NCBI GenBank assembly: GCA_012729395.1
Contig: JAAYDF010000292.1
Span: 1-37,170, forward strand
DNA: 37,170 bases
Reading direction: 5' to 3'
Origin: Phycisphaerae bacterium
Lineage (GTDB): Bacteria > Planctomycetota > Phycisphaerae > UBA1845 > PWPN01
Under the pieces are notes generated by a model, which saw only the letters and a list, made by a program, of their open reading frames with translations, searched no databases and was not told where the DNA came from. Position numbers and translations under genes: made by a program. Of the stretch, positions 1 to 37,170 are shown in pieces (positions within the stretch are counted from its first letter, which is position 1; the number at the start of each line of letters is the position of its first letter).

Positions 1-22
1 AACGAGCGTCGAAGCTTTCCCC

Positions 23-43
23 AACGAGCCCCAAGCGCGAGCG
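23..43 (-). repeat. Inverted copy of the 21-bp core of the 30-bp repeat family
   Basis: Read on the minus strand this stretch is CGCTCGCGC followed by TTGGGGCTCGTT. It differs by one base from the core of the tandem units that start at 121, so the two lie in inverted orientation about 80 bp apart. A perfect copy of the same core lies at 28971-28991. No function can be assigned. Confidence 0.75.
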
Positions 44-120
44 CGGGGAGCTTCGCGATGCAGCCATCGTCACAGGTGTCTGCGGTTCGCTATTGTACGT
101 CGCTTGCGCTCCGCGTTCCC

Positions 121-241
121 ATCGCTCGCGCTCGGGGCTCGTTAATTCCCGTCGCTCGCGCTCCGGGCTCGTTAATTCCCGTCGCTCGCGTTCGGGGCTC
201 GTTGAGTCCCGTCGCTTGCGCTCCGGGGTTCGTTGATTCCC
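121..241 (+). repeat. Tandem array of four 30-bp units
   Basis: Units start at 121, 151, 181 and 211; the last is 31 bp. Each carries a variant of TCGCTCGCGCTCGGGGCTCG followed by TT and a less conserved tail. There are no unique spacers, so this is not CRISPR. The array lies just past the 3' end of the minus-strand lipoprotein gene and ends in a degraded fifth copy running into about 265. It reads as an intergenic repeat of unknown role. Confidence 0.85.
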
Positions 242-291
242 AAAGCTCGTGCTTATGGTTCGCTGTCTACCTGATGTCATCTGCGAGGCAG

Positions 292-1230
292 TCACCGGCC
301 TCGCAGTTGCCCCGGGCCGGAGTAGACGTCGTCCACCGCTTCGCGCTGAGGCTCGGGCTGGTCAGCTTCGGTATCCTCTTGTGACTGCTGTTCCGGCGGC
401 AGTGCGGATGGGTCGCCGAGGCCTTGCTGCATGCTGGCAGCCAACTCCTGCATCAGTGGTCCGACCACTTCCTGCAGGGCGGAGTCCAGTGCCTGCTTGG
501 CTTCATTCGCGGAACTGATCTCCCCTGCCCCGATCCGCTCGGCTACCGTTTGCAGCGCTTCAGCCATCTCCGGAACCAGGTCGAGTATCTTGCCCACGAG
601 CTCCATCGCCTCGGGAGGCGGCAGATTGGGATCCACAACTCGCCAGGCGTCGCCAACGCGGCGGATTGTGACCTGCGTCGTCGCGGGCATGCCCTCAACC
701 TGGATCGAACCGACGGCGTTGTTGTCATCAACCGGCTCGACACTGAGTACTGTGGCATTGATCTTACCGCCCGTGCCGGGCGGCGCGACGACCGGGAGCG
801 GCGCCTCCGGGAAACGCTCCCGCCATTGCTGCTCCAGTGAGTGGTGGGCCTGGATCAGTGGTGCTACGCCCTCGCCGATCGTCCGGGCCGTTTCCTGTTG
901 CTCAGGAACCAAGACGCTCGGCAGTTGGCGATAGTCGCCTGCCCGCAGGATCTCGATGTAAGCGGCGATCACCGTATTGGGCGAGGAATCGTCGAGCATT
1001 CCCTCTGTCGCTTCGGGCGTCGTTGGAACGGGGGTCTCCTCTACGGTGGCGGCCGCTCCGACGATGCCGCGGTCGTGCTGGCGGCTGGGCACATCCAAGG
1101 GCACCATCATCCGGCCACCGGCCTCGAAGCCCGCGTTGACTTGCGGCGGCGGCTCCTTGCCATGGTCGCACGCCACCGTGCCGGTCAACCCCGCGAGTAC
1201 TCCCGTCATGATCATGAATCGCAACATCGC
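292..1230 (-). CDS. Putative lipoprotein of unknown function
   Basis: I do not recognise a family for this 312-residue protein. The frame is open further upstream, but the ATG at 1230 is preceded by AAAGGA at a 6-nt spacing, and translation from there begins with a hydrophobic signal sequence ending TGTVAC (Cys20). This resembles a lipobox, although position -3 is Thr rather than Leu, so lipidation is probable rather than certain. Residues about 80-200 contain a segment (NTVIAAYIEILRAGDY, later RVGDAWRVVDPN) that resembles the small SnoaL/DUF4878-like folds often found in lipoproteins; this is inference. An amphipathic helical stretch follows at 205-275, then a low-complexity Gln/Glu/Pro/Asp tail. 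The gene is divergent from waaA, and the shared upstream region carries a compound palindrome. Confidence 0.7.
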   Translation of the reverse strand, partial: AMLRFMIMTGVLAGLTGTVACDHGKEPPPQVNAGFEAGGRMMVPLDVPSRQHDRGIVGAAATVEETPVPTTPEATEGMLDDSSPNTVIAAYIEILRAGDYRQLPSVLVPEQQETARTIGEGVAPLIQAHHSLEQQWRERFPEAPLPVVAPPGTGGKINATVLSVEPVDDNNAVGSIQVEGMPATTQVTIRRVGDAWRVVDPNLPPPEAMELVGKILDLVPEMAEALQTVAERIGAGEISSANEAKQALDSALQEVVGPLMQELAASMQQGLGDPSALPPEQQSQEDTEADQPEPQREAVDDVYSGPGQLRGR

Positions 1231-1275
1231 ACGTCCTTTCATACCGTTTCCCAGGCCTCTTCCTTCCCGCAGGCG

Positions 1276-1351
1276 GGGTGGCACTGGTCTGTACCCAGAC
1301 CAGTGGCGATTCCGCATTGCGCACGGGTCTGAGTACAGACCCATGCCACCC
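1276..1351. repeat. Compound nested palindrome in a divergent intergenic region
   Basis: Outer arms GGGTGGCA (1276-1283) and TGCCACCC (1344-1351) enclose two smaller hairpins. One is CACTGGTCTG-TACC-CAGACCAGTG at 1282-1305. The other is GGGTCTG-AGTA-CAGACCC at 1325-1342, extendable to 1321-1346 with one mismatch. The GGTCTG/CAGACC core is shared by both inner hairpins. It lies between the lipoprotein gene and waaA. There is no U-tract, so it is better read as a REP-like element than a terminator. Confidence 0.8.
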
Positions 1352-1411
1352 TCTGCATGATGCCACGGATCATCCGATGCACCCGCGTTTTCAGGCCGCT
1401 GCTCAGGCCTC

Positions 1412-1439
1412 TTCCCTCCTGCCGGCCAGCGGCTATGAT
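1412..1439 (+). promoter_or_regulatory. Candidate promoter of waaA placed for a leaderless mRNA
   Basis: TTCCCT (1412-1417), a 16-bp spacer and TATGAT (1434-1439). The -10 box ends 8 nt before the waaA ATG, so transcription would start within about 2 nt of the start codon. The bases between are C-rich with no Shine-Dalgarno sequence. The -35 match is weak (3 of 6). Confidence 0.45.
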
Positions 1440-1447
1440 ACGCCCCC

Positions 1448-2794
1448 ATGCGCTGGTTTGTCGACGCCTGCTATCTGTTGGCCGCTGTGCTGCTCAGCCC
1501 CCTCGTGGCCTACCGAGCCATCACCCTGGGCAAGTACCGGCAGGATTGGGGGCAGCGCCGGGGCTGGCTGCCTGAATTGGGGCCGGCGGCCCGCAGGATC
1601 TGGTTCCATGCCGTCTCGGTCGGCGAAATCAATGCGGTTCGAGGCCTTATCCAGGCATGGCGGCTCCGAGAGCCGCAGAGCGAGATCGTCATCTCCTGCA
1701 CCACCGACACCGGGTTGGCCCGCGCCCGCGAGCTCTTTGGCGATCTGACCGTGGTCCGCTATCCGTTGGATCTCAGCCGCTTCGTGGATCGGGCCCTGGA
1801 CCGCATCCGGCCGACGATGATCGTCCTGGTCGAACTGGAGGTCTGGTACCAGTTCGTGACCCGCGCCGCCGCCCGCGGCATCCCGGTAGCCGTCGTTAAC
1901 GGGCGACTCAGTGAGCGAAGTGTCCGACGGCTCGCGTGGGTACGCTTCCTGGCCGGCCGCATGTTCAGGTCGCTGGCGTGGGTCGGAGCCCAGGACGAGA
2001 CCTATGCCGAGCGGTTTCGACGGATGGGTGTCCCGCCCGAGCGCGTCCGTGTGACCAGCTCGATGAAGTGGGATACGGCCGAACTCGCGGATCATCTGCC
2101 CGGCAGCGAGGCCCTGGCTCAGGCCATGGGCATCGACCCCGCCCAGCCGACCTGGGTGTGCGGCAGCACCGGCCCGGATGAGGAGGCCGTCATCATCAAG
2201 GCCCGCGATCGGCTGGTCCGCGATCACCCGGGCTTACAGGTGGTGCTGGTGCCGCGCAAGCCCGAGCGCTTCGAGGAGGTCGCTGCCTTGGTTCGCCGCA
2301 GGGGCCTCAGGTGCGTGCGACGCAGCGAATCGCCCGACGGCACCCGGCGGGAGCCCGCGGTGAATACCGTCTTCCTCGGTGATACCATGGGCGAGTTGCG
2401 GAAAATCTACACGCTCGCGGACGTGGTGTTCGTGGGTCGCACATTGGCACCGATGGGCGGATCAGACATGATGGAAGTGGCGGCGCTGGCCAAACCGGTG
2501 GTCGTGGGGCCGCATACGGAGAACTTCGTCGACACCGTCCAGCGGCTCGCCGAGGCGGACGCCATTCGGATCGTGCCAATCAATGTATCGAGGACCGAGG
2601 TGGTGGACGCCCTGGCCCGCACCATCGGCGACTTGCTCAAGGACCGCCAAGTCGCCCGTGCCCAGGGACTGGCCGGCCGCCAGGTTGTCCAGCGTAACCG
2701 TGGTGCCATCGAACGCACCTTGAACGCACTTGTGGAGATTCTTGACCGTGCCAAGCACCATGCTCCGCCAACAGTTGATGAAGAACGTCCATAA
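1448..2794 (+). CDS. waaA: 3-deoxy-D-manno-octulosonic acid (Kdo) transferase
   Basis: Transfers Kdo from CMP-Kdo to lipid A precursor at the inner face of the cytoplasmic membrane, a step of LPS inner-core synthesis. The 448-residue product has the family layout. An N-terminal membrane anchor (residues 5-25) precedes the HAVSVGE motif carrying the catalytic Glu60. A GT-B C-terminal half follows, with STGPDEE, VPRKPERF and the signature FVGRTLAPMGGSDMMEVAA, then PVVVGPHTENF. Length is slightly above the usual 420-430. The ATG at 1448 directly follows a -10-like box and has no Shine-Dalgarno. The gene overlaps proB downstream, implying one transcript. Its presence shows that this organism makes Kdo-type lipid A. 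Confidence 0.93.
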   Translation: MRWFVDACYLLAAVLLSPLVAYRAITLGKYRQDWGQRRGWLPELGPAARRIWFHAVSVGEINAVRGLIQAWRLREPQSEIVISCTTDTGLARARELFGDLTVVRYPLDLSRFVDRALDRIRPTMIVLVELEVWYQFVTRAAARGIPVAVVNGRLSERSVRRLAWVRFLAGRMFRSLAWVGAQDETYAERFRRMGVPPERVRVTSSMKWDTAELADHLPGSEALAQAMGIDPAQPTWVCGSTGPDEEAVIIKARDRLVRDHPGLQVVLVPRKPERFEEVAALVRRRGLRCVRRSESPDGTRREPAVNTVFLGDTMGELRKIYTLADVVFVGRTLAPMGGSDMMEVAALAKPVVVGPHTENFVDTVQRLAEADAIRIVPINVSRTEVVDALARTIGDLLKDRQVARAQGLAGRQVVQRNRGAIERTLNALVEILDRAKHHAPPTVDEERP

Positions 2795-3878
2795 CCTTGT
2801 CGTGAAGGTGGGGACCAACCTGCTGACCGACACCGCGGGACGGCTCGACAAGGTGATGATCAACGCCATCGGCCGCCAATTGGGCCTGCTGAGTGAGCGG
2901 GGAATCCATGTTACGCTGATCACCAGCGGGGCTGTTGGGTCGGGCATGGGTATTGCGGGGCTGACCAGCAGGCCCCGGGAACTGCCCGTATTGCAGGCTT
3001 CGGCGGCCATCGGACAGCCCACCTTGATGGCTCTCTACGCCCGAGCCCTCAGCCGGTTCGGCATGCATGCCGGGCAGCTCCTCGTCACACGAGACGATTT
3101 TGAGCACCGCTCCCGCTACCTCAATATCCGCAACACCGTCGGCGCGTTGCATCGCCTGCGAGCCGTACCCATCATCAACGAGAACGACACCACCGCCGTC
3201 GTCGAGCTTGGCCGGTTTGCCGACAACGATACCATTGCGGCTCTGGTCGCCAATCTCATCAAGGCGGACCTGCTTGTCCTGCTGACCGTCGCCGACGGAT
3301 TGCTGAATACCGAGGGGCAGCGGATCGACCTGGTCCCGCGGGTGACGCCCGAGGTTCTCAAGCTGGCCCGGGCGGAGAAGTCGGCCCTGGGCAGCGGGGG
3401 CATGGGTAGCAAGTTGCGGGCGGTGAGCATGGTGACCGAGGCCGGCGAAACCGTCGTCATCGCCCACGGCAGAGAACGCAATGTCCTCCTGCGATTGCTG
3501 GAAGGCGAACGATTGGGGACGATCTTCGCACCCGCCGAGCACAAGATGTCCGCTCGGCAACGCTGGCTGCGTAGCGCCGTTCGGCCTGTGGGGCGGCTGA
3601 TGCTCGACGACGGCGCCGCCGACGCCGTCCTTCGCAAGAACAAGAGCCTGTTGCCGCGAGGGATCACCGCCGTGACCGGCCGGTTTGAACGCGGGGCCGT
3701 CGTCGCCCTGGTCAATCCTGCCGGCCAGACCATCGCCCACGGCGTCGTCAACTATGGCAACGCCGACCTCGATCGCATCAAGGGCCTCAAGTCCGCCGAG
3801 ATCGCCGCCGCCCTCGGCGCCAAACCCTTCGACGAAGCCGTCCACCGTGACCACCTCGTGGTGATCGCTGGCCAGTAG
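2748..3878 (+). CDS. proB: Glutamate 5-kinase
   Basis: Phosphorylates L-glutamate to gamma-glutamyl phosphate with ATP, the first step of proline synthesis in the cytosol. The protein has an amino-acid-kinase domain with VKVGTNLL, ITSGAVGSGM, INENDTTAV, FADNDTIAALVA and GSGGMGSKL, followed by a C-terminal PUA domain from about residue 280, as in full-length ProB. I chose the GTG at 2748 (376 residues), which has GGAGA upstream at a 9-nt spacing inside waaA. ATGs at 2760 and 2778 are alternatives and have poorer ribosome-binding sites. The gene overlaps the waaA 3' end by 47 nt from this start, so translation is probably coupled. proA, the usual partner, is not adjacent. The LPS/proline pairing has no obvious functional logic. 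Confidence 0.93.
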   Translation: MPSTMLRQQLMKNVHNLVVKVGTNLLTDTAGRLDKVMINAIGRQLGLLSERGIHVTLITSGAVGSGMGIAGLTSRPRELPVLQASAAIGQPTLMALYARALSRFGMHAGQLLVTRDDFEHRSRYLNIRNTVGALHRLRAVPIINENDTTAVVELGRFADNDTIAALVANLIKADLLVLLTVADGLLNTEGQRIDLVPRVTPEVLKLARAEKSALGSGGMGSKLRAVSMVTEAGETVVIAHGRERNVLLRLLEGERLGTIFAPAEHKMSARQRWLRSAVRPVGRLMLDDGAADAVLRKNKSLLPRGITAVTGRFERGAVVALVNPAGQTIAHGVVNYGNADLDRIKGLKSAEIAAALGAKPFDEAVHRDHLVVIAGQ

Positions 3879-4170
3879 TATCCGCAATAGGAACCCGGGT
3901 AATACCCACGGAGCCTCAAGCGGGCCGCAGGCGTCTTTCGTAGAAAAGAGCGGTTTATGCATTCATCTGTCGCTCGGGTGCCCATGCCGGGCTCGATGAA
4001 GCTGAGAGCCGAATGTGTCGCCCTTCTTCACAGGCGGATCTGACAGCCCGCCGCAGACGCTGCCGTTCGCAGGTCGTGTGCCCGACCAAGCCTTGCATCG
4101 ATGACCTCGCTCGGTCAACCTCTGCGGCAGGGAGCGAATATGGCTGGCTCGGTATGGACTCATGCACCGA
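3879..4170. other. Intergenic region between convergent proB and nuclease gene
   Basis: About 290 bp between the 3' ends of two convergent genes. I see no convincing gene, no U-tract terminator and no member of the repeat families found elsewhere in the window. A weak GGCGG/CCGCC inverted pair near 4032-4051 is the only structure noted. Confidence 0.5.
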
Positions 4171-5343
4171 TCAACGAACGGTTCCGAGTTGGCCTTCGAG
4201 GGATTGGTGAATCAGTGGTTTGGCCTCCTCCAACTGAGCCATGTTGCTTAGGGCAAGCTGCAAGTCTCCAACGCCGAAGTGGCCAAGGTTGGATACATCA
4301 CGAGCGAATGAGGGTGGATTGACCAACCGGCTGTGTTTCAGTTTCAGGCATACCCGGATATCGCCTTTCTGTAGGTGGACGCAGCAGAATATGGCCTTTC
4401 CGTGCAAGTAGTTGATTGTCATTTTGGTGTACCGTCGCTGGATGTCTCCGGGTTTCAGAGAAAGGCAAAGTCGGTCGATTGCTCGATAGAGTTCTACAAT
4501 CTCCCGTGGCTTGCCGGCTGTATGGTGTGATTCGCTATATGGTGACGGTGTTCGCCCTGCTCCGGCTCTCCGCGTAGCCCAGGCTCTTCGAGCGCCTTGG
4601 CTTCTCAGCGATAGTCCCTGCTCATTGAGGTTTCGCCGTTGTGTAGGTCCGGACGTGGTGGACTGTGGTGTGGTGGCCCCCTGCGCCCAGATGCGAGCGA
4701 GGCTCTCTTTGATGCGGCGCGGGCTCAACCCTCCGTCATCCGAGGCGGAACGCACGAGGTTGAGCAGAACCCGCGGAGCATCGCGCATGATACCGTCGAG
4801 TGCCTTGCGAACCTTGCTATCCGTGAAGGTCTGCTCTCCGATGGCATCCAGGGTTCCCTTGGCCATATCCTCCCGGGAAAACCGCCACATCTGACTCGCG
4901 ATCTGCTCTACGGATAGGCCCTCGTGGTCGCGGGTGTCCAGCGACACCTCAAACATGAGTTTATCCGGCGCTGGGCATTCTTCGACGCTCCGATAGACTT
5001 TCCAGACGACCCCATTGGTCAGGATGCACCACACAATCCCGGCATTGGCTGCGTACCCGACAACCTGCGTAATCCCTTTGACATCATTGAGGGGATCGTC
5101 GAGGGGCTTCGCCTCGACCAGCAGCACGGGTTTCCCATTGATGAGCAATGCGTAATCCACCGATTTTCCGTCCACGGTGGGGTACTCAAGTTGCACCTCA
5201 TCAGGATCCCGAACGTCATAACCCAGGGCTTCGAGAAGCGGGTCGATGATGATAGTTCGTGTCGGGGTTTCCTTCAACGATCGTTTCCGCAGACCGTCGA
5301 GTTTGGCTCGAATGTCCTCAATCGCACGCACGAGCTTATCCAT
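4171..5343 (-). CDS. Orphan type I restriction R-subunit N-terminal-like nuclease fused to a DUF5655-like domain
   Basis: A 390-residue protein of two parts. Residues 1-150 match the type I restriction enzyme R-protein N-terminal (HSDR_N) fold. A PD-(D/E)xK-type signature is visible: Asp63 in SVDYALLINGK, then LLVEAK with Glu77 and Lys79, then QVVGYAANAGI and CILTNGVVWKVY. There are no helicase motifs. A basic, low-complexity linker (about 230-285) leads to a C-terminal domain, YTKMTINYLHGKAIFCCVHL to RDVSNLGHFGVGDLQLAL, typical of DUF5655. The start at 5343 has GGAGG 8 nt upstream. No HsdM, HsdS or helicase gene is nearby. GC is visibly lower (about 50% in 4321-4440) than in flanking genes (about 65%), suggesting acquisition. 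Nuclease activity and any defence role are inferences. Confidence 0.78.
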   Translation of the reverse strand: MDKLVRAIEDIRAKLDGLRKRSLKETPTRTIIIDPLLEALGYDVRDPDEVQLEYPTVDGKSVDYALLINGKPVLLVEAKPLDDPLNDVKGITQVVGYAANAGIVWCILTNGVVWKVYRSVEECPAPDKLMFEVSLDTRDHEGLSVEQIASQMWRFSREDMAKGTLDAIGEQTFTDSKVRKALDGIMRDAPRVLLNLVRSASDDGGLSPRRIKESLARIWAQGATTPQSTTSGPTQRRNLNEQGLSLRSQGARRAWATRRAGAGRTPSPYSESHHTAGKPREIVELYRAIDRLCLSLKPGDIQRRYTKMTINYLHGKAIFCCVHLQKGDIRVCLKLKHSRLVNPPSFARDVSNLGHFGVGDLQLALSNMAQLEEAKPLIHQSLEGQLGTVR

Positions 5344-5741
5344 GGCCTGAATCCTCCAGAGTAATCGCCTGAACCATCCGTCCCCAATCAGCGAGACAAG
5401 TCCAGCCACAGGAGCAACAGAACCCCGCAGAGATTGTGGGCGTCCGGGCTTCACCTTGGGCCGAGGACACATTCGCTCTGTATCTTGTCTTATCCTTCGG
5501 GCTCTCGGGCTTGACGGATTCTCGCATGATAGGCACAAGATGTCGCATGAGGCGGCTGGCGTCAACAGATCGCGGGAAAAAAGATGGGTGGCCGGCGGTA
5601 CCTCAAACTAGGCAGAGCTGATTTTGTCCTTTCGTGGCATACATACGGCCAAGCCGAGTTTGTCGGCGGTTCACCCCCGTACACGCGGCTGCGGTTCGCA
5701 GAGCAGTGCCACACGGAGACCTAGGTCGCTGTCTCACTAGT
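5344..5741. other. Intergenic region with a degenerate palindromic-repeat copy
   Basis: No supported gene in about 400 bp between two minus-strand genes. Positions 5698-5715 hold half of the GCAGTGCCACACG repeat that occurs in full near 13788 and 17182. No clear terminator or promoter was found. Confidence 0.5.
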
Positions 5742-7103
5742 TCAGTTATACGTCGTCAGCCGGATGGCCTCGCGGTAGATATCGACGCACTGGCGGGCGG
5801 AGTCGCACCACGAGAGCCGGCGGACGTCGAGTCGGCCCTGCTCGCGGAGGGTGGTCTGGAGAGGGCGGTGGCGAAGCACGGCGATGATCTTATTGGCCAT
5901 CTCGTTCACGTCCCAGAAGTCCACCTTCAGGGCGTGGTTGATGACCTCGGAGACACCCGACTGCTTGCTGATAATCACCGGTACATCGTTGGACATGGCC
6001 TCCAGCGGGGCGATGCCGAAGGGCTCGGACACGCTGGGCATGACGTAGAGGTCGGCCATGCGAAAGACACGCTCCACGTCACCACCGCGCAAAAAACCGG
6101 TGAAGAGCACCTTGTGCCCGATGCCCATCTCGGCGGCGAGTTGGATGGTGCGCCGGATCATGTCCCCCCAACCCGCCATGATGAACCGGACGTTGTCCAT
6201 GACCTCGAGAACCTTCTTCGCGGCAGCAAGGAAGTACTCCGGCCCCTTCTGCATGGTGATGCGACCAAGGAAGAGGACAAGCTTCTCGTCCCGGCGGATG
6301 GGGGCGATGGTTGACGGCGGCTGCACGCCGTTGAAGTCGATGGCATTGTAGACGACCGCGATCTTCTCCGCGTCCACCCCGTATCGCGCGGTCACGATGT
6401 TGCGGGTCAGGTGGCTGACGGTGATGATCTTCTGGGCAAAGTGCATGCCCTGCCGCTCGATGTCGTAGATGCGCTGGTTGACGTGCTCCCCGCTGCGGTC
6501 GAACTCGGTCGAGTGCACGTGTATGACCAGCGGTTTGCCACTGAGGATCGAGACGGCAATGCCTGCCCGGTAGGTCATCCAGTCGTGAGCATGGATCACG
6601 TCGAACTCTTCATGCTCGGCGATCGCAGTAGCCAGCCGGGCGTAGCGCTCGGTCTGGGCGAACATGTCGCCGTCGTAGTCCGACGCCGTCGCTTCGGGAA
6701 CAGCCCGGGCGGAGGTCTGGGCCTGGGTTGGGTTTTCGCCCTCGGTCTGGCTTTCGCCGTGATCGACCACGCGCATCTTCGCCGCCCGCTCGCGCATCAA
6801 CTCCGCGTATTGCTCAGGACTGTGGTAGGGCGACATACCGCCAGCCGCCTCCACCGTGCAGAACTTGACGTGTTCGAGTTCCTCGACCTCGTAGTCCGAA
6901 ACCAGCCCGGACATTCGCTTGCGCGCCGACTTGGGCGTCAGCAGTTTGACGTGGCTGCTCTCCTGCGATTGGACGGGCTTGGGTAAGACAAACAGAACGT
7001 TCGCTCCGATCTGGCTCATCGCTTTGGTCAGACCGTAGCAAGCGGTACCGAGCCCGCCGGAAATGAACGGCGGGAATTCCCAACCCAGCATCAAGACTTT
7101 CAT
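5742..7103 (-). CDS. Glycosyltransferase family 4/5-like protein (glycogen/starch synthase-like)
   Basis: A GT-B retaining glycosyltransferase of 453 residues. The N-terminus MKVLMLGWEFPPFISGGLGT carries the GGLG nucleotide-sugar loop. FDVIHAHDWMT and VIHVHSTEFDRSG close the acceptor domain. The C-terminal donor domain has VLFLGRITMQKGPEYFL and MPSVSEPFGIAPLEAMS, the E-x7-E region of family GT4. It resembles the short glycogen-synthase-like GT4 proteins common in Planctomycetes and Bacteroidetes. Substrate cannot be assigned; alpha-glucan or glycoconjugate synthesis are possible. Residues about 115-145 form an acidic, Gln/Thr/Ala-rich insertion that looks disordered. Transcribed alone from the promoter at 7300-7328, with a leader of about 190 nt. 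The ATG at 7103 has GGGAG about 11 nt upstream. Confidence 0.88.
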   Translation of the reverse strand: MKVLMLGWEFPPFISGGLGTACYGLTKAMSQIGANVLFVLPKPVQSQESSHVKLLTPKSARKRMSGLVSDYEVEELEHVKFCTVEAAGGMSPYHSPEQYAELMRERAAKMRVVDHGESQTEGENPTQAQTSARAVPEATASDYDGDMFAQTERYARLATAIAEHEEFDVIHAHDWMTYRAGIAVSILSGKPLVIHVHSTEFDRSGEHVNQRIYDIERQGMHFAQKIITVSHLTRNIVTARYGVDAEKIAVVYNAIDFNGVQPPSTIAPIRRDEKLVLFLGRITMQKGPEYFLAAAKKVLEVMDNVRFIMAGWGDMIRRTIQLAAEMGIGHKVLFTGFLRGGDVERVFRMADLYVMPSVSEPFGIAPLEAMSNDVPVIISKQSGVSEVINHALKVDFWDVNEMANKIIAVLRHRPLQTTLREQGRLDVRRLSWCDSARQCVDIYREAIRLTTYN

Positions 7104-7467
7104 GACTGCCTAGACTCCCGCTGGCGTTAATGAAGACCGTTCCATCCGCCTTCCGCTGCTCCTTGCCTCCGGTCGTCGATGCCGCCTGAACACGGCGATT
7201 GGCGTTTGCGATTTGGGCTTCTCTTGCGCGAGACAGCCCCGTCGGTGTCCGAGTACCGCAGGTACCCGGCTTCTGGTCGTGAGATCCATCTCCGAAATGA
7301 ACATATACCGTATTCACGGACCTGTCAAATGATTGAGTGCGTTTTAGGCCTGTGAGTTTGTCGCCGGCGAACCATGAATGCCGGGGTGGGGCATTTACCG
7401 GTCGGTGCAGTCCGGTTACGCTGCAGCCAAGACGTGGACAGAAATCCGTCCGCTAGGAGCCAGGCGA
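7104..7467. other. Divergent intergenic region and long leader of the glycosyltransferase gene
   Basis: About 360 bp between divergent genes. It holds the minus-strand promoter at 7300-7328 and hence a leader of about 190 nt (7293 to 7104) before the glycosyltransferase start. I see no known riboswitch consensus in that leader. The plus-strand oxidoreductase start at 7468 has AGGAG upstream but no strong promoter. Confidence 0.55.
7300..7328 (-). promoter_or_regulatory. Sigma-70-type promoter of the glycosyltransferase gene
   Basis: On the minus strand: perfect TTGACA (7328-7323), a 17-bp spacer and TATGTT (7305-7300). This is among the best promoter matches in the window and stands out in GC-rich DNA. 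The expected transcription start is near 7293. Confidence 0.7.
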
Positions 7468-8799
7468 ATGTCTCGACCCGGAATCTCACGGCGATACCTG
7501 CTTCAAAAGGCGGCACTTTGTACTGCCGGGGTTGAATTGGCGACCGGTCCGGCTCGTGCCACGGCTGGACGAATCCTCGGCGCCAATGATCGGATTTCAG
7601 TGGGAATGGTTGGCCCAGGCGCTCGCGGATTGCAGCTCATGGACTGGATTCACCGCCTCTCCCGAGCCGAAAACCTTGAACTCACAGGGGTTTGCGACAT
7701 CTGGAACGAGAGACGGGAATCCGCCGTTGAGATGGTCAAAGCCTGGACAGGGCGGGTGCCTCATGCTTGCCGCACCATGGCCGAGATGTGCGAACGCAAG
7801 GATATTGACGTGTTGGTGGTCTCAACGGTTGACTTCCAGCACGCTCCCCTCGCGCGGCAGGCAGTGGAGGCAGGCAAGGACGTTTACGTCGAGAAGCCCT
7901 TCGGTTGCGACTTCGAGCAGATCAAACTGGCCCGTGAAGCGATCCGCGCCAGCGACCGTGTTTTTCAGGCCGGAACGCAGCTTCGCTCGAACGGCGTTCC
8001 GTGGGCGGCTCACGAGTTCATCGCCAAGGGACGGCTGGGCAAGGTCAGCTTCGTCGAGCTGGTGCAGCCGCTCTTTCATCAGCGATGGCGCATTCCAGGG
8101 GCCGAGACCGCTCTGACGGAGAAAGACACAAACTGGAAGGAATTCCTGTGCTACGCGCCGCAGGTGCCTTTCAACGCCCGGCACTATCGCGAGTTCCGTC
8201 TCTTCTGGCCCTACTCGACGGGCATCTTCTGCCAGTGGATGAGCCACATCATCGACCTCGTGAACCTCGTGCTGGGCGAGCGGCCTAAGGCTGTTGTCGC
8301 GGCAGGGGGAACCTACGTCTGGAACGACGGTCGAACCAATCCCGACACCGCTCATTGTCTGGTCGAGTATCCGAGCGGTTGTTTGATGAGCTACCACATG
8401 CGGCTGGGCAACGGGGCCCATGCTCGGCCGCTTACATTCTATGGTACCAACGGGACGCTGGATCTGGACGCGGGGGTAGCCTATGGAGACGGAGGTGGGG
8501 GGGAAGTGATCCTGGCGAATCCCGGATCGCTAATCCCGGAGTTGATCGTCGACGCTTCGCGTCGCTTGCCCGACCGGCATCAAGGCGCCACCATTCTTGA
8601 CGCCGAGCCCGATGGCGACCACATGGTGGATTTCTTCCGCGCCGTGCGAACGCGGTGCCCGACTCGTGCCGGCGTGGATGCCGCCTTCAATCACGCTCTG
8701 GCGACGACCATGGCGGGGATGTCCTGGCGCCTTGGCGCACGGATCGAGTATGACCCCATCGCCGACAGCCTCAACGTCGGCGAACCGAGGAAGCGCTGA
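7468..8799 (+). CDS. Tat-exported Gfo/Idh/MocA family oxidoreductase
   Basis: NAD(P)-dependent oxidoreductase of the Gfo/Idh/MocA superfamily, which acts on sugars or cyclitols; the substrate is unknown. The 443-residue product starts with a twin-arginine signal (SRRYLLQKAALCTAG) and an Ala-rich cleavage region, then the Rossmann start RISVGMVGPGARG. VCDIWNERR follows, and the EKPFGCD motif carries the conserved Lys. The C-terminal half has the alpha/beta substrate domain with HIIDLVNLVLGE. The start at 7468 has AGGAG at about 8 nt and gives the Tat signal; the frame is open upstream but poorly supported. Tat-exported members of this family are greatly expanded in Planctomycetes. The gene is convergent with the kinase gene, leaving only 27 bp between their ends. 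Confidence 0.9.
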   Translation: MSRPGISRRYLLQKAALCTAGVELATGPARATAGRILGANDRISVGMVGPGARGLQLMDWIHRLSRAENLELTGVCDIWNERRESAVEMVKAWTGRVPHACRTMAEMCERKDIDVLVVSTVDFQHAPLARQAVEAGKDVYVEKPFGCDFEQIKLAREAIRASDRVFQAGTQLRSNGVPWAAHEFIAKGRLGKVSFVELVQPLFHQRWRIPGAETALTEKDTNWKEFLCYAPQVPFNARHYREFRLFWPYSTGIFCQWMSHIIDLVNLVLGERPKAVVAAGGTYVWNDGRTNPDTAHCLVEYPSGCLMSYHMRLGNGAHARPLTFYGTNGTLDLDAGVAYGDGGGGEVILANPGSLIPELIVDASRRLPDRHQGATILDAEPDGDHMVDFFRAVRTRCPTRAGVDAAFNHALATTMAGMSWRLGARIEYDPIADSLNVGEPRKR

Positions 8800-8826
8800 G
8801 TCGGCGTCCGGATGGGGGGGAGGCGG

Positions 8827-10491
8827 TCAATCCAAGGTGGCGTACGTCTCGGCACTGGCCCGAGGCATTTCCTGTGCGGGCAGCCGGATGCGGAAGGTCG
8901 TCCCTTCGCCCGGCGTGCTTTCGACGACCGTGCGGCCGTGGTGTTCGCGAACGATCTTGCGCGCGACGGGCAGGCCCAGACCCGTACCGCCTTGGCCCTT
9001 CGTGGATTTGAAGGGCTCGAACATCTCCTCGATGCGGTCCGGCTCGATGCCCGGGCCGTTGTCCTTAATGATCAGGTCCGCGATGCCTTCCTCGCTGTTG
9101 AAACGGGTGGCTACGTTGACCACCCCGCTGCCTGGGCTGACCGCGTCGATGGCGTTGCCAATGAGGTTGAACGCGACCTGCGAAATCCCGTCCGGGTCCA
9201 GCGGGATGGGAGGGAAGGGCTCCTCAAAATCGCGGAGGAGAGCGACCTCGCGTTCGTCGGCTTTCTTCTGCAGGCCGGCGATGGCATCGGCTACGATTTG
9301 ATTGAGGACTGTGGGCCTGAGGTTGGGCTCGCGCGTCTTACTGAAGCTGAGCATGTTCATGGTCATTTCCATGATCCGCTCGAGGTTCCGCAGCACGATC
9401 TGCCAGCCCTGGTCCACCGTCCCGATGCTCTCCTTCTTGAGGCCCATGTCGACCACGTCGGCGCCCGCTTGCAGGGCCTGCAGAACATTCTTGATGTTGT
9501 GGGAGAGATAGGCCACGGTCTCTCCGACCGCCGCCAGCCGGGCTGTCTGCATCTGTTGCTGGACGAGCATGGCGTTCTGAATCGCCAGCCCGGTCATCTG
9601 GCCGATTGTCCCCATCAGCCGGAGCTGCTCCTGCGTGTACGTGTGGCTGACGGCCGCGCTGTCGATGTGGATCACGCCCAGCAGCAGGTCACGCACGATG
9701 ATCGGGGCGCAGATTACCGAGCGCAGACCGAAACTGTGAATGCTATCCTCGACGTCTTCGGTGGTGAACCGGGCATCGGTCATCGCGTTCGTGCAAAGGA
9801 CGGCCTCGCGATGTTCCACGACGTGCTGCACGATTCGCCGAGAGGTGGAGATCTTCCCCTTCGAGGCTCGCAGGCCTCGGCGATAGCGCACGACCTTGGG
9901 GATCAGTTCGGCGCCCTCGGAGTCGTACATGAGAATGAAGCCGTGATCGACCGGCAACTCATCGCGGATCACGTCCATGACCCGCTCGAGGAGTTGCTCG
10001 GGGTCCATGATCGCACCGATGGCCGCGGTCAACTCGCTCATGGCTCGCCAAGCTCTGGCGGCCTCGGTGAGCTCGGGCCCGGCAATGATGACCGACTCAT
10101 CGCTGGGCAGGCTCGAGATGATCGCGGAGTCGACGTTTCCGCTGCTGACGTCGAGATTGACCAAATCGCGCGGCGGGGTCACCCTGCCCAGCAGGTCGAT
10201 CGACTGATCGCTGGCGTAGACCAGGACGCTCGCCCCGACCCGGATTTGGTCTCCATGTTTGAGCCGCACAGGCCGACGGACACGCATCCCGTTGATGTAG
10301 GTGCCGTTGGCGCTGCGGAGATCCTGGAGCACCCACATGCCGTTCTCGGGGTGGATCTCCGCATGTCGGCGGGAAACGGTGCGATCCGTCAAGGGGATCT
10401 GGTCGCCCTCGCGGCCGAGGATAGCCGGCTCGTCCAGGGTGCGGAATGTCCGTCCCTTGTCTGGTCCCTGAAGTACAACGAGCGTAGCCAC
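8827..10491 (-). CDS. FHA-GAF sensor histidine kinase, cytosolic
   Basis: A 554-residue signalling protein without membrane segments. An N-terminal FHA phosphothreonine-binding domain (about 1-95, GREGDQIPLTDRTVSRRHAE, then SANGTYING) is followed by a GAF domain (about 150-305). The kinase core has H-box LSHNIKNVLQAL (His331), N-box NLIGNAIDAV, G1 DNGPGIEP and G2 GGTGLGLPVA. No receiver domain and no cognate response regulator are adjacent. I favour the GTG at 10491, with GAGGA 7 nt upstream, because it starts exactly at the FHA domain (MATLVVLQGPDKG). The ATG at 10533 is an alternative but has no ribosome-binding site. The FHA suggests input from a Ser/Thr kinase, a common planctomycete arrangement; this is inference. 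Confidence 0.88.
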   Translation of the reverse strand: MATLVVLQGPDKGRTFRTLDEPAILGREGDQIPLTDRTVSRRHAEIHPENGMWVLQDLRSANGTYINGMRVRRPVRLKHGDQIRVGASVLVYASDQSIDLLGRVTPPRDLVNLDVSSGNVDSAIISSLPSDESVIIAGPELTEAARAWRAMSELTAAIGAIMDPEQLLERVMDVIRDELPVDHGFILMYDSEGAELIPKVVRYRRGLRASKGKISTSRRIVQHVVEHREAVLCTNAMTDARFTTEDVEDSIHSFGLRSVICAPIIVRDLLLGVIHIDSAAVSHTYTQEQLRLMGTIGQMTGLAIQNAMLVQQQMQTARLAAVGETVAYLSHNIKNVLQALQAGADVVDMGLKKESIGTVDQGWQIVLRNLERIMEMTMNMLSFSKTREPNLRPTVLNQIVADAIAGLQKKADEREVALLRDFEEPFPPIPLDPDGISQVAFNLIGNAIDAVSPGSGVVNVATRFNSEEGIADLIIKDNGPGIEPDRIEEMFEPFKSTKGQGGTGLGLPVARKIVREHHGRTVVESTPGEGTTFRIRLPAQEMPRASAETYATLD

Positions 10492-10886
10492 CGCGTCATC
10501 CTCAACTGTGTGCCGGAACCCGGCGGCAAACATGGGTGCGACCGCGTTCTCGCCGGGTGCGGCAGGAGCACGTATTCCAGTCGTCCTCGACTGAACGCTG
10601 AATCCCGCGAGTGCCCAACCGCTCGCCCTCGCCATGCGGAGCAACGCCAGACACCCGGCGCAGGGTCATCACTGTGCCGTCTCGATGCATTATACCCATT
10701 TCCGTGCCAATGGTGACATCCATCGGGGGAGCGGGCGCGCCGGGCACAAATATCGGCCGGTCCAGCCCCCTTCGTTGCGGCAGGAGAGCCCTCGCCCGAC
10801 GTGGTATTTGGCCGTCGGGCAAGCCCGGATGGGGGTGGTGAGGTGGCCGGCGGTTGGTCTCTGCGTCAAATCGGCTTGATGACCGG
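10492..10886. other. Intergenic region upstream of the sensor kinase gene
   Basis: About 395 bp between two minus-strand genes. Part may be translated if the kinase starts upstream (10533 or 10635). A perfect TATAAT lies at 10694-10689 on the minus strand. No other gene is supported. Confidence 0.5.
10689..10694 (-). promoter_or_regulatory. Candidate -10 box for the sensor kinase gene
   Basis: A perfect TATAAT on the minus strand. At a 17-bp spacing the -35 hexamer is only GTCACC (3 of 6), so the promoter is incomplete by sigma-70 standards. It would give a leader of about 190 nt to the GTG at 10491. Confidence 0.4.
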
Positions 10887-12152
10887 TCACCAGTCGCAGT
10901 CGTCTCCACAGCCTGAGGTGCTCAGCAGATGGCGGGGGACGTGAAAATCCTGCTCGGAGGCGAGATCAGGAACTGATCGGCTGATGGACTGCTCCATGGC
11001 AAGGTAGGCCGGCGGGGGTAAGAGCGATCCACCCAGGGTCCAGGCCAGCAACGTGGGGGAATCCTGCCTGCCGGCGGGCAGCACGGACTCGTGCAGATCA
11101 GCGAGCAGGAACCACTGTTTGCGGAGCATGCGGCTGGCGGTCGCGGTCACGTCCATGAGATCATCCGGATCGGCGGTGTGCCGTAATCCCAGCAGATGTC
11201 CGACTTCGTGGCTGGCCACGTTAGCCAGCACCTGGGCCATCTCGTCTACCGTGGGATAGAGGACGCTGAAAAGGGCAAAGGTGTCGGTGAACAGAATGGC
11301 GGCCTGTTCGGTGTTGGTATTGAACGGGTCGATGTTCTCCGCGAGTCCGAGAAGTCTGGGGTCGTACGTGCCAAAGTAGACAACCGAGCGGTTCTGGGGT
11401 GGGATGCCCGTGTCGCTGTCGCGGTAGATCTCGACATCGAGGCCGGCGAAGTGGTCGCGTACCCGGTCGACGATGAGGTCGGCAATGGCCTCGGTCTGGC
11501 CCGTGAAACTCGGGTCGATGGCGGCTGCGTCGAAGGCGGGCACGTCGACCGGCTGGCGGCTGGCGATCCGCACGTCTTCAGCGCCCAGGAAGCTCAGGAC
11601 GATGATTTGTGGCTGATAACCGAGGACACTTGTGCCGCGGGCGATATCGACCTGGACGGTATACGGCCGGGCGAAGGCCGAGGCGGACCGGGTCCCCATC
11701 ACGATGTACAGGGCAGACACATCCTCGCGAATCACGAGGTCGACTGAGTTGGGGCCGCTGGTCGGGCTCCATGGATCGGTGTACGCCAGCAGGCGATGAG
11801 CGCTATCGAGCAAGCCGAGTACTACGTCGGCTCCCCGGCTGGTCTCGATTTCGATTTGGATACGGTCTCCCGCGGCCGCGGAGCCGATGAGGAAGACATC
11901 GTTGTCCCAAGGCAGGCCGACACCAATGGCACCGGAGATCTCAAAGCGGTCGACGCCGAGAATGGATTCCGCCTGCTCGAAGATGTCGTTGGGTTCGGTT
12001 TCAACGTATCGGGTGTCGCTGGGCAACTCCCGAAGGCCGTCCGTTTCGTCTCGGTCCGAGGCGATCGGAACGGCCGGTGCGCAGCCCCATGTCATCATCG
12101 CTGTCCAGAGCCCGGCGGTTGCCATCCGCCCCGCGCGCGAGGAAAGCATCAT
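10887..12152 (-). CDS. Putative secreted metzincin-like metalloprotease with a PPC-like domain
   Basis: A 421-residue protein with a signal sequence ending at Cys24 (MTWGC; a poor lipobox, so lipid attachment is uncertain). Residues about 50-170 (ETEPNDIFEQAESI, DNDVFLIGSAAAGDRIQIEI) resemble the bacterial pre-peptidase C-terminal (PPC) beta-sandwich, here N-terminal. The second half holds the zinc site HEVGHLLGLRH (His315, Glu316, His319, His325) followed by DLMD with a possible Met-turn at Met333. This is the HExxHxxGxxH pattern of metzincins. The last residues are HLLSTSGCGDDCDW, an acidic tail with two cysteines. The start at 12152 has only a weak GGGGTGA upstream. It is divergent from the aminotransferase gene. 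Extracellular or periplasmic proteolysis is inferred; the substrate is unknown. Confidence 0.8.
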   Translation of the reverse strand: MMLSSRAGRMATAGLWTAMMTWGCAPAVPIASDRDETDGLRELPSDTRYVETEPNDIFEQAESILGVDRFEISGAIGVGLPWDNDVFLIGSAAAGDRIQIEIETSRGADVVLGLLDSAHRLLAYTDPWSPTSGPNSVDLVIREDVSALYIVMGTRSASAFARPYTVQVDIARGTSVLGYQPQIIVLSFLGAEDVRIASRQPVDVPAFDAAAIDPSFTGQTEAIADLIVDRVRDHFAGLDVEIYRDSDTGIPPQNRSVVYFGTYDPRLLGLAENIDPFNTNTEQAAILFTDTFALFSVLYPTVDEMAQVLANVASHEVGHLLGLRHTADPDDLMDVTATASRMLRKQWFLLADLHESVLPAGRQDSPTLLAWTLGGSLLPPPAYLAMEQSISRSVPDLASEQDFHVPRHLLSTSGCGDDCDW

Positions 12153-12583
12153 CGTTCACCCCGTTTCAACGTTTGTCTGGCTGCGGTACGGCGAGCCCGT
12201 CAGCGGGCGTGCGAGGGGTCGTGAGCCCCCGCATCGCATGGGCACCCGACCAAGCTTTCGATTCCGTGGGTTGACGGTTATCGGATACTCACGATCGGGC
12301 GCATGCTGTGTGCGGGAGAACCGTACGATTCATTCGCTGAAGCGGGCAAACGGAATTGGCGATTGAAGGCCTTCGAAAAAACTGTTTGGCGGGATCAGGG
12401 TCCGAGTATAAACTGAGCCCAGGTAGTGACGCGGGTTCTGGGCCGACTCCGCTGGCCAGAAGGTGTGGTTTGAGCGGCGAACCCGTGCGGCACCATCGTC
12501 TCGCCGGGTGTCGAGGTTAAGCCGCCCGCTGGGGTCATGGTGGTATGCACGCTGGGGCATGAGATGCTGAGACGAGGGTCGAT
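12153..12583. other. Divergent intergenic region
   Basis: About 430 bp between the protease and aminotransferase genes. A GCCCG-TCAG-CGGGC hairpin lies near 12194-12207, and a plus-strand promoter candidate at 12385-12412. I see no supported gene. Confidence 0.5.
12385..12412 (+). promoter_or_regulatory. Candidate promoter of the aminotransferase gene
   Basis: TTTGGC (12385-12390), a 16-bp spacer and TATAAA (12407-12412). The -10 box is strong and the -35 weak. The predicted leader is about 165 nt. Confidence 0.4.
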
Positions 12584-13711
12584 ATGGATATGGACGAGAT
12601 TCGTAAACTGTTTCCGGTAACGCGGAACTACAACTTCCTGAACCATGCCGCGGTGGCCCCGCTGAGCAAGCCGGCCGCGGAGGCGGTGCGGAAATACGTG
12701 CGGGAGGGGCTCGATGAGGCGGGTCTGCACGCGGGCTTCTACCAGCACGCGGAGCATGTGAGGCAAGTGGCGGCGGAGTTCATCAACGCCGGCCCGGACG
12801 AGGTCACGTTCGTCAAGAATACGACCGAGGGACTGGGCTGGGTGGCCAACGGTCTGGACTGGACCGCGGGCGACAACGTGGTGACCACCCGAGTCGAGTT
12901 CCCCGCCAATATGTACCCCTGGATGGGTCTGGAGGCACGCGGGGTCCAACTGAAGACGGTGGGCGAGGAGGATGGGCGTATTCCGTTGGAGCGGATTGTC
13001 GGAGCCATCGACGGTCGAACAAAGGTGGTCACCATCTCCGCGGTGCAATATGCCAGCGGCTTTCGCACGGATTTGGCGGAGTTGGGTCGCATCTGCAAGG
13101 AGAAGGGCGTCCTGTTCTGCGTGGACGCGATCCAGATGTTGGGCATGCTGCCGCTGGATGTGCGGGCCATGCAGATCGATTTTCTGTCGGCGGACGGGCA
13201 CAAGTGGCTGTGTGCCCCGGAAGGCTGCGGCATCTTCTACTGCAACCGTTCGCTGCTGGCTCGCTTGCAGCCGGTGATCGCCGGGTGGATGTGCATGAAA
13301 GACGCCCGCGATTACGGCAACTACCTGTTTGAGTATGTGAATACCGCGTGCCGGTTCGACATCGGCAGCTACAACATCGCGGGGATCTACGGCCTCGGTG
13401 CGTCGATCGAGATGTTCCGCGACATCGGGATGGACAAGGTCGGGGCCCAGGTGCTGATGCTGACCGATCGGCTGGTGGTGGGACTGAGCGAGAAGGGGTA
13501 CCGCGTGGTATCCTCGCGGGCGCCGGGCGAGGCTAGCGGGATCGTGACCTTCACCTCCGACCGGCACGACTTGGCCGCCCTGCGTGGTCAGCTCGAATCC
13601 GAGCACCGGGTGGTCACTGCATTGCGCGAAGGCCGGCTGCGGGTCAGTCCGCACTTCTACAACACCACGGGCGAAATCGACCAGCTCGTCTCGCTGCTCC
13701 CGGGGCACTGA
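12584..13711 (+). CDS. PLP-dependent class V aminotransferase (cysteine desulfurase/selenocysteine lyase-like)
   Basis: A fold-type I PLP enzyme of 375 residues. FLNHAAVAPLS near the N-terminus is the substrate-side motif of this class. Asp181 in FCVDAIQ should contact the pyridine nitrogen, and Lys207 in SADGHKWLCAPEG is the predicted Schiff-base lysine. DIGSYNIAGIYGLGASIE and VSPHFYNTTGEID match family elements near the C-terminus. No Cys-containing flexible loop typical of housekeeping IscS is evident, so I would not call it iscS or sufS; an isopenicillin-N-epimerase-like or kynureninase-like relative is possible. No iron-sulfur assembly genes are nearby. The ATG at 12584 is preceded by GAGGG at about 5 nt. 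Cytosolic. Confidence 0.85.
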   Translation: MDMDEIRKLFPVTRNYNFLNHAAVAPLSKPAAEAVRKYVREGLDEAGLHAGFYQHAEHVRQVAAEFINAGPDEVTFVKNTTEGLGWVANGLDWTAGDNVVTTRVEFPANMYPWMGLEARGVQLKTVGEEDGRIPLERIVGAIDGRTKVVTISAVQYASGFRTDLAELGRICKEKGVLFCVDAIQMLGMLPLDVRAMQIDFLSADGHKWLCAPEGCGIFYCNRSLLARLQPVIAGWMCMKDARDYGNYLFEYVNTACRFDIGSYNIAGIYGLGASIEMFRDIGMDKVGAQVLMLTDRLVVGLSEKGYRVVSSRAPGEASGIVTFTSDRHDLAALRGQLESEHRVVTALREGRLRVSPHFYNTTGEIDQLVSLLPGH

Positions 13712-13787
13712 CATCTGCACTGCTCGCAGCGGCACACGCGGTGATATAGGGACTGATTGCACGCAGCCGCGAGCGTGCACGCTGTCC

Positions 13788-13808
13788 GCACTGCTCACAG
13801 AGCAGTGC
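13788..13808. repeat. Perfect palindrome of the GCACTGCTC family
   Basis: GCACTGCTC, loop ACA, GAGCAGTGC: 9-bp perfect arms. Related copies are at 17182-17200 and 28917-28937, with half copies at 5698-5715 and 28992-29005. All are intergenic. Confidence 0.85.
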
Positions 13809-13890
13809 CACGCGTGGAGGTACTCGATGCCGTGCCACGCGTAGAGGTACTCGGGGCAGTGCCACGCGTGGAGGTACTCGGGGCAGTGCC
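13805..13890 (+). repeat. 27-bp tandem repeat, about three units
   Basis: Units begin with GTGCCACGCG at 13805, 13832 and 13859, with a partial fourth at 13886. The body of the unit reads TGGAGGTACTCG. It follows directly on the palindrome at 13788 and shares GTGCCAC with it, so it may have grown from that element. No unique spacers are present, which excludes CRISPR. Confidence 0.88.
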
Positions 13891-13900
13891 AGTGATGGGG

Positions 13901-13928
13901 TTGCGTGCGGAAGGAAGGATTGTACACT
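13901..13928 (+). promoter_or_regulatory. Weak candidate promoter of the LuxR-type gene
   Basis: TTGCGT (13901-13906), a 16-bp spacer and TACACT (13923-13928), about 100 bp upstream of the start codon. The match is modest. Confidence 0.3.
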
Positions 13929-14032
13929 AGCTGTTCAACTTGACGGCCGCCCGGTGCCGAGTCTGCCGGTGGCCCGGCCCCAGGGTGGAATGTGTGAGGG
14001 GAAGGCTACAGGCGAACCTGGAGGATATCCCC

Positions 14033-14371
14033 ATGGCTCAGCCCGTCAGCGAGACGCGCCCCCGGTTCTTCATGGAGTCCGCCTACGATCTACTCTGTGC
14101 CCGGCTGTCTTTGTCGCATCGGGAGAGCCAGATCGTTCGCCACCTGTTCGGCAATCACAAGGAATCGCACATTGCCGACGAGTTGGGTATGTCCGCTCAC
14201 ACCCTGCGCACGCACGTCGAGCGGTTGTACCGCAAACTGGGTGTCGCCAACCGCGCTGCACTGGCAATCCATCTGTACGAGTCCTTCCTGACGCTGACCT
14301 GCGAGTTGGATACCCCTCTTGATCCTGTCTGCAGTCGCTATGCCGCTGGTACCTGTCCCTTCCGCAACTGA
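14033..14371 (+). CDS. Stand-alone LuxR-type HTH regulator with a cysteine-containing tail
   Basis: A 112-residue DNA-binding protein. Residues 25-82 form a LuxR/FixJ-type HTH: LSHRESQIVRHLFGNHKESH, then IADELGMSAHTLRTHVERLY and RKLGVANRAAL. There is no receiver, PAS or autoinducer domain. The C-terminal tail has Cys90, Cys100 and Cys108 (TCELDT, DPVCSRY, GTCPFRN) in addition to Cys22, which could form a redox or metal site; this is speculative. The start at 14033 has GGAGG at an 8-nt spacing; the frame is open upstream but not supported. The gene lies 307 bp upstream of the PEP-CTERM gene on the same strand and may regulate it, or itself, or both. Confidence 0.85.
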   Translation: MAQPVSETRPRFFMESAYDLLCARLSLSHRESQIVRHLFGNHKESHIADELGMSAHTLRTHVERLYRKLGVANRAALAIHLYESFLTLTCELDTPLDPVCSRYAAGTCPFRN

Positions 14372-14678
14372 CAGTGGTTCCGCCGACTTGCGGGGCTGCC
14401 GGCGATTGAGACAATGGGAGATCAGGAGGCGGGCAGAGGTCATGCCACAGGATGCATGGCATCCCTCCTCGCCCTTGTGACGTGCAAGGAAGAACCGCTG
14501 TTCTTGAGCGCCCACAAGCAACCTTGTGAAAGAGGGGCGTCGGCATGCGGCGTCGCAACAGGATAAGGCTCGGCGGTTATGCCGGGCCAAACCACCTCGA
14601 ACGTGTCGGTTCAGGCCTGCCGGAGTCGCTGATGCCGTGGCGGGGCCATGCGATCCGGCCATTGACAAGGAGAAGGAC
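14372..14678 (+). other. Structured leader/intergenic region before the PEP-CTERM gene
   Basis: No gene is supported in these 307 bp. A strong hairpin at 14567-14588 has stem GGCTCGGC/GCCGGGCC (8 pairs including one G-U) and loop GGTTAT. A weaker ATGCCA/TGGCAT pair lies at 14442-14461. The strong hairpin sits about 90 nt before the start codon and has no U-tract, so it looks more like mRNA leader structure than a terminator. I recognise no riboswitch consensus. Confidence 0.5.
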
Positions 14679-15233
14679 ATGCGTGTGACCAGATTGCTCA
14701 CGTTGGCTGTGTCTGTGGTGTTGTTGGGCGCGAATGCGCTCCTGGCTTTGTCGTTGCCTCCGGACCTGGACTACGAGTGGGACGGCACGATCATCAATCC
14801 GGGTAGTCAGAATCCCATCATTGAGTGGCGATGGATTGGACCGGGAGAGGCGCCGGATCCCGTGACGGGCCCCGATGCGCAGAAGTTCTACACATTTCCC
14901 AATCTGAAGATCGAGAAGAACGTCAAGAAACTCTACATTCTCGTTACATGGCCGGATATTCAGACGGTGCCACCGCTTCCGGGTGCTTTTGAAGTCGTTG
15001 CCGCGGGAAGCACGGTGACATACGATGGCGCAGAAGGCAACATGGGGTTGCTAAACCTCAGTAATCAGTTCCTGCTCAAGTACACTATCGATCCGCAGCC
15101 TGAAAACGAGAAAATCAAGATCAACGACTTCAACTGGACCGCCCTGGCGATCGGGACGCGGTGTATTCCGGAGCCGGCCACATTGGGGTTGTTGCTCCTC
15201 GGGGCGTGCGTTGCCGGGTATCGGCGGCGTTGA
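14679..15233 (+). CDS. PEP-CTERM sorting-domain protein
   Basis: An exported protein of 184 residues. It has an N-terminal signal peptide (MRVTRLLTLAVSVVLLGANA) and ends with a classic PEP-CTERM anchor: Pro-Glu-Pro motif IPEPATLG, a hydrophobic helix LLLLGACVAGY and the basic tail RRR. Such proteins are processed by an exosortase and placed on the cell surface or in the extracellular matrix. The central part (about 25-160) is a likely beta-rich domain (DYEWDGTIINPGS, TVTYDGAEGNMGLLNLSNQF) that I do not recognise. The ATG at 14679 is preceded by AAGGAGAAGGAC, a good ribosome-binding site. No exosortase gene is in the window. The upstream LuxR-type gene is the likely regulatory neighbour. Confidence 0.88.
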   Translation: MRVTRLLTLAVSVVLLGANALLALSLPPDLDYEWDGTIINPGSQNPIIEWRWIGPGEAPDPVTGPDAQKFYTFPNLKIEKNVKKLYILVTWPDIQTVPPLPGAFEVVAAGSTVTYDGAEGNMGLLNLSNQFLLKYTIDPQPENEKIKINDFNWTALAIGTRCIPEPATLGLLLLGACVAGYRRR

Positions 15234-15348
15234 TTGCGGACGGCCCGGGTAACAGTGGGTGCGAGTGTTGCGATACGATCAGAGAGGTTGGGGTGCGTCC
15301 GGGTTCAGGGGCTCGGTAGAAGGTGACTTCGCGGAAATGCGTACACTG

Positions 15349-17013
15349 TTACCACTTCGCTCCGTCTTTCCGCGTGCCGCAGATAGATACCTCGATGCCC
15401 AGCGCGTTGGCCATGGCGGCTCGGGCAAAGAGGGCCCGGTCGGCGTCGGTGACGTTCTTGGCGTAGACGACGTGGACGTGGTTGGCTTTGTGGCGGGCCA
15501 TGAACTGGTCGCGGCTGACGCCATAGGTCACCGCGTGCATGATCGGCCATTGGTAGGTCGTGGCTTTGAGGCGGCGTTCGGTCTCCGCCTTGGGCAGCGT
15601 GACAACGCCGGCCCGGCCAATATCCATCTTCAATCGGTCATTCTCGACAAAGACGCGCGACCAGACGGTTTCGCCGGGTTTGCTGACGCCCTTGATCGTG
15701 CCCCCACCGAGGCGGAAGTACATGGCCGGCTGACGCTCGCTCGACGCCCCTTTCCAGCCGCCGACGAGGTGAGCGGGGGGCACCGAGCCGCTGATCTCGA
15801 AAACCCAGACATACTCCTTGACCGTGCCGGAGGCGTCCCAGTCGCCCCAACGTACATCGTGCAGCGTGCATTCGACCGGCTGGCCCATCGCCTTGTGGAC
15901 GCGGTAGGTCAGGATGTTGTCCAACCCGACGCATTCGTCGACTTCGTTGAAGTGCGGCAAAGGCTCGCCCCTGTAGAGCACGCGTTTGCCGTCGCGGCTC
16001 TTGACCGGCGGGCGTTCGCGGTTGTTGAGCATGCCCTCGACAAGGTCACTGGCGGGCAGCAGATCCTTGAGCCCTTGCTGGTACTGAATGCCGATCGTAT
16101 GGCAGCCAAAGTCATCCGCGATACGCAGCGCGGCGATGTACATCTTGCATTGCAGGAGGACCTGCTCGTCGGTCAGATCGGTCTGGGGGTTGGAGCCGGT
16201 GAGGAACTTCATGCCCTTGGCCTCCATCCACTGGCGGACGGCCAGGGCGTCCCCGTCGCTGGTCTGCATGGTTTCGTAGTACAGGGCCGACTGGCTGAGC
16301 CTTTCCTTGAATACGCCGGTCGGATGCAGCAGGTGGTCGGGGATGATGGCGTTGAACATGCCCATGCAGCCTTCGTCGAAGATGCCCATGATGGCCTTTT
16401 CGCGTCGAAGCTGTGTGGCCAGGGCTTCGCCGAGCTGTCGTTCCGCCGCGGGGATGGAGACCTTCTTGAGCGGCACAACGTGGTCGGTCTTGTGTTTGAC
16501 GGTGCCGGTCTTGAGCCAAGTGGCGAGCTTGCGGGTGAAATCGTCGTCGGTGAAGTCCTCGCTCCACAGGGTTGAGTACTTGACACCGGCCTTGGTCAGC
16601 GAGCCGTTGAGGTTGAGCATGCCCACCAGGCCGGGCCAGGTGCCGGACCAGTTGGCGACGGTGCAGATCGGCCCTTGGTGCGTAGTCAGGCCGGCAAGCA
16701 CGTGATGCGTGTATTGCCAGACTGCCTCAGCGACGATGAGCGGTGCGTGAGGGTCGATCTTGGCGAAGACGGCCATTCCTTCCTTCTGCGAGCCGATGAA
16801 GCCGTGCTTCTCGGTGGGTTTGTAGGGATGGGCACGGACCAACTCGTACCCGGCGGCGGCCACCGCCTGGGTGAGGGCCTTCTCCATATCGCGTTGGGCG
16901 GGCCAGCAGTTCTGATTGGCGGACAGACGAAGATCGCCGCTGGCGACGAGCAGAACCTGTTTGGACTTGACCTGAACGGGGCGACTGGTCTCGGGAAGTT
17001 GGTAAGCAGACAT
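15349..17013 (-). CDS. L-fucose/L-arabinose isomerase-like protein
   Basis: A 554-residue cytosolic protein resembling the L-fucose isomerase-related family. Supporting stretches are VVAAGSD-like [14 protein letters not shown] near the N-terminus, [19 protein letters not shown], and [18 protein letters not shown] with acidic residues where FucI places a metal ligand. [19 protein letters not shown] and a C-terminal beta-domain (residues about 390-550) ending [11 protein letters not shown] complete the picture. The isomerase assignment is by overall resemblance; I could not align all metal ligands, so activity and substrate stay open. The start at 17013 has AAGGAA about 10 nt upstream. There are no sugar kinase, aldolase or transporter genes next to it. 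It is convergent with the PEP-CTERM gene. Confidence 0.68.
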
Positions 17014-17181
17014 GGTTGTGCGGTTCCTTATTACGGGGCCACTCAGCCGCCCGGGCTGAGCTTGGTTGTCTGTTGTATGTATCCCCGGCAGGCCGGTGAT
17101 GCAAGCCAGGACGGGGATGTGTCGTGCGGCCCGGGCCTGCTGACGAGCAAGGCCAAGGGCAAGAAAGCCACGCACACGAAA

Positions 17182-17242
17182 CACTGCTCACAAAGCAGTG
17201 CCACACGAATACGCACGCGACGCATTGCTCACGGCGCGGTGC
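17182..17242. repeat. Two copies of the GCACTGCTC-type palindrome
   Basis: The first copy at 17182-17200 is CACTGCT, a 5-nt loop, AGCAGTG. It is followed by CCACACGAATACG. The second at 17222-17242 (GCATTGCTC...GCGGTGC) is degenerate and followed by CACACGAGTACG. The two copies are about 40 bp apart, between the isomerase-like gene and ispH. Confidence 0.78.
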
Positions 17243-17296
17243 CACACGAGTACGTGGGGGCGTGGCGGTCGGCGATGGGGCCACGAGGTTCCCGCG

Positions 17297-18169
17297 TCAC
17301 GTGGTGGAGGGAGAGCCGGGCAAGGGATCGAACTGCCGCAGTTGGTCGGCGAACTCGTTGATGATGAAGTCAGGGGTTGAGGCTCCGGCGGTGACACCGG
17401 CGACCTGGTGGCCTCGAGCCATCTCCGGCCGAAATTGCCCCCAAGTTTCGAGGTGGTAGGTGTCCACGCCCACCTCGCTGCAGATCCTGGCCAGTTCCTG
17501 CGTGTTGGCCGAGTGCAGGCCGCCGAGCACGAACATGACGTCTACTTCGCGGGCAAGTTCCGCGGCGGCTTCCTGGCGGCGGACCACCTCGAGACAGAGC
17601 GTATTCACGATCTTCAGCTCGCGGAAAGGGTGGCGAGCGATGGCCCCGATCATCTGGGCCACATGCTCGGGAGCGTGGGTGGTTTGGGCGACGATCCCCA
17701 ATCGGCCGCGCGAGGGCAGGGCTGCCGCCAAATCCTCCTCCCGGTCGACCACGATCACGTTGGGCGCGTAGCTGGTGACCCCGCGGACTTCGGGATGATT
17801 CGCGTCGCCGATCATGACGACCTGATAGCCCTCCTCGTGCAGCTGCCGAACGACCGTCTGCGCTCGCTTGACCAGAACGCAGGTCGCGTCCACCAGTTCT
17901 AGCTGGAGATCTCGCGCCTGGTCGTAGGTTTCGGGTCCGACACCGTGTGAGCGGATGAGCACGGTCGTGTGGGGAGCGAGCCGTTCGAGTTCGGCGGACT
18001 GGTTGAGGCCGGCTCGTTCGAGTTGCTCGACCACTTGCCGGTTGTGGATGACCGGCCCGAGAGCGACCACGTGACCGGGCTCATGCTCCGCCAGTGTGCG
18101 TTCGGCGAGTTCGATGGCATCCTCGACGCCGAAACAGAATCCACGTTTGCGAGCCAGCTTGACTTGCAT
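17297..18169 (-). CDS. ispH: 4-hydroxy-3-methylbut-2-enyl diphosphate reductase
   Basis: Last step of the MEP isoprenoid pathway: reduces HMBPP to IPP and DMAPP using an iron-sulfur cluster in the cytosol. The 290-residue protein has the three cluster ligands Cys12 (RGFCFGV), Cys97 (VDATCVLV) and Cys192 (NTLCLEV). It also has the substrate-binding RSHGV, GDANHPEV and VLGGLHSANTQELA motifs and TAGASTP near the end. Length is normal for the family. The ATG at 18169 has GAGGAG 4-5 nt upstream. It is the last gene of the minus-strand run after cmk and plsC, with a 127-bp gap that may hold its own promoter. The cmk-plsC-ispH order is well known in Firmicutes, where rpsA often follows; here it does not. 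Confidence 0.95.
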   Translation of the reverse strand: MQVKLARKRGFCFGVEDAIELAERTLAEHEPGHVVALGPVIHNRQVVEQLERAGLNQSAELERLAPHTTVLIRSHGVGPETYDQARDLQLELVDATCVLVKRAQTVVRQLHEEGYQVVMIGDANHPEVRGVTSYAPNVIVVDREEDLAAALPSRGRLGIVAQTTHAPEHVAQMIGAIARHPFRELKIVNTLCLEVVRRQEAAAELAREVDVMFVLGGLHSANTQELARICSEVGVDTYHLETWGQFRPEMARGHQVAGVTAGASTPDFIINEFADQLRQFDPLPGSPSTT

Positions 18170-18296
18170 TGTACTCCTCGTGCCGGGACCGCTCGACAGG
18201 GTGACCAGGCGTTACAGGAACATGCCCTGACCGCCCCAAACTCTACACCACACCTGATGGGGTTTCCGGCGAGACACTGATGCCGTAGCGTCCACC

Positions 18297-18944
18297 TCAT
18301 TGTAAGTAGCTTGGACGTCGCCGGCTACGCCAACGGCTCTGCATTTCCATCAGGCGGGCGCGAAGGAGGTTCATCAGTTCATCGACACTCAGGTCGGCGT
18401 ACTCCTCGGGCCACAGGGCAGGGCCGTATTCGACGACCACGTCCCCGGGGTGGGGCAGAAGCCGAGCTCTGGGCCATGCGTGCTGCATCCCGTCGATCAA
18501 GGTGGGGACGATGGGGATCCGGGCTTTCTTCGCGATAGTGCCTAACCCGGGGAGCATGTCCTTGATGCGGCCGTCGGGTGTACGTGTGCCCTCGGGGAAA
18601 ACCACGAGGACGTGCCCCTGCTTGAGTCGGCGCAACGACTCCTTGATAGCGCCGATGTCGGCCGTGCCGCGCCGCACCGGGAAGGCATTCAATCGGTGGA
18701 GCAGGCGGCCAAACAGCGGATGGCGAAACAGGGTGTCGCGGGCCATGAAGCTAGCCTCGCGATGCAGGGAGATGCCCGCCAGGACGGGGTCCATGAAGCT
18801 CTGGTGATTACAGACCAGAAGAACGGGTCCCTCGCGCGGCACATGTCGCAGGCCGAAGCACCGTGAACGGATGTACAGCGTGCAGACCCATTGACAGATG
18901 AATCGGCAGATCGCATATGTCGGTTTGATGCCAAAGATGCGCAT
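18297..18944 (-). CDS. plsC: 1-acyl-sn-glycerol-3-phosphate acyltransferase
   Basis: Adds the second acyl chain to lysophosphatidic acid to form phosphatidic acid at the cytoplasmic membrane. The 215-residue product has the HX4D acyltransferase motif NHQSFMD (His47, Asp52) and the glycerophosphate-binding FPEGTRT, with FPVRRG between them. An N-terminal hydrophobic stretch (8-25) should be the membrane contact, and the C-terminus is strongly basic (SRWRSRRRPSYLQ). I chose the ATG at 18944, five bases after the cmk stop, which implies translational coupling; the frame is open further upstream inside cmk but without family similarity. Confidence 0.92.
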   Translation of the reverse strand: MRIFGIKPTYAICRFICQWVCTLYIRSRCFGLRHVPREGPVLLVCNHQSFMDPVLAGISLHREASFMARDTLFRHPLFGRLLHRLNAFPVRRGTADIGAIKESLRRLKQGHVLVVFPEGTRTPDGRIKDMLPGLGTIAKKARIPIVPTLIDGMQHAWPRARLLPHPGDVVVEYGPALWPEEYADLSVDELMNLLRARLMEMQSRWRSRRRPSYLQ

Positions 18945-18949
18945 CGGTC

Positions 18950-19624
18950 TCAACGGCTCCGGCCGGCCATTTGCCGCTCGATTTCGGCTTGCAGGTGCTC
19001 GACGACCTGGGCAATCGTCATGTGCGTCGTGTCGATGTGCACCGCCTGCTTGGACTCCAGCAAGCCGGCCCACTGTTTTTGGTCGTTGGCGTCGCGAGCC
19101 CGGATATTGGCCAGCACATCCTCGTAGTTTACGTCTTCGCCGTCGGCCTGGATCTCGACGTATCGTCGCTCCGCTCGTTTGGTGTCCGCCGCGTCGAGCA
19201 GGAACTTGACGTCGGCATTGGGGAACACGACGCTGCCTTGATCGCGGCCCTCGGTGACCAGCGAACCGAGCCTGCGTCCTATCTCGGCCTGCTTGCGAAC
19301 CAGAACCTCGCGGATACGTGGATTCCGAGCGATGGGGTTGGTGTGCTGGCTGACCCGCATCGAGCGGATGGCCTCGCTCACATCCCGCCCGTCCATCATG
19401 ACCCGGACATAAGTCGGGCCGCAATCGAGTTGGATATCGGTAGCCTTCGCCAGGGCGACCAGCGCATCGGGGTCGTCCAATGAGACGCCCGTGTCGAGGG
19501 CCTTGAGGGTGATCGCCCGATACATGGCGCCGGTATCGAGGTAAGGAATACCCAGCAAGGCGGCCAGCTTGCGCGCGGCGGTTGATTTGCCCGAGCCGGC
19601 GGGTCCATCAATGGTGACAATCAT
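18950..19624 (-). CDS. cmk: Cytidylate kinase
   Basis: Phosphorylates CMP and dCMP to the diphosphates with ATP; cytosolic pyrimidine salvage that also recycles CMP from lipid and CMP-Kdo reactions. The 224-residue protein starts MIVTIDGPAGSGKSTAARKL with the P-loop, followed by YLDTGAMYRAI, the CMP-domain element MDGRDVSEAIR and VTEGRDQGSVVFPNA, then KRAERRY. The usual family form here is GRDIGT; GRDQGS is a small variation. The ATG at 19624 has GGGAGG about 11 nt upstream. It follows miaB by 139 bp and precedes plsC by 5 bp. Confidence 0.94.
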   Translation of the reverse strand: MIVTIDGPAGSGKSTAARKLAALLGIPYLDTGAMYRAITLKALDTGVSLDDPDALVALAKATDIQLDCGPTYVRVMMDGRDVSEAIRSMRVSQHTNPIARNPRIREVLVRKQAEIGRRLGSLVTEGRDQGSVVFPNADVKFLLDAADTKRAERRYVEIQADGEDVNYEDVLANIRARDANDQKQWAGLLESKQAVHIDTTHMTIAQVVEHLQAEIERQMAGRSR

Positions 19625-19763
19625 GAGCTGTGCGGCCTCCCTTGGCGGTGGCGTCGGATCTCGCCTTCCTGTCGCGGCGGCCCCGCGCGGCCGCTGACGG
19701 ACGGTGCTTACAGTCAATCGGACCGCCACCGGGGTGGCCGTCTCGCGTTCGCGGGCGTTGATA

Positions 19764-21248
<1,485 letters not shown>

Positions 21249-21340
21249 ACCATCCGATCACGAGTGAGACGCCGGTGTCGCTCGCGGCATCACCAAGTAT
21301 GAGGCTGAGAAGCTACCGCAGAGCGGACACACGAGGTCTG

Positions 21341-22774
21341 CTACGGCAGTGTCAGCTCGAGGGGCGGATCGCCGCGGATCAGGACTGTCACCGGAGCGCC
21401 TGTTTTCTCGGCAACTCTCAGCATGCGCTGAATACCCTGAATGCGGACACCGTCGATCTGCTGGATCACTTGTCCGACAAGGAGTCCTGCTTTGGCAGCC
21501 GGGCTGTTGGCTTCGACCTCGGTGATCACCACGCCAGTCACGTCGGCGGGCAGCTTGTGCGCCAGGCAGATTTCCCAATCCGGATGGGCCAGTTTGGCAC
21601 CACGCCATCTGCATGTGTTGGGCGGCGGTAGCTTGCGGCGAGCGGGCACCACCGCGGTGTTCATTCGTTTCTTGTCGCGGTAGAGAGTCAGGTTGACCGG
21701 CACGCCTACTCGGGCACCTCCGACCAGACCGATGAGGTCATCCGCGTTGCTTACCGATTGGCCGTCAAAAGCGACGACCACGTCGCCAGCCTGGAGATTC
21801 GCGCTGGCTGCCGGTGTCCCGAACTCGACCGAGGCAACGGTCGCACCACCCCTGTCGGGGGCTCCCGCCGCCTGCCGATCAGCGTCTGTGGTGGACCGCA
21901 GCCCCACGCCCAGAAAGCCGTACTCGACCGCCTCGCCCCGAGCCAACTGAGCGATGATTTCCTTCGTGGTTCGGTCCAGCGGAATGGCATATCCGACTCC
22001 TTCGCTTGTGCCCGACCGGGTCGAAATCGCCGTGTTGATTCCGATGACCTCGCCTTTGATGTTGAGTAACGGTCCGCCGCTGTTGCCCGGGTTGATGCGG
22101 GCGTCGGTCTGGATGAGGTTGCCGTAGTAGCGGTCGGTCATGAGTGGATCAAGCTGACGGGTCAGCCCGCGCCCGAGGGCACTGATGATGCCGAAGGACA
22201 TGGCCGGCGTCCCGTGGCTTTCGGACGCGGATCCAAATGGGTTGCCCATCACGATCGCGAAGTGCCCCTGTCGTACGTCGGCCAGGTCGCCCAACCGCGC
22301 CGCCGACAGCCCCCTGGCGTTGATCCGCAGCACGGCGAGGTCGCGGCGCGGGTCGCTGTTGACTTCCTGAGCGCGATAGGATTCGCCATCGGAAAGAATG
22401 CAAGTGATGTCAGCCGGCAAGGCACCGTGGACCACGTGCTCATTGGTCAGGATCACGCCATTCGAGTCAATGATAATGCCGCTACCCACGGCCGGCACCA
22501 CGTGATCGGGTAGTCGATGGTCGCCATCGGGACCGCTTTCGGGCACTTCCTGAGGATTGACGGTGTCGAGGGGACGCGTGGCCACGATGGCGACCACCGC
22601 CGGCCGAACACCTTCCGCCACAGTCGCGAGGGTGTTCTGCAGCAGCTCAATCTGGGCCAAATCACCGGGCGGGGCTTGGGCAATTGCCAAACTTGCGATC
22701 GCCCCGACGCAGAGGGCTACGAGCAAGCCGCGGGTCTGGGCGGCTGACCGGCATGCTGTCGAGCTGTGAGCCAT
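21341..22774 (-). CDS. HtrA/DegP-type serine protease with two PDZ domains
   Basis: A periplasmic quality-control protease of the trypsin-like S1C family, 477 residues. The signal peptide ends near AIAQA (residue 33). The catalytic triad is visible: His113 (TNEHVV), Asp145 (RRDLAV) and Ser232 (GNSGGPL). PDZ1 (about 285-375, GFLGVGL, ASANLQAGDVVVAFDG) and PDZ2 (about 400-470, SPAAKAGLLVGQVIQQIDG) follow. The ATG at 22774 has GGGGAA 5 nt upstream. The gene lies 58 bp after the LOG-family gene and 92 bp before miaB, probably in one transcription unit. DegP, DegQ and DegS types cannot be told apart by eye. Confidence 0.92.
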   Translation of the reverse strand: MAHSSTACRSAAQTRGLLVALCVGAIASLAIAQAPPGDLAQIELLQNTLATVAEGVRPAVVAIVATRPLDTVNPQEVPESGPDGDHRLPDHVVPAVGSGIIIDSNGVILTNEHVVHGALPADITCILSDGESYRAQEVNSDPRRDLAVLRINARGLSAARLGDLADVRQGHFAIVMGNPFGSASESHGTPAMSFGIISALGRGLTRQLDPLMTDRYYGNLIQTDARINPGNSGGPLLNIKGEVIGINTAISTRSGTSEGVGYAIPLDRTTKEIIAQLARGEAVEYGFLGVGLRSTTDADRQAAGAPDRGGATVASVEFGTPAASANLQAGDVVVAFDGQSVSNADDLIGLVGGARVGVPVNLTLYRDKKRMNTAVVPARRKLPPPNTCRWRGAKLAHPDWEICLAHKLPADVTGVVITEVEANSPAAKAGLLVGQVIQQIDGVRIQGIQRMLRVAEKTGAPVTVLIRGDPPLELTLP

Positions 22775-22832
22775 GGGGCTTCCCCGAATGCTCCAGACGG
22801 GCCCAATGAGGTCATGGTCCTCAACGAGCGGG

Positions 22833-23528
22833 TCACACGTTGTAGCCCAACAGCGGCTGCTGCCACAACGGACCCTGTTGGGCCGCCTTGTCCACGATAT
22901 GGGCTACGGCCTTATCCAGGTCGTCGGTGAGCATGAACAGTTGCAGGTCGGGAGCACCGATTGTTCCATACCCTTCAAGCAAGGTCTGCTCCAGCCATTT
23001 GATCAGCGGCGTCCAGAACTCCACGCCTATCAGCACAACCGGGGAGAGCCGTGTCTTGTGCGTCTGAAGGAGAGTCAGCGTTTCAAAGAGCTCGTCCAGC
23101 GTGCCGAACCCGCCGGGAAAACAGACCAGGGCCACCGCGTACTTCACGAACATCACTTTGCGGGCGAAGAAGTAATCAAAGTTCATGGCTAGGGTTACAT
23201 ACGGGTTGGCGTGCTGCTCGGTGGGAATGCTGATATTCAGCCCCACGCTCACGCCGCCCGCCTCGTAGGCCCCCTTGTTGGCCGCTTCCATGATGCCCGG
23301 GCCGCCGCCGGTCACCACCGCGAAGCCTGCCTCGCTCAGCTTGGCGCCCATCTGGACCGCTTGCTGGTAGCTCGGTGTGTCTGGCGAGAGCCTGGACGAG
23401 CCATAGACCGTGACGGCCGGCCCGAGCTGGCTCATCAACTCGAAGCCCTCGACGAACTCTGCCATGATGCGGAAAACGCGCCAGGTTTCATCTGTCGCCA
23501 TTCGCCGCCGCTCAACATTGCTGGACAT
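22833..23528 (-). CDS. LOG family protein (TIGR00730-type nucleotide 5'-monophosphate phosphoribohydrolase)
   Basis: A Rossmann-like protein of 231 residues with the two family signatures GGGPGIMEAANKGA and PGGFGTLDELFE, which bind phosphate and catalyse cleavage of the N-glycosidic bond. Characterised LOG enzymes release cytokinin base or hydrolyse purine nucleoside monophosphates; the bacterial role of this one is unknown. About 40 residues precede the core (VTVYGSSRLSPDTP), with no signal peptide. The ATG at 23528 has AGGAG 6 nt upstream. It is the first gene of the minus-strand run toward ispH. Cytosolic. Confidence 0.9.
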   Translation of the reverse strand: MSSNVERRRMATDETWRVFRIMAEFVEGFELMSQLGPAVTVYGSSRLSPDTPSYQQAVQMGAKLSEAGFAVVTGGGPGIMEAANKGAYEAGGVSVGLNISIPTEQHANPYVTLAMNFDYFFARKVMFVKYAVALVCFPGGFGTLDELFETLTLLQTHKTRLSPVVLIGVEFWTPLIKWLEQTLLEGYGTIGAPDLQLFMLTDDLDKAVAHIVDKAAQQGPLWQQPLLGYNV

Positions 23529-24032
23529 AAGCTCTCCTTGACCTTCATTCAGCGGACCTTGGACCGCAATCCGTCAGTGTAACCTGATTTACCCGCCAAA
23601 GCGAGATGGCCGACGCCCGTGTTGAAGGACCGAGGCCATGGGGGACTCGGCGGCTCGTTCCGCCTGGGCGTCACGGAGGCCGATGTTCCCACCGGGTCCA
23701 CCGCTGCCTCCCCTGCTACGCATTCTCGGCAGGCCGTTTTCCATTCCGGCTTCCTTTTTGCCTCCGTGTCGGCAGCGGAGTATATTGAAGGCGAACCATG
23801 CAGGCCGCCTGATGGGCAGGGGTGCCTGATTGGTTCGGCCCATGGGGGCCCCTGGGCCGCGGGCGGGAGCGCCGCACGTCTCTATCCGCTCGGCTGCTGA
23901 GGCTCCGTTTCCAGGGCGCGATCTTCAGGAGTGCAGATGCCAACTCACGGGATGTGTCGGTCCCTCTTATCTATTGTTGGGGTATTCCGGAACCGAGACA
24001 CCCGATCATTCCTTATTTGTCAGGAGGTTGTT
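23529..24032. other. Divergent intergenic region with promoter and long leader
   Basis: About 500 bp between the LOG-family gene and the PIN-TRAM gene. It contains the plus-strand promoter at 23758-23786 and therefore a leader of about 240 nt. A GC-rich palindrome lies at 23837-23858 (GGCCCA to TGGGCC). No gene is supported; a short frame starting at ATG 23938 behind AGGAG runs into the PIN-TRAM gene in another frame and is not convincing. Confidence 0.55.
23758..23786 (+). promoter_or_regulatory. Sigma-70-type promoter of the PIN-TRAM gene
   Basis: TTGCCT (23758-23763), a 17-bp spacer and TATATT (23781-23786), followed by about 240 nt to the start codon. Confidence 0.55.
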
Positions 24033-25083
24033 GATGCTGCTGAATCTCATCCGAGCCATGTTCGTGCTCATGGTAGCCGGTGTCGCCCTCAACTATGCCG
24101 AGCTGCACCGAGCGGACCTGGCGTTGCCCTCGTTGATCATGGCCTTGGGGGTGGCCAGCTTGGTCATCGCCATCGACATCTTCATCCCCCAAAAGTCACT
24201 GCTGGCGATGTCGGGTATGTTCTTCGGTCTGGTGATTGGCATGGTCGTGGCTTTCGGGGTGGGGATCGTTCTCGATCTGCTGGTGGACGCCTATCAACCG
24301 GTCCTGGCCCGCACGCCCCTGATAAGCACGACCAAGGTACTCATTGGTATCGTCACCTGCTACCTGGCCGTCAGCTTCATCCTGCAGACCAAGGACGATG
24401 TGCGCTTCGTCATCCCCTATGTTGAGTTCGCCAAGCAGCGCAAGGGACAGCATCCCCTGATCCTGGACACGTCGGTGATCATCGACGGACGCATCGCCGA
24501 CATTCTGGAGACCTGGAACGTGGACGCTCCGGTGCTCATCCCGCGGTTTGTCCTGCATGAATTGCATCTGATTGCCGACAGCGGCGACCGGCTCAAGCGC
24601 AACCGCGGGCGTCGTGGGCTGGATGTGGTCAATCGGCTCCAGGCGAACCAGAAGATCGAGGTGCAGTTGCAGGATACACGCGAGTCGAGAGAGGATATCG
24701 GCGAGACGGTCGACCATCAGCTCGTCACCCTGGCTCGCAAGATAGACGGCAGAGTCGTCACCAACGATTACAACCTGAACAAGGTCGCCACCATTCGCGG
24801 CGTGGAGGTGGTCAATATCAACGATTTGGCCAACGCCCTCAAGCCGGTTTTCCTTCCCGGCGAGGGCATGAAGGTCAAGATCATCCGTCCGGGCGAGGGG
24901 GCCGGCCAAGGCGTCGGTTACCTCGAGGACGGGACCATGGTGGTGGTCGAATCGGGTAAGGATCGGATCGGCGAGACGGTGCCCATCATGGTCACCAGCG
25001 TTTTGCAGACCAGTGCCGGGCGCATGGTCTTTGGACGGATCGAAGGTGCCCCGCCTTCCGATCGCCCACAACGCCGCACGTGA
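24033..25083 (+). CDS. PIN-TRAM membrane protein (YacL-like)
   Basis: A 350-residue membrane-anchored PIN-domain protein. Four hydrophobic segments (about 5-22, 30-50, 56-80 and 100-118) precede a cytosolic PIN nuclease domain (about 140-265). The acidic metal-ligand candidates are Asp145 (ILDTSVIIDGR), Glu176 (VLHELHLI) and Asp245 (VVTNDYNLNKVA). A C-terminal TRAM RNA-binding domain follows (about 278-340, GMKVKIIRPGEGAGQGVGYL). It matches the YacL family of conserved but poorly characterised proteins; RNase activity is inferred from the fold. The ATG at 24033 has AGGAGG 6 nt upstream, one of the best ribosome-binding sites here. It is convergent with dnaK. Confidence 0.92.
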
Positions 25084-25193
25084 GACTGCAACGGAGTCGG
25101 CAGGGGCCGCGATTCGCCCACACGCCAGCTAGCGGCTTGACGCTTCGCGACGCGGTTCTCCTTTGCGGGACCGATCCCTGTTCTCGCGGTTAC

Positions 25194-25213
25194 CCGGGGA
25201 CTTGCGTCCCCGG
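25194..25213. terminator. Terminator-like hairpin between convergent genes
   Basis: CCGGGGAC, loop TTGC, GTCCCCGG: 8-bp perfect GC-rich stem in the gap between the 3' ends of the PIN-TRAM gene and dnaK. Neither strand shows a U-tract, so intrinsic termination is only possible; it is placed to serve both genes. Confidence 0.4.
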
Positions 25214-25233
25214 CTCGCTGGCGTGCCCGGCAC

Positions 25234-27147
25234 TCATTTCTTCTCTTCGAACTCGGCGTCGATGACGTCCTCGTCCTTGCTCTCGGCGGTCGTGCCCGGG
25301 GTTTCGGAACCGCTGCCGGCTGCTCCGGCCGAGGCCGTCGCCTTGCGAGCGGCTTCCTCGTACACGATCTTGCCGATGGTCTGGGCGGCCGAGGCGAGCT
25401 GCTCGTGGGACTTGCGGATGGCCTCCTTGTCGTCGCCCTTGATCGCTTCCTTGAGCTGGTTGACGGCTGACTCGATCTTGCCTCGTTCGTCGCTGGGCAC
25501 CTTGTCGCCGACCTCCCGCAAGCTCCGCTCGGTCTGGTAGATGAGCGAATCCGCCTGATTCTTGAGATCGACCAGCTCGCGGCGAGCCTTGTCATCGGCG
25601 GCGTGCTCCTCGGCCTCGTGCCGCATCCGCTCGATCTCCTCCTTGTTGAGACCAGAGGATCCCTCGATGCGGATGGACTGGGCTTTGCTCGTGGCCAGAT
25701 CCTTGGCGGACACGTTCAAGATGCCGTTGGCGTCGATGTCGAAGGTAACCTCAACCTGCGGCAGGCCGCGAGGGGCCGGCGGAATGCCGCTGAGGTTGAA
25801 CCGCCCCAGCGAGCGGTTGCCGGCGGCCATCTCCCGCTCACCCTGCAGCACGTGGATGGTTACCTCGGTTTGGTTGTCCGCAGCCGTACTGAAGACCTCC
25901 TTCTTGCTCGTCGGGATGGTGGTGTTCCGCTCGATGAGCTTGGTCATCACACCACCCAGCGTCTCGACGCCCAGCGAGAGCGGGGTCACGTCCAACAGGA
26001 CGATGTCGTCCTTCTCGCCGGTCAGCACCGCCCCCTGAATCGCCGCTCCAACCGCCACCACCTCATCCGGGTTGATGCTCTTGTTGGGCTCTTTGCCGAA
26101 AATGTCCTTGACCAGCCGCTGGACGGCGGGCATGCGCGTCGACCCGCCTACCAGCACCACCTCGTCAATGTCCTTGGGGCTGAGTTTGGCGTCCTTGATC
26201 GCCTGGAGAACGGGTTTACGCGTCCGGTCGGTCAGCATCTCGGTGAGCTGCTCGAACTTGCTACGCGTGATAGTCTCCTGCATGTGCTTGGGACCCGCCT
26301 GGTCGGCGGTGATGAACGGCAGGTTGATCGTGGTCTCCTGCGTGGTGGACAGCTCGCACTTGGCCTTCTCGCACGCCTCCTTCAGGCGTTGCAGGGCCAT
26401 CGGATCCTTACGCAGGTCGATCCCTTCCTTCTTGCGGAACTCCTCGGCAACGTACTTGATCAGCTCCTCGTCGTAGTCGTCGCCGCCGAGATGCGTGTCG
26501 CCGTTCGTGCTGAGCACCTCGAACACGTTATCGCCGATATCCAGGATGGAGATATCGAAAGTGCCGCCACCGAGGTCATAGACGGCGATCTTCTCGTTCT
26601 TCTTCTTCTCCATCCCGTAGGCCAGGGCGGCGGCGGTGGGCTCATTGATGATTCGCTCAACCTTGAGGCCGGCAATCTCGCCGGCGTCCTTGGTTGCCTG
26701 CCGCTGCGAGTCGTTGAAGTAGGCCGGCACGGTGATGACCGCACGGGTCACTTTCTCGCCCAAGTAGTCCTCGGCCGTCTTCTTCAGGTCGCGCAGGACC
26801 ATGGCCGAGACTTCGGGCGGAGTGCAGATCTTGCCCCGCACCTCCACGCTGACCAGGTCACCCTCGCCGCCGACGATGGTGTAGGGCACGATCTTCTCTT
26901 CCGAGTGCACTTCATTGTGCCGTCGGCCCATGAATCGCTTGATCGAGAAAACCGTGTTCTGCGGGTTGGTCACCTGCTGGTGCTTGGCGATCTGCCCAAC
27001 CAGGATCTCGCCTTTCTCCGTGAAGCCGACCACCGACGGGGTGAGCCGCGATCCCTGTGCGTTGGTGAGAACCTTGGCGGTGTCGCCCTCCATGACCGCG
27101 ACCACGGAATTGGTGGTTCCCAAATCGATCCCGATGATCTTCGACAT
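25234..27147 (-). CDS. dnaK: Chaperone protein DnaK (Hsp70)
   Basis: ATP-dependent Hsp70 chaperone, 637 residues, the normal length. The nucleotide-binding domain starts [14 protein letters not shown] and contains [35 protein letters not shown] and [14 protein letters not shown]. The substrate-binding domain has [19 protein letters not shown], and the C-terminal lid ends in the acidic [13 protein letters not shown]. The ATG at 27147 has GGGAG about 8 nt upstream. grpE and dnaJ are not adjacent. Its leader holds small hairpins, and I see no CIRCE element. It is divergent from the ACT-domain gene and convergent with the PIN-TRAM gene. Confidence 0.97.
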
Positions 27148-27454
27148 GCTGCAACTCCCTTCATTTCTCGCGGCGTACGCCAACGGCTTGCGTTGGCCGG
27201 AAGTTCGGCCGGCCACACGTCGCCCGGCCGCCAAGCACTCCGGCTGCACGTTCGCTCTTCGCGTGCGCAGCACCTCACGCGGCTATGGGCAAATCGGATG
27301 CCAGCAGGTAGGCCGACGGTCATGTTTTTGTAACAATTGATTGTGTAGATACTTACGATTCTTGCCGATAAACATGTAGGCCAGCCCTCTGCCAGAGTGG
27401 CAGCAGGGGAGCCTTCAGGATTGGCACAACAGGCGACCGAGGTAGAATAGCCGC
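27148..27454. other. Divergent intergenic region between dnaK and the ACT-domain gene
   Basis: About 305 bp. The dnaK side holds hairpins CCAACG/CGTTGG (27180-27196) and GGCCG/CGGCC (27195-27210). The middle (27320-27370) is strikingly AT-rich for this DNA and may hold the dnaK promoter, though no good hexamer pair was found. The ACT-gene promoter is at 27421-27448. Confidence 0.55.
27421..27448 (+). promoter_or_regulatory. Sigma-70-type promoter placed for a leaderless ACT-domain mRNA
   Basis: TTGGCA (27421-27426; 5 of 6), a 16-bp spacer and TAGAAT (27443-27448; 5 of 6). The -10 box ends 6 nt before the ATG at 27455, so the transcript should begin at or next to the start codon. Confidence 0.62.
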
Positions 27455-27934
27455 ATGGGTATGGTTCCCGGGCCTTATGAGACCCTCGAAGGACAGGGCT
27501 ACCCAATCGCCCGCCAACTGTCGGTCTTCCTTGAGAACCGCGTGGGGCAGCTTCTGCGCCTCACCCAGCTCATCGACACACACGAAGTGCGTATTCTCGG
27601 CCTGTCGGTGATCGACTCGGTCGACTGCGCGGTCGTGCGGCTGTTGTTCGACGCTCCCGATCTGGCGAAGGAGATCCTGGCGAAGGCAGGCTTCTCTGTC
27701 AGTGTGGCTGAAGTAATCGTGGTGAAACTGCCTGCTGGCAAGCAAGGTCTGCTTCTCGTTTGGCAGTGCCTGCTCTCCTGTGAGATTAACATCGGATACT
27801 GTTATCCGTTGCTGCCGGAGCAGATCGGGCCGGCCCTCGCTTTGTCGGTCGACAACATCGAGATGGCTGCCGACGTCCTGATTCGCAACCACTTCGAAGT
27901 CCTCGGCGAGGCGGACCTCAAACTCGACTACTGA
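27455..27934 (+). CDS. ACT-domain protein, likely tandem ACT
   Basis: A 159-residue cytosolic protein that looks like two ACT-type regulatory domains: QLSVFLENRVGQLLRLTQLI with ILGLSVIDSVDCAVVRLLFD, and a second less clear repeat ending ALALSVDNIEMAADVLIRNH. ACT domains bind amino acids and control metabolic enzymes. The stand-alone form is common in Planctomycetes near amino-acid genes, but none is adjacent here, so the ligand is unknown. The start is the ATG at 27455; another ATG lies at 27461. There is no Shine-Dalgarno at normal spacing, and the -10 box sits directly upstream, pointing to a leaderless transcript. It is divergent from dnaK. Confidence 0.82.
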   Translation: MGMVPGPYETLEGQGYPIARQLSVFLENRVGQLLRLTQLIDTHEVRILGLSVIDSVDCAVVRLLFDAPDLAKEILAKAGFSVSVAEVIVVKLPAGKQGLLLVWQCLLSCEINIGYCYPLLPEQIGPALALSVDNIEMAADVLIRNHFEVLGEADLKLDY

Positions 27935-28122
27935 TGAGGGCCTGCCAAACTGACCGGGGCGGCCGTTCTCGACGACATTCAACCCTGTTCGTGATGCTGA
28001 CAGAGCGGTTTGGCGGATTGGCACTGGTCTTGCTGCGTCTCACCAGCGTATAAGGAGGAGCAGACTCGCGGCGGCCGTGTTCGCCGCTTGGTGTGCCGGG
28101 AATCACAGGGAGGTAGGGATCG

Positions 28123-28839
28123 ATGACTGCGTTTATCATGTTTGACCCGCTGTACTTCATCATTCTGGCGCCGGCGATGCTGCTGGCGGGCTGGGCACAG
28201 ATGAAGGTGAAGGGCTCCTTCGCCCGCGCGAGCCAGATCCCGGCGAGCAGTCGGCTGTCCGGAGCGGAGGCTGCCTATCGTATTCTGCAGGCTCACGGGT
28301 TGCAGCGGGTGGGCATCGAGCCGACGCGCGGTATGCTCGGCGACCATTACGACCCGCAGAAGAAAGTGTTGCGGCTCAGTCCCAATGTCTACAGCGGCCG
28401 ATCGCTGGCGGCTGTGGGTGTCGCCGCGCATGAGGCGGGGCACGCCATTCAGGATGCCAGCGGGTACGCGCCTCTCAAGCTGCGTAACGGGATCGTCCCC
28501 CTGGCGTCGGCAGGCGGGAACCTGTCGATGATCATCTTCATGATCGGATTCCTCCTGGCGAGCACCGCTCTGGGGCAGGGCCTGCTCCTGGCCGGCGTTC
28601 TGCTCTTCTCGCTAACGGTGCTGTTCCAGTTGATCAATCTGCCGGTCGAGTTCGACGCCAGCAGGCGGGCTCGCCGGGTGCTCGTGGAAAACGGTGTGAT
28701 CGCCGCCCGCGAGGATGTCGAGGTTGGCAGGGTGCTCAACGCCGCGGCCATGACCTACGTGGCGGCAACGATCGGCGCCATGCTGACACTGGTCTACCTG
28801 CTGATTCGCTCCGGTTTGCTGGGCGGCAGACGAGATTAA
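28123..28839 (+). CDS. Zinc metallopeptidase of the YugP type
   Basis: A membrane-embedded neutral zinc metallopeptidase (YugP family, Zn_peptidase_2) of 238 residues. A hydrophobic N-terminal segment (8-25) is followed by HEAGHAIQD with His103, Glu104 and His107. Two or three further membrane helices lie in the C-terminal half (about 130-172 and 205-230). PVEFDASRRARRVL matches the conserved region after the second helix pair and may supply further ligands. No substrate is known for most of this family. The ATG at 28123 is preceded by GGGAGG at about 10 nt. It follows the ACT-domain gene by 188 bp on the same strand. Confidence 0.9.
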   Translation: MTAFIMFDPLYFIILAPAMLLAGWAQMKVKGSFARASQIPASSRLSGAEAAYRILQAHGLQRVGIEPTRGMLGDHYDPQKKVLRLSPNVYSGRSLAAVGVAAHEAGHAIQDASGYAPLKLRNGIVPLASAGGNLSMIIFMIGFLLASTALGQGLLLAGVLLFSLTVLFQLINLPVEFDASRRARRVLVENGVIAAREDVEVGRVLNAAAMTYVAATIGAMLTLVYLLIRSGLLGGRRD

Positions 28840-28916
28840 TGGTCAGCGACCAGATGGGGTTGGCGAGCAAGTCGAAAAACACGAGTCAATAAGACAGCGA
28901 GGAAAGCACGCGTGCG

Positions 28917-28937
28917 GCACTGCTCTGTGAGCAGTGC
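28917..28937. repeat. Perfect palindrome of the GCACTGCTC family
   Basis: GCACTGCTC, loop TGT, GAGCAGTGC, perfect 9-bp arms. Same arms as at 13788-13808 with the loop in opposite orientation. A half copy (GTGAGCAGTGC) follows at about 28995-29005. Confidence 0.85.
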
Positions 28938-28970
28938 GGGGAGCGTGTGCGTTTTCCACTCCCTCCGGCT

Positions 28971-28991
28971 CGCTCGCGCTCGGGGCTCGTT
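28971..28991 (+). repeat. Single dispersed copy of the 30-bp repeat core
   Basis: Identical over 21 bases to 123-143 at the start of the window, 28.8 kb away. It lies between two members of the palindromic family, so the two repeat types co-occur here. Confidence 0.8.
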
Positions 28992-29024
28992 GCTGTGAGC
29001 AGTGCGGACTGGTCCGGGGTACGG

Positions 29025-30677
29025 TCACTTCCACAGGTGCAGCAGCAGCAGCAGCGAGACGGTGCCGTCGATGATCGGTTCGTTGGTTGAGAAGTCGGCG
29101 TAGGCGTCGTGGTAGACGGCCACGTCGGACTGGAATCGGGCGTATTCGTCGTCGCCAAACACGTCGAACTTGAGGCTGTCGTTGATCTGCTTGGTGACGG
29201 GGCCATCCACCAGTCCGCCGACGGGCAGATGGTCGGCCAGCCTGTAGAACAGGTGATGGGGGCGTGAGGAGTACACGCCGCCTTGGGGCACGCCGATCAC
29301 GAACGATACCCCCCAGGGGTTGCGGCCGAAAATCCAGTCTCGGGCCTCGGCGGCCAATGAACGGAAGCATTGGTCGCCGGTCATTTTCTCGTACAGCAGG
29401 GCCTGCGTGGCGAAGGCGATCACGTCGTTGGTCGAGCACCACACGAAGGGTGTGCCGATGCGGTAGGCACTGTCCATGGCCCGCTCGCGCACACGTTCGA
29501 GCCCCGCGCGGTAGTAATCGGCGAGCTTGCGTTGGGTGGCTTGGTCGACGTGCGGGTAGAGCCGCCAGTGGGCGAGGTTGACGTAGGGAAAGAACTCGTA
29601 GTGGCCGTGGTGGTCGCGGCCCATCCATGGGTTGTCGCCGGCCTGGTGGGCGTATACGACGGCTCGCTCGCGAAACTCGGGCTCGCCGGTGGCGATGAAC
29701 AGCTCGGTGGCGGCCCATTCCAGATCGTCCCAGAAGCTGCTTTCGCCATAGTAGTAGGGGGCATTGACGGGGACGGACATGGCGTTGCCGGGGTTGTTGG
29801 CCGCGAGGCGGAAGAGGGAACGGGCGGCTTCGAGATCGCCCATCAGGGTCATGGCGGCGCTGGCTCGACCTGCGAGGCTGGCCTTGCCGCTGGATTTGTT
29901 CTGATGCTTGGGGCCCTCGGGTTTGCCGGTGGCCGGCCAAGCGGATCGCGGCCCGCCGGGGCCCCAGCCGTAGTCGGACTGATCCTCATGCCACAGTTTG
30001 GCTGGCGGGCGGTGGTCACGATCGTCGGCGATCTGGACGTAGATGGTCTGGGGGTCGGGGTGGATCTTGCGGACCAATTCAGCGCCGTAGCGGGCCTCCG
30101 CGGTCGCGTCGGCGAGCTTGAGGGCGGCCACGCAGTAGGTGGTGGTGATCATGTGCTTGATGCGGTCGGCGGCGTCATGCCATCCGCCTACGAGGTCCAG
30201 CTTGCGTCCGGTGACGGTGTCGATCGCGTCCTGCTGGTGGCATTTGTGGCCGGTGACGGGGTTGTCGCCGCAGCGTTGCAGGCGCATGAACGCGAGCAGC
30301 TGGCCGGGCACGTCGCGGTAGGCGTCCTCACCGATGGCAAAGGGAAGCGAGTGAGTGTCCCCGAAGGCGACGCGGTAGCGCCCGGGCGCGCGGAGGGCGG
30401 AGAAGTCCAGCCGGTAGTTGTGCTCGAACGGTCCCCAGGCCCCGTCGTCCAGCCCGATGTCGGCCTGGAACTCGCCCACGGTGAAGGTTCCGCTGAGCGG
30501 CCGACCGCTGGAGAGGATCGCGATCTTGGGGTCGCCCGGCAAGTAGCCGATCTGGTTGACGCGAATCCATGGGCCGGGGTCGGCTGCGGGCTGCGTAGTC
30601 GTCTCGGCGGCGAAGCCGACAGCGGTCCAGACAGGTGTCAGACCGGCAAGGATGAACAGAACATGGCAGGTTCGCAT
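29025..30677 (-). CDS. Glycoside hydrolase family 9 protein (endoglucanase-like)
   Basis: A secreted inverting glycosidase of 550 residues, probably acting on beta-1,4-glucans. A signal peptide (MRTCHVLFILAGLTPVWTAVG) is followed by a CelD_N-type immunoglobulin-like domain (about 35-120, IRVNQIGYLPGDPKIAIL), then the (alpha/alpha)6 catalytic domain. The GH9 base motif appears as GGWHDAADRIKH, a DAAD instead of the common DAGD, with Asp168 and Asp171. GRNPWGVSFVIG and the acid region ADFSTNEPIIDG (Glu533) match family signatures. No carbohydrate-binding or dockerin domain is attached. The start at 30677 has GGAG about 10 nt upstream. A long inverted repeat lies just upstream. Confidence 0.92.
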   Translation of the reverse strand: MRTCHVLFILAGLTPVWTAVGFAAETTTQPAADPGPWIRVNQIGYLPGDPKIAILSSGRPLSGTFTVGEFQADIGLDDGAWGPFEHNYRLDFSALRAPGRYRVAFGDTHSLPFAIGEDAYRDVPGQLLAFMRLQRCGDNPVTGHKCHQQDAIDTVTGRKLDLVGGWHDAADRIKHMITTTYCVAALKLADATAEARYGAELVRKIHPDPQTIYVQIADDRDHRPPAKLWHEDQSDYGWGPGGPRSAWPATGKPEGPKHQNKSSGKASLAGRASAAMTLMGDLEAARSLFRLAANNPGNAMSVPVNAPYYYGESSFWDDLEWAATELFIATGEPEFRERAVVYAHQAGDNPWMGRDHHGHYEFFPYVNLAHWRLYPHVDQATQRKLADYYRAGLERVRERAMDSAYRIGTPFVWCSTNDVIAFATQALLYEKMTGDQCFRSLAAEARDWIFGRNPWGVSFVIGVPQGGVYSSRPHHLFYRLADHLPVGGLVDGPVTKQINDSLKFDVFGDDEYARFQSDVAVYHDAYADFSTNEPIIDGTVSLLLLLHLWK

Positions 30678-30736
30678 GGGCTTCGTGCTCCAGTGCAGCC
30701 GATTGCTTGTCAGATCCATTTATCAGAGCCGTTTAT

Positions 30737-30810
30737 CAGAGCCGCGACTGTAAGGGAGCGGTTCCGAGGTTTCGCCGCACACTGACCGCTCCCTTACGGT
30801 CGCGGCTCTG
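30737..30810. repeat. Long inverted repeat, 26-bp arms
   Basis: The left arm (30737-30762) starts CAGAGCCGCGACTG and continues TAAGGGAGCGGT. The right arm (30785-30810) is its reverse complement with one mismatch. The loop is 22 bp. Extra half copies flank it (CAGAGCC near 30724; CGCGGCTCTG at 30817-30826). The same CAGAGCCGCG core recurs in tandem at 32554-32631. It sits between the GH9 gene start and the zinc-ribbon gene end. Confidence 0.9.
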
Positions 30811-30899
30811 CTGGTTCGCGGCTCTGCCGGGCCGATTGTGATTGCTGGGGTTATCCGAAACGCGAGCGGTTGTCAAAGCTTTGCGGCAAGCTACGCGGC

Positions 30900-32471
30900 T
30901 CACGGTTGCTGACTCTCTGCGGATGGAGCTTCCGCCGGGCGCGCAGCAGGCGTGGGCATGATGAAACCCGGTGGGGCGACCGCAGGCTCGCCGTGCTTGA
31001 GTGCCCAGATATCCGGCAGCGGGGGCAGGCCGTGCTGGGCACGCAAGGCGTTCTGGCTCTCCAGGGCCGCGGTGCGGTTGGATAACGGGATCGGCTTTGT
31101 GACAGGTGGAGGGTTCGCGGGTGCCGACGCGACTGGCAGCCTGATCTGACCGGCGAAGATCGGAAAGGAATCGTCCAGGGATCCCGGGTCGGAGGCGGGC
31201 TTCTGTCTCTCCGGATCGGGGGCGAGGATTGCCAGCCACAGGTTCGGGTCGGCGTTCGCGAGATCAATGCCGTGATAGGTGAAAACGAAGTCGCCGAGGC
31301 GGTGAGCGATGACGTTGGGCGGCATCGCATCAACGACGTCTTTGGCAATCGCGTCCTGTTCCGCCGCCGACAAGTACTCAAGTTGAGCGAGCGTCGTATC
31401 ACCAATCGGGACCTGCTCAAGCATCGTTGCCGTACTCGCGTCAACCAGGTCGGATACGCGTAGCAGGTCTGCGGTCACCAGCTCGATAGCATGCGACGGC
31501 CACGCACTTTGCCTGGTCTGGCAGTAGCCGGTGAGGGCTGCCGTGACCGAACTGGTGCTCATCTGGCGTTGCATTAGAGCGCGTGCACCTGACGCCATGG
31601 TCTGGACGCCCCGCACGGCTGGAACAAGGATCGCGACCGGTACGCCTATGGCCAGCAGCAGCGGCAGGACGACGGCGGCGATAGCCCGACGGGCGGATAT
31701 CCCGTGCCCCTCCTTGAGCATGATGATCTGGCTGATGAGGTTCCAGATCCAGCCGACGTACATGCCCAGGCAGGGGATGGCGGTGATGATGTTGGCGCCG
31801 GCGCTGTAGAAGACCGCCTGGATCGTGCGAGAAAACGGTTTGACGTCTTTGCCGGTGATGCACAGCACGCCGTGCACCAGGCAGCTCCACACGAGCACCA
31901 GGATGGGCACGAGTATCAGGGCCATCAGGGGTGTGCAGAGCATGACGCCCTCTATGCCACCAGGGCCGCCCCCCCCGGCAAGCGTCATGGCCACTATCAG
32001 GGGAAAGATCATGAAGACCGCGAAGCTGCCGATGATCGCTAGCGAGTGCGTGAGCGTCCCGAACCAGATCGCCTGGCCGACTGAGCTATCAAGCGGCAGC
32101 AGTCTCATCAGGTCGGCCGGCCGGACCAGGGCCATGCCCACCGTATTCCACCATGCCCGGAATCGCCCCAGTTTGGTATCCAGCCAGGGCACGGTTTCCG
32201 GCCGGGTCTCGTCCTCCTCGATACCTTCGGTGGGCAGAAGGACCATCTCGTCCATGTCCAGGGCCCGTCCGCAGGAGACGCAGGTGAAGCTCGGGGGTTC
32301 GAGATGACCCTTGGGCCCGGTGCCGTAATACGCCTGTTTGCAGTCCGGGCAGCAGAACTGCACGCTGCCGGGGGCGAACTCAAACTCGCTGGGTCGAAAC
32401 GGCGTCCCGCACTCCGGGCACCGGGGTGTGGTCAACTGCCAAAGACGATAGTTGCAGACGCGGCAACGCAT
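30900..32471 (-). CDS. Zinc-ribbon and Yip1-like integral membrane protein
   Basis: I do not recognise a characterised homologue. The 523-residue protein begins with two zinc-ribbon-like modules: CRVC...CPEC within residues 3-25, and CCPDC...CVSCG within about 38-72. A cytosolic acidic segment leads to a Yip1-type hydrophobic domain (about 130-285) with four or five membrane helices (SLAIIGSFAVFMIFPLIVAM, TPLMALILVPILVLVW, AVVLPLLLAIGVPVAILV). The remaining 240 residues form a soluble part ending in a Pro/Ala-rich tail. The ATG at 32471 has GGAGGAG 6-7 nt upstream. Zinc-ribbon plus Yip1 proteins of unknown role are common in Planctomycetes. It lies between two glycosidase genes without obvious linkage. 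Confidence 0.78.
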   Translation of the reverse strand: MRCRVCNYRLWQLTTPRCPECGTPFRPSEFEFAPGSVQFCCPDCKQAYYGTGPKGHLEPPSFTCVSCGRALDMDEMVLLPTEGIEEDETRPETVPWLDTKLGRFRAWWNTVGMALVRPADLMRLLPLDSSVGQAIWFGTLTHSLAIIGSFAVFMIFPLIVAMTLAGGGGPGGIEGVMLCTPLMALILVPILVLVWSCLVHGVLCITGKDVKPFSRTIQAVFYSAGANIITAIPCLGMYVGWIWNLISQIIMLKEGHGISARRAIAAVVLPLLLAIGVPVAILVPAVRGVQTMASGARALMQRQMSTSSVTAALTGYCQTRQSAWPSHAIELVTADLLRVSDLVDASTATMLEQVPIGDTTLAQLEYLSAAEQDAIAKDVVDAMPPNVIAHRLGDFVFTYHGIDLANADPNLWLAILAPDPERQKPASDPGSLDDSFPIFAGQIRLPVASAPANPPPVTKPIPLSNRTAALESQNALRAQHGLPPLPDIWALKHGEPAVAPPGFIMPTPAARPAEAPSAESQQP

Positions 32472-32553
32472 GGGTCTCCTCCATGCACGCGGCCACAATC
32501 AGCCGCTGCATAAGCGTAGCATGAATGCACGGCGATCAAAACCCGCGCCCGAG

Positions 32554-32631
32554 CAGAGCCGCGCCTTGGCAGAGCCGCGCTCTGGTAGAGCCGTGCCCAG
32601 CAGAGCCGCGACCAACAGAGTCGCGGCTCGG
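32554..32631 (+). repeat. Tandem array of five 15-16-bp CAGAGCCGCG units
   Basis: Units begin at 32554, 32570, 32586, 32601 and 32616, each a variant of CAGAGCCGCG followed by 5-6 variable bases. The last unit (CAGAGTCGCGGCTC) makes a small palindrome. The core is shared with the inverted repeat at 30737-30810, so both probably belong to one family. Located between two minus-strand genes. Confidence 0.85.
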
Positions 32632-32678
32632 CTGAGCTCGCCGAAGTCGGGGGGCAACCGCTACGGGCGCGGGCTACG

Positions 32679-34649
32679 CTATCGCGAGGGAGCCTGACGG
32701 CGGATGCGGAGTCGCTTGGTGTCGAAGGCCGTCGCCTCGTGCTGGTTCAGGGATCGAAAGGCGGCTACCGTTTCGATGAGCAGGGAGCAGGCCCACGCGT
32801 GCGGGGCGGCCCAGTAGTCGAAGTGGATCTTGGGGATGAGTTCGGGCAATTGGCCTGTGGGGCTGGTGTTGGCCAGGGCGATGCGGAGGTCGTCCACGGC
32901 GTGCCCGATGTGCTCGCTGCGTTCTTCCGCTCGGTCCGCGGTGGCGGCCAGACGCAGTCGGCAGAGGGCCAGCCAGATGGTGTTGACGCAGCCCGGCCCG
33001 CCGCCCATGTACGCTTCGCCCTGGAACCGCAGGATAGCCCCGCCGCCCTTGACCTCGCTGCGGAGGTCTCGGCTGATACCCTCGATGGTAGCCAGGGCCA
33101 GCCGGCGATCCTCGGGGTTGCGCAGATCGAGGATTTCCCACGGGTCGATGAGCCCCATCGCGGAGGAGTCGAGGGTGGAGTCGGGTTCGCCGTGCGGGGT
33201 CACGCGTCGCAGCCAGCGGCCGCTCTCCGGTCGCCAGAACACCTCGATGAGCCGGCGGCGAAGGCGCTCGCGGGCCTCGGGGCCGGTGCGGTCGGTGTCG
33301 ATCCCGAATACTTCGTCGGCCTCTCGCAGGGCAGCGATCACCGCGGCCTGGGTGTAGGTAAACGAGCCGACGCTGTTTTCCCAAAGATCCGTGGCTGGCC
33401 GGTGCAGGTCGTCGCCACCCATGTGGGCGAGAATAGCCCGCGTGGCCCGCTGTGCGATGGGGCGGTAGTCGTCCACGAACCGTGACGCCGACTCGCCGCA
33501 TCGCCGGGCGTACAGGCCGGCCGCGTGGACGATCGCGCAAGTCTGGTCGAGCTGGATCTGGTCGAGATCGACGCACCAGGAGGGGGCGCTCGCCCCGCCG
33601 GTCCAATATCGCTGGAACCAATGGCCGTTCCCCAGTTGGGTGAGGGCGGACCATTCGAAGAACCGAGCGGCCATGTCAGGCCGACCGATACGTTGAGCGG
33701 CCAAAGCGCAGACAGCGGCGTCGCGCGGCCAGCAGTACCCGTATCCTCCGGAAAGCTCGTAGCCAAGGTCGAACTCGGGGGCGGCGATGAACGTGCCCTC
33801 GGAATCATCGTACAGGTCGTGCAGCGAGATCACGGCGCGATCGTAGGCGTCGGCGAGATCGGGGCGTGGGCATGGCCCAGCGTCGGTCAGCTCGGCGGCG
33901 ACGCGATCGTTGGCGTCGTGAATGGCTTGCTTGAAGCCCAGGGCGACGAGTTGCCGGGCGGCGGTGATCGCCCCTTCTCGTGAGGTCGCCCCGGCGAGGA
34001 CCAGCGTCGTCTCCCAGCGGGCGGTATGCACGGGCTCAAAGGCGACGGCGAAATCGACGCGGCCGATGGCCTGGGACGAGGTGCCGAGTTGTCCGGTCAC
34101 CATCGCCTGCTTGGTCGCTGTGTGCCCGAGGGTCTGCACGGAACTGCACTGCGCGGCGAAAGGATCGGTGGCCGACACCGCCAGAGCGATATCCCGGAAG
34201 TGTTGGACGACGACATTTTCCTCGCGGTGGGCCTGGACGCCGTTTCGCCATTCCACATCGCCGATCGCCAAACGGAAGTAGTGCATGAACTGGACGGGGC
34301 TGACCCGCTCGCCGCGGGTGACCACGATCCGCCGCAACAACCCGTGCCTGCCCGGCGGTAGGACGTCGCTGATCTCGACGGTCAGGTCCATCTCGCGGTG
34401 CGCCAGCCGGGTGACGAGCACGTTGCTGGCGGGCTCGAAGGACTGGGCCACTCGCCAGGCTTCCTGGAAGCACCAGATGAACTGCCCGTTGGGCGAGCCA
34501 TCGAGCAGCCGAATGGCCGGCATGCCCTCGCGGACGTTGTGCGCGTAGTCGATCCGTGGGTAAAAAAAGCCCATGATCTCGCCGGACCGCCCGAAGGTGG
34601 CTAGGGACGTACCGTTACCTGTTGCCGCGGTGGGGATGAAGAAACCCAT
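32679..34649 (-). CDS. Glycoside hydrolase family 15 protein (glucoamylase-like)
   Basis: A 656-residue protein without a signal peptide, resembling bacterial GH15 glucoamylase/trehalase-like enzymes that release glucose from alpha-glucans. The N-terminal super-beta-sandwich (about 1-240) is followed by the (alpha/alpha)6 barrel with GGYGYCWPRDAA (304-312), DLDQIQLDQTC and DLWENSVGSFTYTQA, where Glu424 is the likely catalytic acid. FQGEAYMGGGPGCVNTIWLA (Glu545, candidate base) closes the site. The start at 34649 has AGGAG 5 nt upstream; the frame is open upstream to 34811. Cytosolic location suggests glycogen or maltodextrin turnover rather than extracellular starch, possibly linked in function to the GT4 protein at 5742, though they are far apart. 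Confidence 0.9.
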   Translation of the reverse strand: MGFFIPTAATGNGTSLATFGRSGEIMGFFYPRIDYAHNVREGMPAIRLLDGSPNGQFIWCFQEAWRVAQSFEPASNVLVTRLAHREMDLTVEISDVLPPGRHGLLRRIVVTRGERVSPVQFMHYFRLAIGDVEWRNGVQAHREENVVVQHFRDIALAVSATDPFAAQCSSVQTLGHTATKQAMVTGQLGTSSQAIGRVDFAVAFEPVHTARWETTLVLAGATSREGAITAARQLVALGFKQAIHDANDRVAAELTDAGPCPRPDLADAYDRAVISLHDLYDDSEGTFIAAPEFDLGYELSGGYGYCWPRDAAVCALAAQRIGRPDMAARFFEWSALTQLGNGHWFQRYWTGGASAPSWCVDLDQIQLDQTCAIVHAAGLYARRCGESASRFVDDYRPIAQRATRAILAHMGGDDLHRPATDLWENSVGSFTYTQAAVIAALREADEVFGIDTDRTGPEARERLRRRLIEVFWRPESGRWLRRVTPHGEPDSTLDSSAMGLIDPWEILDLRNPEDRRLALATIEGISRDLRSEVKGGGAILRFQGEAYMGGGPGCVNTIWLALCRLRLAATADRAEERSEHIGHAVDDLRIALANTSPTGQLPELIPKIHFDYWAAPHAWACSLLIETVAAFRSLNQHEATAFDTKRLRIRRQAPSR

Positions 34650-34889
34650 AGTCGCTCCTGCGTTTGCGTTCCTTATCGGCATTTTGCCGACCCGTGGCCC
34701 GGTAAATCGGGTTCCCACCACATCATAGCCGAGTGTATCCGGACGTTGCCGGGCAGGCCAGACAAGGCCGTCTGGCTTCCTTCGGCCTTGGGGCTCGGTC
34801 CTGGGCATCAAGCCGCAGGCTGCCCAGCCGATATAACCCCATGGGAGAGCGGGAGGAATCGCCGGCTACGGGGAGCCCACTTGCCAGGA

Positions 34890-36851
34890 ATGCAGCGAAC
34901 AGCAGGCCGCAAAAGACGGAACTCCGCCCGCCGGGGCGTGGCCCTGCTGCTTGCGCTGATCGCGGTGATCATGTCCGCGACACTGGGGTACAGCTACCTG
35001 AACGCCCAGGGCACCGCGGTGGGAATCGCCCTGAACGTCAACCGACAGACCCAGGCAAGGTACATCGCCGAGACAGCCCTCGATGGGGCGATGGCCTATG
35101 TGCGGGCAACCGCGGACTGGCGCGAGAAGCGGACCCACGGTGTTTGGGCGGAGGATCAGCCCTTCGCAGGGGGCCTTTTTACCGTTCGCGGCGAGGATGG
35201 CGTCGACCTTGACCGCGACGGTATCGTCGATGGCGACGGTGATCTGTCCGCCGAGAATGGAGGGGGCGAGCACCTTCTGACCTTGACGGCGACGGGGCGG
35301 GTGGACGGGTTCTCGCATGTCGCGAGGGCGGTGCTCAGGCCGGTCGCCGGCGGGGATCCTTCGCTCATCGGGCACTGGAAGTTCGATGAAACCAGCGGCA
35401 AGACGGCCAGCGATTCGAGCGGGCATGGCCATACCGGGATCTTGCAGACCGGGGCGAGTTGGAACTCGCAGGGCATGTTTGATGGCTGCGTGGCGCTGAA
35501 CGGCAGCAAAGGTTTCGTGTCAGTGCCCAGCAGCACTGCCCTCAACGTGACCTCCGCGATCACACTCGCGGCCCAGATTCACACGGACACCTGGGGCGGG
35601 GCGTTCGGGGTCACCGCCAATCGCCGCATCATGCAAAAAGGTGCCTCCGACAACCAGTTTCGCCTGACCGCCGAGGACGGATCCCTCAAGTTCGACCTTT
35701 ACAAAGTGGCCTCGCTGACCGCCGACCTTCCCGCAACCGACACCTGGGTCCATGTGGCCGCCACCTACGATCGGGACGCGAGGCAGATGCGGCTCTACTA
35801 CGACGGGCAGCTTGTTGCCTCGCGGAACGCTTCTGGGGCCATCCGCACCACGAACGACAACCTGTGCATCGGTACCAAGAAAACGACCGCGCCGCCTTCC
35901 GGCTACAACGACAACTTCAGCGGTCGCCTCGATGATGTCCGCATCTACAACCGTGCTCTGCCCCAGGATGAGATCGCCACTCTGGTCGGCAGCAGACCCG
36001 CCGGGCCCGCGCTCGCGGTAGCCGACACGATCGAGATATGGGGCGTCGGTTCCGGAGCGCAATGCTTCATCGACGCTTTTGACCCCACCGCCGGCGCCTA
36101 TGGCGGAACCAACGTGCTCAATGACCGGGCGGTCATTTCCACCAACGCGACCGGCAGTCAGAAGATCAAGATCGGCACCGCCACGGTCAAAGGGCACGTA
36201 CGCGTGGGGCCGGGCGGCAACCCGGTGAGCACGATCGCTCTCTACCCGCCCGGGCAAATCACCGGAACGCGGACGGCTCTGGCGGCGGCGGTTCCCATGC
36301 CCACCATCACCTTGCCCAACGGGATGCCAGCCAGCTCCGGATACTGGAGTCTGTATACAGGCACTACCACACTGAGCGCGAACCGACGAGTCAGCGGGAT
36401 CAACGTTTCCGGCAACTCGACCGTGCTGAGGGTAACCGCTCCCGTGATCCTGCAAGTGGACGGCAGCGTGTACTTCAGCGGTGCCAGCGAGCTCCAGATC
36501 GCGGACGGCGGCTCGCTCGACCTGTACGTATCCGGCAGCGTGGGCGTGTATAACTTCTGCCGGCTTAACATGAGCACCGGCGACCCCGGTCGACTCCGCA
36601 TCTTTGTCTCGGACAGCGTCGTTCTCACTGAGAGGGCCAAGCTGTGCGCTGAGGTGCGAAGCCCGAGCGGTTCCATGGAAATGTGGGGGGGAGGCAATCC
36701 GGGCAGCGAGTTCTTCGGCACCTACCTCGGCAGGTCCTTCAAAATGGGCGATCACGCTCAGTTCCATGCCGCGGTCGCCCCCGAGACGACCTCGACGCCG
36801 CCACCTTCGACCAACGCCACCTCCAGCTTCCTCGTCGATTGGCGCCCGTGA
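34890..36851 (+). CDS. Pseudopilin-like (PilX/GspK-type) N-terminus fused to a LamG domain
   Basis: A 653-residue exported protein. The N-terminus is short and basic (RKRRNSARRG) followed by a hydrophobic helix GVALLLALIAVIMSATLGYS (about 16-35) and TQARYIAETALDGAMAYVRA, the pattern of PilX/GspK-like minor pilins. The pilin Glu5 is absent, as in GspK. Residues about 106-118 (DLDRDGIVDGDGD) form a calcium-loop-like acidic stretch. A LamG/concanavalin-like domain follows (about 159-370, LIGHWKFDETSG, WVHVAATYDRD, GRLDDVRIYNRALPQDEI). A Ser/Gly-rich beta-repeat region (about 385-653, ILQVDGSVYFSGASELQIAD, LDLYVSGSVGVYN) ends the protein. The ATG at 34890 has no ideal ribosome-binding site; a TTG at 34881 behind GGGGAG is an alternative. 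Other pilus genes are not in the window. Confidence 0.82.
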   Translation: MQRTAGRKRRNSARRGVALLLALIAVIMSATLGYSYLNAQGTAVGIALNVNRQTQARYIAETALDGAMAYVRATADWREKRTHGVWAEDQPFAGGLFTVRGEDGVDLDRDGIVDGDGDLSAENGGGEHLLTLTATGRVDGFSHVARAVLRPVAGGDPSLIGHWKFDETSGKTASDSSGHGHTGILQTGASWNSQGMFDGCVALNGSKGFVSVPSSTALNVTSAITLAAQIHTDTWGGAFGVTANRRIMQKGASDNQFRLTAEDGSLKFDLYKVASLTADLPATDTWVHVAATYDRDARQMRLYYDGQLVASRNASGAIRTTNDNLCIGTKKTTAPPSGYNDNFSGRLDDVRIYNRALPQDEIATLVGSRPAGPALAVADTIEIWGVGSGAQCFIDAFDPTAGAYGGTNVLNDRAVISTNATGSQKIKIGTATVKGHVRVGPGGNPVSTIALYPPGQITGTRTALAAAVPMPTITLPNGMPASSGYWSLYTGTTTLSANRRVSGINVSGNSTVLRVTAPVILQVDGSVYFSGASELQIADGGSLDLYVSGSVGVYNFCRLNMSTGDPGRLRIFVSDSVVLTERAKLCAEVRSPSGSMEMWGGGNPGSEFFGTYLGRSFKMGDHAQFHAAVAPETTSTPPPSTNATSSFLVDWRP

Positions 36852-37014
36852 CCGCGACTTCCCACCTCTTGCCCAAACGCGCTACGGCTTGTCTTCCTGG
36901 CGGGCATCGGCGTGTATCCGCGTCTACTCGTCACGGCGTAGCAGGGCGAAGTCGGATCGGCGGTTCGAGACATTGCTGATGTCGCCCGTGGGCAACCGGA
37001 TCGAGTCACCGCGA

Positions 37015-37030
37015 CACAGAGATCTCTGTG
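37015..37030. other. Perfect 16-bp palindrome upstream of tRNA-Leu
   Basis: CACAGAGATCTCTGTG has no central loop, so it resembles a protein-binding operator more than an RNA hairpin. It lies 160 bp after the LamG-protein stop and about 70 bp before the tRNA promoter candidate. Confidence 0.55.
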
Positions 37031-37085
37031 AACGGTTACCCCGGAGCCGCCGCACATCGTCCGTCTCGCGAGCCATCCTCCCGGC

Positions 37086-37115
37086 TTGCCGCTCGGGGCC
37101 GGCTTGCCTTACGAT
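37086..37115 (+). promoter_or_regulatory. Candidate promoter of tRNA-Leu
   Basis: TTGCCG (37086-37091), an 18-bp spacer and TACGAT (37110-37115), ending 10 nt before the tRNA. Spacing to the tRNA is typical. Confidence 0.42.
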
Positions 37116-37125
37116 GACACCCCAC

Positions 37126-37170
37126 GGGCGAGTGGCGGAATGGCAGACGCTGGGGACTTAAAATCCCCTG
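37126..37170 (+). tRNA. tRNA-Leu (anticodon UAA), truncated by the window end
   Basis: The 5' part of a class II tRNA is visible: acceptor strand GGGCGAG (37126-37132), TGGCGGAATGGCAGACGC covering the D arm, then the anticodon arm GGGGA-CTTAAAA-TCCCC. The loop places TAA at the anticodon, decoding UUA (and UUG by wobble). The variable arm, T arm and 3' acceptor lie beyond 37170. Confidence 0.92.

What the first reader, a model, noticed from the sequence alone, without database searches (positions are those of the whole stretch)
4171..5343. Orphan HSDR_N nuclease fused to a DUF5655-like domain in a low-GC patch
The sequence shows a PD-(D/E)xK-like site (Asp63, Glu77, Lys79) from the N-terminal domain of type I restriction R subunits, without helicase, methylase or specificity genes nearby. 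It carries a C-terminal DUF5655-type domain instead. GC content is visibly lower than in the flanking core genes. Stand-alone proteins of this kind could be single-gene nucleases for defence or DNA processing. The function is inference.
Basis: partly seen in the sequence, partly recalled or inferred. Interest (0 to 1): 0.55.

Follow-up and report, generated by a model that had tools for sequence, protein, structure and literature searches.

The report
Mobile single-gene DNA-cutting enzyme, probably defensive
A lone bacterial gene joins the DNA-cutting part of a classic restriction enzyme to a small domain whose fold resembles DNA-holding proteins; it hops between genomes and is probably a one-protein defence against foreign DNA, though nobody has tested it.

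Summary
Window 4171-5343 (-) is one intact 390-aa gene: an HsdR-type PD-(D/E)xK nuclease (HSDR_N, residues 51-118) plus C-terminal DUF5655 (273-381). D63, E77, K79, plus E53 and a QxxxY motif, are invariant in 39 of 39 aligned rows. It has the lowest GC, GC3 and codon adaptation of 27 window genes; no helicase, methylase or specificity gene was found among the other 26. Both refutation tests were survived: the triad is conserved, and the gene is absent from 12 of 12 family members, lies at the junction of two conserved gene blocks, and homologues sit at mostly unrelated loci (two 90%-identical copies share no neighbour gene). New here: DUF5655 models confidently as the YdhG/YjbR 'double wing' fold and is fused to three nuclease types (HsdR-N, NucS-like, GmrSD); the NucS-like form often lies in type I restriction loci; the HsdR-N module also occurs with RAMA in DUF5655's place; a full-length homologue is a low-GC insert in a phage head operon. 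Best reading: a mobile, single-chain, helicase-free restriction nuclease aimed by DUF5655, plausibly modification-dependent (type IV-like). Cleavage, DNA binding and defence are inferred. A new variant of a known kind.

The parts
4171..5343 (-). whole gene, 390 aa, HSDR_N + helical linker + DUF5655
   Evidence: dN/dS about 0.12 against the 77%-identical homologue in L026
4939..5343 (-). PD-(D/E)xK nuclease domain, residues 1-135
   Evidence: Pfam HSDR_N; AlphaFold2 block pLDDT mostly 71-97 with one block of 50 at residues 91-100; structural match to DrdV (Z 11.8), Vibrio HsdR fragment (Z 11.0), BpuSI (Z 10.3), EcoR124I HsdR (Z 8.6)
5107..5157 (-). catalytic residues D63 (5155-5157), E77 (5113-5115), K79 (5107-5109)
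   Evidence: invariant in 39 of 39 rows of A6
5053..5067 (-). QxxxY motif, Q93 to Y97
   Evidence: both residues invariant in 39 of 39 rows; the motif name is recalled from EcoR124I HsdR work
4540..4938 (-). helical then low-confidence linker, residues 136-268
   Evidence: helices to about residue 222; pLDDT under 50 at 224-269; least conserved part (66% identity to L026)
4180..4539 (-). DUF5655 domain, residues 269-388 (Pfam match 4201-4527)
   Evidence: model of residues 268-390 with mean pLDDT 90.5; YdhG/YjbR fold
4264..4308 (-). conserved FARDVSxxGHxGxGD signature of DUF5655, residues 346-360
   Evidence: F, R, D, G, H, G, D invariant in 8 of 8 rows of A2, which mixes two architectures; F, R, D, G, H, G, G invariant in 8 of 8 rows of A7
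1448..3878 (+). conserved left block WaaA (kdotransferase) - ProB (glutamate 5-kinase), not part of the system
5742..8799 (.). right block: glycosyltransferase (-, 5742-7103) and Gfo/Idh oxidoreductase (+, 7606-8799), not part of the system

Best explanation
The gene encodes a single-chain DNA endonuclease of the mobile defence gene pool. An HsdR-type PD-(D/E)xK domain cuts; it has no helicase motor and no methylase or specificity partner at the locus. The C-terminal DUF5655 domain, which has the YdhG/YjbR 'double wing' fold, takes the place of the specificity machinery and delivers the nuclease to target DNA. Because no cognate methylase at the locus protects the host, the simplest way to avoid self-cutting is that DUF5655 (or the dimer it forms) recognises something that foreign DNA has and host DNA lacks, such as a modified base; that would make it a type IV-like restriction enzyme. 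Shown: domain content, intact conserved active site, purifying selection, mobility, predicted fold. Inferred: cleavage, DNA binding, dependence on modification, protection from phage.
For: Active site invariant in 39 of 39 rows; nuclease fold matches restriction enzymes. Under selection: NG86 dN/dS about 0.12 (window/L026; dS near saturation) and 0.19 (L004/L050). Mobile: no type A copy in 12 of 12 family members; 7 of 114 genomes of the order and 3 of 392 of the phylum sample carry one, own genome included; DNA similarity to L026 beyond chance stops at the gene's ends; two 90%-identical copies share no neighbour; gene GC below the mean of its neighbours in 5 of 5 other bacterial loci measured, lowest of 27 in the window, and 0.393 against 0.586 in the viral contig. 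Type A copy in a phage contig, opposite in strand to a head-gene operon. DUF5655 is fused to three nuclease types: HsdR-N (here), NucS_C-like and GmrSD; 4 of 5 viral NucS-like copies lie beside type I restriction genes and the fifth beside a TIR gene, and one of four chromosomal copies lies inside a type I operon. The same nuclease module carries RAMA in DUF5655's place (Pfam in 3 of 3 scanned: L007, L030, L033). DUF5655 model: DUF1801 Z 10.4, YjbR Z 9.7, MotA C-terminal domain with DNA Z 6.5; [quoted passage not shown]
Against: No biochemical evidence. DUF5655 is found most often with DUF4287 in small proteins without a nuclease (read by eye), and its fold is shared with frataxin-like proteins, so the fold does not prove DNA binding; the MotA match (Z 6.5) is under the tool's own caution limit of 8. 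The window is not a defence island: the only PADLOC hit among 10 neighbours is a class V aminotransferase matching SspA/DndA. The phage copy lies next to a D12 adenine methylase gene, awkward for an adenine-methyl-dependent cutter. Only 9 bacterial genomes with type A were found, own included, and neighbour genes were compared without a random control.
Confidence: 0.5

Rival explanations
1. A signal-gated effector: DUF5655 is a sensor of a ligand or protein rather than a DNA reader, and the nuclease degrades DNA only when triggered by infection (abortive infection).
For: The DUF5655 fold is also that of frataxin-like and YdhG proteins; one homologue lies near a gene with a weak nucleoside-deoxyribosyltransferase match and a DUF433 gene, one about 4.9 kb from an Abi_2 gene, one beside DUF6978 and DUF1828/1829 genes; PADLOC lists DUF5655-bearing PDC-S18 as a candidate defence protein.
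Against: Nothing shows a ligand; DUF5655 joined to GmrSD and to type I-linked nucleases fits target reading better.
Confidence: 0.2
2. An auxiliary DNA-processing enzyme of mobile elements (recombination, excision or repair), as phage 'endonuclease' annotations suggest, not a defence.
For: Relatives of the nuclease half in temperate phages (phrog_4225, category 'DNA, RNA and nucleotide metabolism') lie in the repressor-integrase region: 103 of 112 distinct loci have a repressor or integrase match on the same strand within the held flank.
Against: That position is also typical of lysogen-expressed defence genes (recalled); no integrase was noticed beside the type A gene in the chromosomal loci read.
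Confidence: 0.15
3. An extra R-like subunit acting in trans with the two type I systems on contig C350 of the same genome.
For: Two N6_Mtase genes and two HSDR_N genes lie there.
Against: No translocase domain; homologues occur at unrelated loci and in a phage contig, with DUF5655 present in all complete copies aligned.
Confidence: 0.05
4. A decaying fragment of an hsdR gene.
For: Low GC and isolated position.
Against: Same two-domain layout in all complete homologues, invariant active site, dN/dS far below 1.
Confidence: 0.02

Closest known systems
HsdR subunit of type I restriction enzymes (EcoR124I, 2w00; Vibrio fragment 3h1t)
   Same: Nuclease domain family and fold; E, D, ExK and QxxxY residues of the HSDR_N family
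   Different: No SWI2/SNF2 motor, no HsdM/HsdS partner at the locus; DUF5655 instead
Type IIG enzymes DrdV and BpuSI
   Same: Among the best structural matches of the nuclease domain, Z 11.8 and 10.3
   Different: Those carry methylase and specificity domains in the same chain (recalled); none here
PADLOC candidate PDC-S18 / NucS_C-like + DUF5655 proteins
   Same: DUF5655 half, E 3.1e-21
   Different: The N-terminal half of the PDC-S18 profiles is not matched; the DUF5655 proteins of that layout carry a NucS_C-like, not an HSDR_N, domain
GmrSD type IV restriction enzymes with C-terminal DUF5655 (L094)
   Same: C-terminal DUF5655 after a nuclease
   Different: GmrS/GmrD domains instead of a PD-(D/E)xK domain
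HSDR_N-RAMA proteins (L007, L030, L033)
   Same: Homologous nuclease and helical middle, 29-37% identity to the window protein in the four RAMA-type rows of A3
   Different: RAMA in place of DUF5655
Stand-alone HSDR_N proteins of temperate phages (phrog_4225)
   Same: Nuclease half, E 2.5e-19 over residues 2-203
   Different: Different C-terminal half; different gene setting

Membership tests
Type I restriction R subunit (HsdR) | HSDR_N PD-(D/E)xK nuclease domain | tested here: met
Type I restriction R subunit (HsdR) | DNA-translocating helicase motor in the same chain | tested here: not met
   no helicase family in the 390 aa
Type I restriction R subunit (HsdR) | HsdM and HsdS partners in the locus | tested here: not met
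   none among the other 26 window genes; two methylase/R pairs lie on another contig
Type IV (modification-dependent) restriction enzyme | Nuclease without a cognate methylase at the locus | tested here: met
   none in the window
Type IV (modification-dependent) restriction enzyme | Domain that reads modified DNA | tested here: inconclusive
   DUF5655 has the YdhG/YjbR fold; ligand unknown
Type IV (modification-dependent) restriction enzyme | Cuts modified and not unmodified DNA | not testable with these tools
   needs purified protein
DUF5655 (PF18899) | Score above the Pfam gathering cut-off | tested here: met
   33 bits against 24
PDC-S18 (PADLOC) | Match over the whole profile | tested here: not met
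   only positions 198-323 of 365 and 188-301 of 302
phrog_4225 phage HSDR_N endonucleases | Match over the whole profile | tested here: not met
   positions 2-200 of 357 only
YdhG/YjbR (double-wing) fold | Structural match over most of the domain | tested here: met
   Z 10.4 over 111 residues at 2.9 A (2oc6), Z 9.7 over 100 residues at 3.0 A (2fki), next rows 6.5 and below
YdhG/YjbR (double-wing) fold | DNA binding | not testable with these tools
   predicted for YjbR in PMC7641849 (passages)

The most novel reading that the evidence does not exclude
DUF5655 is a DNA-reading module, probably for modified bases, that has been plugged into at least three unrelated restriction nucleases (HsdR-N, NucS-like, GmrSD) and is exchangeable with RAMA; the window gene is then the type of a helicase-free, single-chain, mobile class of modification-dependent restriction enzyme that nobody has assayed.
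Probability: 0.3. Interest if true: 0.68.

Novelty: new variant of a known kind. Interest (0 to 1): 0.5.

Why it matters
DUF5655 is a 'domain of unknown function' in Pfam and no paper in the held library names it. If it is a DNA reader, one assay on this 390-aa protein would assign a function to a domain found in 77 of 294 sampled genomes of this phylum and explain why the same domain follows HsdR-N, NucS-like and GmrSD nucleases. It would also give a compact restriction enzyme without a motor or a methylase.

Tried and rejected
Rejected: pseudogene or hsdR fragment; fixed core gene; R subunit of a local type I system.

Led nowhere: sequence search of PDB with the protein, with profile A1 and with a NucS-like relative gave no credible match (the six rows, E 0.06-0.6, are to helical parts and look like chance). 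The full-length model has low confidence in its C-terminal half (mean pLDDT 61.9), so the DUF5655 domain was modelled apart. Alignment A5 put the NucS-like fragments in the wrong place and was not used. Viral scans with A4 and with a Fusobacterium phage protein found no relatives. Foldseek alone gave no match at E 0.001 or better for either model; the fold claims rest on VIA-align 2 Z-scores. A tree of 10 type A rows resolved only two pairs, so it neither proves nor excludes transfer. Searches for print: DUF5655 0 papers, PDC-S18 0, 'HSDR_N + stand-alone + nuclease' 0, COG3586 2, 'HsdR N-terminal + prophage + defense' 1, 'HsdR + prophage + superinfection + orphan + integrase' 3; the library holds open-licence papers only.

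Not done: no computed base rate for repressor or integrase near random phage genes; no check that DUF5655's conserved residues face DNA. Rows absent from the VIA-align lists prove nothing.

Full report
What is there. The window is contig C269 of a 5.7-Mb genome in 370 contigs; its closest named relative found is a Phycisphaerae MAG. At 4171-5343 on the minus strand there is one intact gene of 390 aa starting with ATG (the frame is open further upstream). Pfam finds HSDR_N (E 2.1e-10, residues 51-118) and DUF5655 (E 6.7e-8, residues 273-381). PADLOC matches only the DUF5655 half to candidate PDC-S18 (E 3.1e-21), plus weaker matches of the nuclease half to a type IIG enzyme and to PDC-M54B. The gene is the lowest of the 27 predicted window genes in GC (0.569), GC3 (0.637) and CAI (0.516). 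None of the other 26 carries a restriction, helicase or methylase family (E limits 1e-6, 1e-10 and 1e-5; six of them, starting at 292, 10887, 12330, 14637, 15349 and 24034, have no match).

Active site. Six full-length sequences share E53, D63, E77, K79, Q93 and Y97. In an alignment of the window protein, L026, L051 and 36 diverse phage HSDR_N fragments the same six residues are invariant in 39 of 39 rows. The 36 were chosen by BLAST similarity to the window protein out of 157 and thinned for redundancy, so strongly diverged copies are under-represented. The modelled nuclease domain matches DrdV (Z 11.8), the Vibrio HsdR fragment 3h1t (Z 11.0), BpuSI (Z 10.3) and EcoR124I HsdR (Z 8.6). Selection: dN/dS about 0.12 against L026, where dS is near saturation, and 0.19 between the two 90%-identical copies L004 and L050; by domain against L026 about 0.04 (nuclease), 0.21 (linker) and 0.16 (DUF5655).

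Distribution and mobility. I call HSDR_N + DUF5655 'type A'. In the order, 7 of 114 genomes carry it, own included: G000, G460, G035, G048, G498, G050 and G054; G046, the eighth match, has RAMA instead. In a phylum sample, 3 of 392 do, own included (G269, G231); the other five matches of that search are of the RAMA kind by Pfam (G123, G215) or by eye (G063, G156, G328). None of the 12 other genomes of the own family has it. G050 and G054 copies are split over contig ends. In family members the WaaA-ProB pair is kept (6 of 6 ProB regions read), and the glycosyltransferase with its Gfo/Idh neighbour is kept in 2 of the 4 glycosyltransferase regions read (G002, G011). Among the 10 family members in which both genes were found they are on different contigs in 9 and 0.5 Mb apart on one contig in G005; in the more fragmented assemblies contig ends leave adjacency open. 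So the gene sits at the junction of two older blocks. DNA similarity to L026 beyond chance covers the gene only (74.6% over 1162 bases). Between homologue loci, close neighbour genes are shared only in G050/G054 (an aldehyde dehydrogenase and DUF433); G035 and G048 share a gene, by eye methylthioribose-phosphate isomerase, at different distances, and there are paralogue-level matches of an AAA/FtsH-like and an oxidoreductase gene. The copies in G048 and G498 are 90% identical and share no neighbour. The gene's GC is below the mean of its neighbours in 5 of 5 other bacterial loci measured (L026, L035, L036, L037, L040; G050, G054 and G498 were not measured) and is 0.393 against 0.586 in the viral contig L051.

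Neighbours of type A. G269: an Abi_2 gene 4.9 kb away; G498: DUF6978 and DUF1828/1829 directly downstream; G048: a nucleotidyltransferase-domain gene directly upstream; G035: a weak Y1 transposase match next door; G054: DUF433 and a weak nucleoside-deoxyribosyltransferase match. G231 (by eye) and the window (Pfam) have none of these. There is no random control, so this is suggestive only. In L051 the gene is on the strand opposite to a phage head-gene operon, between a head-morphogenesis-like gene (by eye) and a gene with D12 adenine methylase matches.

DUF5655. The isolated domain was modelled from 8 sequences with mean pLDDT 90.5. VIA-align places it with DUF1801/YdhG (2oc6, Z 10.4, 111 residues, 2.9 A), another YdhG-like protein (9t2w, Z 10.4), NB7804A (2kl4, Z 10.1), DUF419 (2a1v, Z 9.9) and YjbR (2fki, Z 9.7); then follow the T4 MotA C-terminal domain with DNA (5jlt, Z 6.5) and frataxins (about 6). 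Foldseek's top match is also YjbR but at E 0.069. PMC7641849 (passages) describes MmcQ/YjbR as a double-wing fold, predicted to bind DNA by likeness to MotA, and found fused to nucleases together with the modified-base reader EVE. DUF5655 occurs in 77 of 294 phylum genomes. Of the 30 loci opened, most read as DUF4287-DUF5655 by eye (L069 by Pfam); two are GmrSD-like (L094 confirmed by Pfam; L095 by eye), one NucS-like by eye (L096: only DUF5655 passes Pfam), and L082, L088 and L093 gave no readable DUF5655 gene. The NucS_C + DUF5655 form was confirmed by Pfam in the L014 protein and, below the NucS_C cut-off, in L068. Of five viral loci with that form, L064 (HsdR, HsdM and HsdS genes), L065 (HsdM), L066 (HsdR) and L068 (HsdM, HsdR) lie beside type I genes and L067 beside a TIR gene. 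Of four chromosomal ones, L046 lies inside a type I operon, L048 about 2.5 kb from a methylase-domain gene, and L045 and L047 show none by eye. PMC1189080 (one passage) already noted a COG3586 nuclease in a type I cluster of Methanosarcina acetivorans; that COG3586 is this NucS-like family is recalled. PMC4619093 (passages) lists DUF4268, DUF4357 and DNA_binding_1 as extra domains of GmrSD proteins; DUF5655 is not named in the passages seen.

The nuclease half elsewhere. HSDR_N with RAMA in DUF5655's place was confirmed in 3 of 3 proteins scanned (L007, L030, L033). Stand-alone HSDR_N proteins of about 355 aa are common in temperate phages: two viral scans confirmed 377 and 378 loci, overlapping sets, 80 kept from each. 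Of the 19 phage records with a match, 10 were opened: 8 have an annotated repressor, regulator or DNA-binding protein upstream on the same strand and 5 of these also an integrase downstream; the Porphyromonas phage does not fit and the Lacticaseibacillus phage has no functional annotation. Of 112 distinct viral loci, 76 have an integrase match and 84 a repressor match on the same strand in the held flank, 103 either. A random gene of a 40-kb prophage would have an integrase within 3 kb on one side less than a tenth of the time (my estimate, not a computed control). PMC8713573 (passages) reports such a protein in a phage-resistant Campylobacter strain and not in the sensitive one, without a test.

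Reading. A motor-less HsdR nuclease needs another way to find DNA. The C-terminal slot is filled by domains seen with restriction nucleases (DUF5655 or RAMA). With no methylase at hand, a cutter of ordinary DNA would harm its host, which favours a modification-dependent or triggered enzyme. I put the defence-nuclease reading with DUF5655 as the targeting domain at 0.5, and the bolder claim that DUF5655 is a shared modified-base reader at 0.3. The main weaknesses are the lack of any biochemistry, the many DUF5655 proteins without a nuclease, and the methylase beside the phage copy.

Verdict on novelty. The parts are known and the DUF5655 family is already a PADLOC candidate; what I did not find described is this two-domain single-gene form, its mobility, the fold of DUF5655, and the swapping of DUF5655 and RAMA across nucleases.

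Noticed in passing
L110-L266 (IMG/VR loci); L099-L109 (annotated records): Stand-alone HSDR_N genes of temperate phages sit in the repressor-integrase region in 103 of 112 distinct loci by a BLAST criterion: a likely prophage-borne defence family (phrog_4225).
   Followed up: partly
L094:1474-3333 (-), L095: GmrSD type IV restriction protein with a C-terminal DUF5655 domain (Pfam on L094; L095 by eye).
   Followed up: partly
L007, L030, L033: HSDR_N nuclease fused to RAMA, a second single-gene architecture in the same phylum.
   Followed up: partly
L051:4111-7614 (-): A 1168-aa phage protein with two stretches matching D12 adenine methylase and, by eye, a prohead-protease-like C-terminal part, in a head-gene operon.
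   Followed up: no
L026:4672-5040 (+): Upstream of the 77%-identical homologue, a short frame begins like a DNA methylase by eye; Pfam finds nothing, so it may be a remnant or chance.
   Followed up: partly
L042:431-622 (-): In G054 a short frame is 93% identical over 44 aa to part of the G050 aldehyde dehydrogenase, as if one end of that gene had been duplicated next to the nuclease gene.
   Followed up: no
own genome contig C350, 43-65 kb (L267, L268, L275, L277): Two N6_Mtase genes and two HSDR_N genes within 22 kb, probably two type I restriction systems.
   Followed up: no
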